Positions 1-64,000 of a stretch of 64,000 nucleotides of DNA are shown in pieces. This DNA comes from Neisseria subflava (GTDB taxonomy: Bacteria; Pseudomonadota; Gammaproteobacteria; Burkholderiales; Neisseriaceae): positions 248,001 through 312,000 of the forward strand of contig NZ_POXP01000003.1 of NCBI RefSeq assembly GCF_003044935.1, given 5' to 3'. Under the pieces are notes generated by a model. That model worked only from the letters and a program-made list of their open reading frames with translations, was not told the origin of the DNA and made no database searches. A program made the translations under genes and the position numbers. Position 1 is the first letter of the stretch. Every line of letters starts with the position of its first letter.

Positions 1-819
1 TTGTCTGATGTTCGAAATTTGCTGCAAAAGCTGCATGATGATGGTGTGAAAGTGAAATTTGTTGAGTTTTATTGCGGAAAAAATTTGACGGTGCTCAACA
101 TTCGTTTCGTAAATCAACCGTTTGGACAAATATTAAGCGAATTGCGTAATTGGTTTGATAAGATATTGTCGGGTGCTGAAAAGGCATGGCAAATATGGTT
201 GCAGGATCATGCCGAGTCCTTGCCGTTTTACCCTGAGAACGCGCCTGACCTGAACTATACTTTTACTCAGTTTGATGTGGAAATGCCTTACAAACCCGGT
301 GATTTTACGCAGATTAATGCGCAGCTGAACGAAGTGATGGTGGCAAGGGCGGTCAGACTTTTAAACCCTCAAAAAGGGGAGCGGATTGCCGATCTGTTTT
401 GCGGTTTGGGCAATTTTAGTTTGCCGCTGGCGAAAAGTGGCGCATCGGTTGTCGGTATTGAAGGCGCTGATTATTTGGTAGATAGGGCAGGGGAAAATGC
501 CCGCCTGAATCGTTGTGCTGAGAATATGACGTTTTCTGTTGCCGACTTGTTCGATACCGATGAAAAGACTGTTGAGTCATGGGGGCAATTTGACAAGATG
601 CTACTGGATCCGCCGAGAAGTGGGGCTTATGCTGTTGTCAAATCGCTACATAAGCCGTTTTTTCCCAAAAAGATAGTATATGTTTCATGCAATCCATCAA
701 CATTTGCACGAGATGCCGGTGTCTTGGTTGATAAGGGCTATAAGTTTAAGGCGGCGGGAATCATGAATATGTTTGCACAAACCTCGCATGTTGAATCCAT
801 CGGTGTGTTCGAGTTGTAA
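1..819 (+). CDS. rlmD: 23S rRNA (uracil-C5)-methyltransferase RlmD, 3' part
   Basis: This is the C-terminal 272 residues of a TrmA/RlmD-family SAM-dependent uracil-5 methyltransferase, which in the family methylates U1939 of 23S rRNA. Visible are the SAM-binding loop DLFCGLGNFS (about residues 131-140 of this fragment), the LDPPRSG motif (202-208) and the nucleophile motif YVSCNPS with its catalytic cysteine near 230. The frame is open to the first base of the window, so the TTG there is not a real start; the TRAM and iron-sulfur N-terminal part lies outside. RlmD is preferred over TrmA from the DPPR and SCNP contexts. Confidence 0.9.
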   Translation: MSDVRNLLQKLHDDGVKVKFVEFYCGKNLTVLNIRFVNQPFGQILSELRNWFDKILSGAEKAWQIWLQDHAESLPFYPENAPDLNYTFTQFDVEMPYKPGDFTQINAQLNEVMVARAVRLLNPQKGERIADLFCGLGNFSLPLAKSGASVVGIEGADYLVDRAGENARLNRCAENMTFSVADLFDTDEKTVESWGQFDKMLLDPPRSGAYAVVKSLHKPFFPKKIVYVSCNPSTFARDAGVLVDKGYKFKAAGIMNMFAQTSHVESIGVFEL

Positions 820-976
820 ATTGGTATCAAGTCCTTTATGTGAGTAGGGTTTTTAATGTAAAAATGAGTGCATTCATGTTATCATCATTCGTTTGGGGAA
901 TGAATAACGTTGAAGTTGCGTGTAAAGCAACAGATGTTAATAAATGCAGTTTGCAGCACAAGACCGGGAGGTGTTC

Positions 977-2419
977 TTGAACTATCAACTTTTAACTATT
1001 TTTTTGCTGGTGCTTTTTTTGCTGGTGTTGTTTTTTGTTCGTCATAAACAAAGTAACAATTCAGACAAACAAAGCGCACATGCATCAAAAAGCGGCCGTA
1101 CATCTGCTGCTCATACAGCCTCCTCTGAGGATGGAAACGACTGGATTGAGAAGGTCAACCAGACAGTTTCCAATGCGGATAATCAAGACTGGGAATGGGG
1201 TGGAAGTGGCTCAAACGATGCAACAGCTTCTATCTCCGCACAAGAAGTCGATCCGTTGACCGAATATCAGGTTTATAAACAGTTCGGCTATGAGAGTAAG
1301 GCTGCAGAGTCTTTGGCCGGTTATCTCAATACTTTGGAAGACGGTGCTCCGGAAAAGCTGGTTCATGAATTAATTGGTTTGAATCTGCGAGTTGGCAATA
1401 TCGATATGCTGGCGGATACGCTTGAGCGCCATAGTGCTTCCCTTTCTGAAGACAGCGTAGCCGAATACCTGAAAGCCGGTCTGGCTTTGGATTCTACCAA
1501 CCTACGCCTGCGTGTTTTCGCCGAGCATCATCTCGGTTGGAATATGCAGGAAGTGGACCGTCAAATTGGCGAGCAAAGCGGTTTGGAAGTTTCTTCCGAC
1601 GAGCATATTGCCTTTGAGAACGATTCGGCTGAACGCATTGTCGTGCCAGGTATGGGCAAACGTGCGCCTATCGTATTAGGCAAGAAAGACTTTGGCGAAA
1701 TCAGCCCTGAAGAGATGGGCGCGGTTATTGGTTTTGCCAAACCGGAACGTAGTGCAAAAATCCTGAAAGACAAGATCAGCTACGAGACTGCTTTGCATCA
1801 ATACAACAAAGCAATCCAAACTTCTGCGAAGCCTGCTGGTCTCATTATCGATGCCTTGCGTCTGGATTATCAGAATGAAGAAGTAGGGCAGTTTGCCAAG
1901 CATCTGTGGAAGCTTTACCACTCTTTGGGTCAATATGGCCGTCAAGTAAAAGAACGTATGCTTGGCTGGGGTTATAGCCTTGGTTATCACGAAATTTTTG
2001 ATGATTTGGAAAAAGGGCCGTCTGAACAGCAAATTAAAGAGATTGGCTTAAAACGCGGGTATATTCAGCCAAGTTCTTTGCAGATGAAAGCCAAATATCG
2101 TGAGTTGGTTCAAAAAGACTCTTCGGTTATCAGCGCCAGCTCTTCACCTGCTGATGAAGCTCTGAAAGAAGTGGAATCTTTGTTAGCCTACGGTCAGTTG
2201 GATTTGGCCATCGGTACTTTGGAACAGGCTGTTTTGCGGTATCCACAGGAATCGCAGTTGTACATTATCTTGTTTGATTTGTACGAACGCGTTGAAGATT
2301 GGGGACGTTTGGAACAATTTCTGCGCTTGTTGCGCGAGCGTGTTGTCAGCCTGCCTGAAGAGGTTGTCTTGGCAATGAGCCGTCTCTTGCAACGAATGAA
2401 CCAATATTCAAAAAAATAA
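977..2419 (+). CDS. FimV-like membrane-anchored TPR protein
   Basis: Membrane protein of about 480 residues, first gene of a unit with a small GTPase and a Roadblock protein. The start is placed at TTG 977 because GGGAGG at 966-971 sits 5 bases before it and it puts one hydrophobic helix (LLTIFLLVLFLLVLFFV) at the N-terminus; ATG 944 is a longer alternative in the same frame with no clear ribosome site. After a polar linker, a DPLTEYQVYKQFGYESKAAE segment resembles the repeat found in the cytoplasmic part of FimV/HubP pole organisers. The C-terminus (about 390-460) is a TPR-like helical pair. I infer a scaffold at the inner membrane; function is not established. Confidence 0.75.
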   Translation: MNYQLLTIFLLVLFLLVLFFVRHKQSNNSDKQSAHASKSGRTSAAHTASSEDGNDWIEKVNQTVSNADNQDWEWGGSGSNDATASISAQEVDPLTEYQVYKQFGYESKAAESLAGYLNTLEDGAPEKLVHELIGLNLRVGNIDMLADTLERHSASLSEDSVAEYLKAGLALDSTNLRLRVFAEHHLGWNMQEVDRQIGEQSGLEVSSDEHIAFENDSAERIVVPGMGKRAPIVLGKKDFGEISPEEMGAVIGFAKPERSAKILKDKISYETALHQYNKAIQTSAKPAGLIIDALRLDYQNEEVGQFAKHLWKLYHSLGQYGRQVKERMLGWGYSLGYHEIFDDLEKGPSEQQIKEIGLKRGYIQPSSLQMKAKYRELVQKDSSVISASSSPADEALKEVESLLAYGQLDLAIGTLEQAVLRYPQESQLYIILFDLYERVEDWGRLEQFLRLLRERVVSLPEEVVLAMSRLLQRMNQYSKK

Positions 2420-2439
2420 GATAATCGTAGAAAGTACGA

Positions 2440-3546
2440 GTGATGAATAATCATTTACCAAAAATTAAAACCATACGGGTTATGTTACAGGAGATGGGTG
2501 AGCAACAGCAGGCGGTATTCCGTATGGCATTTAAAATGCACAATACGACGAATTACGTCATCGTTTCTCCTGATTCTGATGAAAGACCGGATTTGGTATT
2601 GGTTGATACCGATACTCCGGCAGGTGTAGAAGCTTGGAAAGAGTCGAAGAAAACTTATCCGCAAGTGCCTGTGGCAATGTTTTCTTCTGAATTGCCAACC
2701 GTAACGACTCCTTATTTGGCTAAACCGGTTAAATTCGATACCTTGTTTCCTGTTTTGCGCAGCCTGGCTCAGGGCGGGAATGTTTTTGAGCCGTCTGAAC
2801 AACAAGCGGCTGAAGAGAATAAAAGACAATCCAATTCCGATGGTACAAGAAAAGCAACCATTCGCCGATTTAATCCAAATAAAGGCTTGTTGGGCGCGCT
2901 GAAATTTGCCAGTCAAGGACACCAAGATATTGCTGTCTTGCATGAAGGCAAGCCGATATTAATCGTGTTTCCTAGTATCCAGAGAGTGCTGTTGACAGTC
3001 AGTGCCAATGAGTTGGAGAAATTGTGTAAGAACGATAACTTGGCTGTTGTGTGTAAGGCTGTTCCTGATAATCCTCAATGGAAAGAAAAAGCCAAAGTCA
3101 CCATTATGTCATGCTTGTGGCAAATGGCTATTTGGACTGCATCAGGCCGTCTGATTTATCCGATGACGCCGCAAACTGTCTTTACACTCAAGCGGTGGCC
3201 AAACTTAACCCGTTTGGCGCATGTTCCGGAATCTATGCGTTTGTCGGCATTTCTGACGAAAACATCTGTTAATCTGAACATCCTCTATAAAGTCATGCCT
3301 TTAGAAATGCCTGATATTTTGAATTATTTATCGGCAACATATCTGACAGGCTTTTTAGCGACAGATACAGAGTTTGCAACTGATGCGAACAATACGCCTT
3401 CGTTGAACGAACAGATTGATGTGAATAGCAAAGACGTACCTGAAACAGCGATGAGCAAAGAGGCTCAAAAAATTGCCGGTCCGTCGAAAGAACAACCTCG
3501 CGGCCTGTTGCAACGCCTGATGCGTAAGTTGCTGGGCAAATCGTAA
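2440..3546 (+). CDS. Receiver-like protein in GTPase/Roadblock operon
   Basis: Protein of 368 residues without a family I can name firmly. Residues about 10-110 read like a CheY-type receiver fold: a VLVDTD strand end where the phospho-acceptor would be, and LAKPVK near the conserved lysine-proline. The acidic pair expected near the N-terminus is not evident, so it may be a pseudo-receiver. A charged linker (about 120-145) leads to a second domain (145-315), then a low-complexity tail ending in RLMRKLLGKS. It begins 21 bases after the FimV-like gene and ends 11 bases before the GTPase gene. A role as adaptor of the GTPase module is inference. Confidence 0.7.
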   Translation: MMNNHLPKIKTIRVMLQEMGEQQQAVFRMAFKMHNTTNYVIVSPDSDERPDLVLVDTDTPAGVEAWKESKKTYPQVPVAMFSSELPTVTTPYLAKPVKFDTLFPVLRSLAQGGNVFEPSEQQAAEENKRQSNSDGTRKATIRRFNPNKGLLGALKFASQGHQDIAVLHEGKPILIVFPSIQRVLLTVSANELEKLCKNDNLAVVCKAVPDNPQWKEKAKVTIMSCLWQMAIWTASGRLIYPMTPQTVFTLKRWPNLTRLAHVPESMRLSAFLTKTSVNLNILYKVMPLEMPDILNYLSATYLTGFLATDTEFATDANNTPSLNEQIDVNSKDVPETAMSKEAQKIAGPSKEQPRGLLQRLMRKLLGKS

Positions 3547-3556
3547 AGGACACGTC

Positions 3557-4093
3557 ATGAAAGAAAATAAAATTATCTTTACCGGTCCTGTCGGCGTAGG
3601 TAAAACCACTGCAATTTCAGCTTTATCTGATGAACCGCCGGTTCAAACCGATGCATCCGCATCCGATATGACACTTGTCCGCAAGGGGTACACGACTGTG
3701 GCAATGGACTACGGTGTCATTCATTTGGATGAGGAAACCAAGGTTCACCTTTATGGTACGCCTGGTCAGGAGCGTTTTAATTTCATGTGGGAAATTCTGA
3801 GCCAAGGCAGCATGGGCTTGGTACTTCTTTTAGATAATACAAGAAGTAACCCATTGAAAGACTTGCAATTTTTCTTGGATGCATTCCGGGAGTTGCTGAA
3901 AAAAGCGCCTCTGGTTGTAGGGGTAACGAAGATGGATATCCGATCCTTACCAAGCGTGGATGTTTATCAAAAGTATTTAGCACAGAATAATTTTAATGTA
4001 CCGGTTTTTGAGATTGATGCGCGTCGAGAAGACGATGTAAAACAATTGGTTACTGCCATGTTGTTCTCAATTGACCCCGGATTAGAGGTATAA
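3557..4093 (+). CDS. Small Ras-like GTPase (COG2229/CvnD-MglA type)
   Basis: Single-domain GTPase of 178 residues. The P-loop GPVGVGKT is at residues 10-17, the G3 region GTPGQERF at 67-74 and the base-specificity motif TKMD at 124-127. The G3 motif lacks the usual aspartate of DxxG (Tyr-Gly-Thr-Pro-Gly instead), a trait I associate with the prokaryotic GTPase family that includes conservon protein CvnD and is related to MglA. Such GTPases are usually paired with Roadblock/LC7 proteins acting as GAP or scaffold, and one lies 680 bases downstream. It starts 10 bases after the preceding gene and is 1 base from the next, so translation is probably coupled. Confidence 0.85.
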   Translation: MKENKIIFTGPVGVGKTTAISALSDEPPVQTDASASDMTLVRKGYTTVAMDYGVIHLDEETKVHLYGTPGQERFNFMWEILSQGSMGLVLLLDNTRSNPLKDLQFFLDAFRELLKKAPLVVGVTKMDIRSLPSVDVYQKYLAQNNFNVPVFEIDARREDDVKQLVTAMLFSIDPGLEV

Positions 4094-4094
4094 G

Positions 4095-4736
4095 ATGGAA
4101 GCGACACTCTCTTTACAAGCAAATTTATATCCTAAGATTACACCGGCGGGTGCGTATTATGCTGTTTCAAGTGATACGCCCAGTGCCAGCAGAACTTTAT
4201 TGTATGGTCTGTTGCGTGCAGAGCCGTCTGAAACCATCAGCAGTGAAAAACTTTTGGCGTGGGCAGACACCAGCGATATCAATACCGCTTTAAACCTGTT
4301 GTATCGTCTCCAACGCTTGGAGTTTTTGTACGGTGATGAGGAAATCAGCACAGAGGACATCCATCTGACTGACGAACAATTACCGACATTATTGGAACAG
4401 TTGTCTAATTCTGGCAAAGCTTTGTTGGCTGATGAAAACGGTTTGTATTTTGCCAATGCTAATTTCCATCATGAGGCAGCAGAAGAATTGGGCCTTTTGG
4501 CGAGCGAAGTGGCCAAAATGGAAGACAATCACCGTCTTTTGATTCGCAATAACCTGCATATCAATAATAGCGCATGGGGTATTTGTGATCCTTCAGGCCA
4601 AAGTGAATTGACCTTTTTCCCTCTGTATATTGGCATGACCAAGCTGATTTTGGTAATTGGCGGAATGCCTGACTTAAATAAAGAGGCTTTTGTTACTTTG
4701 GTTAAAGTGCTGTACCACCGATACGGCAGCCGTTGA
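4095..4736 (+). CDS. Uncharacterised protein in GTPase/Roadblock operon
   Basis: Protein of 213 residues with no family recognised. It begins one base after the GTPase stop codon. Residues about 1-95 are helical and could be a winged-helix-like unit. The C-terminal half (about 110-213) runs LLADENGLYFANANF, then a helix, then strand pairs ending LILVIGGMPDL and a helix, an order of elements that resembles a divergent Roadblock/longin fold. It could therefore be a second regulator of the GTPase, comparable in position to CvnC of conservons. This is a reading of pattern only; a structure prediction would decide. Confidence 0.7.
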   Translation: MEATLSLQANLYPKITPAGAYYAVSSDTPSASRTLLYGLLRAEPSETISSEKLLAWADTSDINTALNLLYRLQRLEFLYGDEEISTEDIHLTDEQLPTLLEQLSNSGKALLADENGLYFANANFHHEAAEELGLLASEVAKMEDNHRLLIRNNLHINNSAWGICDPSGQSELTFFPLYIGMTKLILVIGGMPDLNKEAFVTLVKVLYHRYGSR

Positions 4737-4775
4737 TTTTTGCCTGACCGATATTTATTTTAGAATGGAGCGACT

Positions 4776-5135
4776 ATGCAACAACTATTAATCTCTGTAT
4801 TAAGCGATTTGAACAATACCTCTGCTGATATCACTGCTTCTGCAGTTATTTCTACAGACGGCCTGCCGATCGCAACCATGCTGCCTTCCCACCTGAATGC
4901 AGACCGTGTAGGTGCGATGTCAGCAACGCTTTTGGCATTGGGCAATCGTTCCGTACATGAGCTGGCTTGCGGTGAGTTGGATCAGGTAATGGTTAAAGGT
5001 AAAAATGGCTATATTCTGTTGAGTCAAGCAGGTGAAAATGCAGTATTGGCATTGATGGCAAAAGAAAGCGGTAAATTGGGCTTGATTTTGTTGGATGCGA
5101 AACGTGCGGCTAAACAAATTTCTGAAATCTTATAA
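4776..5135 (+). CDS. Roadblock/LC7 domain protein
   Basis: Small protein of 119 residues made of one Roadblock/LC7 domain: an N-terminal helix (QQLLISVLSDLNN), a strand carrying STDGLPIATMLP, a central helix (DRVGAMSATLLALGNRSVHEL) and the closing strands LILLDAKRA. Roadblock proteins such as MglB and CvnB bind Ras-like GTPases and regulate their nucleotide state. The start ATG 4776 has GGAG at 4766-4769. This is the last gene of the five-gene unit; the DNA after it turns AT-rich and reaches a tRNA gene. Confidence 0.88.
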   Translation: MQQLLISVLSDLNNTSADITASAVISTDGLPIATMLPSHLNADRVGAMSATLLALGNRSVHELACGELDQVMVKGKNGYILLSQAGENAVLALMAKESGKLGLILLDAKRAAKQISEIL

Positions 5136-5191
5136 AATTTTTATAAATTAAAAAGATATAAAAATATTTTTGTTTTTATATAGATTGTTGC

Positions 5192-5221
5192 TTGACAGGC
5201 TTCTGATATTTTCTATATAAT
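5192..5221 (+). promoter_or_regulatory. Sigma-70 promoter of tRNA-Asn
   Basis: A perfect -35 TTGACA (5192-5197) and a perfect -10 TATAAT (5216-5221) are separated by 18 bases; the tRNA body begins 12 bases after the -10. Confidence 0.85.
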
Positions 5222-5233
5222 TTCATCTTTAAT

Positions 5234-5309
5234 TCCCCGATAGCTCAGTCGGTAGAGCGACGGACTGTTAATCCGCAGGTCCCTGGTTCGAGCCCAGGTC
5301 GGGGAGCCA
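5234..5309 (+). tRNA. tRNA-Asn (GTT)
   Basis: A 76-base cloverleaf. The acceptor arms TCCCCGA (5234-5240) and TCGGGGA (5299-5305) pair, the anticodon loop reads CTGTTAA giving anticodon GTT, the T-loop GGTTCGAGCC is present, and the discriminator G is followed by an encoded CCA (5307-5309). It has its own promoter and terminator. AT-rich accessory DNA begins directly behind it. Confidence 0.97.
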
Positions 5310-5316
5310 GATTTGA

Positions 5317-5345
5317 AAACCACCATCTTGTATGGTGGTTTTTAT
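5317..5345 (+). terminator. Intrinsic terminator of tRNA-Asn
   Basis: A 10-bp stem (AAACCACCAT at 5317-5326 with ATGGTGGTTT at 5332-5341), loop CTTGT, then a T-rich run. Confidence 0.9.
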
Positions 5346-5393
5346 TTTATCTATTGGTTAATATTTTAAGATATTTTGATGATAATTGATTAA

Positions 5394-5537
5394 ATGATTA
5401 CACTTAATTCATCAGCCTTTATAGGAACAAATCATTAAGGTTACACCACAACCATCCATGTGAAAAGTGGAAAAGAGTTTTGGAAAGCTATAAATCGTAG
5501 CAATCCAAAAGATAAAACAATTTATGAAGTAAAATAA
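5394..5537 (+). pseudogene. Relic reading frame, possible polymorphic-toxin tail
   Basis: An open stretch beginning at ATG 5394 is interrupted by TAA at 5436-5438 and continues for 32 codons to TAA 5535-5537, with a tail containing SGKEFWKAINRSNPKD. It reads like the end of a secreted toxin or nuclease cassette. The stop could have arisen from CAA by one C-to-T change. A small gene follows after 17 bases. No homologue is claimed; the toxin reading rests on the tail's style and the tail-then-small-gene order. Confidence 0.35.
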
Positions 5538-5554
5538 TTTATGAAAGGTTAAAA

Positions 5555-5950
5555 ATGATTTACTCAGCAAAGCTAAAAAAAATGGATGAAACAATTGAGG
5601 AATTTGCATATTTTTCTATAGAAAATAACGATCTATATTGTTTCCTTAATTGTTGTCCAATGGCTATTGAAGTAAATAAAGTTTACAATGTGGAACTTGA
5701 CTATTTCATTATTGATGAATTTATATTGGAAGAGGTTAATACAGATGAATCTGTTATTATTCCTTTTGAAAGAATAGGTGATAGTACACAATATAAGATA
5801 ACAGGTAGGCTAGATGGCAATACATTTACAGCTGGAAATATTTGCTTTGAAGATGATGCTCTTCAATTAGAATATTCTTATTTAGATGGCAGATTAATTA
5901 CTTTAACTGTATGGAGATTAAGTATATCCGTAATTTCTGAAAGAATATAA
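5555..5950 (+). CDS. Orphan 131-aa protein, possible immunity protein
   Basis: Acidic soluble protein of 131 residues with no signal peptide, helix bundle or catalytic motif that I recognise. ATG 5555 follows GAAAGG at 5541-5546. The gene is clearly richer in A and T than its neighbours (codons such as AAT, ATT, TTA dominate) and lacks a DUS inside, suggesting recent acquisition. It lies 17 bases behind a broken frame that may be a toxin tail, the usual place of an immunity gene in Maf or CDI-type cassettes. The immunity role is inference; it may also be a lone conserved hypothetical. Confidence 0.55.
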   Translation: MIYSAKLKKMDETIEEFAYFSIENNDLYCFLNCCPMAIEVNKVYNVELDYFIIDEFILEEVNTDESVIIPFERIGDSTQYKITGRLDGNTFTAGNICFEDDALQLEYSYLDGRLITLTVWRLSISVISERI

Positions 5951-5991
5951 TCGTTATATTTTCTAAGAAAATTATTGTCTATATAAACCGT

Positions 5992-6023
5992 GTCGTCTGA
6001 AAAAATCCCAATTTTCAGACGGC
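5992..6023 (+). terminator. DUS-containing inverted repeat
   Basis: GTCGTCTGAAAA and TTTTCAGACGGC face each other across a short loop. It closes the orphan gene's transcript. The two arms differ by one base and match different DUS dialects. Confidence 0.6.
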
Positions 6024-6025
6024 TT

Positions 6026-6180
6026 GAGACCTTAGTAAAAAAACCTAAGTTTTTACCCAGGCATTTAGGGAATTCCTTATAAGAATCTTCTTTCAGCAAA
6101 CCGAACAAACTATGATCAACAAATACATCGACCGATTCCTTTTGTTAAAGCTGGAGAAAGTGATTGATTGGCAGCTGTAG
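6026..6180 (+). pseudogene. Remnant of IS5-family (IS1106-like) transposase, 5' end
   Basis: In frame from 6082 to TAG 6178-6180 the reading gives FFQQTEQTMINKYIDRF and then LLLKLEKVIDWQL. This is very like the first 35 residues of the IS1106/IS5-type transposase of Neisseria as I remember it (HIDRFPLLKLDQVIDWQP). GAGACCTTAG at 6026 resembles the outer end of that element. Everything downstream of the first ~35 codons is missing, so the element is dead. Recognition is from memory and a nucleotide search against ISfinder would confirm it. Confidence 0.65.
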
Positions 6181-6212
6181 GCTGTTTTTAAAAGAAAATA
6201 TGCTGTCAGACT

Positions 6213-6379
6213 TTGCCTTTCTTTCGTCAAACTGATAAACTGTTTGCCATTATTGTTGACCGAGGCATAAATTTTTCATGAAAGACGCAGAGCAGAGTAG
6301 TTGTTATACCGCTTCTTTCCCTTTATTTATGCCCGAAATTTGGCAGTCTGTCCGTTTTAAGCGGAACGGCTGCCTTTTT
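6213..6379 (+). promoter_or_regulatory. Structured leader with terminator before TerC-type gene
   Basis: A weak promoter (TTGCCT 6213-6218, 17 bases, TAAACT 6236-6241) precedes a folded leader. GGCATAAAT (6264-6272) can pair with ATTTATGCC (6325-6333), enclosing about 50 bases that include GAAAG/CTTTC. Next comes an intrinsic terminator: GGCAGTCTGTCCG (6342-6354) with CGGAACGGCTGCC (6362-6374), then TTTTT (6375-6379). The terminator sits before, not after, the gene, so it looks like an attenuator or riboswitch expression platform. TerC-family genes are frequent partners of the manganese-sensing yybP-ykoY riboswitch; I could not match that consensus with confidence. Confidence 0.55.
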
Positions 6380-6403
6380 GTATTTTAAAGGAACGCAATC
6401 ATT

Positions 6404-7963
6404 ATGGATTTCAGTTGGTTGGCCGAGCCGCATACTTGGATAGGCTTTGCCACGCTTCTGGTGTTGGAAGTTGTTTTAGGTATTGATAACCTTGTTTTCG
6501 TAGCGATTTTGGCAAACAAGGTCAAACCGTCGCAACGGGATAGGGCGCGGATAACGGGCTTGGGTTTGGCTGTCGTTATTCGGATTTTCATGCTGGGCTT
6601 TATGGCGCACATCATGACGCTGACGCGTCCTTTGTTTGAACTGGGTGGCTTGGAGATTTCCGGCAAAGACATGATTATGTTTGCCGGCGGTATTTTCCTG
6701 CTTTATAAAGCGACTACCGAGCTGCACGAACGCCTTGAAGGCCACAATCAATTTGCGGTTGCTGAAGGGCAGAAGAAGCATTCTTCTTTTTGGGGCGTTG
6801 TGGCGCAAATCTTGATTTTGGATGCGGTTTTCTCTATCGATTCTGTTATTACGGCAGTGGCGATGGTGGATCATATTGTGGTGGCAATGGGGGCGGTTGT
6901 TGTGGCGATGACTGTGATGATTTCTGCCAGCAAACCGTTGACTGCCTTTGTGGACAAGCATCCGACCGTTGTGATGTTGTGTCTGGGTTTCTTGTTGATG
7001 ATTGGTTTCAGCCTGATCGCGGAAGCCTTCCATTTCCATATTCCGAAAGGCTATTTGTATGCGGCGATCGGCTTCTCGATTTTGATCGAACTGTTTAATC
7101 AGGTTTCGCAAAAGAATGCCCGCAAAAATGACTACATCAGTACCTCTTGGCGTAAGCGTACCGCTGAAAATGTGTTGGGCATGATGGGTATCCGCGAAAG
7201 CATTTTGGCAAAAGCAGGCGATAACGGCGGTGATGACGAGCATTTTGAAGAAAACGAAAAATCCATGATTCGCAGCGTGCTGACTTTGGCGGAGCGTCCG
7301 ATTATGGGCGTGATGATTCCGCGTCGGGAAATCGAGAAATTGGATATTTCCCAAAGTCGGGAAGAACAAAATGCGCAGTTGAAAAATACGCCGTATAGCC
7401 GTTTGTTGGTTGTTGGTAAGGCAGGTGTAGATGAGCCTTTGGGCTATATCAGTAAAAAAGATTTGCTGAACCAGCTGCTTGAATCGGGTGAAATCAATAT
7501 TCAGACGGCCTTGCGCCAGCCATTAATTTTGCCGGACAGTACGACAGCGTTGAATGCGATTGAATTGTTCCGTCAAAGCAGCGCGGATTATGCCTTGGTG
7601 GTGGATGAATTTGGTGCGGTGTTGGGTATGGTGACCATGAAAGATTTGTTGGAAACCATTGCCGGTGAATTCCCCGAAGAATTCGAGCGTGAGGAAGAAG
7701 AGGCTGCTCCAGCCAGTCAGGATGAAACGCTGTCTGTGGATGGTGCATTGGAGTATGTGGAATTGGCTTCCCAGTTAAATCTGCCTGCTCAAGAGGAAGA
7801 CGCGGACTTTCATACTGTTGCCGGTTTGATTATGGAAGAATTGCAAAGTATTCCTGATGTGGGTGATTTCATCGATTATCATGGCTGGCGTTTTGAAGTG
7901 GTTGAGAAGGACGGACAACGGATTGCCCGTGTAAAAATCAATCGTTTGCCGGAAGAAGAATAA
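6404..7963 (+). CDS. TerC-family membrane protein with CBS pair and CorC domain
   Basis: Inner-membrane protein of 519 residues with the layout of E. coli YegH/YoaE. Residues 1-235 form a seven-helix TerC domain with the two signature acidic motifs EVVLGIDN and DAVFSIDS, proposed in the family to bind metal ions. Two CBS repeats follow (about 290-420; GVMIPRREI starts the first, YALVVDEFGAVLGMVT lies in the second), then a CorC/HlyC transporter-associated domain (about 440-515). TerC proteins export manganese or supply metal to secreted enzymes. AAAGGAA lies about 10 bases before the ATG. It sits behind an attenuator-like leader, which suggests metal-dependent control. Confidence 0.88.
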   Translation: MDFSWLAEPHTWIGFATLLVLEVVLGIDNLVFVAILANKVKPSQRDRARITGLGLAVVIRIFMLGFMAHIMTLTRPLFELGGLEISGKDMIMFAGGIFLLYKATTELHERLEGHNQFAVAEGQKKHSSFWGVVAQILILDAVFSIDSVITAVAMVDHIVVAMGAVVVAMTVMISASKPLTAFVDKHPTVVMLCLGFLLMIGFSLIAEAFHFHIPKGYLYAAIGFSILIELFNQVSQKNARKNDYISTSWRKRTAENVLGMMGIRESILAKAGDNGGDDEHFEENEKSMIRSVLTLAERPIMGVMIPRREIEKLDISQSREEQNAQLKNTPYSRLLVVGKAGVDEPLGYISKKDLLNQLLESGEINIQTALRQPLILPDSTTALNAIELFRQSSADYALVVDEFGAVLGMVTMKDLLETIAGEFPEEFEREEEEAAPASQDETLSVDGALEYVELASQLNLPAQEEDADFHTVAGLIMEELQSIPDVGDFIDYHGWRFEVVEKDGQRIARVKINRLPEEE

Positions 7964-7980
7964 GTAAAAGCTAATATAGT

Positions 7981-8017
7981 AAAGGCCGTCTGAAAATGTC
8001 CAGACGGCCTTTTTATT
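7981..8017. terminator. DUS-pair terminator (TerC gene / anmK)
   Basis: AAAGGCCGTCTG (7981-7992) and CAGACGGCCTTT (8001-8012) with T-runs; it lies between convergent genes and can serve both. Confidence 0.85.
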
Positions 8018-8026
8018 TATCCGACT

Positions 8027-9130
8027 TTAGTTACCGTAATGTCCCGAGCCTAAAATTCGGTATGAATGTGCGCCCGTCGCATGGTAGGGATTGCTTGGAA
8101 CTTGATTGCACCAACAGGCTGCAAGCCAGGCAAAAGCGGCAGCTTCAACCCATTGCGGGTCAAGATGGAGCTTGGCTGTGCTGTGCAATTTGGTGTCGGG
8201 AGAAAACAGGGTTTCCAAGTCTTGCATCAAAACCGGATTGCGGATGCCGCCACCGCAGATATAAAGATGATGAATCGCCGGAGCAGCTTGTTTGGTCGCG
8301 TCAAAAATAGTTTGTGCAGTATAAAAGACCAATGTGCGTATCGCATCTTCCGGCTTTTCATTACCTTTCAGACGGCCTTGAAGCCAGCCTAGGGAAAACA
8401 ATTCTCGGCCTGTGCTTTTCGGATAAGGGCGGCTGAAGTAAGGATGATCGAGCAGGGAAGCGAGCAGGTCAGGGAGGATTTTGCCTTGTGCGGCTTTTTC
8501 CCCGTTTTTGTCGTAAGGCTGCTGCCAGATATGTTGCATCCATGCATCCATCAGCATATTGCCGGGGCCGGTATCGAAGCCGAAAGAAGGGCTGTCGGGC
8601 GGGAGGATGCTGATATTGGAAATGCCTCCAATGTTGAGTACGGCTCGGGTTTCATTCGCATCTTGAAATAGCGCTTCGTGAAAAGCGGGGACGAGGGGCG
8701 CACCTTGACCGTTGCAGGCAAGGTCGCGGCTGCGGAAGTCGCCGACCGTGAAAATGCCGGTCAGTTCGGCTAACAGGGAGAGGTTGACCAGTTGAATGCT
8801 GTAACCGTGTTCAGGCGCATGGCGGATGGTTTGTCCGTGGCAGCCGATCGCGGCAATGTCTTTGGCCGACAGGTTTTGTTCTGCCAATAGTTGTTGGACG
8901 GTTTGGGCGTATAGGCGGCTGAGTGTTTGCGCCAGGATATTGCTTCTGTGCAATTCATTTTCGCCTATGTCTTGCAGTGCCAACAATTCTTGGCGCAGGC
9001 CGTCTGAATAGGGTAGAAAGCTGTGGGCAACGGCTTGTTGCCATTGCTTGCCCTGCATTTGAATCAGTACGGCATCGGCACCGTCCATGCTGGTTCCTGA
9101 CATGATGCCGATATAGTATTGGGGTTGCAT
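8027..9130 (-). CDS. anmK: Anhydro-N-acetylmuramic acid kinase
   Basis: Protein of 367 residues, the usual AnmK length. It phosphorylates and opens 1,6-anhydro-MurNAc to MurNAc-6-phosphate during recycling of peptidoglycan fragments. The N-terminal ATP-binding motif GIMSGTSMDGADAVLI (about residues 8-23), GCHGQTIRH (about 92-100), the NIGGISN segment and GFDTGPGNMLMDAW (about 180-195) are all intact. It is divergent from the phosphate transporter and convergent with the TerC gene, so it is probably monocistronic. The start ATG has no competing upstream start. Confidence 0.96.
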   Translation of the reverse strand: MQPQYYIGIMSGTSMDGADAVLIQMQGKQWQQAVAHSFLPYSDGLRQELLALQDIGENELHRSNILAQTLSRLYAQTVQQLLAEQNLSAKDIAAIGCHGQTIRHAPEHGYSIQLVNLSLLAELTGIFTVGDFRSRDLACNGQGAPLVPAFHEALFQDANETRAVLNIGGISNISILPPDSPSFGFDTGPGNMLMDAWMQHIWQQPYDKNGEKAAQGKILPDLLASLLDHPYFSRPYPKSTGRELFSLGWLQGRLKGNEKPEDAIRTLVFYTAQTIFDATKQAAPAIHHLYICGGGIRNPVLMQDLETLFSPDTKLHSTAKLHLDPQWVEAAAFAWLAACWCNQVPSNPYHATGAHSYRILGSGHYGN

Positions 9131-9283
9131 TTCGGTTACAGAAAGAGAAGGTAAAACGACATTTTAACGCCTTTTGACGTTTTTACGGGAATTTCGGCAT
9201 TTAATGTAAATAGTTGGTGCAAGAAAGATTACAAAAAGGTTAAAATAACGCGACTCAACATGTTTTCCAAAAGGAAACTTTCC

Positions 9284-10858
9284 ATGGCTCAAACTCAGTC
9301 GAGTGCGAACTTGAAGCTGATTAATACGGTTTTTGCCGCTATGCTTGTGAGCATGGTCGGCTATTTTATTTATTGGGGTTTGGGTTATACCCACTACAAC
9401 CACTCCGGCCTGTTTATCCTTGCTACCTTTTTCGGCGTCTTCATGGCGTTTAATGTGGGTGGCAACGATATTGCCAACTCTTTCGGTACAAGTGTTGGCT
9501 CCGGCACATTGACCATTCCGCAAGCTTTGCTGATTGCGGCAGTATTTGAAGTCAGCGGCGCAGTGATTGCCGGTGGCGAGGTAACAGATACCATCCGTAA
9601 GGGTATTGTCGATTTGAATGGCATGCATCTGGATCCGATGCAGTTTGTCTTTATTATGATGTCTGCGCTTTTGGCTGCGGCATTGTGGCTACTTTTTGCA
9701 TCGCGCAAAGGTCTGCCGGTTTCTACGACACACGCCATTATCGGCGGTATCGTCGGTAGCGCCCTGTGTATGGCAGCATTGAACGGTGTGGATTCCGTTG
9801 CGCTGATTCAATGGGACAAGTTGGGCGAAATTGCCTTGTCTTGGATTTTGTCTCCGGTATTGGGCGGTATCGTTTCCTATCTATTGTTTTCACGAATTAA
9901 GAAAAACGTTTTGGACTACAACTCTTGGGCCGATAATACGCTCAAAGGCATCAAGTTTGAGAAGAAAGCCTATAAAGAAGAACACCGCCTGTTTTTTGAA
10001 GCCTTGAGTGAATCTGAAAAAGTCGAATACGCCACCAAAATGGCGCACGATGCCCAAATTTATGATGAGCCGGACTTTGATCCTGAAGAATTACAGTCTG
10101 AGTATTATCGCGGTCTGCACCGCTTTGACAGCCGTAAGGGCGAAGTAGATTCTTACAAAGCCCTGCATTCCTGGGTACCGTTTATTGCTTCTGTCGGCGG
10201 TATGATGATTGCGGCCATGTTGATTTTCAAAGGTCTGAAAAATCTGCATTTGGGTATGAGCAACGTCAACAGCTTCCTGACCATTTTCATGATCGGCGCG
10301 GCTATTTGGATGGGTACGTTTGTATTCGCCAAAAGTTTGAAACGCAAAGATTTGGATAAATCGACTTTCCAAATGTTCTCATGGATGCAGGTATTTACCG
10401 CTTGCGGTTTTGCATTCAGCCATGGTGCAAACGATATTGCCAATGCGATTGGTCCGTTTGCCGCGATTATGGATGTGTTGCGTACCAACAGCATTACTGC
10501 CCAAAACGCCGTGCCGCCGATTGCCATGTTGACTTTCGGTATCGCTTTGATCGTCGGCTTGTGGTTTGTCGGCAAAGAAGTGATTAAAACCGTAGGCACC
10601 AGCTTGGCAGAAATGCACCCCGCGTCAGGCTTCTCAGCAGAGCTTTCTGCCGCCGCCGTCGTGATGGCCGCATCATTTATGGGCTTGCCTGTTTCCAGTA
10701 CCCATATTTTGGTGGGTGCCGTTTTGGGTATCGGCTTGGTTAACCGCAATGCCAACTGGAAATTGATGAAACCGATCGGCCTTGCTTGGGTTATTACCTT
10801 GCCTGCCGCTGCCGTTTTGTCTGTTGTCAGCTATTTGGTTTTGCAAGCCGTGTTTTAA
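9284..10858 (+). CDS. Inorganic phosphate transporter, Pit family
   Basis: Polytopic membrane protein of about 524 residues that takes up phosphate (as a metal-phosphate complex in characterised Pit proteins) with protons. The two inverted PHO4 signatures are present: GGNDIANSFGTSVGSGT in the first half and GANDIANAIGPFAA in the second, each before a helix bundle. A soluble loop of about 90 residues separates the halves. The start is taken at ATG 9284 because AAGGAA (9271-9276) lies 7 bases before it; ATG 9260 would add eight residues and has no ribosome site. No partner gene such as a PhoU-like regulator is adjacent. Confidence 0.9.
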   Translation: MAQTQSSANLKLINTVFAAMLVSMVGYFIYWGLGYTHYNHSGLFILATFFGVFMAFNVGGNDIANSFGTSVGSGTLTIPQALLIAAVFEVSGAVIAGGEVTDTIRKGIVDLNGMHLDPMQFVFIMMSALLAAALWLLFASRKGLPVSTTHAIIGGIVGSALCMAALNGVDSVALIQWDKLGEIALSWILSPVLGGIVSYLLFSRIKKNVLDYNSWADNTLKGIKFEKKAYKEEHRLFFEALSESEKVEYATKMAHDAQIYDEPDFDPEELQSEYYRGLHRFDSRKGEVDSYKALHSWVPFIASVGGMMIAAMLIFKGLKNLHLGMSNVNSFLTIFMIGAAIWMGTFVFAKSLKRKDLDKSTFQMFSWMQVFTACGFAFSHGANDIANAIGPFAAIMDVLRTNSITAQNAVPPIAMLTFGIALIVGLWFVGKEVIKTVGTSLAEMHPASGFSAELSAAAVVMAASFMGLPVSSTHILVGAVLGIGLVNRNANWKLMKPIGLAWVITLPAAAVLSVVSYLVLQAVF

Positions 10859-10880
10859 TTGATTATTTTATTTCAAAAGG

Positions 10881-10910
10881 CCGTCTGAAAGATATTTCAG
10901 ACGGTTAATT
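10881..10910 (+). terminator. DUS-pair terminator after phosphate transporter
   Basis: CCGTCTGAAA (10881-10890), loop GATA, TTTCAGACGG (10895-10904), then a T-rich stretch. Confidence 0.8.
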
Positions 10911-10976
10911 TTGTAAGGTATAAATTTTAGTTTGTTTTAACGATGTATAAATCATGCTGTTCAATGTTTGAACTGA

Positions 10977-11078
10977 TATAAGAATAATCAAGGTAATAGA
11001 GAAATACCTTATTGGGAATATCTTAGCAAAGATTTTGGTTTCAAAACTTGGCTTGGTGAGGGAAAAAGCTATTTTTAA
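10977..11078 (+). pseudogene. Short relic reading frame
   Basis: Between the transporter and proQ there are 336 bases without an intact gene. A 33-codon open stretch with coding-like composition (containing IPYWEYLSKDFGFKTWLGEG) ends at TAA 11076-11078 but has no start codon. It is AT-rich like the relic at 5394 and may be the end of a lost accessory gene. No family is recognised. Confidence 0.3.
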
Positions 11079-11105
11079 TCAGTCTACTATAAGGTTAAGG
11101 CAATA

Positions 11106-11155
11106 AAAAAGCCCCAATTCATCGATGTTAAAGATGTCGTATTGAATTGGGGTCT
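11106..11155 (-). terminator. Terminator of proQ
   Basis: CCCCAATTCA and TGAATTGGGG form a 10-bp stem across a loop of about 25 bases; read on the minus strand the stem is followed by CTTTTTTATT. Confidence 0.75.
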
Positions 11156-11194
11156 CTATTTATTTAGTGCAAGCCTTATCAGGCCGTCTGAACA

Positions 11195-11632
11195 TTATTC
11201 GGCAGCTTCGTTGGTCTCCGCTTGTACAGGAGCCGCTTCTGTTTCAGCGGTAGCCTTAGCGGCTTGGCGTTCGGCTTGTGCAGCTAATGCCTGTTGAACG
11301 GCTGGGTGCTGTTGGGCGATGGTTTGTTCTTCTGCGCTGACTTCGCCTTTGAAGCGGTTGTTCAAGTCAAAACGTTTGCCGCCGCGAGCCAGGGCTTTCA
11401 GATAGCGTGGACGGCGGCAGTGGTTGGCCAGTACGCGTGCAATCAGTGCAGGGTCGTATTGGGGTAGGGCGGCAACCAAGTCTTGGTCGATGCCAACGGC
11501 CAACGGTTTGAATCGTTTGAAAACATCATATTTGCCGTAAATGTGGTCGGCAATCATGTCTGTCTGTTTTTTCTTGCTCATGGTTTGGACGGCAGATTTC
11601 AGCGCAGCGCCCAAAGCGGTTTCTTGTGCCAT
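11195..11632 (-). CDS. proQ: ProQ/FinO-family RNA chaperone
   Basis: Protein of 145 residues, the minimal ProQ form of Neisseria (compare meningococcal NMB1681): a FinO domain at about residues 1-110 and a short alanine/glutamate-rich tail. Conserved features include DVFKRFKPLAVGI, the LANHCRRPRYLKAL helix and GGKRFDLN. ProQ binds structured 3' ends of sRNAs and mRNAs and can protect transcripts from decay. It is monocistronic, with its own hairpin terminator. The ATG at 11632 is the only start that keeps the N-terminal helix. Confidence 0.93.
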   Translation of the reverse strand: MAQETALGAALKSAVQTMSKKKQTDMIADHIYGKYDVFKRFKPLAVGIDQDLVAALPQYDPALIARVLANHCRRPRYLKALARGGKRFDLNNRFKGEVSAEEQTIAQQHPAVQQALAAQAERQAAKATAETEAAPVQAETNEAAE

Positions 11633-11750
11633 TGCGGTTGTATTCCTCTAAATATAAATCCGTATTTTCGTCATACGGCAATAAGGTGCTATTGTAGTAT
11701 AAAGACTGTGATTTGGCTAAATTTTTCTGAGAATATTCAGAAATAAACGG

Positions 11751-12851
11751 TTATTTTTCCAATTTGGCAATGTCCGGTGTATTAACCTGAACATCGGCAT
11801 TTTGCGCACGATGGCGTAAGGCGTGGTCGATCAAGACCAATGCCAGCATGGCTTCTGCAATCGGAGCGGCGCGTAATCCGACGCAGGGGTCGTGGCGGCC
11901 GTGTGTGGCAAGCTCGACAGGGTTGCCCTCTATATCAATACTGCGGCGCGGTGTGGCGATGGAACTGGTCGGTTTGATGGCAATATTTACATGAATGTTT
12001 TGTCCGGTGCTGATGCCGCCCAAGATGCCGCCTGAGTGGTTGGATAGAAAACCTTGTGGCGTGAGCTCGTCACCGTGTTCGCTGCCACGTTGCGTTACGC
12101 TATTAAAACCTGCGCCGATTTCCACACCTTTGACAGCATTGATGCCCATCATGGCATAGGCAATTTCTGCATCGAGGCGGTCAAAAACAGGTTCGCCCAA
12201 GCCGACAGGGACATTGGCTGCTTCGATATGAAGTTTTGCGCCGACAGAATCCAATGATTTGCGCACGCTGTCCATATAGTTTTCCAAGTCCTCAATTTGG
12301 CTTTGGTTTGCTGCAAAAAAAGGATTTTGGGAAATATATTCGTAGCCTTCAAACTGGATTTCTTTTTCACCGACTTGGGTAACGTAGGCGGTAATTTCAG
12401 TGCCGAATTTTTCTTTCAGCCATTTTTTTGCAACTGCTCCGGCGGCAACGCGGGCAGCGGTTTCGCGGGCGGAACTTCTACCGCCGCCGCGATAGTCGCG
12501 TGTACCGTATTTGTGCCAGTAGGTGTAATCGGCGTGACCAGGGCGGAAGCTGGTGGCGATATTGCCATAGTCTTTGCTGCGTTGGTCGGTATTGCGGATT
12601 AGGAGGGCAATGGGTGTACCGGTGGTTTTGCCTTCGAATACGCCGGAGAGGATTTCGACTTGGTCGGCTTCGCGGCGCTGGGTAACGTGGCGGCTGGTGC
12701 CGGGTTTGCGGCGATCAAGGTCAAGCTGGATATCCGCTTCGCTCAGTTCTAATCCGGGCGGGCAGCCATCAATGATGCAGCCCAAGCCTGCGCCGTGGCT
12801 TTCGCCGAAAGTGGTAACGGTAAAGATTTGTCCGAAGGTGTTGCCTGCCAT
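11751..12851 (-). CDS. aroC: Chorismate synthase
   Basis: Protein of 366 residues, the normal AroC length. It converts 5-enolpyruvylshikimate-3-phosphate to chorismate with reduced FMN, the last shikimate-pathway step. The three chorismate synthase signatures are present: [18 protein letters not shown] near residue 15, [20 protein letters not shown] near 127 and [17 protein letters not shown] near 320. It lies downstream of secA on the same strand, separated by a DUS pair. No other aro gene is in the window. Confidence 0.97.
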
Positions 12852-12907
12852 AGGGATACTCTTTTGAAATTGGGTTTGGAAATTTTTTGCTTGTTTGGAT
12901 AATTCTC

Positions 12908-12970
12908 AGGCCGTCTGAACAGGGAAACGAGAATCTTTGATTTCGTTTTTACACTTGTTCAGACGGCCTT
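12908..12970 (-). terminator. DUS inverted repeat between secA and aroC
   Basis: AGGCCGTCTGAACA (12908-12921) pairs with TGTTCAGACGGCCT (12956-12969) as a 14-bp stem around a 34-base loop. There is no T-run on the minus side, so termination for secA is uncertain. Confidence 0.5.
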
Positions 12971-12983
12971 TTGAGATGACTGC

Positions 12984-15737
<2,754 letters not shown>

Positions 15738-15891
15738 GAATAATTCCTGCGCCTTGATATAATAGTGGGCGAAATTGGGATTTTAACACAAGCGCTTGTA
15801 TAACGCGGTAATGCTGTTTGAAATAAAGGCGGTTTTGCTGTATTTCAATTGTAATTGTTTGGTTAATTTACTGAAAGGCCGTCTGAAATAT

Positions 15892-16314
15892 ATGGATTTA
15901 GCACAATTGGGCAAGCGCGATCATTTACTGGCGGGCTTGTTGCAACAATCGCAACAATGGCGGAAATTGGATGCAAAAGTCAAAACGGTTTTGCCGGCCA
16001 ACCTGCATCCGCATTTTCAGACGGCCTGCGTAGAAGACGGAAGATTGGTTTTGCTTGCTGCCAACAATATGGCTGCTTCGCGTTTAAAAATGATCCTGCC
16101 TGCCATGTTGCCTAAGTTGCAAGCATTGCATGACGGAATACGCGAAGTGGCGGTCAGGGTGGTCCCAAAACCGCCTCCTCAGCCGAAAACCAACAGCTTG
16201 CGATTGAGCGAGGCTGCTTTGGACAGCTTCGATGCAGCTGCGGCCAAATTGGAAGGCAGGCATCCCGAATTGGCAGCGGCATTGGCAGAATTGGTACGCA
16301 AGCACAGCCGCTAA
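15892..16314 (+). CDS. DciA-like protein (DUF721)
   Basis: Protein of 140 residues of the DUF721 family, whose founding member DciA helps load the replicative helicase DnaB in bacteria without DnaC/DnaI. The start is placed at ATG 15892; an upstream in-frame ATG at 15796 would add 32 residues that include a DUS-encoded stretch (KGRLKYM) and is unlikely. The N-terminal KH-like core (about 1-90) contains VDGRLVLLAANNMAASRLKM-like strand and helix order (here EDGRLVLLAANN); the tail is alanine-rich and helical. Neisseria lack DnaC, which fits a DciA role. Confidence 0.75.
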   Translation: MDLAQLGKRDHLLAGLLQQSQQWRKLDAKVKTVLPANLHPHFQTACVEDGRLVLLAANNMAASRLKMILPAMLPKLQALHDGIREVAVRVVPKPPPQPKTNSLRLSEAALDSFDAAAAKLEGRHPELAAALAELVRKHSR

Positions 16315-16556
16315 AATCATGCTGAATGGGATTATGGTTAATAAATGTTAAAATTTATTTCATTTGACTGATAGCATCTAATACTAAAGAAATACGACCT
16401 AAACAGTAACTGTTTTCTTTTAGGTAAACTGATGTAAACTTGGCCTGAAATTTTGATTTCGTGTGAAGTTTGTAGCAAAATAACGCCTGAATTTCTTATC
16501 ACTCTGCGTGAATAAGTTTAAGTTTGACATTTGCCTTTGTTAATATATTCGCGCGG

Positions 16557-16572
16557 GTTCTATTAATAGAAC
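16557..16572. promoter_or_regulatory. Perfect 16-bp palindrome upstream of laz
   Basis: GTTCTATTAATAGAAC is a perfect palindrome 33 bases before the laz start codon. A TTGACA at 16524-16529 lies upstream, with AT-rich bases TAATATATT between. The symmetry and place suggest an operator for a dimeric regulator; none is identified. The rest of the 291-base gap between dciA-like and laz shows no gene. Confidence 0.45.
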
Positions 16573-16605
16573 TTAACAAGACTCTCATCATTAGGAGATA
16601 CATCA

Positions 16606-17184
16606 ATGAAAGCTTATCTGGCTCTGATTTCCGCTGCCGTTATCGGCTTGGCTGCATGCTCTCAAGAAGCTGCAAAACCTGCTGAAGCACCTGCTGCTTC
16701 CGCTGCTTCTGAAGCTGCTCCTGCAGAAACTACTGCACCTGCCGATGCCGCTCCTGCCTCTGAAGCTGCTCCAGCCGATGCTGCCGCCGCTCCTGCTGCC
16801 GGCAACTGCGCAACTACTGTTGAAGCCAACGACGCTATGCAGTTCAACACTAAAGAAATCCAAGTAAGCAAAGCTTGTAAAGAATTCACCATCACTTTGA
16901 AACACACCGGTACCCAACCTAAAGAAAGCATGGGTCACAACATCGTCATCGGTAAAGCCGAAGACATGGACGGTATTTTCAAAGACGGTGCCGGTGCTGC
17001 TGCAACTGACTACGTTAAACCTGACGACGCACGCGTTGTTGCCCACACCAAACTGGTTGGCGGCGGCGAAGAAGCTTCCCTGACTCTGGATCCTGCTAAA
17101 TTGGCTGGCGGCGAATACAAATTCGCTTGTACCTTCCCAGGTCACGGTGCTTTGATGAATGGTAAAGTTACTTTGGTTGACTAA
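16606..17184 (+). CDS. laz: Lipid-modified azurin (H.8 lipoprotein)
   Basis: Outer-membrane copper protein of 192 residues. The lipobox LAAC places the lipidated cysteine at 18. A low-complexity Ala/Pro/Glu linker (about 20-66, the H.8 epitope region) holds the azurin domain away from the membrane. The copper ligands His111, Cys175, His180 and Met184 and the disulfide pair Cys68/Cys91 are all in place. Laz passes electrons, probably to nitrite reductase AniA or cytochrome peroxidase, and protects against oxidants. The start follows TAGGAG at 16591-16596. It is followed by its own terminator, so it is a single-gene unit. Confidence 0.96.
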
Positions 17185-17206
17185 TCCGCATTAAGCTTAA
17201 AAACAG

Positions 17207-17233
17207 ACAGCCTGCCTTGCGCAGGCTGTTTTG
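17207..17233 (+). terminator. Terminator of laz
   Basis: ACAGCCTGC (17207-17215), loop CTTGC, GCAGGCTGT (17221-17229), then TTTGTT. Confidence 0.9.
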
Positions 17234-17276
17234 TTATAATCTGGAAACATTAATTTAAGAATAAAACCTCAAAACC

Positions 17277-17786
17277 ATGAATCCGTTTGAAACCAAAAGC
17301 GTTACTTTTGCCGAACCCATTGAAATGCTGTACGCCTGTCATGGCAAAGTGCGCCGTTTCTGCAGCCAGGTTGCCATGTTGTCGGACTATATTGCCGAAA
17401 ACGGCTGCAATCAAATCGTTTTGCAAACCATCCGCCAGATTGCCCAATATTTTAATGTTGCCGCGCCGTTGCACCATGAAGACGAAGAGGAAAATTTCTT
17501 CCCGCTTCTATTGCAATATGCGCCGCAAGCTCAAGAAAGCGTTGACGAGCTGTTGCGCCAACATATCAGTCTGCACAACAACTGGGACGGCGTAGCGGCT
17601 GAATTTGCCAAGCTTGAAGCGGACAACGCCTATGTCCCCGATGCGGAAACGTTCAAACGCTTTGTCGCGGGATATGATGTTCATCTGGCGATTGAAGAGC
17701 CGCTGTTTGATATGGGCAAAACCTTTATCCCCAAAGAAAAACTGACCGAAATCGGTGAAATTATGGCCGCACGTCGCCGCAAATAA
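17277..17786 (+). CDS. Hemerythrin-domain protein
   Basis: Cytoplasmic four-helix protein of 169 residues of the hemerythrin HHE family. Candidate di-iron ligands are His near 19 (YACHGKVRR), [11 protein letters not shown] (about 65-75), HISLHNNW and HLAIEEPLF (about 138-146). Such proteins bind oxygen or nitric oxide, or protect iron-sulfur centres. Its position behind azurin and in a strain with nitrous oxide reductase genes suggests a link with denitrification stress, but this is inference. It ends 34 bases before the next gene with an AGGTCGTCTGAA DUS between. Confidence 0.85.
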
Positions 17787-17820
17787 GGTCGTCTGAAACA
17801 ATCGTCTTAAGGAATACACT

Positions 17821-18441
17821 ATGCTGACCCCAAAAAGTTGCGATTTGTTCAATATCCCTTTTTTCCAGTTTTCCCAGCTTAAAAAATACCAGCCTGAAAG
17901 CATTCCGCAAATCAAGGCAGACTATAAAGAAAACTGGCAGGTATGGCAGCAGCTAATCCAGCAGGTTGCCGCCGAATTGGGTGCACCGTTTGCGCCGCCG
18001 CATATCGAACGCTGGTGTAACGGCTGGCAGGTACGCGCTCATTTTTTTGCCTATTTTAAATACGAACAATATAAAAATTCCGCAGCGATTTTATCGATTT
18101 TGCTCAACCGCCGCCGTTTGAGCGTCAGCTTGGACTGGCATTGCTATAAAGCCGATGTCTCCCCCATTGCGCTGCCTGATTACAACCGCTGGCTGGATAA
18201 TTTTGACACTGAAAAATACGCTTCATTCGATATGTGGCACGGTGCGGAAAGCGAATATGACGACTACCGCACCGTCGCCCAACAAAGCGACGGCGATAGA
18301 AAGCTTCGAGACGACAAAGATTTCTTCTGTATCGGGAAGCACATCGAACGCAATGATTTGGGCAAGCAGGATGTTGCGAAATGGATAGCGGAAACAGTGG
18401 AAGAATTACTGCCGCTTTATGAAGCTTGCCATGGAAAATAA
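17821..18441 (+). CDS. Conserved protein of unknown function
   Basis: Soluble protein of 206 residues rich in Trp and Tyr, with no signal peptide or catalytic motif I can name. Segments such as HIERWCNGWQVRAHFFAYFKY and RRLSVSLDWHCYKAD suggest an alternating strand/helix fold. It follows the hemerythrin gene closely and may be cotranscribed with it. A DUS pair (18496-18530) lies behind it. Some Neisseria annotations label relatives 'glucose-6-phosphate 1-dehydrogenase family'; nothing in the sequence supports that activity. Confidence 0.75.
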   Translation: MLTPKSCDLFNIPFFQFSQLKKYQPESIPQIKADYKENWQVWQQLIQQVAAELGAPFAPPHIERWCNGWQVRAHFFAYFKYEQYKNSAAILSILLNRRRLSVSLDWHCYKADVSPIALPDYNRWLDNFDTEKYASFDMWHGAESEYDDYRTVAQQSDGDRKLRDDKDFFCIGKHIERNDLGKQDVAKWIAETVEELLPLYEACHGK

Positions 18442-18495
18442 CTCAGAATACCGAAAGGCAGACTGCCTATTCAGTATCTTCAAATAAACTCAAGG

Positions 18496-18535
18496 CCGTC
18501 TGAAAATTATATTTAGAACGTTTCAGACGGTCTGT
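18496..18535 (+). terminator. DUS-pair hairpin before dapE
   Basis: CCGTCTGAAA (18496-18505) and TTTCAGACGG (18521-18530) flank a 15-base loop; a weak T-run follows. Confidence 0.65.
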
Positions 18536-18547
18536 TTCTCAAAGTGA

Positions 18548-19687
<1,140 letters not shown>

Positions 19688-19785
19688 AAAGGCCGTACCG
19701 TAGGCTTTGAAAAACGATAGGGCGATACGATTCTTTTGCTCTTTCGGTTTTCTCTTAAGTTATCGATAATTGAACAAGGCAAAAT

Positions 19786-20541
19786 ATGATTACTCTGCCT
19801 TCTTTAAACGAGCTTCCATTAAAGTGGAATGAAATCCGCGAGCGACTGGAAACCTATTTTCCCACCGACCTCGAAACCCTGATGTATGAATGTTTGACGG
19901 AACACGAAGCCAAGCAGTTCGAGCAGGATTTTATTGACCGTATCGGCTGCACGCCCGAAGAATATGTCCGTATCCGCCGAGCCATCCGTCTGTTGGAAAC
20001 GCGTTATCCTGATAGTCCGAACGAACTGACTGCGGCCGCGGTTGCCACGTCGTTGGGCGAGATGTTGGCGGTGTTCGGCAGTAAGGGTTTGTGTCTGCTG
20101 GAATTTGTCGGGCAGAAACATATGGAACAGGAAATCATGGCTGTCCAAAAAGCTTTGCGTGGGCAGTTTATTTTTCAAGAAAATGAGCAAACGCAACTTT
20201 TACGCCAAGAATTGGATTTATACTTCCAAGGCCGTCTGAAAGTTTTTGCGACACCTTTGGAAACGATAGGTACAGCCTTTCAGCAGCAGGTATGGAATGC
20301 ACTGCTGACCATTCCTTACGGCGAAACGCGCAGCTACAAGGAGCAGGCGCAACAGTTGGGTAATCCTAAAGCCATTCGTGCCGTTGCCGCTGCAAACGGG
20401 CAGAACAAGGTGTCTATCTTGATTCCCTGCCACCGCGTTATCGGTAGCGACGGTAAGCTGACCGGCTACGCAGGCGGTTTGAACCGCAAACAATCGTTGC
20501 TTGCCTTGGAGCGAGGCGAGGTTCAGACGGCCTTGTTTTGA
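19786..20541 (+). CDS. O6-methylguanine-DNA methyltransferase with Ada-like N-terminal relic
   Basis: DNA repair protein of 251 residues. The C-terminal half is a complete Ogt/Ada alkyltransferase: GTAFQQQVWNALLTIPYGET, then the acceptor motif PCHRVIG with Cys215 and the closing GYAGGLNRKQSLL. The N-terminal 150 residues are not the usual Ogt domain alone: residues about 45-75 (FIDRIGCTPEEYVRIRRAIRLLE) resemble the second helix-turn-helix end of AraC-type domains as found in E. coli Ada. The Ada zinc-cysteine domain is absent. It looks like an Ada descendant that has lost its sensor and most of its DNA-binding half. One DUS lies inside the gene and another at its 3' end. Confidence 0.88.
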   Translation: MITLPSLNELPLKWNEIRERLETYFPTDLETLMYECLTEHEAKQFEQDFIDRIGCTPEEYVRIRRAIRLLETRYPDSPNELTAAAVATSLGEMLAVFGSKGLCLLEFVGQKHMEQEIMAVQKALRGQFIFQENEQTQLLRQELDLYFQGRLKVFATPLETIGTAFQQQVWNALLTIPYGETRSYKEQAQQLGNPKAIRAVAAANGQNKVSILIPCHRVIGSDGKLTGYAGGLNRKQSLLALERGEVQTALF

Positions 20542-20675
20542 GAGGATAAGAGGCTGCATTAGGGGCAGGCTTCGCACGCTGAAAAATTGAGTTGCAGAAG
20601 GTCGGGGAAGCCCGGAAAAATCTGCATGGAGAAAAATGTTGGGCAATGCCCACGCTAGAAAAAGAGAAATAAGAC

Positions 20676-21671
20676 ATGAGCCTGAAAAACCGCCATTTTT
20701 TAAAACTTTTGGATTTTACGCCGGAAGAAATTACCACCTATCTCGACCTTGCAGCCGAATTGAAGGCTGCTAAAAAAGCAGGGCGCGAAGTGCAGCGGAT
20801 GAAGGGGAAAAACATTGCTCTGATTTTCGAGAAAACATCAACCCGCACCCGTTGCGCGTTTGAAGTGGCCGCACGTGATCAAGGTGCAGGGGTAACTTAT
20901 CTGGAGCCGTCTGCCAGCCAAATCGGGCATAAGGAAAGCATTAAGGATACGGCGCGTGTTTTGGGGCGGATGTTTGACGGTATCGAATATCGCGGCTTTG
21001 GACAGGATGTGGTGGAAGAGCTGGCCAAGTATGCAGGCGTACCTGTATTCAATGGTTTGACCAACGAGTTCCACCCGACTCAAATGCTAGCTGATGCGCT
21101 GACGATGCGTGAGCATAGCAACAAACCTTTGAACCAAATTGCGTTTGCCTATGTCGGCGATGCGCGTTACAACATGGCCAATTCGTTGCTGGTGTTGGCT
21201 GCGAAACTGGGCATGGACGTGCGTATCGGTGCGCCGAAAAGCCTGTGGCCGTCTGAAAACATTATCGAGACGGTGCAGGCTATTGCCAAAGAGACCGGTG
21301 GACGCATTCTGTTGACGGAGAATGTGCAGGAAGCCGTAAAAGGCGTGGATTTTATCCATACCGATGTGTGGGTCAGCATGGGCGAGCCTAAAGAGGCTTG
21401 GCAGGAGCGTATTGATTTGCTGAAAGGTTACCGAGTTACGCCCGAATTAATGGCCGCTGCTGAAAATCCGCAAGTCAAGTTTATGCATTGCCTGCCTGCT
21501 TTCCATAATCGCGAAACTAAAGTCGGCGAATGGATTTATGAGACATTCGGCCTGAATGGTGTGGAAGTAACGGAAGAAGTCTTTGAAAGCGAAGCCAGTA
21601 TTGTGTTTGATCAGGCAGAAAACCGGATGCACACGATTAAAGCGGTGATGGTAGCGGCATTGGGCGATTGA
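20676..21671 (+). CDS. argF: Ornithine carbamoyltransferase
   Basis: Enzyme of 331 residues joining carbamoyl phosphate and ornithine to citrulline in arginine synthesis. The carbamoyl-phosphate loop FEKTSTRTR (about 50-58), the FHPTQ segment (about 133-137), the ornithine-binding SMG loop and the [11 protein letters not shown] motif (about 272-282) are present. A DUS core lies within the coding sequence (21249-21258, encoding WPSEN). A strong hairpin follows the gene. ArgF rather than the catabolic ArcB is assumed, as no arc genes are near. Confidence 0.95.
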
Positions 21672-21719
21672 TTTTGGCGCTCAACGCTGCTTACTGCTCC
21701 ATTTAATAGAGATTAAATA

Positions 21720-21754
21720 AAGGCCGTCTGAAAGAAAGACTTTCAGACGGCCTT
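21720..21754. terminator. DUS-pair terminator between argF and TraB gene
   Basis: A perfect 15-bp stem (AAGGCCGTCTGAAAG, 21720-21734, with its complement 21740-21754) around AAAGA. It lies between convergent genes. Confidence 0.85.
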
Positions 21755-21770
21755 GTCGTTTGCTTGGGGT

Positions 21771-22757
21771 TTATTGCCAAATCAGAACTTTGGGTTCGGG
21801 CGTTACTTGATAGCCTTCTTTACGTAGCAGTTCGATTAAGCCTTTTTCGCTGGGTAAATGGGCAATACCGACGGCAAAGAGGGTGCTTTGTTTGGCCGAT
21901 TGCTTGCGGATTTCAGGCAGCCATGCCAAGTTGCGGCGGATTAGAAGGTCGTTTTTCAGCCAATCGGACATGGCTTTGGCGTGTTTAGTATCAACAAGTT
22001 TGAGGGTGCGCTGTTCGGTTTCTTCCAAAAGTGGGATGAGTTCTTCAAAGCGGCCGTCTGAATAGGCTTGATGGAGTTTTTTGATATCTTCGGTTTCTTC
22101 TTTATTGGTTTTAATGCTGGCTTTCAGAAAGTTGAGCATGGTTTCTTCAGGCTGTGCTTTGAAGATCGCGGTAACATCGTCCAAGCTTTCTAATGAACCA
22201 CGCGGTTTGTTGATATTGACTGCTGCGTTGGTTAGCAACATATCTGCACCGGTTTCTGCGCTATATCCTTGGGGAAATGCGCTGCCGGCAAAAACCAATG
22301 CTGCCCACGGATGGAGTTTGTCGGCAATCTGGGCGATAGGTTGACTTTCTTCATTTTGTGAATAGATTTCTTGTAAAAGACGGAAATCTGCTTTGCCAAG
22401 CTTGCGGCTGAGTGGTTCGGTACTCATGACTTCCTTGAAGTATTTTTGATACATTTTTTTCGTTTCCGGACTGCTGTCCGGCAGTGGGTCAACTTCTGTC
22501 GTTAGTTGGTCGGTGGATTGCAACAGTTTGAGGGCATCGGAAGACAAGGTTTGATTGGTTTGCCCCATGTGGATGGTGCCGAGCAGATAGGAATCGGGTT
22601 GGCCTTCTTTGCTGATTTTCCAAACATTGCTGGTGAGTTTAGGCTGCTGCCAATTGAGTTCGGCAGGTTTGTTTTCGGGTGAGGTCGAGGCGGGTTTGCA
22701 GGCGCCCAGGGCAAGGGCGGTCAATGGCACAAGCAGGCAGGCAAGCAGTTTTTTCAT
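21771..22757 (-). CDS. TraB/GumN-family lipoprotein
   Basis: Predicted lipoprotein of 328 residues. The start at 22757 gives a signal peptide with lipobox LALGACK (Cys near 20); the frame is open further upstream to 23075 but that would bury the signal and overlap the DUF1289 gene. The TraB/GumN domain covers about 45-325: LLGTIHMG early, the central Glu-rich helical part, and AVGIAHLPSEKGLIELLRKEGY at the end, with conserved Gly-His motifs (GTIHMG, GIAHLP) typical of this metalloprotease-like, tiki-related family. Its function in Neisseria is unknown. Confidence 0.85.
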   Translation of the reverse strand: MKKLLACLLVPLTALALGACKPASTSPENKPAELNWQQPKLTSNVWKISKEGQPDSYLLGTIHMGQTNQTLSSDALKLLQSTDQLTTEVDPLPDSSPETKKMYQKYFKEVMSTEPLSRKLGKADFRLLQEIYSQNEESQPIAQIADKLHPWAALVFAGSAFPQGYSAETGADMLLTNAAVNINKPRGSLESLDDVTAIFKAQPEETMLNFLKASIKTNKEETEDIKKLHQAYSDGRFEELIPLLEETEQRTLKLVDTKHAKAMSDWLKNDLLIRRNLAWLPEIRKQSAKQSTLFAVGIAHLPSEKGLIELLRKEGYQVTPEPKVLIWQ

Positions 22758-22795
22758 GTTTTTCCTTATTGTGGTGTGCGGTAGGCAAGGGCAAT

Positions 22796-23041
22796 TTAGA
22801 AATCGAGCAGGTTTTGAACCGGATGTTCTCCCGTTTCGGGTTTTTCCATTTTGCGGTTGCGGATTTTGGCTTTCCTGAGGGATAGAAGGTGCATGACTTG
22901 ATGCTTTTGGCTGTCGGTCATCTGGAGCCAGTACAGGCGCTCTTCCCGGCTGCGCAGGCAGCCTTTGCAATAACCTTTGGCATTGGCTTCGCAGACACCT
23001 ATACAGGGACTGGGGATGGGGAAAAAATCGGGTTGTTCCAT
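22796..23041 (-). CDS. DUF1289 small cysteine-rich protein
   Basis: Protein of 81 residues with the DUF1289 motif PSPCIGVCEANAKGYCKGCLRS (about residues 10-31), whose four cysteines could hold a metal or iron-sulfur centre. It lies 38 bases upstream of the TraB/GumN lipoprotein on the same strand and is probably its operon partner. A proline/aspartate-poor C-terminal tail has no motif. The biochemical role of DUF1289 is unknown. Confidence 0.85.
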   Translation of the reverse strand: MEQPDFFPIPSPCIGVCEANAKGYCKGCLRSREERLYWLQMTDSQKHQVMHLLSLRKAKIRNRKMEKPETGEHPVQNLLDF

Positions 23042-23394
23042 ATTTTAAAAGCGTTTGAGACAAGAGACCGGACAAACCAAAATTGCAGACTGCATTCGTA
23101 TTTATCTAAACACGATCGGTGTATCCAGCAGGGTTCCTACCAATATCCAATTGAGTTGATCATTTCAATAAGTTCTAGGCATAAAAAACCTAAGAGAAAC
23201 CATAAATATATTGCAGATTATATCTTGTACTGCAATGGTATCGTATCGATTCAAAATGGGGGAGCAAAGTGTACAGTAAGGTCTCCAAGATCAATTACGG
23301 TATGTTTGGCAGAATCATGTTTTAATACAAATCTAGAGTTCCTCTATATTTTGATTTTCAGACGACCTTATGCTCAGCTCCAACTATTTGCACT
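23042..23394. other. Intergenic stretch without a convincing gene
   Basis: About 350 AT-rich bases between the DUF1289 gene and a DUF202-like gene. An open plus-strand frame reaches across it into the next gene's antisense and lacks a ribosome site. A short tail in another frame ending at 23328 (SKVSKINYGMFGRIMF) could be a decayed coding end. Near 23363 a degenerate DUS (TTCAGACGACC) is present. Confidence 0.4.
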
Positions 23395-23727
23395 TTATGA
23401 CTTAATCAGTTTACGCAAAGACTGGTTGTTGTATTTGATATCGGCAATCATTCGGTCGTATTGGTGCATTCTACGGAGCGAGCGGGTAATCAGATAGACC
23501 GAGAAAAAAATCAAACTGATGTTCATCAGACTGACCAGTACGAGCAAAGGCCAAACATCAACGGCCTCATACCATTTCGATGTCGCAATCAGCGCACTGA
23601 AAATAGACAAAGGGAGTGCGAAAACGGCAATACCCGTACGCATGATAGCAAGTGCCGTGCGTTTTTCAGCAAGGAGAAGCTGTACTTGATTGATGCTGAG
23701 GATATCGTTTTGCTGTTCGGTAACCAT
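23395..23727 (-). CDS. DUF202-like small membrane protein
   Basis: Membrane protein of 110 residues. The start at ATG 23727 is chosen because the segment LLLAEKRTALAIMRTGIAVFALPLS then lies near the N-terminus as in DUF202 (YidH-type) proteins, where the same Glu-Arg-Thr and IRTGIA pattern precedes the first helix. Two membrane helices are visible (AIMRTGIAVFALPLSIFSAL; VWPLLVLVSLMNISLIFF), followed by a basic cytoplasmic tail. An upstream start at 23817 has no support. Role unknown. Confidence 0.75.
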   Translation of the reverse strand: MVTEQQNDILSINQVQLLLAEKRTALAIMRTGIAVFALPLSIFSALIATSKWYEAVDVWPLLVLVSLMNISLIFFSVYLITRSLRRMHQYDRMIADIKYNNQSLRKLIKS

Positions 23728-23815
23728 AGGATACGCGCCTATACAAATTAACTTTGAATTCTGATAAAGCGGAAAATATGGTTTTATGTTACCCGAAAGT
23801 ATTGAAAATAAAAAC

Positions 23816-23847
23816 AAAGGTCGTCTGAAAATTTTCAGACGACCTTT
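23816..23847. terminator. Perfect 32-bp palindrome of AGGTCGTCTGAA dialect
   Basis: AAAGGTCGTCTGAAAA followed directly by its complement, between hemN and the DUF202-like gene. Both arms carry the AGGTCGTCTGAA variant instead of the usual AGGCCGTCTGAA. Confidence 0.75.
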
Positions 23848-23858
23848 TCCATTTCTGT

Positions 23859-25280
23859 TTATACGGTTTGCGAGTATTTGGCTTTGGTTTCTTTATGGCG
23901 CAGATGGTAGTCGAACACCATAGCGATGTTGCGGATCAGGAAACGGCCCTTCGGCGTAACGGTCAGGCCGTGCGGTTTGAGACGAACCAGACCGAGGGTT
24001 TCCAGTTGCTTCATATCTTCCAGTTCCGCTACAAAATAGCGGCTAAACGGAATGCCGAACACGCTTTCGTAAATTTGATAATCAAGCGAGAAGCGGCACA
24101 TTAAATCCTGAATGATGTTGCGGCGCAAAATATCGTCTTGATTGAGCTGGTAGCCGCGCATAATCGGCAGATGTCCGGCATTGAGTGCGGCGTAATAGGC
24201 ATCGATGTCGCGCTCGTTTTGGGAGTAGGTGCTGCCGATTTTGCCGATAGAGGACACGCCGATCGCCACCAAGTCGCAGTCGGCATAGGTCGAGTAGCCT
24301 TGGAAGTTGCGTTGCAGGAAGCCTTCTTTGAGGGCGATGGAGAGCTCGTCGTCAGGTTTGGCAAAATGGTCCATGCCGATGAAAACGTAGCCGCGCTCAG
24401 TCAGGGTTTGGACGCAATATTGCAGCATATCGAGTTTTTCTTCGCTGCTGGGAACGACATTAGTGTCGATACGGCGTTGCGGTTTGAAGATATGCGGCAG
24501 GTGGGCGTAGTGGTAAAGGGCGAGGCGGTCGGGATCGAGGGATAAGACCGTATCGATGGTAGTTTTGATGCTTTCGGTGTTTTGGTGCGGCAGGCCGTAA
24601 ATCAAATCGACGCTGACCGATTTAAATCCGGCTTCACGCGCGGCATCAATTACTTCTTTAGTTTCTTCATAACTTTGAATGCGGTTGACCGCTTCCTGCA
24701 CTTTAGGGTCAAAGTCTTGAATGCCGACACTCATGCGGTTGAAACCGAGTTTGCCCAGTTTGAGGACGGTTTCGCGGCTGACTTTGCGCGGGTCGATTTC
24801 GATGGAGTATTCGCCGTTGGGGATGAGCTGGAAGTATTTTCGGATCATTTCGAAGACGCGTTCGAGTTGGTCGTCGCTTAGGAATGTCGGCGTGCCGCCG
24901 CCGAAGTGGAGTTGCGCAAGCTGGTGTCGTCCGCCTAAATGTGGTGCCAGCAACTCCATTTCTTTTTCTAGATATTGGATATAGGCATCGGCACGGCTTT
25001 TGTCTTTGGTAATGATTTTATTGCAGCCGCAGTAATAGCAGATGGTATTGCAGAAGGGAATGTGGATGTAGAGCGAAAGGGGTTTGTTGAGCGCGCCCAT
25101 GTTGCGCAGGTTTAAAGCTTGGATATATTCGGCTTCTTTAAAGCCTTCATGGAAGCGGTCGGCGGTCGGATAGGATGTATAACGCGGACCGCTTGATGGC
25201 AAGCTGGCAATCAATTCGCGGTCGAATTCCGGTAATTCATTGTTTGTGTTGGTGTTATTTGAGATGGGGATGATTTTCAT
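23859..25280 (-). CDS. hemN: Oxygen-independent coproporphyrinogen III dehydrogenase
   Basis: Radical SAM enzyme of 473 residues that makes protoporphyrinogen IX from coproporphyrinogen III without oxygen. The cluster motif is in YIHIPFCNTICYYCGCNK (about residues 70-87), giving CxxxCxxC plus the extra cysteine typical of HemN. FGGGTPTFL, the DPRKVSRE strand and the HemN C-terminal domain (LMCRFSLDY to the end) are present, so it is HemN and not the heme chaperone HemW. It diverges from fnr, with an FNR-type box between them, which agrees with induction at low oxygen. Confidence 0.95.
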   Translation of the reverse strand: MKIIPISNNTNTNNELPEFDRELIASLPSSGPRYTSYPTADRFHEGFKEAEYIQALNLRNMGALNKPLSLYIHIPFCNTICYYCGCNKIITKDKSRADAYIQYLEKEMELLAPHLGGRHQLAQLHFGGGTPTFLSDDQLERVFEMIRKYFQLIPNGEYSIEIDPRKVSRETVLKLGKLGFNRMSVGIQDFDPKVQEAVNRIQSYEETKEVIDAAREAGFKSVSVDLIYGLPHQNTESIKTTIDTVLSLDPDRLALYHYAHLPHIFKPQRRIDTNVVPSSEEKLDMLQYCVQTLTERGYVFIGMDHFAKPDDELSIALKEGFLQRNFQGYSTYADCDLVAIGVSSIGKIGSTYSQNERDIDAYYAALNAGHLPIMRGYQLNQDDILRRNIIQDLMCRFSLDYQIYESVFGIPFSRYFVAELEDMKQLETLGLVRLKPHGLTVTPKGRFLIRNIAMVFDYHLRHKETKAKYSQTV

Positions 25281-25374
25281 GGTCGGGGCTTGTAGTATGA
25301 AGTAAGGAAATTAGGGAAAATTTTAGTCAAAATTTCGATAGTTTGGTAGAATGCCTCATAATGATATGCCGACT

Positions 25375-25388
25375 TTGACATGGGTCAA
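25375..25388. promoter_or_regulatory. FNR-type box between hemN and fnr
   Basis: TTGAC-ATGG-GTCAA is a perfect inverted repeat with the FNR spacing (consensus TTGAT-N4-ATCAA, one base off in each half). It is 55 bases from the fnr start and about 95 from the hemN start, so it could control either or both. Confidence 0.7.
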
Positions 25389-25442
25389 TAGTTATTCGGC
25401 TTAATCAGGGATTTATAGAACTATGCAGATTAAGGGTGCGTT

Positions 25443-26177
25443 ATGGCCACACACAATGCAACACATCAAATGAAAACCTTGTGTTCCACATGTTCTTTAC
25501 GCGAGCTGTGTTTGCCTGTCGGACTGATGCCTAACGAATTTTCACAATTAGACGCGGTTATTCGTCAAAGCCGCCGTCTGAAAAAAGGTGAATACCTGTT
25601 CCGTGCCGGCGAGCCGTTTACCTCTTTGTTTGCCATCCGTGTGGGCTTCTTTAAGACAACAGTCGCCAGCCAAGATGGACGAGATCAGGTAACCGGCTTT
25701 TTTATGTCGGGCGAGCTGATCGGTATGGATGGGATTTGTTCCCATATTCACAGCTGTGATGCTGTGGCTTTGGAAGACAGCGAGGTATGCGAGCTTCCGT
25801 TTACGCACATTGAAGAACTCGGTCAGGATATTCCCAGCCTCCGTTCTCACTTTTTCCGCTTGATGAGCCGTGAAATTGTCCGAGATCAGGGCGTTATGTT
25901 GCTTTTGGGCAATATGCGCGCTGAAGAGCGATTGGCGGCATTCTTGCTCAACCTGTCCCAGCGTCTCTATTCACGAGGTTTTGCCGCCAATGATTTTATC
26001 TTGCGGATGTCGCGTGAGGAAATCGGCAGCTATTTGGGGCTGAAGCTGGAAACAGTCAGCCGCACCTTGTCTAAATTCCATCATGAAGGCTTGATTTCGG
26101 TTGAACACAAACACATCAAAATCTTAGATGCGACAGCCTTGAAGAAAATGGTTTCCGGTTGTTCGCACGCTATCTGA
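25443..26177 (+). CDS. fnr: FNR oxygen-responsive transcription regulator
   Basis: CRP/FNR-family regulator of 244 residues. The iron-sulfur ligands are visible: Cys14, Cys17 and Cys23 (C-x2-C-x5-C) and Cys116 in SEVCELPF, matching the four cysteines of E. coli FNR. The effector domain covers about 30-150, the dimer helix follows, and the recognition helix carries ETVSR (near 205), the Glu/Ser/Arg set that reads TTGAT half sites. AAGGG lies 7 bases before ATG 25443. Expected targets here are hemN, fnr itself and nosR; in meningococcus FNR also drives aniA. Confidence 0.95.
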   Translation: MATHNATHQMKTLCSTCSLRELCLPVGLMPNEFSQLDAVIRQSRRLKKGEYLFRAGEPFTSLFAIRVGFFKTTVASQDGRDQVTGFFMSGELIGMDGICSHIHSCDAVALEDSEVCELPFTHIEELGQDIPSLRSHFFRLMSREIVRDQGVMLLLGNMRAEERLAAFLLNLSQRLYSRGFAANDFILRMSREEIGSYLGLKLETVSRTLSKFHHEGLISVEHKHIKILDATALKKMVSGCSHAI

Positions 26178-26182
26178 ATCTT

Positions 26183-26215
26183 AGGCCGTCTGAAATATTT
26201 CAGACGGCCTTTTTA
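26183..26215 (+). terminator. DUS-pair terminator after fnr
   Basis: AGGCCGTCTGAAA (26183-26195), loop TA, TTTCAGACGGCCT (26198-26210), then TTTTT. Confidence 0.9.
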
Positions 26216-26263
26216 ACAAGAATTAAAGAATAATTGTTAAGTTACGAAAGTGATAGTCAGATT

Positions 26264-27214
26264 TCAAATTGAAAAATCTTCAACAACCGGCGTGTACAGA
26301 ATGCGGTCGACTACTTCTCTGGTCAGTTTTGGTGCAAACATCTGGATAAAGTCATACGCGTAACCGCGCAGGTAAGTATCCGAGCGTAAGGCTATCCAAG
26401 TGGGCGACGGTTCAAATAAGTGCGCCGCATCAATCAGCTGTAAATCTTGATCGACCGCAGGATCGTACGCCATTTTGGCCATCAAACCAACGCCCAAGCC
26501 TAAGCGGACATACGTCTTCAATACATCCGTATCGGCAGCCGATAAGGCAACATCAGGTTGCTCAATATGCGCTTTATTAAATGTACGCGCAATGCTGCTG
26601 CCGGAATTAAAAGCAAATTCGTAAGTAACCAGCGGAAAAGAAGCCAAATCTTCAAGGCTTAAAGGATTGCGGCAGTCCAAAAGAGGGTGGTCATGCGGAA
26701 CAATGACGGCATGGTTCCATTCATAGCAGGGCAGTTTGCCCAACTCAGGATGATCATCAATCTGTTCGGTAATAATTGCCAAATCAGCTTCGCCGCTGCT
26801 GACCATTTGCGCAATGGCAGAAGGGCTGCCTTGTTTGATGGTCAAATTGACCTTGGGGTAGTTTTTGACAAATTCCGCAACGATTTTGGGCAAAGCATAG
26901 CGCGCCTGGGTATGCGTTGTCGCAATGGTCAGCGAGCCGCTGTCATGATCGGTAAACTCGCTACCGATATTTTTAATGTTTTGTACATCACGTAAAATTC
27001 GTTCCGAAATCTCTAATACGGCTTTGCCCGGTTGCGAAACGGAAACCACACGCTTGCCGCTGCGGATAAAAATTTGGATACCCAATTCTTCTTCAAGCAG
27101 GCGGATTTGTTTGGAAATGCCGGGTTGGGATGTAAAAAGCGCATCGGCAGCCTCGGAGACATTCAGATTGTGTCGGTAAACCTCAAGGGCATAACGTAAT
27201 TGTTGCAGTTTCAT
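26264..27214 (-). CDS. cysB: LysR-type regulator CysB
   Basis: Transcription regulator of 316 residues. MKLQQLRYALEVYRHNLNVSEAADALF at the N-terminus is the CysB helix-turn-helix signature, followed by TSQPGISKQIRLLEEELG. The effector domain (about 90-316) contains TTHTQARYALP, the sulfate/acetylserine pocket region of the family. The start is placed at ATG 27214; a TTG at 27259 would extend it without a ribosome site. CysB activates sulfate uptake and cysteine genes in response to acetylserine in enteric bacteria; targets in Neisseria are not shown here. Confidence 0.9.
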   Translation of the reverse strand: MKLQQLRYALEVYRHNLNVSEAADALFTSQPGISKQIRLLEEELGIQIFIRSGKRVVSVSQPGKAVLEISERILRDVQNIKNIGSEFTDHDSGSLTIATTHTQARYALPKIVAEFVKNYPKVNLTIKQGSPSAIAQMVSSGEADLAIITEQIDDHPELGKLPCYEWNHAVIVPHDHPLLDCRNPLSLEDLASFPLVTYEFAFNSGSSIARTFNKAHIEQPDVALSAADTDVLKTYVRLGLGVGLMAKMAYDPAVDQDLQLIDAAHLFEPSPTWIALRSDTYLRGYAYDFIQMFAPKLTREVVDRILYTPVVEDFSI

Positions 27215-27515
27215 GGTAGCAGTATCGGATACGTTGTTATTGTGGATTTTGTGCGACAAACGGTATGTAATTTAACATATTTTGCCCGGTTTTGCCCTGA
27301 GTTTTGAAAACGTTTGTTTTTAATGAAAATATCTTTTAATGATATGAAAATAGGAAATCTGTGAATGAAAGGGGGATGAAGTTTTGTTGTTTTTGTACAA
27401 CTTTGGGCGGATGAATTGGCTGATTTTGCCCTAAATTAATGACACAAGATTGATTTTTCGGCATGATTAACTACTAGGAAGCAGGCACTTCATGATTGTT
27501 TGAAGGCATCGAGTA
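27215..27515. other. Intergenic region cysB-rmpM
   Basis: About 300 AT-rich bases with no gene. Several short direct motifs (TTTTGCCC at two places, 27285 and 27424 areas) are seen but no confident operator. Confidence 0.4.
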
Positions 27516-27545
27516 TTGACAGTTTGCCTTGCGCTTCTTTATAGT
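27516..27545 (+). promoter_or_regulatory. Sigma-70 promoter of rmpM
   Basis: TTGACA (27516-27521), 18-base spacer, TATAGT (27540-27545); the leader to the ATG is then about 105 bases. Confidence 0.75.
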
Positions 27546-27656
27546 GCAACCTGATATATCCGATTTGCCGCTGTTTTGATACTGCGGCCTGTATATTGGT
27601 ACTTTGCAGCGGTTGCTTTCCTAGTCCGCCGCATAACAATTTGATGAGGGAATAAA

Positions 27657-28418
27657 ATGACCAAACAGCTGAAATTAAGCGCATTGTTCGTTGCCTTGGT
27701 TGCCTCTGGCACCGCTATGGCCAGCGAAGCGCACACCAAACACGGTTACACCGTAAGCAGCCAATCTCAAGAAATCGTCCGTAACAACTACGGCGAATGC
27801 TGGAAAAACAGCTACTTCGACAAAGCTACCGAAGGCCGTGTTGAATGTGGTGACCGCGAAGCAGTTGCTCCTGTACAACAAGCTCCTGAGTATGTTGATG
27901 AAACTGTTTCCCTGTCTTCTAAAACTCTGTTCGGCTTCGACAAAGACAACCTCCGTCCTGAAGCTCAAGAGAACCTGAACGCTTTGGCTCAACGCCTGAG
28001 CAACGAAAGCGTACAAACCGTACGTGTTGAAGGTCATACCGACTTCATGGGTTCTGAACAATACAACCAAGCTCTGTCTGAGCGTCGTGCCAACGTAGTT
28101 GCTAACTACTTGGTAGGCCGTGGCGTTGCTTCTAGCAAAATCTCTGCAGTAGGTCTGGGCGAATCTCAAGCTCAAATGACTGCTACTTGTGAAGCTGAAG
28201 TTGCTAAACTGGGCAAAAAAGTTTCTAAAGCTAAGAAACGTGCTGCTCTTATCGCTTGTATCGAACCTGACCGTCGCGTTGATGTTAAAATCCGCAGCGT
28301 TGTTACTCGTCAAGTTGCTCCGGGTCAAACTATCGAAGGTCAAGGCGAATTGCCTGCTACTGATGAAGGTTGGATCCCAGCTCCTTACAATGGCGTTCAC
28401 GGTTACGCTAAACCTTAA
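27657..28418 (+). CDS. rmpM: RmpM, OmpA-family peptidoglycan-binding protein (class 4)
   Basis: Periplasmic/outer-membrane-associated protein of 253 residues. A signal peptide ends near AMA (residue 22). The N-terminal part ([23 protein letters not shown]) matches the region that binds the porins. The OmpA-C domain (about 90-220) has [32 protein letters not shown] with the Asp and Arg that hold diaminopimelate, and [12 protein letters not shown]. RmpM stabilises porin complexes on the cell wall. Unlike the meningococcal protein as I recall it, the proline-rich hinge is nearly absent (only APVQQAPEY) and the tail differs. Confidence 0.95.
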
Positions 28419-28430
28419 TCGGTTTTTGAA

Positions 28431-28462
28431 AAATGCCCTGCATATTGCAGGGCATTTTTTTA
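28431..28462 (+). terminator. Terminator of rmpM
   Basis: AAATGCCCTGCA (28431-28442), loop TAT, TGCAGGGCATTT (28446-28457), then T residues. Confidence 0.93.
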
Positions 28463-28503
28463 TGGTTTATATTTGAAGAGTCGGGGAATTCATGATTCAA
28501 AAT

Positions 28504-28543
28504 AAAAGGCCGTCCGAAAATAAGTCTTTCAGACGGCCTTTTA
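28504..28543. terminator. Imperfect DUS pair
   Basis: AAAAGGCCGTCCGAAA faces TTTCAGACGGCCTTTT; one arm has C for T in the DUS core. It lies between rmpM and the DUF4149 gene. Confidence 0.65.
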
Positions 28544-28553
28544 TTAAGACGGA

Positions 28554-28982
28554 TTAGTTTGGCTTGGGCCATTTCCATACGCAAACAGCGGCGAGTATTG
28601 TGCAAATCAAAAAGATGATACTGGATAAGCCATGCCAAATGCCGAATGTACCGCCTACTAGAGACAGCAGCCAGTTATCCAGTCCGTACTTGTGTGCCTC
28701 GATAACCGGCGTAACCAAAAGATGATTACAGGCTAAGAGTAGCCAAAGTACCAAGATCCACCAAGAGAGGGAGGCAAGTTGCCGTCTGAAAAAGGCATAG
28801 GCTGCGCCAAAAATAGCTAAGCCGCATATTGCTGTGATGGCAAATAAAATGCCGGCGATTTCTCCTGCCAGCATTTTGGGCAGGATGCGGAACAGGATAG
28901 GGGCAGTAACATAGCCTGCTGTCAGCTGCATACCAAGCCACATGGCGGCAGCGGTTTGGATAATTTTGTATAGTAGATTCAT
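28554..28982 (-). CDS. DUF4149 membrane protein
   Basis: Membrane protein of 142 residues with four predicted helices (residues about 5-30, 45-70, 75-95 and 115-138) and the DUF4149/TMEM205-like pattern: AAAMWLGMQLTAGYVTAPILF, a phenylalanine-rich second helix and PVIEAHKYGLD before the last helix pair. It lies downstream of greA on the same strand but a DUS-pair terminator separates them. Function unknown. Confidence 0.8.
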   Translation of the reverse strand: MNLLYKIIQTAAAMWLGMQLTAGYVTAPILFRILPKMLAGEIAGILFAITAICGLAIFGAAYAFFRRQLASLSWWILVLWLLLACNHLLVTPVIEAHKYGLDNWLLSLVGGTFGIWHGLSSIIFLICTILAAVCVWKWPKPN

Positions 28983-29038
28983 TATGCTTCTCCTGGGAAG
29001 ATTTTATTTTCTTTAATTATGGTGTTTTTAGGTATAAC

Positions 29039-29074
29039 AAAAGGCCGTCTGAAAATGTTTTCAGACGGCCTTTT
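29039..29074. terminator. DUS-pair terminator after greA
   Basis: AAAAGGCCGTCTGAAAA and TTTTCAGACGGCCTTTT around TG, 17-bp arms, just past the greA stop codon. Confidence 0.88.
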
Positions 29075-29080
29075 GTTTAT

Positions 29081-29557
29081 TTAGATATATTGTACGGCAA
29101 TGATGTCATATTCACGCACGCCGCCGGGTGCTTGAACTTCTGCAACGTCGCCTTCTTCTTTGCCGATCAGGGCTCGGGCAATGGGGGAGCCAACGTAGAT
29201 TTTGCGTTCTTTGATATCTGCTTCATCTTCACCGACGATTTGGTAGGTAACTTGTTCTTCGGTTTCCAAGTCTTCCAGTGTCACAGTTGTACCGAACACG
29301 ATTTTGCCTTCTGCATGGATTTCGGCAGGGTTGATGATGTGCGCCATAGAGAGTTTGTGTTCCAACTCGGCGATACGGCCTTCGATAAAGCCTTGACGCT
29401 CTTTGGCGGCTTCGTATTCTGCGTTTTCAGACAAGTCGCCGTGCGAACGTGCTTCGGCGATGGCTTCAATGACTTCTGGGCGTGCTACGCTTTTGAGGTG
29501 TTGAAGTTCTTGTTTTAACAATTCTGCACCACGGACGGTCAAAGGGATTTTTTGCAT
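29081..29557 (-). CDS. greA: Transcription elongation factor GreA
   Basis: Factor of 158 residues that enters the RNA polymerase secondary channel and promotes cleavage of backtracked RNA. The N-terminal coiled coil (about 1-75) bears the acidic tip in [15 protein letters not shown]; the C-terminal FKBP-like domain includes [15 protein letters not shown]. The start is ATG 29557: the ATGGAGAAC upstream provides the GGAG ribosome site, so a start at 29569 is unlikely. It is transcribed behind a hairpin-containing leader that may attenuate it. Confidence 0.95.
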
Positions 29558-29597
29558 TGAGTTCTCCATGAAAGCATGATGATGCTTTTAAAATTTT

Positions 29598-29622
29598 ATC
29601 CGGCCACGCGCGGTAGCCGGAT
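29598..29622 (-). ncRNA. Second hairpin in greA leader
   Basis: On the minus strand ATCCGGC and GCCGGAT form a stem around a GC-rich loop, 41 bases before the greA ATG, followed by AAAATTTTAAAA. It may be a second stop or a ribosome-site-proximal structure. Confidence 0.5.
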
Positions 29623-29625
29623 TGA

Positions 29626-29678
29626 AAATAAAAATACAAGCCGCCAAAGCTTGGCGGCTTGATGAATAAATAAGTAAT
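29626..29678 (-). ncRNA. Candidate greA leader RNA (GraL-like attenuator)
   Basis: Minus-strand leader from a predicted start near 29678. An 11-bp stem (29651-29661 with 29637-29647) is followed by TATTTTTATTTT, an intrinsic terminator, so a short RNA of about 50 bases is expected. E. coli greA has the same arrangement and makes GraL from it. No sequence homology to GraL is claimed. Confidence 0.55.
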
Positions 29679-29684
29679 GCCTGT

Positions 29685-29712
29685 ATTCTACCAAATTCTG
29701 CCGAAACCGCAA
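29685..29712 (-). promoter_or_regulatory. Promoter of greA leader
   Basis: On the minus strand TTGCGG (29712-29707), 16-base spacer and TAGAAT (29690-29685). Confidence 0.6.
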
Positions 29713-29855
29713 TGATTAAAACGGATTTTCAGTAAAGTGTTGTTTTCTGTCTATTTCGTTTTTTCAGATGGCCTGAAAACTAAATATTGAAGTATTTCAA
29801 AGCTGCATGGGAAAAACGGTTTCTTAAATGAATGTTTTTGATTAAAATGTCTGAT

Positions 29856-29875
29856 ACTAATTCGTAATAATTAGT
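29856..29875. promoter_or_regulatory. Inverted repeat before PepSY gene, possible Fur operator
   Basis: ACTAATT-CGTAAT-AATTAGT is a perfect 7-bp inverted repeat, 26 bases before the start codon. PepSY-TM proteins are often iron-regulated; the site matches the 19-bp Fur consensus only about half, so the regulator is a guess. Confidence 0.45.
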
Positions 29876-29901
29876 CTGCTTTAACTATACGAAGAGAATA
29901 T

Positions 29902-31311
29902 ATGGAAACAAAACCAACTTCCCAAAATGAACAACAGGCTAACCGCCGTTATTTGACTGTTTGGCGATGGCATTTTTATGCCGGACTTTTGGTTGCGCCG
30001 TTTTTAACCCTGCTGGCTGTTACAGGGTTGGGAATGCTGCTATTTGCCAATATTATCGGTAAAGAAGGCGAACGTATACATGTTACGCCGCAGGCAGTGG
30101 TTCAGCCTTTGTCGGCTCAGGCTGAAGCTGCCAGACAGTTTGTGAATCCGGAAACTGCCTCTGTGGTGCAATATATTGCGCCGCGCGCAGATGATATGGT
30201 TGCCGTATTCCGCGTAAACAATGACGATAAAGCCACTATGGTTGCTGTTGATCCCTATACAGCAAAAGTTGTGAATACGATGCCGCGCGGTCAAGGTTGG
30301 TATCATACGATGGATGAAATCCACGGCGATATTATGATAGGGGCGACAGGGGACTACCTGTTGGAAACCGCTGCGTCGTTAACCATCATCATGATTGTGA
30401 CCGGTATTTATTTGTGGTGGGTAAAACAGCGTAGTCTGAAGGCTGTTTTTTTGCCTAAAGCAGGCAAAGGTCGTTCTTGGTGGCGCAACCTGCACGGTGC
30501 ATTTGGCTCTTGGGTTTCTTTGATTTTGTTGCTGTTCTGTCTGTCGGGTATTGCTTGGGCAGGTATTTGGGGCGGTAAAGTGGTTCAGGCGTGGAGCCAA
30601 TTTCCTGCGGGTAAATGGGGCGTGGAGCCTAATCCGGTATCTTCCGTACCAACCCATGGTGATGTGCTGAATGACGGCAAATCCAAAGAAGTGCCGTGGA
30701 TTTTGGAGCTGACGCCTATGCCGGTTTCCGGTACGACAATGGGCGAAAACGGCATTAATCCGAGTGAGCCGATGACGTTGGAGACGGTTGACCGCTTTGC
30801 GCGCGAAATTGGCTTTAAAGGCCGCTATCAGTTGAACCTGCCTAAAGGCGAAACCGGCGTATGGACGCTGTCGCAAGACTCAATGAGCTACGATATGATT
30901 AGTCCGACTGCGGATCGTACGGTACACATTGATCAATACAGTGGCAAAATCCTGGCTGATATTCATTTCGATGATTACAACTGGTTTGGTAAATTCATGG
31001 CGGCAAGTATTGCTTTGCATATGGGTACACTGGGCTGGTGGAGCGTATTGGCAAATGTCTTGTTCTGTCTGGCGATTATCTTTATATGTGTCAGCGGTTG
31101 TGTGATGTGGTGGAAACGCCGTCCTTCGGAAGCACGAGGTTTGGTTCCTCCTGCACAGAAAATTAAATTGCCGGTATGGTGGGCAATGGCTGTGCCACTT
31201 CTGATTTTGGCTGTGATTTTTCCAACAGCCATTGCCGCAATCGCTGTTATTTGGATTTTGGATACACTGTTGTTGTCGCGTATCCCAGCATTGGCAAGAT
31301 GGTTTAAATAA
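29902..31311 (+). CDS. PepSY-associated membrane protein
   Basis: Inner-membrane protein of 469 residues of the PepSY_TM (PiuB-like) family. Visible are helices at about 28-50, 155-175, 200-225, 365-390 and a C-terminal pair near 420-465, with the signatures YLTVWRWHFYAGLLVAPFL, GWYHTMDEIHGDIM and WWRNLHGAFGSWVS, the histidines of which could bind heme or metal. Family members take part in siderophore iron reduction or uptake. ATG 29902 follows GAAGAG. No TonB receptor is adjacent, so the substrate is open. Confidence 0.85.
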   Translation: METKPTSQNEQQANRRYLTVWRWHFYAGLLVAPFLTLLAVTGLGMLLFANIIGKEGERIHVTPQAVVQPLSAQAEAARQFVNPETASVVQYIAPRADDMVAVFRVNNDDKATMVAVDPYTAKVVNTMPRGQGWYHTMDEIHGDIMIGATGDYLLETAASLTIIMIVTGIYLWWVKQRSLKAVFLPKAGKGRSWWRNLHGAFGSWVSLILLLFCLSGIAWAGIWGGKVVQAWSQFPAGKWGVEPNPVSSVPTHGDVLNDGKSKEVPWILELTPMPVSGTTMGENGINPSEPMTLETVDRFAREIGFKGRYQLNLPKGETGVWTLSQDSMSYDMISPTADRTVHIDQYSGKILADIHFDDYNWFGKFMAASIALHMGTLGWWSVLANVLFCLAIIFICVSGCVMWWKRRPSEARGLVPPAQKIKLPVWWAMAVPLLILAVIFPTAIAAIAVIWILDTLLLSRIPALARWFK

Positions 31312-31327
31312 CTGCCTGATGTGATTA

Positions 31328-31361
31328 AAGGCCGTCTGAATCTTTTGTTTCAGACGGCCTT
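31328..31361 (+). terminator. DUS-pair terminator after PepSY gene
   Basis: AAGGCCGTCTGAA (31328-31340), loop TCTTTTGT, TTCAGACGGCCTT (31349-31361). Confidence 0.82.
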
Positions 31362-31495
31362 ATATATTACGCCTTTGTTATAAAGGTTATAAAGAAGCAG
31401 GGGGAGTTATGATTCTGTTTAAGTTTATATGTGAAATGGAGATGGTGGTTGGCTTGCAGGATTGTGTAAGAAAGACGAGGAGATATTGTATAAAA

Positions 31496-31527
31496 ATAAA
31501 AAACCCACTTCATTGAAGTGGGTTTTT
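31496..31527 (-). terminator. Terminator of the rpsP-rplS operon
   Basis: AAACCCACTTC and GAAGTGGGTTT around ATTG; on the minus strand it is followed by TTTTATTTTTA. It lies 12 bases beyond the rplS stop codon. Confidence 0.92.
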
Positions 31528-31538
31528 GATGAAGGCTA

Positions 31539-31904
31539 TTAACCTTTGCGAGCAGGCAATTTTTCTTTAATGCGAGCTGCTTTACCGGTCAGGCCGCGCA
31601 AGTAGTACAGTTTGGCGCGACGTACGTCACCACGGCGTTTAACTTCGATTTTTTCTACGGTAGGAGAGTACAGTTGGAAAGTACGTTCTACACCTTCGCC
31701 GCTAGAGATTTTGCGAACGATGAAGTTGCTGTTCAGGCCACGGTTGCGGCGAGCGATAACAACACCTTCGTATGCTTGCAGACGGCTGCGAGAACCCTCA
31801 ACTACGCGTACAGATACGACAACGGTGTCGCCTGGAGCGAATTCAGGGATTTCTTTGTTCAAGCGAGCGATTTCTTCTTGCTCTAATTGTTGAATCAAGT
31901 TCAT
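31539..31904 (-). CDS. rplS: Ribosomal protein L19
   Basis: Large-subunit protein of 121 residues at the subunit interface. The family signature is visible: [35 protein letters not shown] and [28 protein letters not shown]. Last gene of the rpsP-rimM-trmD-rplS operon, 14 bases after trmD, and followed by a strong hairpin. Confidence 0.98.
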
Positions 31905-31918
31905 TTGTTTTTCCTAAG

Positions 31919-32668
31919 TTATGATTGGATTTCCTGTTGCTCTTGCAAGACTTCTTTTAAGAGGCGGGATTCCTTTGGGATTAAACTGCGCTTTTCCAAT
32001 AAATCAGGTCGGCGCTCTAAAGTGCGTTGTAGAGATTGTTTCAATCGCCACTCGGCAATCAAGCCATGATTTCCTGAGCGTAAGACATCGGGAACGATCA
32101 TGCCTTGGAATTCTACGGGTTTGGTGTAATGAGGACAGTCTAAAAGGCCGTCTGAAAACGAGTCTTGTTCAGCTGACTGTATATCGCCCAATACGCCCGG
32201 AACCAATCTTAAGACGGCATCCATCAACATCATGGCGGGTAATTCGCCACCCGAGACGACAAAGTCGCCAATGCTGATTTCTTCGTCCACACTGCTTTGC
32301 AGCAGTCTTTCATCTATGCCTTCATAGCGTCCGCATAGAAGAATAAGATGGGGCAGTTCGGCAAGTTCTGCGGCCTTTTTATGTGTCAGCGGCTGACCTT
32401 GCGGACTGAGATAAATTACTTTGGCAGGTTTTTGCGAGTTTGCTTTGGCTTCTTCAATTGCCGCTTGAAGTGGCGGCGCCATCATAATCATTCCCGGACC
32501 ACCTCCGAAAGGGCGATCATCGATATAGCCAAGTTTGTTCTCGGCAAATTTTCGGGGATTGATGGCTTGAAACTGCCAAAGATTTTGTTTTCTTGCTCTG
32601 CCTGTAACGCCGTATTCGACAATACTGTCGAACATCTCTGGGAAAATGGTGATGGCTTGAATCAGCAT
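31919..32668 (-). CDS. trmD: tRNA (guanine-37-N1)-methyltransferase
   Basis: SPOUT-class enzyme of 249 residues that methylates G37 of tRNAs with a G36, preventing frameshifts. The knot elements are present: [25 protein letters not shown] and [32 protein letters not shown]. The start ATG overlaps the rimM TGA by one base (TGATG), so the two are translationally coupled. Contains a DUS within coding sequence near 32143-32154. Confidence 0.97.
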
Positions 32669-33177
32669 CAGTAGTCCAAACCCCAGTCGGCAATAATGGT
32701 TTTGCTGTCGGTATCGACAGATTCGATATAGTTGGAGACAAAGGGAATCAGAATTTGTCCGTGTTCGCCTTTAATCATCAAAACATCGTTTGCACCGGTT
32801 TCCATCAGGTTGCTGACTTTGCCGAGGACAATGTTTTCTTTATTGATGACGGTCATGCCGACTAAATCTGCCCAGTAGTATTCGTCTTCCTCAGTAGGGG
32901 CGAATGACTCTCTGGGAATTTCGATGGTATAGCCGCGCAAGGCAAATGCTTGATCGCGATCGTCTATACCTTCAAATTTGACCTGAAGTTCGCCATTGAC
33001 AATTTTACCTGTTTCAAGCGTGACATTCAGGGTTTTGCCATCCTTGCACAACTGCCACTCTGGGTAGTCCAGCAGGCTGTCGGTGTATTCGGTATTGGCG
33101 GCAATTTTAAGCCAGCCTTTAATGCCGAATACGCCTTTGATGTAGCCCATGGCTACCCGTTTTTGAGTGTCTGTCAT
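32668..33177 (-). CDS. rimM: Ribosome maturation factor RimM
   Basis: Protein of 169 residues that assists 30S head assembly with S19. The N-terminal RimM domain (about 8-90, [16 protein letters not shown]) and the C-terminal PRC-barrel (about 98-169, [25 protein letters not shown]) are complete. It starts 15 bases after rpsP in the standard operon. Confidence 0.96.
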
Positions 33178-33192
33178 GGTCGTTTCAGCTGA

Positions 33193-33441
33193 TTAAGCAG
33201 CGATTTTTTGCTCTTTAATCAGTTTGGCAACTGCATCGCTAACTTTCGCGCCTTGAGCGACCCAGTGATTGATGCGGTCAGCGTCGAAACGTACGCGTTC
33301 TTGTTTTTCGTTGGCAACGGGGTTGTAGAAACCTACGCGCTCGATGAAGCGGCCGTCACGACGGTTGCGAGAGTCAGTTACGACTACGTTGAAGAAAGGG
33401 CGGTGTTTTGAGCCGCCGCGAGCCAAACGGATAACTACCAT
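33193..33441 (-). CDS. rpsP: Ribosomal protein S16
   Basis: Small-subunit protein of 82 residues, first gene of the operon. The start [21 protein letters not shown] and [12 protein letters not shown] are the S16 signature. A leader of about 75 bases separates it from the next minus-strand gene, with AAAAGGACT as ribosome site. Confidence 0.98.
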
Positions 33442-33516
33442 TTTGAGTCCTTTTGAAAAATGCGGGTATATAGAAACCGCTAATTTTAGGATATTTCACA
33501 CGGGTTATGCAAGTTT

Positions 33517-35907
33517 TTATTTGTTTTTGTTGCTGTTTTGCCATGCGTTCAAATCGAGGCTTGCTTGATACAGTCCGCGGTCGGTTTCCGACGGGGTAAC
33601 GGTAAATCCTGATTTTTCAGCGAGTTTGAGCATCGGTGTGTTTTCTTTGAGGATTTCCGCATTCATGGTTTGATAACCTTGTTGTGTGGCAGTTTGGATA
33701 ATGAGGCTCATCATTTTGCCGGCCAAGCCGGTTTTGCGGGCTTCGGCAGCCAATGTAATGCCGAACTCGCACTCATTGCGATTGATGCGGCTGTAACGGC
33801 TGACTGCGACGATACGGCCGTCTGAAGCGAAGGCGGCCCATGCGCATTCGGTATGGAAATCGGGGCGGGTCAGCCGTGCGAGCGTGGGCAGTGGCAACTC
33901 GTTGGTATGGGTCATGAAGCGCGTATAGCGGTCGGCCGCGGGTAATTGGCGGACAAATTTTTGTTTGGCTTCGGCATCTTCAGGTTCTAGTGCGCGGATG
34001 TGCAGTGTGTTGCCGTCGGGCAGGGTAAAGGTATCGGTTTGGCTCGGGTAGGGTGCGAGTACGTTTTGTATTTCGGGCGTTTCGGTTTTAGGGTGCAGCA
34101 GTTCGGAAGCGGCTTCGCCAGTGTTGCGTAGGAATTCGGCTGCGACCGGATTTTTTTGTTGGAGGTAGGCGGCGGCACTTTGCATTTTAGCGGCGGCCTG
34201 TTCTAAGGTTTGGACGGCTTTTTTGGGGATTTTGGTTGTCGGCGCGGCTGGTTTTTCCACAATTTCGGGAATGATGGTGCTGCTGTATTGGCTGCCGTTG
34301 TAGTTGAGGATGATGTCGCCGATATGCTGGTTGTTGTGGATAAGCGTGTTTAGGGAATGCAGGAATTGATTGAGAACGGAAGTGTTGTCGAGTTCTGCAA
34401 ATTGGCTTAAACGCTGGATATCGAGTGTGGTAAATGGAGGTAATGCGACTTCGGTTTTGCCGTTGTAATGGGCGGAAAGAATGTTGCCGTAAATGGCATG
34501 GCGGCTGAACCGGAACTGGACGGCATTGTGTTTTTGGGTTTGGTACGGAGGCAGGTATAGGGCTTCCGCTATCAGTTCGGTTTGGCCGGAAGCAATGGAT
34601 TTATCGATACTTTTGCTTTTGGGTGTTTTCAGACGGCCTGTTTTGGCTGGCGCAGGGGTATTTTGTACTTGTTGCAAATAGGCTGTTTGATTGCGGAAAT
34701 AAAGTGTCAGCAAGGCTTCTTCCGGCGTGTTAAACCGAGTCAGGCCGTCTGAAAAACGATAGCTGATGAGAATGGGCTTGCTGGTTTTTTGTGCCAAATT
34801 ATCCAGAGTTTGATGAATGCTGTACGCATCCGGAGTATCTGGCGAAATAATGCCGAGCAGGGCTTGAGTATGCGGATTTTGTAATTGTTCGAGTGCCAAG
34901 CGGTGGATGCGTGCAGGCGTGGGGTTGCTGCCAATGCAGCCTTGTCGGATGGATGGTACATCGGTTGGGAGGTCGAGGGTCAATTCGCAGGCATTGGCGG
35001 TAGTGCGCAGCCATTCTATCGGCGTGTCGGACAGAATGGTGGGATTGGTGATGACGGGAATGCCGGAAAGGTGGGCTTTTAGGGCTGCTTCCAGCTCGGC
35101 GGTATTGAATACCGGTTGGAAATTGCAATGGCGGCTGAGGCTGCGCAGGATGGCTTTGTCTGTGTAGTCGGTGTAGTGTGTGGACAACAGGATAAGCGGA
35201 GTGTGGCGTGTAAAGTGTCGGATGGCACTGAACAGCTCGCGTTGGTTTTCGGTCGGATTATAGTGGATCACGGCAACTTTGGTATGGCGGTTGTGGCCGA
35301 AGCGGTTGAGCCAGTCGGCGGATGTAGTGGGGCTTAGGTCATAGTTGAGGCTGATGTGGCGTGATACGCCTTGGTGCAGCGTGTTCAGCAGGTGGTTGAT
35401 GTTGCGGCTGACGGTGCTGTGGCCGGTCAGTAACGCGATATGGCCGGCCGGATAGTCGGCTTGGGTGCCGATGTTGAGGTTGAGCGAGGGGAGTTGGATG
35501 CCTGCGCTGTTGCATACGGTGATATTCAATTCGTCGCCGTGATATTTTTGAATGATGGAACGGGCATTTTTACAGGATTCGGGTGGCAGGTTTTCCCAAT
35601 CTTGAATCAGGATAATGTGGCGCAGGTCTTTTTTACGGCAGGCTTTGAACAGCGAGTCGTAATGGTCGGGCGGGATAACGGCAACAACCAAATCGGCTTG
35701 GCCCGGGATTTTGCTGAGGCTGGAGTAGGAGGGAATACCAGCGACACTGCTGTGTCGAAGATTGACGGGGGTGATTTTGCCTTGATATGAGGAACCGAGC
35801 AGGTGGCTGAAAATGCGTTCACCAAGGCTGTGCGGACGTTCGCTGGCGCCGACGAGGATGATGTGTTCAGGCATGAAGAAGTAGCCGGTTTGGACGGTTG
35901 CACTCAT
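33517..35907 (-). CDS. Pat-like protein: CoA-binding domain with C-terminal GNAT
   Basis: Protein of 796 residues with the layout of PatZ/YfiQ protein acetyltransferases. Residues about 10-125 are a CoA-binding Rossmann domain (HIILVGASERPHSLGERIF); two succinyl-CoA-ligase-like parts follow (about 150-440). The expected ATP-grasp region (about 460-560) looks eroded and no nucleotide loop is visible. After an Ala/Pro-rich linker (about 565-640) comes a GNAT domain (about 650-785) with the acetyl-CoA loop EARKTGLAGKMM. Likely a lysine acetyltransferase acting on metabolic enzymes such as acetyl-CoA synthetase; target is unknown. It stands alone between DUS pairs. Confidence 0.8.
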   Translation of the reverse strand: MSATVQTGYFFMPEHIILVGASERPHSLGERIFSHLLGSSYQGKITPVNLRHSSVAGIPSYSSLSKIPGQADLVVAVIPPDHYDSLFKACRKKDLRHIILIQDWENLPPESCKNARSIIQKYHGDELNITVCNSAGIQLPSLNLNIGTQADYPAGHIALLTGHSTVSRNINHLLNTLHQGVSRHISLNYDLSPTTSADWLNRFGHNRHTKVAVIHYNPTENQRELFSAIRHFTRHTPLILLSTHYTDYTDKAILRSLSRHCNFQPVFNTAELEAALKAHLSGIPVITNPTILSDTPIEWLRTTANACELTLDLPTDVPSIRQGCIGSNPTPARIHRLALEQLQNPHTQALLGIISPDTPDAYSIHQTLDNLAQKTSKPILISYRFSDGLTRFNTPEEALLTLYFRNQTAYLQQVQNTPAPAKTGRLKTPKSKSIDKSIASGQTELIAEALYLPPYQTQKHNAVQFRFSRHAIYGNILSAHYNGKTEVALPPFTTLDIQRLSQFAELDNTSVLNQFLHSLNTLIHNNQHIGDIILNYNGSQYSSTIIPEIVEKPAAPTTKIPKKAVQTLEQAAAKMQSAAAYLQQKNPVAAEFLRNTGEAASELLHPKTETPEIQNVLAPYPSQTDTFTLPDGNTLHIRALEPEDAEAKQKFVRQLPAADRYTRFMTHTNELPLPTLARLTRPDFHTECAWAAFASDGRIVAVSRYSRINRNECEFGITLAAEARKTGLAGKMMSLIIQTATQQGYQTMNAEILKENTPMLKLAEKSGFTVTPSETDRGLYQASLDLNAWQNSNKNK

Positions 35908-35930
35908 GATGGTTCCTTATTTGTGTTTTT

Positions 35931-35960
35931 GGCCGTCTGAAAAGTTTCAGACGGCCTTAT
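35931..35960. terminator. DUS pair between misS and Pat-like gene
   Basis: GGCCGTCTGAAA (35931-35942), AG, TTTCAGACGGCC (35945-35956); it lies behind misS on the minus strand. Confidence 0.75.
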
Positions 35961-35962
35961 TT

Positions 35963-37360
35963 TTAGACTTCTTTTTTGTCTCCGGCTTTCTTTTTGGGAA
36001 GAATAAAACGCATCCTCAGGCCGTTGGGTTTGACATTTTCAGCAATGATTTTACCGCAGTGCTGTTCCATAATGTGCTGCGTCAAGGCAAGCCCTAAACC
36101 TGTACCGGGCTTGTGCGCGCTGGAGTCGGCGCGATAAAAGGCAGTGAAAATATGCGGAAGCTGCATTTCATCGACACCCGGGCCGTTGTCGGTAACATCG
36201 ATAATCCAGTGTTTGCTGTCTTGTCCGATATGGGCCTGAATGGTACTGCCTTCCGGACTGTAGTTGATGGCATTGCGGATAACGTTGTCGAAGGCGCGGT
36301 ATAAATAGCCTTCGTTGGCACTGATTACGGCATTTTCAGGGATTTTAGGGTCAATGCTCAGGGTAACGCTTTGATTGTTTTGGTGGGCAATACTTTGGTT
36401 GTCCTCAATCAAGTTGGTTAGGAAAGGAACGAGTTTGAGGTTTTCTTTTTCCAAAGGAATATTGGAAGTCTCTAGGCGGGAGAGGGTCAATAATTCACCT
36501 ACCAAAGTATCCATGCGCACCAATTCGCCTTCAAGCCGCTTGAGGTATTGCTCTTGTTTTTGCGGCTGAGATTGAATCAGGCCGACAATTGCCTGCATGC
36601 GCGCCAGCGGCGAACGCATTTCATGAGAAACGTGGTGGAGCAAATGACGCTCTTTGGCCACAAGTTTTTCCAATTTTTCGGCCATTTTGTCGAACTGTAC
36701 GGCAAGGTGGGACAATTCGTCGTCACGGTCGTCAACTTGCTGGGAAATGCGGGTTTCGAGTTCGCCGTTGGCTACCCTGTCCATACCGCCGCCAAGAATT
36801 TTAATGGGCTTGGTGATGTTGTTGGCAAGGATATATGCCATCAAGAGGCCGACGATGATGATGAAAGACAGAATGATAAATTCGTGCCAAATCGGTGAGA
36901 GCGGCAGGCCGGGAATGAAAAGCGGGCTGGGCAGGCGTTGGGCTTGATGGTTGTCCCAGCCTTTAATGAAGAAGAGGTATTCTTCGCCGAAACGGTCGTA
37001 TTCGATGTGGGCTAAATCGGATTCGGGATTGTTGATGGCAAAGATGCGGGCGCGTTCAATGGAGAGGCTGTCGATGTTTCGGCCTAAAATATCTTTTTTA
37101 TCGTCGCCGGTAATCACATAGACGGCATTGGAAACCGGATTGTTTTTCCATTCGGAAAGAATTTCGCGCGCACCGCTGTCTCCGCGCGAGTTAAACGCGG
37201 AGATGATGCTGCTCATCAATGTGGTTTCGATGGTGCGGCGTTGGTTAAATTGGTTTTCGGCAAGGGTGTTTTGTACCAGCCAAAATGAAAAACTCGCCAC
37301 AAAGATTGCGCAGACGATGACTGCGCAAAATGTGGCGAAGATGCGTTGAAACAGTTTCAT
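35963..37360 (-). CDS. misS: Sensor histidine kinase MisS
   Basis: Inner-membrane kinase of 465 residues, CpxA-like. One helix at about 8-30, a periplasmic sensor of about 130 residues, a second helix near 165-190 and a HAMP domain follow. The H-box HHVSHEMRSPLARM carries the phosphorylated His; N-box DNVIRNAINYSP, G1 DVTDNGPGV and G2 GTGLGLALT form the ATP site. It follows misR by 15 bases. In meningococcus MisRS responds to envelope stress and affects LOS and hemoglobin-receptor genes; the N-terminal sequence agrees closely with MisS as I recall it. Confidence 0.92.
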   Translation of the reverse strand: MKLFQRIFATFCAVIVCAIFVASFSFWLVQNTLAENQFNQRRTIETTLMSSIISAFNSRGDSGAREILSEWKNNPVSNAVYVITGDDKKDILGRNIDSLSIERARIFAINNPESDLAHIEYDRFGEEYLFFIKGWDNHQAQRLPSPLFIPGLPLSPIWHEFIILSFIIIVGLLMAYILANNITKPIKILGGGMDRVANGELETRISQQVDDRDDELSHLAVQFDKMAEKLEKLVAKERHLLHHVSHEMRSPLARMQAIVGLIQSQPQKQEQYLKRLEGELVRMDTLVGELLTLSRLETSNIPLEKENLKLVPFLTNLIEDNQSIAHQNNQSVTLSIDPKIPENAVISANEGYLYRAFDNVIRNAINYSPEGSTIQAHIGQDSKHWIIDVTDNGPGVDEMQLPHIFTAFYRADSSAHKPGTGLGLALTQHIMEQHCGKIIAENVKPNGLRMRFILPKKKAGDKKEV

Positions 37361-37375
37361 TGATCTGTTTAATCT

Positions 37376-38053
37376 TTAGTTTTTAACAAACAGGTAGCCT
37401 AAGCCGCGTACAGTTTGAATCAGGGAAGCATCGCCCAATTTGTGGCGGATGCTGGAGATGTGTACGTCGATGCTGCGGTCAAATTTAGCCAGTTTGCGGT
37501 CGAGTGCCTCGATAGACAGAGTTTCCTTGCTGACAACTTGTCCGGCGTGGCGCATCAAAACTTCGAGCAGGTTGAATTCGGTGCTGGTCAACTCGAGCGG
37601 AGTGTCTTTGATGCTGGCTTGGCGTTTGGCAGGGTACAGGACAACGTCGCTGACAGAAATGCTGTTAGGCGCGTTGTTTTGTTCGTTGCTGTGTTGCGCA
37701 CGGCGCAAGATGGCGTTGATACGCGCCAAGAGTTCGCGCGGTGTGCATGGTTTCGGTACGTAATCGTCCGCACCCATTTCCAGACCGATAATGCGGTCGA
37801 TGTCGTCGCCTTTCGCGGTCAGCATGATGATGGGCACGGTGCTTTGGGTACGTACGTTTTTCAGTACGTCCAAACCGTTCATTTTAGGCATCATGGAGTC
37901 TAATACGACGACATCGTATTGTCCGGTCAGAATTTCTTGAACGCCGGCTTCGCCGTCGGGAACGCTATGAACGTTGAGGCCTTCGGCAGTCAGGTATTCG
38001 GTCAGCAATTCGGTCAAGAGGGCATCGTCATCTACGAGTAATACGCGACTCAT
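37376..38053 (-). CDS. misR: Response regulator MisR (OmpR family)
   Basis: Regulator of 225 residues. The start is ATG 38053, preceded by AAGGAA; the frame continues upstream to 38143 but that adds a region without homology. The receiver (about 1-115) has LLVDDDALL, the phospho-acceptor in VVLDSMMP (about 52) and MLTAKGDD. The OmpR winged helix (about 130-222) ends DVHISSIRHKLGDASLIQTVRGLGYLF. It is the first gene of the misRS operon. Confidence 0.95.
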   Translation of the reverse strand: MSRVLLVDDDALLTELLTEYLTAEGLNVHSVPDGEAGVQEILTGQYDVVVLDSMMPKMNGLDVLKNVRTQSTVPIIMLTAKGDDIDRIIGLEMGADDYVPKPCTPRELLARINAILRRAQHSNEQNNAPNSISVSDVVLYPAKRQASIKDTPLELTSTEFNLLEVLMRHAGQVVSKETLSIEALDRKLAKFDRSIDVHISSIRHKLGDASLIQTVRGLGYLFVKN

Positions 38054-38261
38054 GGAATTTCCTTTTCGTGATTGTATGCGCCGTGGCACTAAATAGTGCG
38101 GTGCGGCGATTAAAACAGAGTTGTATTCAATCTTAACATGCAATCTGCTTTTGTTGATAGCGTAATTTTCTGTGCTTTTGCGCTTTTTTGCATAGAAACT
38201 TGTCGCTCTTTACATTTTCAGACGGCCTGTAAGGACAAACTGACAATTGGGCGTGTTTTGT

Positions 38262-40094
38262 TCAGGGTTTGTCGCATGATTGGGCGGTTTGGTGTTTCGG
38301 TGCGTTGATGAAATCTTTGCAATCGGACAAAAGTTTGGGCAGCAAGGGAGCGAATGCCGGGTGACTGCGTATTTTGTCAGCGTAGAAATACATCATATAA
38401 GGATAATAATATTGCATTGCCTGCATCCATTGCGCACCTTCTTCTTTTTTGCCTTGTCGGTAGAGGTAAAGGCCGACTTGGTAGGCGCTGGAGTAGGGGC
38501 GGTAGGTCAGGGCTTTGAGTGCGGCTTCTTCCGCCCACGGACGGATGTAGGCATCGGTCGGGTCGGCACGTTTGCTCAAGCTCAAATCGGCGTAATAGGC
38601 AAGCATGGGGCTTTCTTTGGAAAGTCGTTGCAAGCCGTCGATTTTGTTTTGAACCGTTTGCTGATCATCGGTTTTCCCTACACGGCTATATTGGGTCAGA
38701 TTTTGATATTCCCAGCTGAGGTTTGCCATGCCGATTAAAATCGATAAAGCAGCTATACCGCCTGCCCATTGTCTGATTCGGGTAGATACAGGGCCGTCTG
38801 AAACATCTTTCGGATAAGAGGGTGTCAACGACAGAATCAGGCTAAATACGGTGAGGAAGTAGATATACCAAAGTGGATATTCAAGCATGCTGTGGCAAAG
38901 GCTGACGGCGGCGGCAGTCAGTAAAAACAGCGAGGCCGGTGTTTGGTTACGGCCCAATAGTCGCCACACGGCTGCAAGCAGGGTTAAGGCTGCAAGCAAG
39001 GTGCCGGCAATGCCCATTTCGGACAATAACTGCATGACGATATTGTGCGAATGGGTAAACAGTACGCCGAGGATATTGTTGGGGAAGTATTGTTGTTGTG
39101 CATTAATCAGGAAGGTTTGCTGGGCAAAGCTGTTCCAGCCATGACCGAACCAAGGTGCGGATTGAAAGGCAATCCATGCCTTGCTCCATTCGATTTGGCG
39201 CATGGAGCCTTCAAAACCGCTGGTGCCTGCGCGTTCTACAGCGGTTTCGTATTTGATGTTGCCAAACAAATCCAACAGGCTGCCCATGCCGAATTGGAAA
39301 ACAGCGGCCAGGATTGCAGTCAGAAGGAAAATGCACAGTGCGCGTTTGTGTTGGAAACGGGTACGCCAAAACCATAACGGCGTAATCAGGAAGAGGGCGG
39401 CAATATAGCCTAAGATAGTGCGCGAGTTGACAAGGCCAAGGGTTGCAGTCAAAGCCAATACGAACAGAAAACCTGCTGTATTGGACATTTTGCGTGCCGT
39501 CCATAAATAGGATGCCGTCAAAATGCCCCACATTAAATAATGTCCCAAATGGTTGCGCTGGCCGAGTTGGCCGTTTACGGTGCCGTTGCTTCGGGCAATG
39601 ATGCCGTTCAACCACTCTACGTTGGACCAGCCTTTAAATTGCAGCCAGACGATGGCGGCCTGTATGGTTGCCCCTATCAATAAAGACCAAGCGAAGATGC
39701 TGACGACGCGTTCTTGTCCGTAGGCCGTTACCCAGCCGCGAACCGACCATGCGCCCAGTGCCAAAATGACAAAGGTCCAAGCAGTAATATCGCTCATGCC
39801 GGGGTAGGTCGAATACATGAAGCGCGCTTGGAGCGACCAAAATGCAGCCATGGCAAACAAGCCGATACTGAGTGCGGGAAGGCGGATATTCAGCAGGCCT
39901 TTGTGTGCGCTAATCAATGTCAGGACCAATGAGCCGCTCAGTGAGATGGCTTCCAAATAAAAACTGGGCAGTGGGCCGACTCGGTAGAGTGAGAGAAAAG
40001 GGACGGCGCAAATCCAAAGAAAACTGAGCCATAAAGGCCAAAAGGTTTTCACTGAAGATTCAGTCAGGCCGTCTGAAAGTGTGTGGTAGGTCAT
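38262..40094 (-). CDS. pglL: O-oligosaccharyltransferase PglL
   Basis: Polytopic membrane enzyme of 610 residues that transfers lipid-linked glycans to serines of pilin and other periplasmic proteins. The Wzy_C ligase core is clear: GQRNHLGHYLMWG, the SRTILGYIAALFL helix, ERAGTSGF, APWFGHGWNSFAQQTFL and FTHSHNIVMQLLSEMG with the key histidine in the large loop; a TPR-like periplasmic tail follows from about 480. The start ATG 40094 overlaps the upstream stop codon (ATGA), indicating coupled translation; the frame is open to 40178. Sequence agrees well with meningococcal PglL. Confidence 0.9.
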   Translation of the reverse strand: MTYHTLSDGLTESSVKTFWPLWLSFLWICAVPFLSLYRVGPLPSFYLEAISLSGSLVLTLISAHKGLLNIRLPALSIGLFAMAAFWSLQARFMYSTYPGMSDITAWTFVILALGAWSVRGWVTAYGQERVVSIFAWSLLIGATIQAAIVWLQFKGWSNVEWLNGIIARSNGTVNGQLGQRNHLGHYLMWGILTASYLWTARKMSNTAGFLFVLALTATLGLVNSRTILGYIAALFLITPLWFWRTRFQHKRALCIFLLTAILAAVFQFGMGSLLDLFGNIKYETAVERAGTSGFEGSMRQIEWSKAWIAFQSAPWFGHGWNSFAQQTFLINAQQQYFPNNILGVLFTHSHNIVMQLLSEMGIAGTLLAALTLLAAVWRLLGRNQTPASLFLLTAAAVSLCHSMLEYPLWYIYFLTVFSLILSLTPSYPKDVSDGPVSTRIRQWAGGIAALSILIGMANLSWEYQNLTQYSRVGKTDDQQTVQNKIDGLQRLSKESPMLAYYADLSLSKRADPTDAYIRPWAEEAALKALTYRPYSSAYQVGLYLYRQGKKEEGAQWMQAMQYYYPYMMYFYADKIRSHPAFAPLLPKLLSDCKDFINAPKHQTAQSCDKP

Positions 40095-40447
40095 TTTGAT
40101 GTGTGTTTTTGTTGTTTGATAAATGCAAGGCAGCCGAGGAAAAAGGCAATGCACAATAATACGGAAACGGCGGCGCAAATCCGGCTGGCGACGGTTGTGT
40201 CAGCCAGGCGCATACAGGCTTCGGCAAAGTAAATCAGAATCAGCATGGAGCTGTATTGATAAGTGTAGATGCGTTTTTTCAAAATACCGGTCAACGGCAG
40301 GCACAGCGGCAGGGCTTTCAGTGCCAGCCATGAGCCGCCTTCGCGCAATGGTGCGATCCATAATTCCCATGACAAGGAAAGCAGAATCAGCAGGATAAGG
40401 CTTATGGACGTTGCAAGATAAGGTAATGGGGAGCGTGTATTGTTCAC
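40091..40447 (-). CDS. DUF2069 small membrane protein
   Basis: Membrane protein of 118 residues with GTG start and four helices (about 10-28, 38-55, 63-82, 90-110), matching the DUF2069 pattern LKALPLCLPLTGILKKRIYTYQYSSMLILIYF. It is the first gene of a two-gene unit with pglL, with a four-base overlap. No function is known; the coupling to pglL may be chance of order. Confidence 0.8.
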   Translation of the reverse strand: MNNTRSPLPYLATSISLILLILLSLSWELWIAPLREGGSWLALKALPLCLPLTGILKKRIYTYQYSSMLILIYFAEACMRLADTTVASRICAAVSVLLCIAFFLGCLAFIKQQKHTSK

Positions 40448-40665
40448 AATATTGAGGACGTAAAGCCGTACTGGAAAACTTAAAATTATACCGCTAAAAA
40501 GGCGGTGGAAGCCAAGAATATTGCTTAAAGATGCTGAAGAAAGGATTTATTGTTTTTTCTTCAAACGAATGAAACTTTATCTTGTTTTATAGTCTTATTA
40601 ATATATATATCTAATAAAGATTGTGCTACTATTATAAATACTTTATCTGAGGAGGATAGAAAACC

Positions 40666-41751
40666 ATGAATCGCGTTGCTGATGTTATCCGTGATGATAT
40701 TAAAGTAATGACAGCCTATCAGGTTGCCGATTTGCCGGAAGGTTTTATTAAGTTGGACGCCATGGAGTGTCCGCATCATCCTTTCGTCAGGTATGAATCT
40801 TTATTGTCAGAATGGGCGGACTTGGCAAGGCAGGCACCGATTCATTTGTATCCCCATACTGCCAAGAGCGGTATTTATGAGGAATTGAGGGAAGTTTTCG
40901 GTATTCCCGATAAAGCGGAAATCGCATTGGGCAACGGCTCCGACGAGCTTATCCAGTTTTTGACCATGCTGGTTGCCAAACCAAATGCGCGTGTATTGGG
41001 TATTGAGCCAAGTTTCGTTATGTATCGTCATAATGCCGCGCTTTATGGCATGGAATATGTCGGTATTCCCTTAAATCCGGATTTCTCTTTAAATCTTCCT
41101 GCCGTTTTGTCCGCCATCGAGCAACATCGGCCGTCATTAATTTTTATTGCTTATCCCAATAATCCTACCGGCGTGTGCTTTAAGCGAGAAGAAGTAGAGG
41201 CGGTCATTCGTGCCGCTACCGGCATTGTGGTTGTCGATGAGGCATATGGCGCATTCCATCATGACAGCTTCCTTCCGTGGGCGGGTGAAGTCGAAAACCT
41301 GGTTGTAATGCGCACCATCAGTAAAATCGGCTTTGCAGGCTTGCGGATGGGATATGCAGCGGCAAGTCCGAGTATTATTGGAGAGCTGGCCAAAATCCTT
41401 CCGCCTTACAATATGAATCAATTAAGCTTGGCGGCGGCAAAATTCTCATTGAAACATCATCAAATCATTCGGCAAAACATTGATACATTAAAAAACGAGC
41501 GTTCGCGCGTGATGGATGAATTGTTGAAATTAAACCGTTTGGAAGTTTTTCCGAGCGAAGCCAACTTTATTACCGTTCGCGTTCCTGATGCGAACGAGCT
41601 GTTTGAAACATTGAAGCAAAACCGCATACTGATTAAAAAACTGCATGGCAGCCATCCGCTTTTGGATCAGTGTGTCCGCATAACCATAGGCTCGGCAGCG
41701 CAAAATGATGCTGTCTTGGCCGTTATTAGAAACCTTTACCCCAATCTTTGA
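40666..41751 (+). CDS. hisC: Histidinol-phosphate aminotransferase
   Basis: Fold-type I PLP enzyme of 361 residues that makes histidinol phosphate from imidazole-acetol phosphate and glutamate. The PLP lysine is in [16 protein letters not shown] (about residues 213-228); [19 protein letters not shown] and LGNGSDELI hold the cofactor. GAGGAGG lies 10 bases before the ATG. First of the his genes here; hisB follows after 19 bases. Confidence 0.95.
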
Positions 41752-41770
41752 TTCCAAGGAAACTACCATT

Positions 41771-42727
41771 ATGAACAAAGCTCAACTGCATTTGACCAAT
41801 TTTCTGTTACTGGTTGAAGAAGCCGGCTCATTGACCAAACTCGCACGCGCGTGTGGTTATGAAAACTCCGCCTCTTTGTCTCAGCTCAAACGCCGTTTGG
41901 AACAACAAGCAGGCGATGAGTCTGCGCGCGGCATCCGTCCGAGCCTGGCTGCGAAGTTGGAATCCGGTATGCACAAACGCAAAGGCTGGCTGAACCGGGA
42001 TCACAGCAAAGACCAAGAAAAAGCAGCAGCGATTGAAGCGGCGCGTTTGGAAAAACAAACTGTCGAAGCAGCCGAAGCTGGTGTTTCAACCGAAGGCCGT
42101 TTTGTTACCGTGACCCGCAATACCTGCGAAACCCAAATTACCGTCAGCCTCAATCTTGACGGTACCGGCAAATATCGCTTGGATACCGGCGTTCCTTTCC
42201 TTGAGCATATGCTTGCCCAAGTAGCGCGCCATGGTTTGATTGACTTGGATATTACCTGCAAAGGCGATTTGCACATTGACGACCATCACACGGTTGAAGA
42301 CATCGGTATCGTGGTGGGTCAGGCTCTGAAACAAGCGCTTGGCAATAAAGCCGGCATTACCCGTTACGGTCATGCCTATGTTCCGCTGGATGAAGCGTTG
42401 AGCCGTGTGGTTATCGACCTTTCCGGTCGTCCTGGTTTGGTGTACAACATCGACTTTACCCGCGCCCTGATCGGCCGTTTTGATGTCGATTTGTTTGAAG
42501 AATTTTTCCACGGCCTTGTGAACCACAGCATGATGACCTTGCATATCGATAACTTGAGCGGCCGTAATGCACATCATCAAGCCGAGACCGTTTTCAAAGC
42601 CTTCGGCCGCGCATTGCGCATGGCGGTCGAATACGATCCGCGCATGATTGGTCAAACGCCTTCTACCAAAGGCACGCTGAGCGAAGAATCTGTTCAAGAA
42701 GAAGCAAAAGACACATCTGAAGAATAA
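41771..42727 (+). CDS. hisB: Imidazoleglycerol-phosphate dehydratase with N-terminal HTH extension
   Basis: Protein of 318 residues. The dehydratase (about 110-305) converts IGP to imidazole-acetol phosphate using manganese bound by duplicated motifs: DDHHTVED (170-177), its counterpart [20 protein letters not shown] near the end, and [13 protein letters not shown]. Ahead of it lie about 105 extra residues; residues 5-45 ([34 protein letters not shown]) look like a Cro/CI-type helix-turn-helix. This is no phosphatase, so it is not the enteric bifunctional HisB. The start ATG 41771 has AAGGAA upstream. I recall similar HisB extensions in other Neisseria. Confidence 0.93.
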
Positions 42728-42744
42728 GGCATCGTGTGAATGAA

Positions 42745-42790
42745 TAAAGGCCGTCTGAAACCGATCGGGATTTCAGACGGCCTTTATTAT
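42745..42790 (+). terminator. DUS-pair terminator after hisB
   Basis: TAAAGGCCGTCTGAAA (42745-42760) and TTTCAGACGGCCTTTA (42771-42786) around CCGATCGGGA, which itself can pair. Confidence 0.85.
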
Positions 42791-42895
42791 TCATCTTGTA
42801 TGGTGGCAATATTTTGTTTTAAACCATCTTTTGCTACAATCATTCTTATTATTATATTAATCATTAAATGTTTTCAGACGGCCTGAGGAGAAGCA

Positions 42896-43540
42896 ATGAA
42901 AGTAGCGATTGTCGATTATGGAATGGGAAACCTACACTCAGTATTGAAATCTGTTCAGGCGGCGCAGGTTTTGTCCAATCAAAATGCCGAAATTTATCTG
43001 ACTTCGCGGCCCGAAGAAGTGATGGCGGCGGATAAGGTTATCTTTCCGGGGCAGGGCGCCATGCCGGATTGTATGTCGGCGCTGAAGGCCAGCGGTTTGG
43101 GCGAGGCTGTTTCAGACGGCCTGAAAAATAAGCCGTTTTTTGGAATTTGCGTAGGTGCGCAATTATTGTTTGAACACAGCGAAGAAGGCGATACAGATGG
43201 TTTGGGCTGGTTTGAAGGGCAAGTCAAACGGTTTTTGCTCAATCAAACCGATGAGCAAGGAGGCCGTCTGAAAGTGCCGCATATGGGGTGGAATACAGTG
43301 CGCCAAATCCGTCCGCACCCTTTATTTCAAGACATTGGGCAGAACGAGTATTTTTATTTTGTTCACAGCTATTATTTTGCACCGAAAAATGAAGAGATTG
43401 TTTTAGGCGTCAGCGAATATCCGAATGAATTTGCCTGCATTGTCGGTAAGGACAATGTGTTTGCCACACAGTTCCACACGGAGAAAAGCCATCAGGCAGG
43501 ATTGCTGCTGCTGCGTAATTTTTTAAATTGGCAGATTTGA
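42896..43540 (+). CDS. hisH: Imidazole glycerol phosphate synthase, glutaminase HisH
   Basis: Class I amidotransferase of 214 residues that supplies ammonia to HisF. The triad is visible: nucleophile Cys in FGICVGAQLLF, and the His/Glu pair in ATQFHTEKSHQAG. GNLHSVLKSV starts the fold. The gene carries two DUS inside, one as the palindrome TTTCAGACGGCCTGAAA (43110-43126, encoding VSDGLK) and one at 43262-43273. GAGGAGA precedes ATG. Confidence 0.95.
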   Translation: MKVAIVDYGMGNLHSVLKSVQAAQVLSNQNAEIYLTSRPEEVMAADKVIFPGQGAMPDCMSALKASGLGEAVSDGLKNKPFFGICVGAQLLFEHSEEGDTDGLGWFEGQVKRFLLNQTDEQGGRLKVPHMGWNTVRQIRPHPLFQDIGQNEYFYFVHSYYFAPKNEEIVLGVSEYPNEFACIVGKDNVFATQFHTEKSHQAGLLLLRNFLNWQI

Positions 43541-43613
43541 GGTTTTTAACATAAATCTGCTAAAAATCGCTAATTTGTGTAAAATATACTGAAATTGAAT
43601 AGAGGAGAAAAAA

Positions 43614-44351
43614 ATGCTGTTGATACCTGCCATTGATTTGAAAGAAGGACGCTGTGTTCGTTTAAAACAAGGCTTGATGGAGCAGGCGACGGTATTTTCC
43701 GATTCGCCGGCAGAGATGGCTTCGCATTGGCGCAATCAAGGCGCACGCCGTTTGCATTTGGTTGATTTAAACGGCGCATTTGCAGGCGTTCCTCAAAATT
43801 TTCCGGCGATTAAAGAGATTTTGGCCGCCGTGGCTAAAGATATTCCGGTACAGCTTGGCGGCGGTATCCGTGATTTGGGAACCATTGAAAAATATTTGGA
43901 TTTGGGGCTGACCGATGTGATTATCGGTACGGCCGCGGTAAAAAATCCTGAATTTGTGCGCGAAGCATGTAAGGCATTTCCGGGTCAGATTATCGTCGGC
44001 TTGGATGCCAAAGACGGTATGGTGGCGATAGACGGTTGGGCAACGGTAACGGAGCATCATGTCGTCGATTTGGCCAAGCGTTTTGAAGACGATGGTGTCA
44101 ACAGCATTATTTATACCGATATCGGCCGCGACGGCATGATGAGCGGCGTGAATATCGAGGCTACCGTTAAATTGGCTCAATCAGTGAATATTCCGATTAT
44201 CGCTTCCGGCGGCTTGACGAATTTGGATGATATCCGCGCATTGTGTGCCGTTGAAAAAGAGGGTGTGAGCGGTGCGATTACCGGCCGCGCAATTTATGAG
44301 GGAAGTATTGATTTCGCACAGGCACAAAAACTGGCCGATTCTTTGGCTTAA
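43614..44351 (+). CDS. hisA: ProFAR isomerase HisA
   Basis: TIM-barrel isomerase of 245 residues that opens the ribose of ProFAR to PRFAR. Both half-barrel phosphate sites are present: [15 protein letters not shown] and [12 protein letters not shown], and the catalytic Asp residues lie in [11 protein letters not shown] and [19 protein letters not shown] lies 6 bases before the ATG. Confidence 0.97.
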
Positions 44352-44515
44352 GTGTGTCGGATTATGCGGATAAGACCTTTCAGGCCATTAAAACGCAGCG
44401 GCTGACGCAGCACACAAAAATGCACTCAAAGGGATTGCCTGTATAGGTTATGGGTTTATATCTATTTGAAATAATCATAAAAATAACCTAATCGATATTT
44501 TATTAAGGGATTAAT

Positions 44516-44833
44516 ATGCTTGAAGCGTTTGTTTTGGGTTTTTGGATTATCTGGTCATCCGACCGCGAAGTGTATCCGCTAAGCGAAAGTTTGTGGTTTA
44601 CACTGATTGCTGTGATATTGCGGCAGCTGACGGCGTTTGATTTGCCGATTATCGATACCTATTGGATGATTTTCAATGGGATAGTGTGGGCATTTGCCGG
44701 TTTGATTTTTTCCATCGTCGGCCGTATCGACAGCAATTTCATTATTTCCTGTGTTTTGGCGATGATAGCCGGCATTGGTTATTTTCAGCTGTTGCAACAT
44801 TTGCCGGATTGGTTGAGCAAATTTTTGGCCTGA
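44516..44833 (+). CDS. Small membrane protein between hisA and hisF
   Basis: Hydrophobic protein of 105 residues with three to four helices (about 3-14, 22-40, 47-66, 72-92). No family recognised. AAGGGA at 44505-44510 precedes ATG 44516, and a DUS arm (TTTCAGACGGCC) follows the stop. It breaks the otherwise compact hisA-hisF order, with 164 bases upstream in which I see no hairpin. It may be an inserted gene using the his transcript. Confidence 0.65.
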   Translation: MLEAFVLGFWIIWSSDREVYPLSESLWFTLIAVILRQLTAFDLPIIDTYWMIFNGIVWAFAGLIFSIVGRIDSNFIISCVLAMIAGIGYFQLLQHLPDWLSKFLA

Positions 44834-44873
44834 CGGTTTCAGACGGCCTGATAACGGATAAGAGGTATTGGGT

Positions 44874-45641
44874 ATGGCATTGGCAAAACGAATTATTCCT
44901 TGTCTGGATGTAAAAGACGGTCGCGTGGTAAAAGGTGTCAACTTTTTGGGTCTGCGCGATGCGGGCAATCCGGTTGATGTTGCCAAACGCTACAACGATG
45001 AAGGCGCGGATGAGTTGACCTTTTTGGACATCACTGCTTCCAGCGATAATCGCGACACTATTTTGCACGTTATTGAGGCAGTCGCATCACAAGTTTTTAT
45101 TCCATTAACCGTCGGCGGTGGCGTGCGCACGGTTGCCGATATCCGTCGTCTGCTTAATGCCGGTGCCGATAAGGCCAGCATCAATACGGCCGCTGTAACC
45201 AATCCTGATTTGGTAAATGAAGCGGCCGGTTTTTTTGGTTCGCAAGCAATTGTCGTTGCCGTGGATGCCAAAGCGGTCAACCCTGAAAACACCCGTTGGG
45301 AAATCTTTACCCACGGCGGACGTAATCCGACCGGTTTGGACGCGGTGGAATGGGCTGTCGAAATGCAGCGGCGCGGTGCGGGCGAGATTTTGCTGACCAG
45401 TATGGACCGGGACGGTACCAAGCAAGGTTTCAACCTGCCTCTGACTCGCGCGGTCAGCGAAGCGGTCGATATTCCGGTCATTGCTTCCGGCGGTGTCGGT
45501 TCGGTCCAGCATTTGGTGGACGGCATTAAAGAAGGAAAAGCAGATGCGGTATTGGCCGCCAGTATTTTCCACTTTGGCGAAGCGAGTATCCGCGAAGCGA
45601 AACTGGCCATGCGTGAAGCAGGAATTGAAGTGCGTTTGTGA
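44874..45641 (+). CDS. hisF: Imidazole glycerol phosphate synthase, cyclase HisF
   Basis: TIM-barrel cyclase of 255 residues joining PRFAR and ammonia to give IGP and AICAR with HisH. Signature [21 protein letters not shown] starts the protein; [20 protein letters not shown] and [22 protein letters not shown] are the phosphate sites, and Asp in [12 protein letters not shown] is catalytic. AAGAGG lies 8 bases before ATG 44874; a TTG two codons earlier is less likely. Confidence 0.97.
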
Positions 45642-45685
45642 TTGCTACCCAAAGGCCGTCTGAAAAATATGGGAGAAAGACGCAC

Positions 45686-46093
45686 ATGTCGAATATAAAC
45701 GAAACGTTGCTGAATGCCGTAAAATTTGATGAGAAAGGTTTGGTTTGCGCGATTGCCCAAGATTGGCAGACACGCCGTGTGCTGATGGTTGCCTGGATGA
45801 ACGCCGAAGCCCTGCAAAAAACCGTAGAAACCGGTTTTGCCCACTATTACAGCCGTTCCCGCCAAAAACAATGGATGAAGGGCGAAGAGTCCGGACATAC
45901 GCAAAAAGTACACGAATTGCGCCTGGATTGCGATGGCGACGCAGTGGTCATGCTGATTGAACAAAACGGTGGCATTGCCTGTCATACTGGGCGCGAAAGC
46001 TGTTTTTACAAAGTTTGGCAAGAGGGCGCATGGCAGGCAGTCGATGCCGTGTTGAAAGACGAAGAGGCGATTTACGGACATAAACATCCTTAA
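45686..46093 (+). CDS. hisI: Phosphoribosyl-AMP cyclohydrolase
   Basis: Zinc enzyme of 135 residues that opens the purine ring of [40 protein letters not shown] and [12 protein letters not shown] with [12 protein letters not shown] hold the metal ligands. The start is ATG 45686 after GGGAGAAAG; the frame is open to 45638 but the upstream part encodes a DUS. HisI is separate from HisE here, unlike the fused enteric protein. Confidence 0.95.
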
Positions 46094-46125
46094 GGCCGTC
46101 TGAAAGAAAATAAGAGAAACCGACC

Positions 46126-46449
46126 ATGACCGATACTATCCTTACCCAAATTCAAAACGTCATCGATTCGCGCAAAGGCGGCGATCCCGATGCTTCTTAT
46201 GTCGCCCAACTGCTACACAAAGGCGAAGACAAGATTTTGAAAAAAGTCATCGAGGAAGCGGGTGAAACCTTGATGGCCTCTAAAGATGGCGGTGGCGAAC
46301 ATTTGGTTTACGAAGTGGCGGATTTATGGTTTCATACCATGGTTTTATTGGCGCATCACGGATTGCGCGCCGAAGATGTAGTAAACGAGCTTGCGCGCCG
46401 TCAAGGTTTGTCGGGATTAGTGGAAAAAGCTTCTCGCAAAGAATCTTGA
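46126..46449 (+). CDS. hisE: Phosphoribosyl-ATP pyrophosphatase
   Basis: All-helical enzyme of 107 residues of the MazG-like fold that removes pyrophosphate from [31 protein letters not shown] with the Glu/Asp metal residues and [19 protein letters not shown] are the family signature. It starts 32 bases after hisI, with a DUS in the gap. Confidence 0.96.
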
Positions 46450-46567
46450 ATTTATATTACAATCCCGTATTTGACCTGTTTCAGAATCCGTCTCTTGGGG
46501 CAAAAACGATTTCACTTTTTGGGTTGAAACCCGTTACGCCCGTTTTCAGACGGCCATTGGAGCCATT

Positions 46568-46891
46568 ATGGATAATTGTATTTTCTGCAAAATCGCAACC
46601 AAAGATATTCCGGCACAAACCGTTTACGAAGACGATGAGATGCTTTGTTTCAAAGATATCCGTCCTGCCGCGCCGGTGCATCTGCTGCTGATTCCGAAAG
46701 TGCACTTCGATTCACTGGCACACGCAACTGCCGAACATCAAACCCTGTTGGGCAAAATGATGTTGAAAGTTCCTCAAATCGCCCATGAGGCAGGTTTGAC
46801 CGACGGTTTCAAAACCCTGATCAACACAGGCAAAGGCGGCGGACAAGAAGTCTTCCACCTGCATATCCATATCATGGGTACGCCCGCATAA
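46568..46891 (+). CDS. hinT: HIT-family nucleotide hydrolase (HinT)
   Basis: Protein of 107 residues with the histidine triad VFHLHIHIMG (about residues 96-105) and the start MDNCIFCKIATKDIPA typical of HinT, which cleaves nucleoside phosphoramidates and adenylated lysine. GGAG precedes the ATG. It lies between hisE and tatA on the same strand and may be cotranscribed with either. Confidence 0.93.
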   Translation: MDNCIFCKIATKDIPAQTVYEDDEMLCFKDIRPAAPVHLLLIPKVHFDSLAHATAEHQTLLGKMMLKVPQIAHEAGLTDGFKTLINTGKGGGQEVFHLHIHIMGTPA

Positions 46892-46932
46892 TTATTATCT
46901 CTTTTTAAATTAAACAAATTCAAGGATTTATC

Positions 46933-47136
46933 ATGGGTAGCTTCTCTCTTTGGCACTGGATTATCGTACTGATTATCGTCGTTTTGGTATTCGGTACCAA
47001 AAAATTGCGCAACGTCGGCAAAGACCTCGGCGGTGCAGTGCATGACTTCAAACAAGGCCTGAACGAAGGTACAGACGGTAAAGATGCCAAAAAAGACGAA
47101 GTCATCGAACACAAAAAAGACGAAGACAAAGCATAA
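46933..47136 (+). CDS. tatA: Twin-arginine translocase subunit TatA
   Basis: Pore-forming subunit of 67 residues: a short membrane helix ([17 protein letters not shown]), the FGTKKLR hinge, an amphipathic helix ([17 protein letters not shown]) and a charged tail. It starts the tatABC operon; tatB begins 3 bases after it. The system exports folded proteins; NosZ (62257) is a likely client, as it has a twin-arginine signal. Confidence 0.95.
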
Positions 47137-47139
47137 TCC

Positions 47140-47808
47140 ATGTTTGATTTCGGTTTGGGCGAATTGCTGCTGGTCGGCGTTGTCGCCCTAATAGTGCTGG
47201 GTCCAGAACGTCTGCCGCAAGCCGCGCGCACGGCCGGGCGTTTGGTCGGCAAATTGCAAGGCTTCGTCAACAACGTCAAGCAGGAGCTCAATACTCAGGC
47301 TGAGTTGGACGAATTGCGCAAGGTGAAGCAGGAATTTGAAGCCGCCGCTTCGGAGTTTCGCGACGGTATCAAAGACTTAGGCGATGATGCACAAAAAAAT
47401 CTGAATGATATTTCAGATGGCCTCAAGCCTTGGGAGCGCCTGCCCGAACAAAAAACGCCAGCTGATTTTGGCGTGGACGAGTTCGGTAATCCTCTGCCTG
47501 ATTTGGCTTCAAGCAGCACTGAAAATGAAAGTGCGGCCCAAGTTCCTGAAGAGGGTGGAGCAGCGCAAACTCAAGAGCCTGTCGGGGCTGAAAATGCCGA
47601 GTCCGAGCAAGACCGCGCTTGGCGTGAGTATTTGACGGCTTCAGTTTCACCTGCTCCTGCTCCTGCGGTTGAAGTCAGCTATATCGAATCTCCTGTTGCC
47701 GATGTTCCTCCGCTGCATACGACTTCTTTGCGTAAGCAGGCGATGAGCCGCAAACGCGATATGCGCCCGAAATTCTACGCCAAGCCCAAACTGCGCGTCC
47801 GTAAGTAA
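47140..47808 (+). CDS. tatB: Twin-arginine translocase subunit TatB
   Basis: Receptor subunit of 222 residues. The N-terminal helix FGLGELLLVGVVALIVLGPERLP has the TatB Glu and Gly-Pro signature, followed by a long amphipathic/coiled segment (to about 110) and an Ala/Pro/Glu-rich tail with a basic end (SRKRDMRPKFYAKPKLRVRK). Its tail is longer than in enterics. TatC follows after 3 bases. Confidence 0.94.
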   Translation: MFDFGLGELLLVGVVALIVLGPERLPQAARTAGRLVGKLQGFVNNVKQELNTQAELDELRKVKQEFEAAASEFRDGIKDLGDDAQKNLNDISDGLKPWERLPEQKTPADFGVDEFGNPLPDLASSSTENESAAQVPEEGGAAQTQEPVGAENAESEQDRAWREYLTASVSPAPAPAVEVSYIESPVADVPPLHTTSLRKQAMSRKRDMRPKFYAKPKLRVRK

Positions 47809-47811
47809 AAA

Positions 47812-48600
47812 GTGAGTCAACCGGTGTCCGAACCTCAACACGAACAACCCGTCCAACCGCTTATCGAGCATCTTCTCGAGCTGCGTCGCCGCATGATGTG
47901 GATCGTCATCGGTATCGTCGTCTGCTTTTTGGGCATGATGCCGTTTGCCCAGCAGCTCTATACCTTTGTTGCCGAGCCATTAATGGCCAATCTGCCTAAA
48001 GATACCAGCATGATTGCAACTGATGTGATTGCGCCGTTTTTTGTGCCGGTCAAGGTTACCCTGATGGCGGCATTTCTGCTGTCGTTGCCGCACACGCTGT
48101 ATCAAGTCTGGGCATTTGTCGCTCCTGCCTTATACCAAAACGAAAAGCGTTTGATTACGCCGCTGGTGTTGTCCAGCGTAACGCTTTTCTTCGTTGGTAT
48201 GGCGTTTGCCTATTTTCTGGTGTTTCCCGTTATTTTCAAATTCTTGGCCGGTGTAACCCCTGTCGGCGTCAATATGGCGACCGATATCGACAAATACCTG
48301 TCCTTTATTTTGGGCATGTTTGTCGCATTTGGTACGACGTTTGAAGTGCCCGTTGTTGTGGTGTTGCTTGCAAAAATGGGCATTGTTTCGACCGCTCAGC
48401 TTAAGAACGCCCGTCCGTATGTTATAGTGGGTGCGTTTATCGTGGCCGCAATCATCACGCCGCCTGACGTAATTTCCCAAACCCTGCTTGCCGTTCCGCT
48501 GATTCTGCTCTACGAAGCTGGTATTTGGTTCAGCCGTTTTGCCAAAGCGAAAACGCAGCAGGAAGATGAGGATACACCGCAACCACCGGCAGAAGTTTAA
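47812..48600 (+). CDS. tatC: Twin-arginine translocase subunit TatC
   Basis: Six-helix receptor core of 262 residues that binds the twin-arginine signal. The conserved cytoplasmic N-terminus LIEHLLELRRRMMW, the FxxPxK segment (FFVPVKVTLMAAFLLSLPHTLYQVWAFVAPALY) and the conserved Glu in NEKRL are present. GTG at 47812 is used because TatB ends just before it; a second GTG at 47824 is possible. DUS hairpin follows the operon. Confidence 0.96.
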   Translation: MSQPVSEPQHEQPVQPLIEHLLELRRRMMWIVIGIVVCFLGMMPFAQQLYTFVAEPLMANLPKDTSMIATDVIAPFFVPVKVTLMAAFLLSLPHTLYQVWAFVAPALYQNEKRLITPLVLSSVTLFFVGMAFAYFLVFPVIFKFLAGVTPVGVNMATDIDKYLSFILGMFVAFGTTFEVPVVVVLLAKMGIVSTAQLKNARPYVIVGAFIVAAIITPPDVISQTLLAVPLILLYEAGIWFSRFAKAKTQQEDEDTPQPPAEV

Positions 48601-48605
48601 GAATC

Positions 48606-48640
48606 AAGGCCGTCTGAAGAATTTTTCAGACGGCCTTTGT
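48606..48640 (+). terminator. DUS-pair terminator after tatC
   Basis: AAGGCCGTCTGAA (48606-48618) and TTCAGACGGCCTT (48625-48637). Confidence 0.82.
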
Positions 48641-48696
48641 ATCATGGCACTTTCAGTTTTTAAGAAAAAGCATGATGAATGTTCGGGGAATCGTAA

Positions 48697-48864
48697 AACA
48701 TTACTGTCCAGATTCTTTTGATTCGGCTAAAATTTTTGACCGAGGATTTTGCCGAAATCGAAGCAGTAATGCGTAACAGTCCCTCATGCCTCAATGGGCT
48801 GGATTTTAATACCAAACTGCCGGAATTACGTTTGGGAAATGGGGTGATTTTTACCAAGGCATAA
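48697..48864 (+). pseudogene. Relic reading frame between tat and gnt genes
   Basis: In the 557-base gap between tatC and the gluconate permease, a 55-codon open stretch ends at TAA 48862-48864 and contains LTEDFAEIEAVMRNSPSCLNGLDF, which reads like real protein. It has no good start or ribosome site and is probably the remains of a gene. The remainder of the gap has an imperfect DUS pair (48933-48969) and AT-rich DNA. Confidence 0.35.
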
Positions 48865-48932
48865 GCCGAAAATACTTGATTTTAGGTAATTGAAAAAATA
48901 TTCGTTTCTATTTTATCGAGAAGAATGATGTC

Positions 48933-48975
48933 AGGCCGTCTAAAAATTAACTACGTTTCAGACGGCCTTTTTGTC
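48933..48975. terminator. Imperfect DUS pair
   Basis: AGGCCGTCT (48933-48941) and AGACGGCCT (48961-48969) with T residues behind; the first arm's DUS reads GCCGTCTAAA, one base off. Confidence 0.6.
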
Positions 48976-49157
48976 ACCCTTGTTTTTCGTTGTAATCCTT
49001 ATTTATCAAGCATCTTACAAAAAGGGTTTTGAAAAAGAGAAGTTTATATTTTGACTAAATCCAGCCGTATGAATCCATAGTGAAATGTGTTATCTTATCT
49101 ACGTGTGTTAAGAAACATTAATAAGTTTGTATTTTTCTTACAGAGAAAGGCTTCAAA

Positions 49158-50543
49158 ATGGATGGATGGACTCAAACGCTGAGTGCCGGTACTTTGCTCG
49201 GTATTGCCGCAGCAGCGATTTTGCTGATCTTGATTTTGATTGTAAAACTGCGCGTTCATGCCTTGCTGACGTTGGTATTGGTCAGCCTGCTGACTGCCAT
49301 CGTAACAGGTCTGCCTATGGGCAGCATTGTTAATGATGTATTGGTCAAAAACTTCGGCGGTACGCTCGGCAGCGTGGCGTTGTTGGTCGGTTTGGGCGCA
49401 ATGCTCGGCCGTTTGGTGGAAACTTCCGGCGGTGCCCAGTCTTTGGCGGATGCGCTGATTCGGATTTTCGGTGAGAATCGTGCGCCATTTGCTTTAGGCG
49501 TAGCTTCTTTGATTTTCGGTTTTCCGATTTTCTTTGATGCCGGTTTGGTGGTGATGTTGCCGATTGTGTTTGCAACGGCACGCCGCATGAAGCAAACTGT
49601 TTTGCCCTATGCGTTGGCATCTATTGGCGCATTTTCCGTCATGCACGTTTTCCTGCCGCCTCATCCCGGCCCGATTGCCGCTTCTGAATTTTATGGCGCA
49701 AATATTGGTCAACTGCTGATTTTGGGTTTGCCTGTTACCTTGATTACTTGGTATTTCAGCGGCTATTTATTGGGTAAGATTTTGGGCCGCAGCATCCATG
49801 TGCCCGTTCCTGATCTGCTCAGCGGCGGTACGCAAGATAACGACCAACCGAAAGCGTCTGCAAAGGCATCTACCGTCGTCGGTATTATGCTGATTCCTAT
49901 GCTGTTGATTTTCTTGAATACCGGTTTATCTACTTTGATCAGCGAGAAAATGGTCAGTGCGGATGAGGGCTGGGTGCAGTTTGCCCGAATGCTCGGTTCG
50001 ACCCCGATTGCTTTGCTGATTTCTGTTTTGGTAGCCCTGTATGTATTGGGTAGCAAACGTGGCGAAAAAGCCAGTGCATTGGAGAAAACCATCGATGGCG
50101 CATTGGGCCCGGTTTGTTCGGTCATTTTGATTACCGGTGCAGGCGGTATGTTCGGCGGCGTGTTGCGTGCCTCCGGTATCGGTAAGGCTTTGGCAGACAG
50201 TATGGCAGACTTAGGTATTCCTGTTTTACTGGGTTGTTTCTTGGTGGCTTTGGCTTTGCGTATTGCGCAAGGTTCTGCGACCGTTGCATTGACTACCGCT
50301 GCCGCGTTAATGGCACCGGCCGTTGCGGCGGCAGGTTTCAGCGATTGGCAGATTACTTGCGTAGTCTTGGCTACGGCGGCAGGTTCCGTTGGTTGCAGCC
50401 ACTTTAACGACTCCGGCTTCTGGCTTGTCGGCCGTCTGTTGAATATGGATGTGCCGACGACCTTGAAGACATGGACGGTCAACCAAACACTTATCGCACT
50501 CATCGGTTTTGCTTTATCGTCAGTGTTGTTTGTTTTGGTTTAA
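49158..50543 (+). CDS. Gluconate:proton symporter (GntP family)
   Basis: Permease of 461 residues with about 12-14 helices. The GntP family signatures are HVFLPPHPGPIAASEFYGANIGQL and RIAQGSATVALTTAAAL, with the GSVGCSHFNDSGFWLVGR substrate region. It imports gluconate or a related sugar acid. A gluconokinase gene follows in the same direction after 90 bases, making a two-gene gluconate-use unit. GAGAAAGG precedes the ATG. No GntR-type repressor is next to it. Confidence 0.93.
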   Translation: MDGWTQTLSAGTLLGIAAAAILLILILIVKLRVHALLTLVLVSLLTAIVTGLPMGSIVNDVLVKNFGGTLGSVALLVGLGAMLGRLVETSGGAQSLADALIRIFGENRAPFALGVASLIFGFPIFFDAGLVVMLPIVFATARRMKQTVLPYALASIGAFSVMHVFLPPHPGPIAASEFYGANIGQLLILGLPVTLITWYFSGYLLGKILGRSIHVPVPDLLSGGTQDNDQPKASAKASTVVGIMLIPMLLIFLNTGLSTLISEKMVSADEGWVQFARMLGSTPIALLISVLVALYVLGSKRGEKASALEKTIDGALGPVCSVILITGAGGMFGGVLRASGIGKALADSMADLGIPVLLGCFLVALALRIAQGSATVALTTAAALMAPAVAAAGFSDWQITCVVLATAAGSVGCSHFNDSGFWLVGRLLNMDVPTTLKTWTVNQTLIALIGFALSSVLFVLV

Positions 50544-50633
50544 TCGGAAGAATGGGTGGATAGTGTTTTTGAGATAACACAATCCGCCCGTTTTTAAATA
50601 CCGTTAAAATCTAGATAAACAAGGAGTAGAAAA

Positions 50634-51152
50634 ATGACGACACATTTTGTCATGATGGGCGTGTGCGGTTGCGGTAAAACTACTGCCGCGCTGTCTTTGC
50701 AAAAACATCTCAACCAATGTCCGTATGCCGAAGGCGATGATTTCCATACACAAGCCAATCGCGACAAGATGGGTGCCGGTATTCCGTTGACGGATGAAGA
50801 CCGCTATCCATGGCTGGGCAATTTGCGTGACTGGATGACGGAGCAGGCAAAAAACGGGGAAAAATATTCTATCGTTACTTGTTCCGCACTCAAGCATCAC
50901 TATCGCGATATTCTGCGTGGTGCGGAAGGGAAGGTGGCTTTTATTCATCTGACTCCGCCTCAAACAATCAATCTTGAACGTATGCTGTCGCGTCAAGGGC
51001 ATTATATGAAAGCCGGTATGCTGGATTCGCAGCTAGAGATTTTGGAAGAGCTGGGTACTGATGAGTACGGTGTCAAAATCGACAATCCGGGTTCGCCTGA
51101 AGCCGTTGAGGCAGATATTGTGAACTGGGTGAAAGCGCAAGGCTTGATTTAG
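50634..51152 (+). CDS. gntK: Gluconokinase
   Basis: P-loop kinase of 172 residues that makes 6-phosphogluconate. Walker A GVCGCGKTTAA (about residues 8-18), the substrate loop AEGDDFHTQANRDKMGAG, the lid ERMLSRQGHYMK and CSALKHHYRD are present. GGAG lies close before the ATG. Works with the preceding symporter to feed the Entner-Doudoroff or pentose phosphate pathway. Confidence 0.95.
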   Translation: MTTHFVMMGVCGCGKTTAALSLQKHLNQCPYAEGDDFHTQANRDKMGAGIPLTDEDRYPWLGNLRDWMTEQAKNGEKYSIVTCSALKHHYRDILRGAEGKVAFIHLTPPQTINLERMLSRQGHYMKAGMLDSQLEILEELGTDEYGVKIDNPGSPEAVEADIVNWVKAQGLI

Positions 51153-51168
51153 TAATGATCAGAAATGG

Positions 51169-51204
51169 AAAGGCCGTCTGAAAGATTTCAGACGGCCTTT
51201 TTCG
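51169..51204. terminator. DUS-pair terminator gntK/dtd
   Basis: AAAGGCCGTCTGAAA (51169-51183), GA, TTTCAGACGGCCTTT (51186-51200), then TT; it lies between convergent genes. Confidence 0.88.
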
Positions 51205-51211
51205 ATGGGAT

Positions 51212-51673
51212 TTAGAATGTTTTTTGCGAGTCAAGCAATAAGGTAACCGGCCCGTCATTGCAAAGAGAAACCTGCATATGGGTTTGGAATCTGCCGGTTT
51301 CGACAGTCAATCCATGTTCGCGTAGAAGTTGTGCGGTGTATTGATAAAGCTTATCGGCTTGTTCTGCGGGCGCGGCATTGGAGAAAGATGGGCGGCGGCC
51401 GCTGCGCGCATCGGCGTAAAGGGTAAACTGGGAAACCAGCAATATCGAGCCGCCGACATCTTTGAGCGATAAATTTAATTTGCCGTTTTCATCTTCAAAG
51501 ATACGCAGGTTGGCGGTTTTATCCGCAATGTATTTGGCGTCCGCTTCTGTATCGGTATGTGTAACGCCGAGCAATATCATAAATCCGTTGTTGATTTCGC
51601 CGCAGGTTTCTCGGGAATCTTCGGACAAAACGTCAACTTTGGCTTGGGTAACTTTTTGGATAACGGCGCGCAT
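51212..51673 (-). CDS. dtd: D-aminoacyl-tRNA deacylase
   Basis: Enzyme of 153 residues that removes D-amino acids from t[18 protein letters not shown] at the start, the SQFTLYAD motif (about 80-88) and the Gly-Pro motif [12 protein letters not shown] near the end are the Dtd signatures. It lies alone between DUS-containing hairpins. Confidence 0.95.
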
Positions 51674-51739
51674 GATGTTTTTGAATAAAAGAAGTTTGTA
51701 AAAAAGGGCGTAAAAGACACGCCCTTTGGGTTGGAGTAT

Positions 51740-51760
51740 GGTTTCAGACGGCCTGAAACC
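51740..51760. repeat. Palindromic overlapping DUS
   Basis: GGTTTCAG and CTGAAACC flank ACGGC, so a single TTCAGACGGCCT DUS is folded into an 8-bp hairpin. It is just behind the second parvulin gene. Confidence 0.6.
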
Positions 51761-51771
51761 ATTGAATCAAT

Positions 51772-52536
51772 TTATGGATTAATGCCGTTTTCTTTTAAGA
51801 TACGTTCGATCTGATTCTCGACTTTTTGTCGTTTAACGGCTTGGGCAAGCTGATTGCGTACCAGTTCGAAAGGTTTGGCTTTAGGATCGCGTTCTACTGC
51901 ACTGAGTTTAAACAGGTAAAAACGGTTTCCTATTACAACCGGTTCATGCGTTACATCGCCTCGGTTCATGTCGGCAAAAGCAACGGCCAGTTGAGGAGGA
52001 AGCTGCTGTGGAGAGATGAAGCCATCGAACTCTTGTTCGGGGTTGGGATAGCGTTTCATCAGTTCTTCAAATGATAAGCCTTTGAGCAGCAGTTCTTGCG
52101 CTGCGCGTACTTCGTCGGCTGAAGCAAAGCTGACTTGTTGCAGCTTGATAATGCGTGTTTGCTGGTCGTAGAAACGGCGCAACTCGGCATCGTCAACCAC
52201 AGTTTGACGTTCTAGATAAGCAGCGTATTGGTTAGCATAGAACTCAGCTTCAACGTTTTTGAATTGATTCTGTACTTCCGCATCTTTGTCCAAACCAGCT
52301 TTGAAGGCTTCATTTTTCAAGATTTCCAAAGTCTGCAAGCGTGTAACCACATCTTTGCGGATTGCCTGACCATCGGGTTTGGCAGTTTGGTTGGGATGCT
52401 GGTCGGCCTGTCTCAATACTTCGGCAACCATGCTGTCGATGCGGGCGGGATCGGTATCAGGTGCTTTGGCGGTTGCCAAACCGATCGTCGACAGGGCGAG
52501 GATAGCCAAAACGGCAGTTTTGGGCTTGATGTTCAT
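51772..52536 (-). CDS. Parvulin-type peptidyl-prolyl isomerase, second copy
   Basis: Exported PPIase of 254 residues with signal peptide ending near TAKA. A SurA/PrsA-like N-terminal helical part (about 30-130) precedes a parvulin domain (about 130-225; QVSFASADEVRAAQELLLKG, PEQEFDGFISPQQLPPQLAVAFADMNRGDVTHEPVV). It lies 44 bases downstream of another parvulin gene, with which it shares about the same layout, suggesting an old duplication. A role in folding outer-membrane or secreted proteins is inferred. Confidence 0.85.
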   Translation of the reverse strand: MNIKPKTAVLAILALSTIGLATAKAPDTDPARIDSMVAEVLRQADQHPNQTAKPDGQAIRKDVVTRLQTLEILKNEAFKAGLDKDAEVQNQFKNVEAEFYANQYAAYLERQTVVDDAELRRFYDQQTRIIKLQQVSFASADEVRAAQELLLKGLSFEELMKRYPNPEQEFDGFISPQQLPPQLAVAFADMNRGDVTHEPVVIGNRFYLFKLSAVERDPKAKPFELVRNQLAQAVKRQKVENQIERILKENGINP

Positions 52537-52580
52537 GTGAGTTCCTTATTGCCCGCCGCTATCACGGCGGGCACGTTATA

Positions 52581-53453
52581 TTATTTGTTGACTTTGATGC
52601 TGGCTTTTTTCAGCAATGATTGAATGGCCGCATCAACACGGGCTGCCTGTAAGTCGCTGCCAATCTCGTTTTTAGCGGCTTCGTAAGAAGGTACGGTAAC
52701 GTTGCGACGGTCATTGACGTAGAAAACGGCGTACAGATTACCGTTTTGTAGCGGCGTTTTAGTGTACGCGCCTTTTTTCAGGTCTTTGACGGCTGCATAA
52801 AGCGGAGGTGCTGATTCTTGCAAATCTTTGAGCGGAACATAAGCTTTAGGGATACCGCCGGCTTTTTTGGCTGCTTCATCAATTGAGTATTGGTTCAATA
52901 CCGAAACAAAGCTTTTTTTCGCGTCCAAATCGGCAATGGCTTTTTGGGCATTGCTGCTGCTGTCGGTTAAGATTTCGCCCAGTTGGACTTCCTGAGTACC
53001 TTTATAGAAGTTGCTGAAGTCGTTGTAAGCGGCTTTGACGTCTTTTTCTTGGACAGGATATTGACGGACGATATGTGCCGCGAACGCTTGGCCTAACAAA
53101 TCATTTTCGAAAACTGCCCATTCGGTTTTGAATGTGGCTTTTTTATCTGCACCTTGCTTGGCGGCATCGGCACGCGCTTGCTCCAATGCAGCTTTGAATT
53201 CAGCGCTTTGATCCAGTTTTAATTTTTTAGCTTCTTGGGTAACCACAGTGCTGATAACTTGGCGTTCAGTCAGCATTTGACGCAATTCGGGAGTGTCTTG
53301 AACGTTCGGGTTGCTGGCGCGTATGGAAGCAACTTGGTCATCGATAACACTGCTGTCGATGGCTTGACCGTTGACGGTAACCAAAGCTTGGGCAAACAGG
53401 GTGCCGGAAGTCAGGGCAAGCATCAAGGCTGAAGCAAAGTAGGTTTTTTTCAT
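52581..53453 (-). CDS. Parvulin-type peptidyl-prolyl isomerase, first copy
   Basis: Exported PPIase of 290 residues with a signal peptide (cleavage near LFAQA). An N-terminal SurA-like chaperone region (about 25-150) is followed by a parvulin domain (about 150-255; EVQLGEILTDSSSNAQKAIADL, KKAGGIPKAYVPL). The catalytic-site residues are not all typical, so it may be mainly a chaperone. It is the fourth gene in the yciB-yciI-bolA-parvulin-parvulin operon. Confidence 0.88.
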   Translation of the reverse strand: MKKTYFASALMLALTSGTLFAQALVTVNGQAIDSSVIDDQVASIRASNPNVQDTPELRQMLTERQVISTVVTQEAKKLKLDQSAEFKAALEQARADAAKQGADKKATFKTEWAVFENDLLGQAFAAHIVRQYPVQEKDVKAAYNDFSNFYKGTQEVQLGEILTDSSSNAQKAIADLDAKKSFVSVLNQYSIDEAAKKAGGIPKAYVPLKDLQESAPPLYAAVKDLKKGAYTKTPLQNGNLYAVFYVNDRRNVTVPSYEAAKNEIGSDLQAARVDAAIQSLLKKASIKVNK

Positions 53454-53504
53454 CGTATTTCTCTTTTAAATTAATGATTGGAAATCAAAGTTTGGGCGGT
53501 AATC

Positions 53505-53777
53505 TTAATGGAAGTATTCGTCCGGCGTGGCCGCTTTGATACTGAGTGCATGAATCAGGCCGTCTGAAAACAAGTCTTGCAAAAGCTGCTTAATCATACG
53601 TTGCCGCTGGAGGCGGCCAATGTTTTCAAATACGTTGCTGACCACCACTATAGCGTAATGCCCACCGCCTTTATTGCCGACATGGCCGGCGTGCAGATGG
53701 CTTTCATCTTCAAAATCGAAGAACTCAGGCTCAAGCGCCTGCAGGCGTTCTTCAATCATTTGACGCATATTGCTCAT
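53505..53777 (-). CDS. BolA-family protein
   Basis: Small protein of 90 residues: MIEERLQALEPEFFDFEDESHLHAGH (start helix), GGGHYAIVVVSNVFENIGRLQRQRMI and the GLIHALSIKA end are BolA signatures; the invariant His that can bind an iron-sulfur cluster with monothiol glutaredoxins is present. Its ATG overlaps the yciI TGA by 3 bases. Confidence 0.93.
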   Translation of the reverse strand: MSNMRQMIEERLQALEPEFFDFEDESHLHAGHVGNKGGGHYAIVVVSNVFENIGRLQRQRMIKQLLQDLFSDGLIHALSIKAATPDEYFH

Positions 53778-54064
53778 TTGAACACGGCTTTAAAGGGTTT
53801 GATCAAGACTTCGGCGTATACGCCGGCATCGACGTAAGGGTCTTGTTCGGCCCATTCTTGTGCGGCGTCTAAAGACTCAAATTGAGCCACAATCAGGCTG
53901 CCGGAGACGCGTTCCGGATTATCCGGCAGGGGATTGGGGCCGGCAGTCAGCAGACGGCCTTGCGCTTTCAATTCTTCTAAGCGTGCCAAATGAGCAGGGC
54001 GGGCTCCCATGCGTGCTTCGTGGACATCTTCGGCATCAGTGGCCAAAAGCATGAAATATTCCAT
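53774..54064 (-). CDS. YciI-family protein
   Basis: Protein of 96 residues with the YciI fold (MEYFMLLATDAED, RPAHLARLEELKAQGRLLTAGP with the His and Asp conserved in the family, GSLIVAQFESLDAAQEWAEQDPYVDAGVY). Activity of YciI proteins is unclear; they resemble muconolactone isomerase. Its ATG overlaps the yciB stop and its own stop overlaps the bolA start. Confidence 0.9.
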   Translation of the reverse strand: MEYFMLLATDAEDVHEARMGARPAHLARLEELKAQGRLLTAGPNPLPDNPERVSGSLIVAQFESLDAAQEWAEQDPYVDAGVYAEVLIKPFKAVFK

Positions 54065-54597
54065 TATTGATCCTCCTTAGGCTGGAAACGCATCAGATAC
54101 ATACCCTGTGCGATAGAAAAAATGATTGTAAAACCCAATGTGCCGAACAGTTTGTAATTGACCCATTGGTCTGGAAAATACGTAAAGACAAAGAGGTTGG
54201 CCGCACCCATAAAAATTAGGAAGCCAATCCATGCGTAAGTCAGGCGTGTCCATACAAAATCAGGGAGCTGCATTTCTTTGCCCATGACGGCTTTAAGCCC
54301 GTTTTTACCGGCAAGATGGCTGAACAGCATGACGATCGCGCCGATCCAAAACAGAACGGTCGGTTTCCACATGATGAAGCGGTTGTCTTTCAGTAAAATC
54401 GTTGCACCGCCAAAAAAGACAATCAAAATCAGGCTGACCCATTGCATGGTGTCCAGTTTGCGGTGTTTCCAAAAGGTCAGCGCAGCTTGGGCAATGCCGA
54501 CGATAACCGCAACAGTGGTTGCGGCAATCATGTCTTTGGTGATGATGTATGTAATGAAAAATAAGAATACGGCGAATAAGTCGCTCAAAACCTTCAT
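54064..54597 (-). CDS. Inner membrane protein YciB (septation protein A)
   Basis: Membrane protein of 177 residues with five helices and the YciB/IspZ pattern: MKVLSDLFAVFLFFITYIITKDMIAATTVAVIVGIAQ, FIMWKPTVLFWIGAIV and LTYAWIGFLIFMGAANLFV. It influences cell-envelope synthesis and division in enteric bacteria. First gene of a five-gene minus-strand operon. Confidence 0.9.
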   Translation of the reverse strand: MKVLSDLFAVFLFFITYIITKDMIAATTVAVIVGIAQAALTFWKHRKLDTMQWVSLILIVFFGGATILLKDNRFIMWKPTVLFWIGAIVMLFSHLAGKNGLKAVMGKEMQLPDFVWTRLTYAWIGFLIFMGAANLFVFTYFPDQWVNYKLFGTLGFTIIFSIAQGMYLMRFQPKEDQ

Positions 54598-54902
54598 ATG
54601 TTAATGATGAAACTAATTGAGTAAATGCTAATCATACAGGGAGATGTGTTTTTTTGCACCTTTCCCTATGACTTTAATACCACATATATTCATATGAAAT
54701 ATTTGTTTTGGGTTGGCGAAATTTGTAAAAAAGAAACACAAGCATGCAAAAGTAATAGATTTGCTAAGGAATTTTAGGCTGAATAGCCTCTATTGCTTGG
54801 CAGGAATGGGTTAAAAATATATCATGACGTAATATCTAGTAAATATATGGTTAAATGCGCGCACATTGGTCAGTACCATAATTTCCGAACAGGGGATCAG
54901 TT
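54598..54902. other. Divergent intergenic region yciB-tspA
   Basis: 305 AT-rich bases between the divergent yciB operon and tspA. No gene, DUS or clear operator is visible. Confidence 0.45.
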
Positions 54903-56936
54903 TTGAAAAAACATCACAATATTAAATTAATTACAGCTTCTATCGCTTTAATGACATCGCTCAGTGCCTCTGCAGGTTTGGGCGGCTTGAATGTTCAATC
55001 TCATTTGGGTGAGCCTTTTACAGGCAGTATCACTGTGACTGGCGAGGAAGCTCAGGCTCTGCTTAATGGCGGCAAGGCCACTATTTCAAATGGCAATTTG
55101 CGCGCGGCGGTACGCAAATCAGGCGATAAAGCAGTCGTTACCATTCGTTCCTATAAAGCCATCAAAGATCCTGTTTTGGTTTTCCAAGTAGGTGTTGGCG
55201 CGCAATCGCGTGAATACACCGCTATTATCGATCCGGCCGGATATGATTCTAAAGATGCTGCATCTGTTCGTACCCGTCCGGCCACTGAATCTCAATCCTC
55301 CGAGCTGACACGCAATGCCCAACAGCCGGCCACTAAAAACAATAAAGCAGCAGGTAATCAGGCAACTCAAGCGCGTAAGGATGTGCAGCGTAAGGCTGAG
55401 AAAAAACAAGTTCAGACGGCCCCTGCTAAAAACGACACGGCTGCACGTTCAGGCAGGCAGCATTTGGTACGTACGGGTGAAACCCTGATTGCCATTGCGT
55501 CCAGTATCCGTCCGCAAGGTATGACCTTGGATCAAACCATCCAGGCTTTGGTAAATGCCAACCCGGATGTGTTTATCGATAATAATGCCAACCGTATGTT
55601 GGCAGGTAAGGTACTGAATATTCCAAACCGTAGCGAATTGCAACGCTTGGTTGCTTCTGCTCCTGTTAAAACCAATACTGCGACAGAAAAAGCCAATGAA
55701 ACCGCCAATGCAACAGAAGCTAAAATAGAAAAACCTGTTGTTCAGCCTGAGGCTCAAACTGAAGCTCAGGTCAAAGATGCTGGCGTAAATACACAGCAAC
55801 AGGAAGAAGTGAAACAAGCTTCAGCTGAACAAACAGAACAAGCAGCATCTGCGGCGGTTAATGAAAATGCCGCATCGACTGTTCCTACGTCCGATATTCA
55901 AGAAGCTATGGCTTCTGATGCTCAAGAGAACGTAGTGGCTTCTGAGCCTGTTGCAACCACTGGTTCTGTCGCAGAGCAAACAGAAAGCGAATCAGACGGC
56001 AATTTATGGAAATGGTTATTGGCAGGCGGTGCAGCCCTTATTGCTGCTTGGTTGTTGTTGAAAGCTGCCGGTAAACGTAAAGACGAGCCGGAAGCGGCAC
56101 CTGTAAGCCGTAAGGATGAAGAGAAGGCTGTACAGAAAAATGTTGCCGCTTCAACTGCTGCGGTTGCTGCAACTAAAGTAACGCCGTCTGAAAAAACTCA
56201 AGACGGTCTGTTTATCGAAGACGATTTTGAAGATGATGTGGTTATCAATGAGGTAGAAGAATCTTCCAATATTGATGATGTCAAACTTGATTTGGGTAAG
56301 ATTGACAATAGTCAGGCAGGTATTCTTTCAGGTGCAGTAACGCATGATGTTGAGACAGAGCAACGTCGTCATGCTGATTGGGACAATATCGAATCAACGG
56401 AAAGCGTGTACGAGCCTGAACCAGAAAATCCGTATCAGCCAGTATCTGTTGTTATGCCTGAACGTAAAGAAGAGCAGGCAAATACATTTGCTGAGTTTGA
56501 TTTGGCGGCAGAGAAAAAGGTCTCCGAGTTAAGAAATGAAGAGCCACTTGAGTTTACGGTAGAAACCCCTGAAGCTTCAGGCGGCCATGCGTTGCCATTT
56601 GATGTCAAGCAAGATCAAGACTTGCAAATTCAAGAAACCAAAGAAGAAGCAGAGAAAGAAGCAGCTGCTTCCGAGTTTGTGATTGAAGAAGGTGCATTGG
56701 AATGGGAAGCTGAAGATGTTTCAGTAGCCGCTGATCAAAGCAATAGTGAAAGAGGCTTTGTTTCAGAATCAGTCGGCATGACTGCACCGTTTGAAGCCAA
56801 ATATGATTTGGCTAAGATGTATATCGAAATCGGTGATCCTGAAGCGGCTCGAGAAACATTGCAAGGGCTGATTGAGGAGGCTGAAGGCGATATTCTGCAT
56901 AAAGCCCAAAAACTGATGAAAGAACTTGGCGCGTAA
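54903..56936 (+). CDS. tspA: TspA, FimV/HubP-type pole-organising protein
   Basis: Envelope protein of 677 residues. TTG start with AGGGGA at 54891-54896 upstream; signal peptide ends at SASA (about residue 24). The FimV N-terminal domain begins GLGGLNVQSHLGEPFTG. A LysM-like domain (HLVRTGETLIAIASSIRP, about 187-245) binds peptidoglycan. An acidic low-complexity stretch, one membrane helix (LWKWLLAGGAALIAAWLLL, about 365-385) and a long acidic cytoplasmic part end in the FimV C-terminal motif YDLAKMYIEIGDPEAARETL. It belongs to the FimV/TspA family, needed for type IV pilus function and known as a T-cell antigen. Confidence 0.88.
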   Translation: MKKHHNIKLITASIALMTSLSASAGLGGLNVQSHLGEPFTGSITVTGEEAQALLNGGKATISNGNLRAAVRKSGDKAVVTIRSYKAIKDPVLVFQVGVGAQSREYTAIIDPAGYDSKDAASVRTRPATESQSSELTRNAQQPATKNNKAAGNQATQARKDVQRKAEKKQVQTAPAKNDTAARSGRQHLVRTGETLIAIASSIRPQGMTLDQTIQALVNANPDVFIDNNANRMLAGKVLNIPNRSELQRLVASAPVKTNTATEKANETANATEAKIEKPVVQPEAQTEAQVKDAGVNTQQQEEVKQASAEQTEQAASAAVNENAASTVPTSDIQEAMASDAQENVVASEPVATTGSVAEQTESESDGNLWKWLLAGGAALIAAWLLLKAAGKRKDEPEAAPVSRKDEEKAVQKNVAASTAAVAATKVTPSEKTQDGLFIEDDFEDDVVINEVEESSNIDDVKLDLGKIDNSQAGILSGAVTHDVETEQRRHADWDNIESTESVYEPEPENPYQPVSVVMPERKEEQANTFAEFDLAAEKKVSELRNEEPLEFTVETPEASGGHALPFDVKQDQDLQIQETKEEAEKEAAASEFVIEEGALEWEAEDVSVAADQSNSERGFVSESVGMTAPFEAKYDLAKMYIEIGDPEAARETLQGLIEEAEGDILHKAQKLMKELGA

Positions 56937-56951
56937 GTGCCAGTCAAATGT

Positions 56952-56981
56952 AGATGCCGTTTCAGACGGCATCTTTTTTAT
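56952..56981 (+). terminator. AT-DUS terminator of tspA
   Basis: AGATGCCGT (56952-56960) and ACGGCATCT (56966-56974), loop TTCAG, then TTTTTT. One arm carries TTCAGACGGCAT, the AT-DUS of pathogenic Neisseria rather than the AG dialect of this strain. Confidence 0.88.
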
Positions 56982-57163
56982 GGTAAATTAAAAAGCAAGA
57001 TTTTGGCTGAGTCTATTATTGGTTGGGTAAGATTTCAGCTTTATATGATGGTTGAAGATGAAGGCCGTCTGAAATACAAAATGGAGGCGTGTGTTAATCA
57101 CGCCTTTTTAATATTTGTTACTTGAGCGTAGGCAACAATATCAATTTACAAGAAGTATAAGAA

Positions 57164-58009
57164 ATGACTGAACAAGTAAATACAACAGGGCATCTGGTGC
57201 AGCGCTGGGCTTTGACCCTCTCTTATGACGGTAGTCGTTTTTATGGTTGGCAAAAACAGGCTGGAGATTTGCCGACTGTTCAGACGGCCTTAGAGCAGGC
57301 GTTGTCTTCAATAGCAGAGGAGCAAATTAATACTATTGTTGCGGGAAGGACGGATACGGGTGTGCATGCAACTGCCCAGGTAGTGCATTTTGATACATCA
57401 GTAAATCGTCCGGAGCAAGCATGGGTGCGGGGGGTCAATGCACATTTGCCTGATGGTGTTGCTGTGTTGGTTGCGCAAAAAGTTGCACCTCATTTCCATG
57501 CCCGATTTGATGCTTATGGCCGTCATTATCGTTATTTATTGGAATCCTCACCGGTTCGTTCTCCATTATTGGTTGGTAGAGTAGGGTGGACGCATTTGAA
57601 ATTAGATTTAAATCTGATGAGGCAGGCTGCTGCCTTATTGGAGGGGGAGCATGACTTTTCTAGCTTTCGAGCAGCTGAATGTCAGGCGAAATCTCCTGTA
57701 AAGACACTATATAGTACAAGTATTAGTGGAACTGCTCGCTATCTGTGCCTTGATTTGCATGGAAATGCATTCTTACATCATATGGTACGCAATATTATGG
57801 GAGCATTGGTGTATGTGGGTAGTGGCAGAATCAGTGTGGATGAGTTTGAGTCAGTCTTTCATGCAAAAAGTAGATTGAAGGCTCCGCCAACTTTTATGTC
57901 AGATGGCCTGTATTTAACAGGTGTTGACTATCCTGATGAGTTTGGCGTGAAGAAACTATCGTTACCCGAGTGGATGAGCGTTCTAGGTAATGATTTTCAG
58001 ACGGGCTAA
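57164..58009 (+). CDS. truA: tRNA pseudouridine(38-40) synthase
   Basis: Enzyme of 281 residues that makes pseudouridine in the anticodon arm. [17 protein letters not shown] near the start, the catalytic Asp in [18 protein letters not shown] (near 62) and [17 protein letters not shown] are the TruA signatures. DUS occurs within its gene (57282-57291). It follows tspA with 227 bases between that contain a DUS at 57062-57073. Confidence 0.96.
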
Positions 58010-58195
58010 CTGCGGATTGTTGGTATAAAAGCAACAAAATAGCTGGATTGATGTGTAAATTAATAAAGTGTTGTAAAAATGCACAATTGGTTTTAAAAGA
58101 AATTTATCATTGATTTTAAATAATAAATTTCATTTTTTTAGGCTGTGTTTGCCTTTGCTGGGTTTCAAGGGTGGTGGGGGTGGATTGAATAAAGT
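58010..58195. other. Intergenic region truA-porin, upstream part
   Basis: AT-rich bases with no gene; a G-rich run (GGTGGTGGGGGTGG near 58171) precedes the porin promoter. Nothing else is assigned. Confidence 0.4.
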
Positions 58196-58224
58196 TTGTT
58201 TTTTTAGAGAGGAGCAATTATAGT
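58196..58224 (+). promoter_or_regulatory. Porin promoter
   Basis: TTGTTT (58196-58201), 17-base spacer, TATAGT (58219-58224); transcription would begin near 58231, right at a hairpin. Confidence 0.65.
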
Positions 58225-58233
58225 AACAGTCAT

Positions 58234-58254
58234 GGAATCGCTGATTCCAGCGAT
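58234..58254 (+). promoter_or_regulatory. Overlapping hairpins at porin mRNA 5' end
   Basis: Two exclusive stems share bases: GGAATC-GCT-GATTCC (58234-58248) and ATCGCTG-ATTC-CAGCGAT (58237-58254). Both are perfect. Stable 5' hairpins protect other outer-membrane-protein mRNAs (ompA). Confidence 0.5.
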
Positions 58255-58322
58255 AATGTAAGCCTAAGCGGATTGTCCGGTCTGCTTAAGTTATTTCTTC
58301 ACAATAGAAAAGGAATACAGCA

Positions 58323-59384
58323 ATGAAAAAATCTCTGATTGCTCTGACTTTGGCAGCTCTGCCTGTTGCAGCTATGGCTGATGTGACTCTGTACGGTCAA
58401 GTTAAAGCCGGCGTTGAAATTTCTAAAGTAAAAGTGGGTAAAGCTACTTCTAAAACTGCTACTGAGATTGCTGACTACGGTTCTCGCATCGGCTTCAAAG
58501 GCCACGAACATTTGGGTAGCAACTTGAATGCTATTTGGCAAGTTGAACAAAACACTTCTATCGCCGGTGGTGACTCTGGTTTTGCTAACCGTGAATCTTT
58601 CATCGGTTTGGAAGGTGGTTTCGGTAAAGTTCGTGCCGGTAACCTGAACACTGCTCTGAAAGACAGCAGTGACAGCTTCGACCCTTGGGAATCTGGTGCC
58701 GCTAACGCAGATGCTCTGCAACTGGGTAAAATTAAACGTGTAGATACTCGTAAAGTATCTGTACGTTACGACACTCCTGTATTTGGTGGTTTCAGTGCAA
58801 GCGTACAATACCAACCTCGCGACAATGCTAACCCTGGCGACAAATACACTCACACTGTGAAAAGCCGTGAATCTTACGATTTGGGCCTGAACTACGAAAA
58901 CTCTGGCTTCTTCGGTCGTTATGCTGGTTCTTACGCTAAACGTGCTGACTTGGATGCTGGCTACTTGGATGCATTCAACAGCAACACTACTTTGGCTGCT
59001 GGTGCTTACAAAGATCACCAAGCACACCGTCTGACTGCTGGTTACGATGCTAACAACCTGATGGTTGCTGTTGTAGGTCAATACGAAGGCTTCAAAGCTG
59101 ATGTAGCTGGTGCTAAGAAAAACGAACGTACTGAAGTTGGTGCGACTGCTGCTTACCGCTTCGGCAACGTAACTCCTCGTGTTTCTTACGCTCACGGCTT
59201 CAAAGCTAAAGAAGATGGCGTAAAACAAAAAAACAGCGCTTACAACCAAGTTATCGTTGGTGCTGACTACGACTTCTCTAAACGCACTTCTGCCCTGTTG
59301 TCTGCCGGCTGGTTGAAAGAAGGCAAAGGCGACTACAAATACGAGAAAACTGCTGGTACTGTTGGCCTGCGTCACAAATTCTAA
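58323..59384 (+). CDS. Outer-membrane porin, PorB type
   Basis: Trimeric 16-stranded porin of 353 residues. Signal peptide [19 protein letters not shown] ends before [11 protein letters not shown], the classic neisserial porin start. PEFTLYG-like periodic amphipathic strands run to the C-terminal HKF ending in Phe, the BAM recognition signal. Strands such as [30 protein letters not shown] and [20 protein letters not shown] match porB more than porA. Codon use is the uniform, highly expressed style. AAAAGGAA precedes the ATG. RmpM (27657) is its likely partner. Confidence 0.93.
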
Positions 59385-59405
59385 TCTGGCTTAAGATTAG
59401 TCTGA

Positions 59406-59436
59406 AAAAAGAGCCTGTTTTATACAGGCTCTTTTT
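59406..59436 (+). terminator. Terminator of the porin gene
   Basis: GAGCCTGT (59411-59418), loop TTTAT, ACAGGCTC (59424-59431), flanked by A- and T-runs. Confidence 0.93.
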
Positions 59437-59723
59437 GTTTTTGTAAGAAATGTATTTTGTCATTGCAGGGGTAGGTTAAAGTATTTTCGATATTCGTTTT
59501 CAGACGGTCTATGGAAATTTAAGTCAGGTTCTATTCTATTTAATATATGCTAAATGAAATTTCAGAAATTGTTTTGAGTATTATTATAAATAAGTTAATA
59601 ATATAGGGATGATTCTTGGATTGAGTTGATTTTCCTATGTTTCATGCCTAATAATAAAAGGTTCATCTAATGTAGTTCTAAAGTATTATTAGTATGTAGA
59701 ATCTGATTTTAAGATTTGTAAAC
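59437..59723. other. AT-rich intergenic region before nosR
   Basis: About 290 very AT-rich bases with a lone degenerate DUS (TTCAGACGGTC, near 59499) and no gene. Confidence 0.45.
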
Positions 59724-59765
59724 TTGATTTTAATCAAATTATTGCTGATAGATGATTCATATAAT
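59724..59765 (+). promoter_or_regulatory. FNR box and -10 of the nosR promoter
   Basis: TTGAT-TTTA-ATCAA (59724-59737) is a perfect FNR consensus. TATAAT (59760-59765) lies 22 bases downstream with a predicted start near 59772, so the box centre is at about -41.5, the standard class II activator position. Confidence 0.88.
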
Positions 59766-59801
59766 ATCAGTGTTTAGAGTATCGATATATCGGGAATAGC
59801 C

Positions 59802-62147
59802 ATGTCCTGCCTTGAAGTAAAGTGTTTAAGTGGCATTTGGAAACGAATCCTTATGCTGTTCGCTGTATTTTTCATGATGATGGTAAGCCTGCCTGCTTAC
59901 GCGGAACGCTTGCCTGATTTCTTGGCAAAAGTTCAGCCGTCTGAAATTTTCCCAGGTGCTGACCGCTACGGTAAGCCTGAAGGTAAGCCCTTGGTTGCTC
60001 GCGTGTACAAGGGCGAAGAGCAGCTTGGCTTGGTTTATATCACAACTGACGTAGTCAATACGCGCGGTTATTCGAGCAAACCGATCGATACGATGGTTGC
60101 ATTGGCCAATGATGGCACTATTGCCGGCGCAAAATTGGTTGAGCACCATGAGCCGATTATGCTGATCGGTATCCCGCAATCCCGTGTCGATAAATTCATT
60201 GACAAATATATCGGCTTAAATTTTATTAAAAACCCGCCTCAACCAGGTGTTGCACCAGGAGATATTATTAGTGGTGCGACTGTAACCCTAATGGTCATCA
60301 ATGACAGTATTCAGCGCTCTGTTAAAGCAGTAATCAATCAATATCATTTGGGTACAGATAAAGCAGTTCAAGCCGGTACGGCAGCTGCTTCCGGCGAGCA
60401 GTCTGCCGAACCTGCCGTTCAAACTCGTCCGCGTCGTGTTGCCAATCAAGACAAACAAGATATCCTGTCATGGAATGCGCTTTTGGAACAAAAAGCCGTC
60501 GGTCATCTGCATATTCCTATCGACGAAATCAATAAACTGTTTGAGAAAAGCGGTAAAGCAGGTGTGGCAGATCATGCGGAGCAGGGCGATGGTAATGATA
60601 CATTTATTGATCTGTATGTTGCCTTGGTCAGCCAACCTTCCATCGGTAAAAGCCTTTTAGGTGAAGCCGGTTGGAACAACCTGCAAAAACGTTTGAAACC
60701 TGGCCAAGAAGCCGTGATGGTGGCCGGCGAGGGTCGCTATTCTTGGAAAGGTTCAGGTTATGTCCGCGGCGGTATCTTTGACCGTATTGAAATGATTCAA
60801 GGCGATACCAGCTTCCGCTTTACCGATGCGCAACATGAACGTGTAGTTGCTTTATCTGCCGAAGGTGCGCCTGCATTTAAAGAAGTTTCTTGGTTCACTA
60901 TCCCCGAAGGTGTGGAATTTGATGGTGCTGAACCATGGCGTTTGCAATTGATGATTCAACGCGTATTGAGCGTAAATGATAAGGCATTTGTAACTGCCGA
61001 TTTGGATTATGAATTGCCAAAAGGCTACTACGTTGACGATCCTAAAGCACCGCCGGTTGAAATTAGTGCACCGGTTGAGCCGGTGGCTGCGGCAGCCTCT
61101 GCTCCGGAGGAAAGTACAGGTATTGCAGAAGATGCAACGGCTGAGGAAGGCGTATCCAACCAACTTTGGAAACAGGTTTGGAAAGCCAAACAAGGTCAAA
61201 TCGTGGTTGTCGGTATTGCTTTGACAATTCTTCTGTTGGTATTCCTGTTCCAAGATTGGATTGTCCGTTACGAAAAATGGTATGACCGATTCCGTCTTTG
61301 TTTCCTGACCTTTACGCTGTTTTATATCGGCTGGTATGCTCAGGCACAATTATCGGTAGTGAATACTTTGACGTTGTTCTCAGCTGTTTTGACTGAGTTC
61401 CACTGGGAATTTTTCCTGATGGATCCGCTAGTATTCATTCTGTGGCTCTTTACAGCGGCGACCATGCTGTTGTGGAACCGCGGTACATTCTGTGGATGGC
61501 TGTGCCCTTTCGGTGCATTGCAAGAGTTAACCAACCGTATCGCTAAAAAATTGGGTCTGAAACAGATTACAGTGCCACACTTGTTGCATACCCGTCTGAG
61601 TGCGATTAAATATGTAATTTTCTTCGCTTTGCTGGCAATTTCCCTGTACGATTTGGGTACGGCTGAAAAATTTGCTGAAATTGAGCCTTTCAAAACTGCA
61701 ATTATTTTGAAATTCATGCGTGAATGGTGGTTTGTTCTGTTCGCCGCCGCTTTGCTGATTGCAGGCTTGTTCATCGAACGTTTCTTCTGCCGTTATCTGT
61801 GTCCTTTGGGTGCAGGTATTGCATTGCCGGGCCGCTTCCGTGTGTTTGATTGGCTGCGCCGTTATAAAATGTGCGGTAACCCATGCCAGATTTGTACACA
61901 CGAATGCCCAGTACAGGCAATCGCACCTGAAGGCGACATTCATCCGAACGAATGTATCCAATGTCTGCATTGTCAGGTAATGTATCATCACGATACGCGT
62001 TGTCCTCAAGTAGTGGCAACGAATAAGAAAAAACAAAAACAAGCAGCGGCAAAAGCTGAACAGCATGATGCGGCAGCGACGCAAAATGCCCAAGAACAAG
62101 TCGTCCAGTTTGTTAAAAAAGAATCGGCAATCAGTGTCGACAAGTAG
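59802..62147 (+). CDS. nosR: Nitrous oxide reductase regulator/electron donor NosR
   Basis: Membrane flavo-iron-sulfur protein of 781 residues. After a signal/anchor helix (FAVFFMMMVSLPAYA) the periplasmic FMN-binding domain includes the flavin attachment motif PGDIISGATVTLM (about 150). Helices begin near 475; two CxxxCP motifs (CGWLCPFGAL, CRYLCPLGAG) lie on the cytoplasmic side and a C-terminal ferredoxin part carries two 4Fe-4S sets (CQICTHECP, CIQCLHCQ). NosR is needed for electron transfer to NosZ and for nos expression. It begins the nos cluster and shows no frameshift. Confidence 0.95.
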   Translation: MSCLEVKCLSGIWKRILMLFAVFFMMMVSLPAYAERLPDFLAKVQPSEIFPGADRYGKPEGKPLVARVYKGEEQLGLVYITTDVVNTRGYSSKPIDTMVALANDGTIAGAKLVEHHEPIMLIGIPQSRVDKFIDKYIGLNFIKNPPQPGVAPGDIISGATVTLMVINDSIQRSVKAVINQYHLGTDKAVQAGTAAASGEQSAEPAVQTRPRRVANQDKQDILSWNALLEQKAVGHLHIPIDEINKLFEKSGKAGVADHAEQGDGNDTFIDLYVALVSQPSIGKSLLGEAGWNNLQKRLKPGQEAVMVAGEGRYSWKGSGYVRGGIFDRIEMIQGDTSFRFTDAQHERVVALSAEGAPAFKEVSWFTIPEGVEFDGAEPWRLQLMIQRVLSVNDKAFVTADLDYELPKGYYVDDPKAPPVEISAPVEPVAAAASAPEESTGIAEDATAEEGVSNQLWKQVWKAKQGQIVVVGIALTILLLVFLFQDWIVRYEKWYDRFRLCFLTFTLFYIGWYAQAQLSVVNTLTLFSAVLTEFHWEFFLMDPLVFILWLFTAATMLLWNRGTFCGWLCPFGALQELTNRIAKKLGLKQITVPHLLHTRLSAIKYVIFFALLAISLYDLGTAEKFAEIEPFKTAIILKFMREWWFVLFAAALLIAGLFIERFFCRYLCPLGAGIALPGRFRVFDWLRRYKMCGNPCQICTHECPVQAIAPEGDIHPNECIQCLHCQVMYHHDTRCPQVVATNKKKQKQAAAKAEQHDAAATQNAQEQVVQFVKKESAISVDK

Positions 62148-62256
62148 TAATTTATCAATAAAAAAAGAGGGCTGTATCGGCAGCCCGACTTAGAAAATTT
62201 TTCATCGGCAGGCCGTCTGAAAAATCGGCCGCCGGATTTTATCCAAGGAGTGTCGT

Positions 62257-64000
62257 ATGTCAGACGAAAAATTAGAACAAAACGGCTTAAGCCGTCGTTC
62301 ATTCTTAGGTACTGCCGCTGCTTCCGGTGCAGGTATTGCCGGTGCCGGTTTGTTGGGCTTGGCCGGTTGCTCTAACGGCGAGGGTGATAAAGCTGCTGCT
62401 TCCGGTGCTGCACCTGCCGAAAAAGCCGCTGCTCATTCTGCCGAGCCGGGCAAACAAACTTCCGAAGTCGGTCCAGGCGAGCTTGACCAATACTACGGTT
62501 TCTTGTCAGGCGGTCAATCAGGCGAAATGCGCTTGATCGGCGTACCTTCTATGCGTGAGTTGATGCGTATCCCTGTGTTCAATATGGACAGCGCTACCGG
62601 TTGGGGTCGTACCAACGAGAGCCTGCGTATTTTGAATGAAAAAATTACGCCGGAAACCCGTAAATTCCTGCAAGACAGCGGTCTGCGCTGCTACCCTAAC
62701 GGCGACTTGCACCACCCGCACTTGTCTTTTACCGATCAAACTTACGACGGCCGCTATGCATATGCCAACGATAAAGCAAACAACCGCGTTTGCCGTATCC
62801 GCTTGGATGTGATGAAAACCGATAAAATCGTTGAAATCCCAAACGTTTCAGGTGTTCACGGTCTGCGTCCTCAACGCTATCCGAAAACTGGCTACGTATT
62901 TGCCAACGGCGAGCATATCGTTCCTGTTGACGGCGTAGGCAAATGGGATGATCCTAAAACTTGGAATGCCGTTTATACTGCAGTTGACGGCGAAACCATG
63001 GACATCGCATGGCAAGTATTGGTAGACGGTAACTTGGATAATGGCGATGCCGACTACCAAGGTAAATACTCTTTCTCTACCTGCTATAACTCTGAGCGCG
63101 CTCTGACTGTACAAGGTGCATCTTCTAACGAACAAGACTGGTGTGTGGTATTTAACCTGGCCGCCATCGAAGAAGGCATCAAAAAAGGCGACTTCAAAGA
63201 AGTTAACGGCGTGAAAATGTTGGACGGTCGTGCGGAAGCCAACTCTCCATACACTCGTTACATCCCGGTTCCTAACTCTCCTCACGGCTGTAATGCAAGC
63301 CCTGACGGCAAATACATTATGCTCAACGGTAAACTGTCTCCAACCGTTACCGTATTGGATGTCAGCAAACTGGATGACTTGTTTGCAGGTAAAATCAAAG
63401 AGCGCGATGTTGTTGTAGCCGAGCCTCAACTGGGTCTTGGCCCATTACACACTGCATTTGACGGTCGCGGCAATGCTTATACTACATTGTTTATCGACAG
63501 CCAAATGGTGAAATGGAACATTGACGATGCGATTAAAGCCTATAAAGGCGAGAAAATCGATCCGATCAAACAAAAACTCGACGTTCACTATCAACCGGGC
63601 CACAACCACACTACCATGGGCGAAACCAAAGAAGCCGACGGTAAATGGTTGGTATCTTTGAACAAGTTCTCTAAAGACCGCTTCTTGAATGCCGGTCCTT
63701 TGAAACCTGAGTGTGACCAATTGATCGATATCTCCGGCGACGAAATGCGTCTGGTGCATGACAATCCGACTTTTGCCGAACCACACGACTTGTGCTTGGT
63801 TGCCGCGTCTAAAGTGAACCCAAGCAAAACTTGGGACCGCAAAGACCCATGGTTCTGGCAAGAAGCTTTGGAACAAGCTCAAAAAGACGGTGTTGAGCTG
63901 GAAAAAGCTGCCAAAGTCGTACGTGAAGGCAACAAAGTACGCGTGTACATGACTGCCGTTGCGCCTGCTTACAGCGTTCCTCAATTTGAAGTGAACCAAG
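62257..64000 (+). CDS. nosZ: Nitrous oxide reductase NosZ, 5' part
   Basis: Copper enzyme that reduces N2O to N2 in the periplasm; the first 581 codons are in the window and the frame is open at its end. AAGGAG (62245-62250) lies 6 bases before ATG. The twin-arginine signal LSRRSFLGTAAASGAGIAGAG exports the folded protein through TatABC. The beta-propeller follows, with the CuZ-ligand-like sets YPNGDLHHPHLS (near 148), NSPHGCNAS (near 345) and GHNHTTMG (about 448). The CuA C-terminal domain and the rest of nos are outside. It follows nosR by 109 bases with a DUS between. Confidence 0.95.
   Translation, partial: MSDEKLEQNGLSRRSFLGTAAASGAGIAGAGLLGLAGCSNGEGDKAAASGAAPAEKAAAHSAEPGKQTSEVGPGELDQYYGFLSGGQSGEMRLIGVPSMRELMRIPVFNMDSATGWGRTNESLRILNEKITPETRKFLQDSGLRCYPNGDLHHPHLSFTDQTYDGRYAYANDKANNRVCRIRLDVMKTDKIVEIPNVSGVHGLRPQRYPKTGYVFANGEHIVPVDGVGKWDDPKTWNAVYTAVDGETMDIAWQVLVDGNLDNGDADYQGKYSFSTCYNSERALTVQGASSNEQDWCVVFNLAAIEEGIKKGDFKEVNGVKMLDGRAEANSPYTRYIPVPNSPHGCNASPDGKYIMLNGKLSPTVTVLDVSKLDDLFAGKIKERDVVVAEPQLGLGPLHTAFDGRGNAYTTLFIDSQMVKWNIDDAIKAYKGEKIDPIKQKLDVHYQPGHNHTTMGETKEADGKWLVSLNKFSKDRFLNAGPLKPECDQLIDISGDEMRLVHDNPTFAEPHDLCLVAASKVNPSKTWDRKDPWFWQEALEQAQKDGVELEKAAKVVREGNKVRVYMTAVAPAYSVPQFEVNQ

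What the first reader, a model, noticed from the sequence alone, without database searches (positions are those of the whole stretch)
944..5135. Conservon-like GTPase module with a FimV-like scaffold
Seen: five tightly packed genes encode a membrane-anchored TPR protein with FimV-like repeat text, a receiver-like protein, a COG2229/CvnD-type Ras-like GTPase lacking the G3 aspartate, a 213-aa unknown and a Roadblock/LC7 protein. Known: MglA/MglB and Streptomyces conservons pair such GTPases with Roadblock regulators, and FimV/HubP organise poles and pili. Inference: this is a GTPase switch that may control surface organisation or type IV pili, and the 213-aa protein may be a second Roadblock-like partner.
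Basis: partly seen in the sequence, partly recalled or inferred. Interest (0 to 1): 0.75.

Follow-up and report, generated by a model that had tools for sequence, protein, structure and literature searches.

The report
MglA-type GTPase switch operon
A five-gene operon in a Neisseria encodes a small Ras-like on/off switch with its probable regulators and a probable membrane-bound partner; the switch belongs to a known but little-studied family, and the gene set described here makes its role testable.

Summary
In detail: five packed genes (944-5135) encode a membrane protein of TPR type (A), an atypical receiver protein (B), a Ras-like GTPase without the G3 aspartate (C), a 213-aa protein (D) and a Roadblock protein (E). 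The order holds in 30 of 30 Neisseriaceae loci read; B-C-D-E in 23 of 34 distant loci. It is a Group 3 MglA/MglB module, described in 2014 (PMC4316618) and met in Snodgrassella in 2024 (PMC11112851). It is neither a conservon nor a FimV scaffold; the true FimV lies at 54903-56936. Not found in the texts searched: the TPR gene as a regular member, added protoglobin, PAS and phosphonate-binding-type genes, kinase-GTPase and TPR-D fusions, and broken A-D in N. gonorrhoeae. I infer a switch like MglA/MglB/MglC/RomR/SgmX, acting on type IV pili or another surface function. The pilus link is weak: in Neisseriaceae the GTPase and PilM tend to be lost together, but the wider link is nearly matched by FliG, and gonococci make pili (recalled).

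The parts
944..2419 (+). Gene A: N-terminal TM helix, variable linker, cytoplasmic TPR-type helical part (probable true start TTG 977)
   Evidence: TPR_19 in 17 of 22 homologues at E up to 0.01, window protein TPR_14 E 0.12 only; hydropathy 2.8 at residue 14, TM in 19 of 22
2440..3546 (+). Gene B: atypical receiver domain (10-113) without helix alpha-4, second alpha/beta part with a wHTH-like end (about 140-310), low-confidence linker, conserved C-terminal amphipathic stretch (355-365)
3557..4093 (+). Gene C: MglA-family small GTPase, G3 HLYGTPGQ without Asp, G4 TKMD, G5 DAR
4095..4736 (+). Gene D: winged-helix-like N-terminal part (about 17-81, read from the order of elements) plus C-terminal Roadblock-fold domain (89-212)
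   Evidence: (pLDDT 89.4)
4776..5135 (+). Gene E: single-domain Roadblock/LC7 (MglB-like) protein

Best explanation
This is a complete Group 3 MglA/MglB GTPase switch. Shown: the parts, their folds or families, their conserved order, strong purifying selection. Inferred: C cycles between GTP and GDP; E, as a dimer, is its GTPase-activating regulator; D is a second Roadblock protein that joins B to the E/C pair, much as MglC joins RomR to MglB in Myxococcus, with the C-terminal helix of B as the docking piece; A, held in the inner membrane, is the TPR effector that the GTP-bound GTPase recruits, as SgmX is for MglA. The most likely output is when or where type IV pili (or another surface function) are active, not whether pili can be built.
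For: Families and folds: C is Ras-like, with no G3 Asp and a D[AGP]R G5 in 23 of 23; E is Robl_LC7; D has a Roadblock fold; B has a receiver fold; A homologues match TPR models. Order A-B-C-D-E in 30 of 30 Neisseriaceae loci read; B-C-D-E in this order in 23 of 34 distant loci and 65 of 80 named loci. The TPR partner is fused to D in 2 of 34 distant loci, which suggests contact. The B tail is kept in 23 of 23 although the linker before it diverges. Precedents: MglA-GTP binds the TPR protein SgmX to start pili (PMC7519303, abstract and passages); the RomR C-terminal helix binds MglC (PMC12719032, abstract and start of the introduction); in Snodgrassella a change in the orphan mglB-3 altered colony-edge spreading, and Tn-seq data are said to mark all three mglB genes as beneficial (PMC11112851, passages). 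Neisseriaceae: PilM over cut-off in 50 of 51 genomes with C and 4 of 9 without.
Against: No interaction, GAP activity or phenotype was measured, and no complex was modelled. N. gonorrhoeae, whose A-D are broken in the copies seen, makes pili and twitches (recalled), so the module is dispensable for pili. The PilM result rests on nine C-lacking genomes, three of them under 90% complete, not corrected for kinship; four C-lacking genomes keep PilM, and two of the genomes counted as having C hold it broken (G014, G019). In the class sample the D-PilM link (38 of 40 against 234 of 329, odds ratio 7.7) is nearly matched by FliG (31 of 40 against 161 of 329, odds ratio 3.6), so it is not clearly pilus-specific. 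No pilus gene lies among the genes scanned beside the operon. The Snodgrassella phenotype belongs to an orphan mglB that this genome lacks by Pfam. The B tail has low model confidence. D and E profiles do not find each other by hhalign.
Confidence: 0.5

Rival explanations
1. The module ends in transcription: B (receiver plus wHTH) and D (wHTH plus Roadblock) are DNA-binding outputs controlled by the GTPase, as proposed for Group 3 in 2014.
For: wHTH-like orders of elements in B and D; the 2014 paper reads B this way (PMC4316618, passages).
Against: D's N-terminal part has a mean net charge of -2.6 over 27 homologues (range -8 to +5) and B's wHTH-like end +0.3 over 23; the helix at 290-303 of B reads MPDILNYLSATYLT, without basic residues. 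Winged helices also serve for protein contact (general knowledge).
Confidence: 0.15
2. A membrane-near oxygen/redox or nutrient relay whose output is metabolic or envelope-related rather than pili; Neisseriaceae keep only the core.
For: Related loci add a PAS and a phosphonate-binding-type gene (63 of 80 named loci) or a protoglobin gene (9 of 80); in four loci a Ser/Thr kinase is fused to the GTPase. A globin-Roadblock protein, HGbRL, is known (PMC4476040, passages). The link to FliG is nearly as good as to PilM.
Against: The window has no such gene beside the operon, and none of the three clusters was seen in the 14 non-window Neisseriaceae loci L054-L067 compared. Within the family the GTPase tends to be lost together with PilM.
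Confidence: 0.25
3. A is a FimV/HubP-type polar scaffold and the GTPase places it.
For: A is membrane-anchored with TPR-type repeats.
Against: No FimV or LysM model in the full lists of families matched by 22 homologues (E up to 0.03 and 0.01); hhalign probability 1% against the genome's own FimV at 54903-56936; outside Neisseriaceae 21 of 26 TPR partners are 156-258 aa without a clear TM helix.
Confidence: 0.05

Closest known systems
Group 3 MglA/MglB systems (PMC4316618, 2014) and the Snodgrassella mgl operon (PMC11112851, 2024)
   Same: GTPase without G3 Asp and with the DAR-type G5; partner with receiver-like and wHTH-like parts; one or two MglB-type proteins; beta/gamma-proteobacteria including Neisseria.
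   Different: The main texts of both papers have no hit for TPR or tetratricopeptide (figures and supplements not seen); the wHTH-like part of D, the accessory sensors and the fusions were not in the passages I saw; this genome has no orphan mglB by Pfam, Snodgrassella has one.
Myxococcus xanthus MglA/MglB/MglC/RomR/SgmX polarity module
   Same: GTPase, two kinds of Roadblock protein, a receiver protein ending in a helix, a TPR protein.
   Different: In one operon here; GTPase group and residues differ; A has a membrane anchor and no SgmX family match beyond 1 weak of 22. Likeness of function is inference.
Streptomyces conservons (CvnA-D)
   Same: Roadblock plus MglA-family GTPase side by side.
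   Different: The conservon has kinase - Roadblock - DUF742 - GTPase (domains checked; the one looks alike by annotation). Here no kinase, no DUF742 match, other order.
FimV/HubP (TspA)
   Same: Inner-membrane protein with TPR-type repeats.
   Different: No FimV_Cterm, no LysM; the real FimV is a separate gene at 54903-56936.

Membership tests
MglA Group 3 system | G3 motif without the Asp | tested here: met
   HLYGTPGQ[EQKD]R in 23 of 23
MglA Group 3 system | unusual G5 with conserved Arg (DAR) | tested here: met
   D[AGP]R in 23 of 23, window DAR; motif as described
MglA Group 3 system | G4 often without the Lys | tested here: inconclusive
   Lys missing in 16 of 23 rows, but the window protein has TKMD
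MglA Group 3 system | neighbour with receiver-like N-terminus, variable linker and wHTH-like C-terminal part | tested here: met
MglA Group 3 system | one or two coupled MglB (Roadblock) genes | tested here: met
   E by Pfam, D by fold
MglA Group 3 system | groups with Group 3 in a tree | tested here: inconclusive
   tree of 41 rows open at depth, no reference rows for each group
Roadblock/LC7 (MglB) family, for D | Roadblock fold | tested here: met
Roadblock/LC7 (MglB) family, for D | sequence match over the family's cut-off | tested here: inconclusive
   24 of 27 homologues match at E up to 1, best 1e-4; the window protein does not
MglB GAP function, for E and D | stimulates GTP hydrolysis by the GTPase | not testable with these tools
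   needs protein
Conservon | sensor histidine kinase gene (CvnA) in the cluster | tested here: not met
   none among the eight genes scanned at 1-7963; genes left of the window were not looked at
Conservon | DUF742 protein (CvnC) | tested here: not met
   no PF05331 among the full lists for 23 B and 27 D rows at E up to 1; hhalign of D against a real DUF742 protein gives no alignment
FimV/HubP | FimV_Cterm domain | tested here: not met
   not among all 17 NCBIfam families matched by 22 A rows at E up to 0.03; in this genome it is over cut-off only in the gene at 54903-56936
FimV/HubP | periplasmic LysM part before the TM helix | tested here: not met
   TM helix starts near residue 14; no LysM among all 16 Pfam families matched at E up to 0.01
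SgmX | SgmX family match | tested here: not met
   NF052243 hits 1 of 22 rows (E 0.001), not the window protein
Type IV pilus regulator | phenotype on piliation or twitching | not testable with these tools
   needs mutants

The most novel reading that the evidence does not exclude
A self-contained polarity-type switch of beta/gamma-proteobacteria: TPR effector (A), receiver hub (B), GTPase (C), wHTH-Roadblock bridge (D) and GAP (E) form one complex, into which lineages plug different inputs (protoglobin, PAS, phosphonate-binding-type sensors or a fused Ser/Thr kinase), giving a bacterial sensor-driven small-GTPase pathway that sets surface or pilus behaviour; gonococci have discarded it.
Probability: 0.3. 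Interest if true: 0.68.

Novelty: new variant of a known kind. Interest (0 to 1): 0.45.

Why it matters
Group 3 MglA systems were listed in 2014 and, in the texts found here, hardly touched by experiment. Of 60 Neisseriaceae genomes searched, 51 carry the GTPase, in a simple five-gene operon where read, and commensal Neisseria are easy to transform (recalled), so the question of what such a GTPase does in a bacterium without a Frz-type polarity system becomes directly testable. The broken module in N. gonorrhoeae, nearly identical in the two copies compared, would mark a change in surface control in that lineage.

Tried and rejected
FimV homology of A: no match of A3 with the genome's own FimV or with family models. 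D against E and against B by hhalign, early and with a wider alignment: no significant alignment; the Roadblock reading of D rests on fold and weak Pfam hits. D against a conservon DUF742 protein: none. The Deinococcus gene upstream of its GTPase against B: not significant. Tree of 41 GTPases: deep forks open, long branches meet; it could not place conservon and Group 3 GTPases. PilM co-occurrence in the class sample: looked good (p 5e-4) but the FliG control gives nearly the same (p 7e-4), so I do not use it as pilus evidence. MreB: the GTPase is kept in G003, G004 and G008, which have no match over the MreB cut-off, so rod polarity alone does not explain it. Promoter and terminator scan of the operon: no clear operon promoter; the one perfect site found, at 5192-5221, lies before the tRNA. 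Rows left out: alignments A1 and A2 (23 rows each) left out L002, L037-L040, L042, L048, L049, L051, L057 and L063; A3 (22 rows) the same but with L051 in place of L052 and without L069; A4-A8 are smaller choices from the loci held. Of the 46 places (one is the window), 34 were fetched with surroundings.
Full report
WHAT IS THERE. The window lies in genome G000 (2.16 Mb, 9 contigs, 100% complete by its listing) at C3:248001-312000. Five genes run on the + strand from 944 to 5135 with gaps of 20, 10, 1 and 39 bases. Upstream is the end of an rlmD-like gene, downstream a tRNA-Asn at 5234-5309. The first protein probably begins at TTG 977, with GGAGG five bases ahead and in line with the starts of relatives (my reading).

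CONSERVATION. A search with C finds it in 55 of 100 relatives: 51 of 60 Neisseriaceae genomes (G000 counted) and 4 of 40 others. In the 30 Neisseriaceae loci read (L034-L042, L048-L067, L073), A-B-C-D-E stand in this order in 30; full open frames of all five in 27; A is split in L037, B, C and E in L038 (an 85%-complete genome where rlmD is split too), and A-D are broken in L039. Against the close relative in L048, dN/dS is 0.05, 0.056, 0, 0.015 and 0.017 for A to E. A profile of D finds it in 40 of 369 genomes drawn over the class. Of 34 loci fetched there, B-C-D-E stand in this order in 23 (in L131 and L133 with a protoglobin-type gene between D and E, in some others with a gap); C is absent from the stretch in 9, E in 3. 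In these 80, B-C-D-E stand in order in 65, and a PAS plus a phosphonate-binding-type gene occur in 63 (names by Pfam on representatives).

ADDITIONS OUTSIDE NEISSERIACEAE. A protoglobin-type gene sits in 8 distant loci (cluster 8; Pfam run on two, 9e-26 and 4e-23) and in 9 of the 80 named loci. A Ser/Thr kinase is fused to the GTPase in four loci (L069, L118, L142, L144; Pfam run on the first three). The TPR partner is fused to D in two loci (L119, L150; TPR weakly matched, under cut-off, in L119; L150 not run). Of 26 TPR partners outside Neisseriaceae, 21 are 156-258 aa without a clear TM helix, and 5 are 482-532 aa with a hydrophobic stretch (1.9-3.1 on the 19-residue scale), so the membrane-anchored form is not confined to Neisseriaceae.

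DECAY. In N. gonorrhoeae L002 and its near copy L039, A, B, C and D are interrupted while E is open. I describe this only. A second named record gave the same split match of C. This is not a survey of the species.

HOW IT MAY WORK. The parts match in kind the proteins of the Myxococcus polarity module: GTPase MglA, GAP MglB, second Roadblock MglC, receiver RomR, TPR effector SgmX. In Myxococcus MglA-GTP binds SgmX to start pili (PMC7519303: abstract and passages), and the C-terminal helix of RomR binds MglC, with MglB weakening it (PMC12719032: abstract and start of the introduction). I therefore propose E as GAP, D as bridge, B's terminal helix as the docking piece on D (or E), and A as membrane effector. 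This is analogy; none of it is measured. The 2014 paper suggested gene regulation (PMC4316618: passages); the charge of the wHTH-like parts speaks against DNA binding but does not exclude it.

THE PILUS LINK. Within Neisseriaceae (60 genomes), PilM over its cut-off is found in 50 of 51 genomes with C and in 4 of 9 without (p 1.3e-4); among genomes at least 90% complete, in 48 of 49 and 3 of 6 (p 0.003). The one exception with C is a hit cut off near a contig end (G052). Kinship is not corrected. In the class sample PilM is found in 38 of 40 D-bearing and 234 of 329 other genomes (the 38 judged by E-values far past the cut-off), but FliG in 31 of 40 and 161 of 329, so the wide link may show only that the module lives in motile, free-living genomes. 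In Snodgrassella a change in the orphan mglB-3 alters spreading on soft agar and all three mglB genes are reported as beneficial for gut colonisation (PMC11112851: abstract, passages and one section); I could not match its mglB-1 and mglB-2 to D and E with certainty, and the orphan has no Pfam counterpart in this genome.

KNOWN OR NEW. The core is known as Group 3 MglA. The main texts of the two papers have no hit for TPR or tetratricopeptide (figures and supplements not seen). Searches for Neisseria with Roadblock and GTPase, MglA with MglB and Xanthomonas, MglA with MglB and Neisseria, MglA with methanotroph, Roadblock LC7 with protoglobin, and Neisseria with MglA and tetratricopeptide listed no title that names this operon beyond the papers cited (one search showed 20 of 24); the library holds open-licence papers only. 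Verdict: a new variant of a known kind, moderately interesting, and well suited to a direct test.

Noticed in passing
window 54903-56936: The genome's true FimV (TIGR03504 over cut-off, 677 aa) lies in the same window, far from the finding.
   Followed up: yes
L002 2440-6560; L039 6495-10564: In the N. gonorrhoeae copies seen, A-D of this operon are interrupted while E is open; the two copies are 4067/4070 identical.
   Followed up: partly
L069 9939-11714 (-), L118 1596-3086, L142 7032-8618, L144 9346-10845 (-): A Ser/Thr protein kinase is fused to the MglA-type GTPase inside otherwise similar operons (Pfam not run on L144).
   Followed up: partly
L132 9943-10497, L131 9055-9645; L139 1652-2128 (-); L124 2379-3131: Protoglobin, PAS and phosphonate-binding-type genes (the last apparently without a signal peptide, judged by eye) recur beside the module outside Neisseriaceae.
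   Followed up: partly
L043, L044, L045, L046, L047 (G049, G052, G058): Genomes of two Neisseriaceae genera carry further GTPase paralogues (43-52% identical) without B or D beside them.
   Followed up: no
L003 8001-8501 and L233 9726-10136 (Acinetobacter wuhouensis plasmid NZ_CP033119.1): A plasmid typed as conjugative carries a related GTPase at the record start and a Roadblock gene at the record end, near insertion sequences.
   Followed up: partly
L127, L130, L151 (G200, G245, G417): B, D and E occur without the GTPase in the stretch, with a protoglobin-type gene near in L127 and L151.
   Followed up: no
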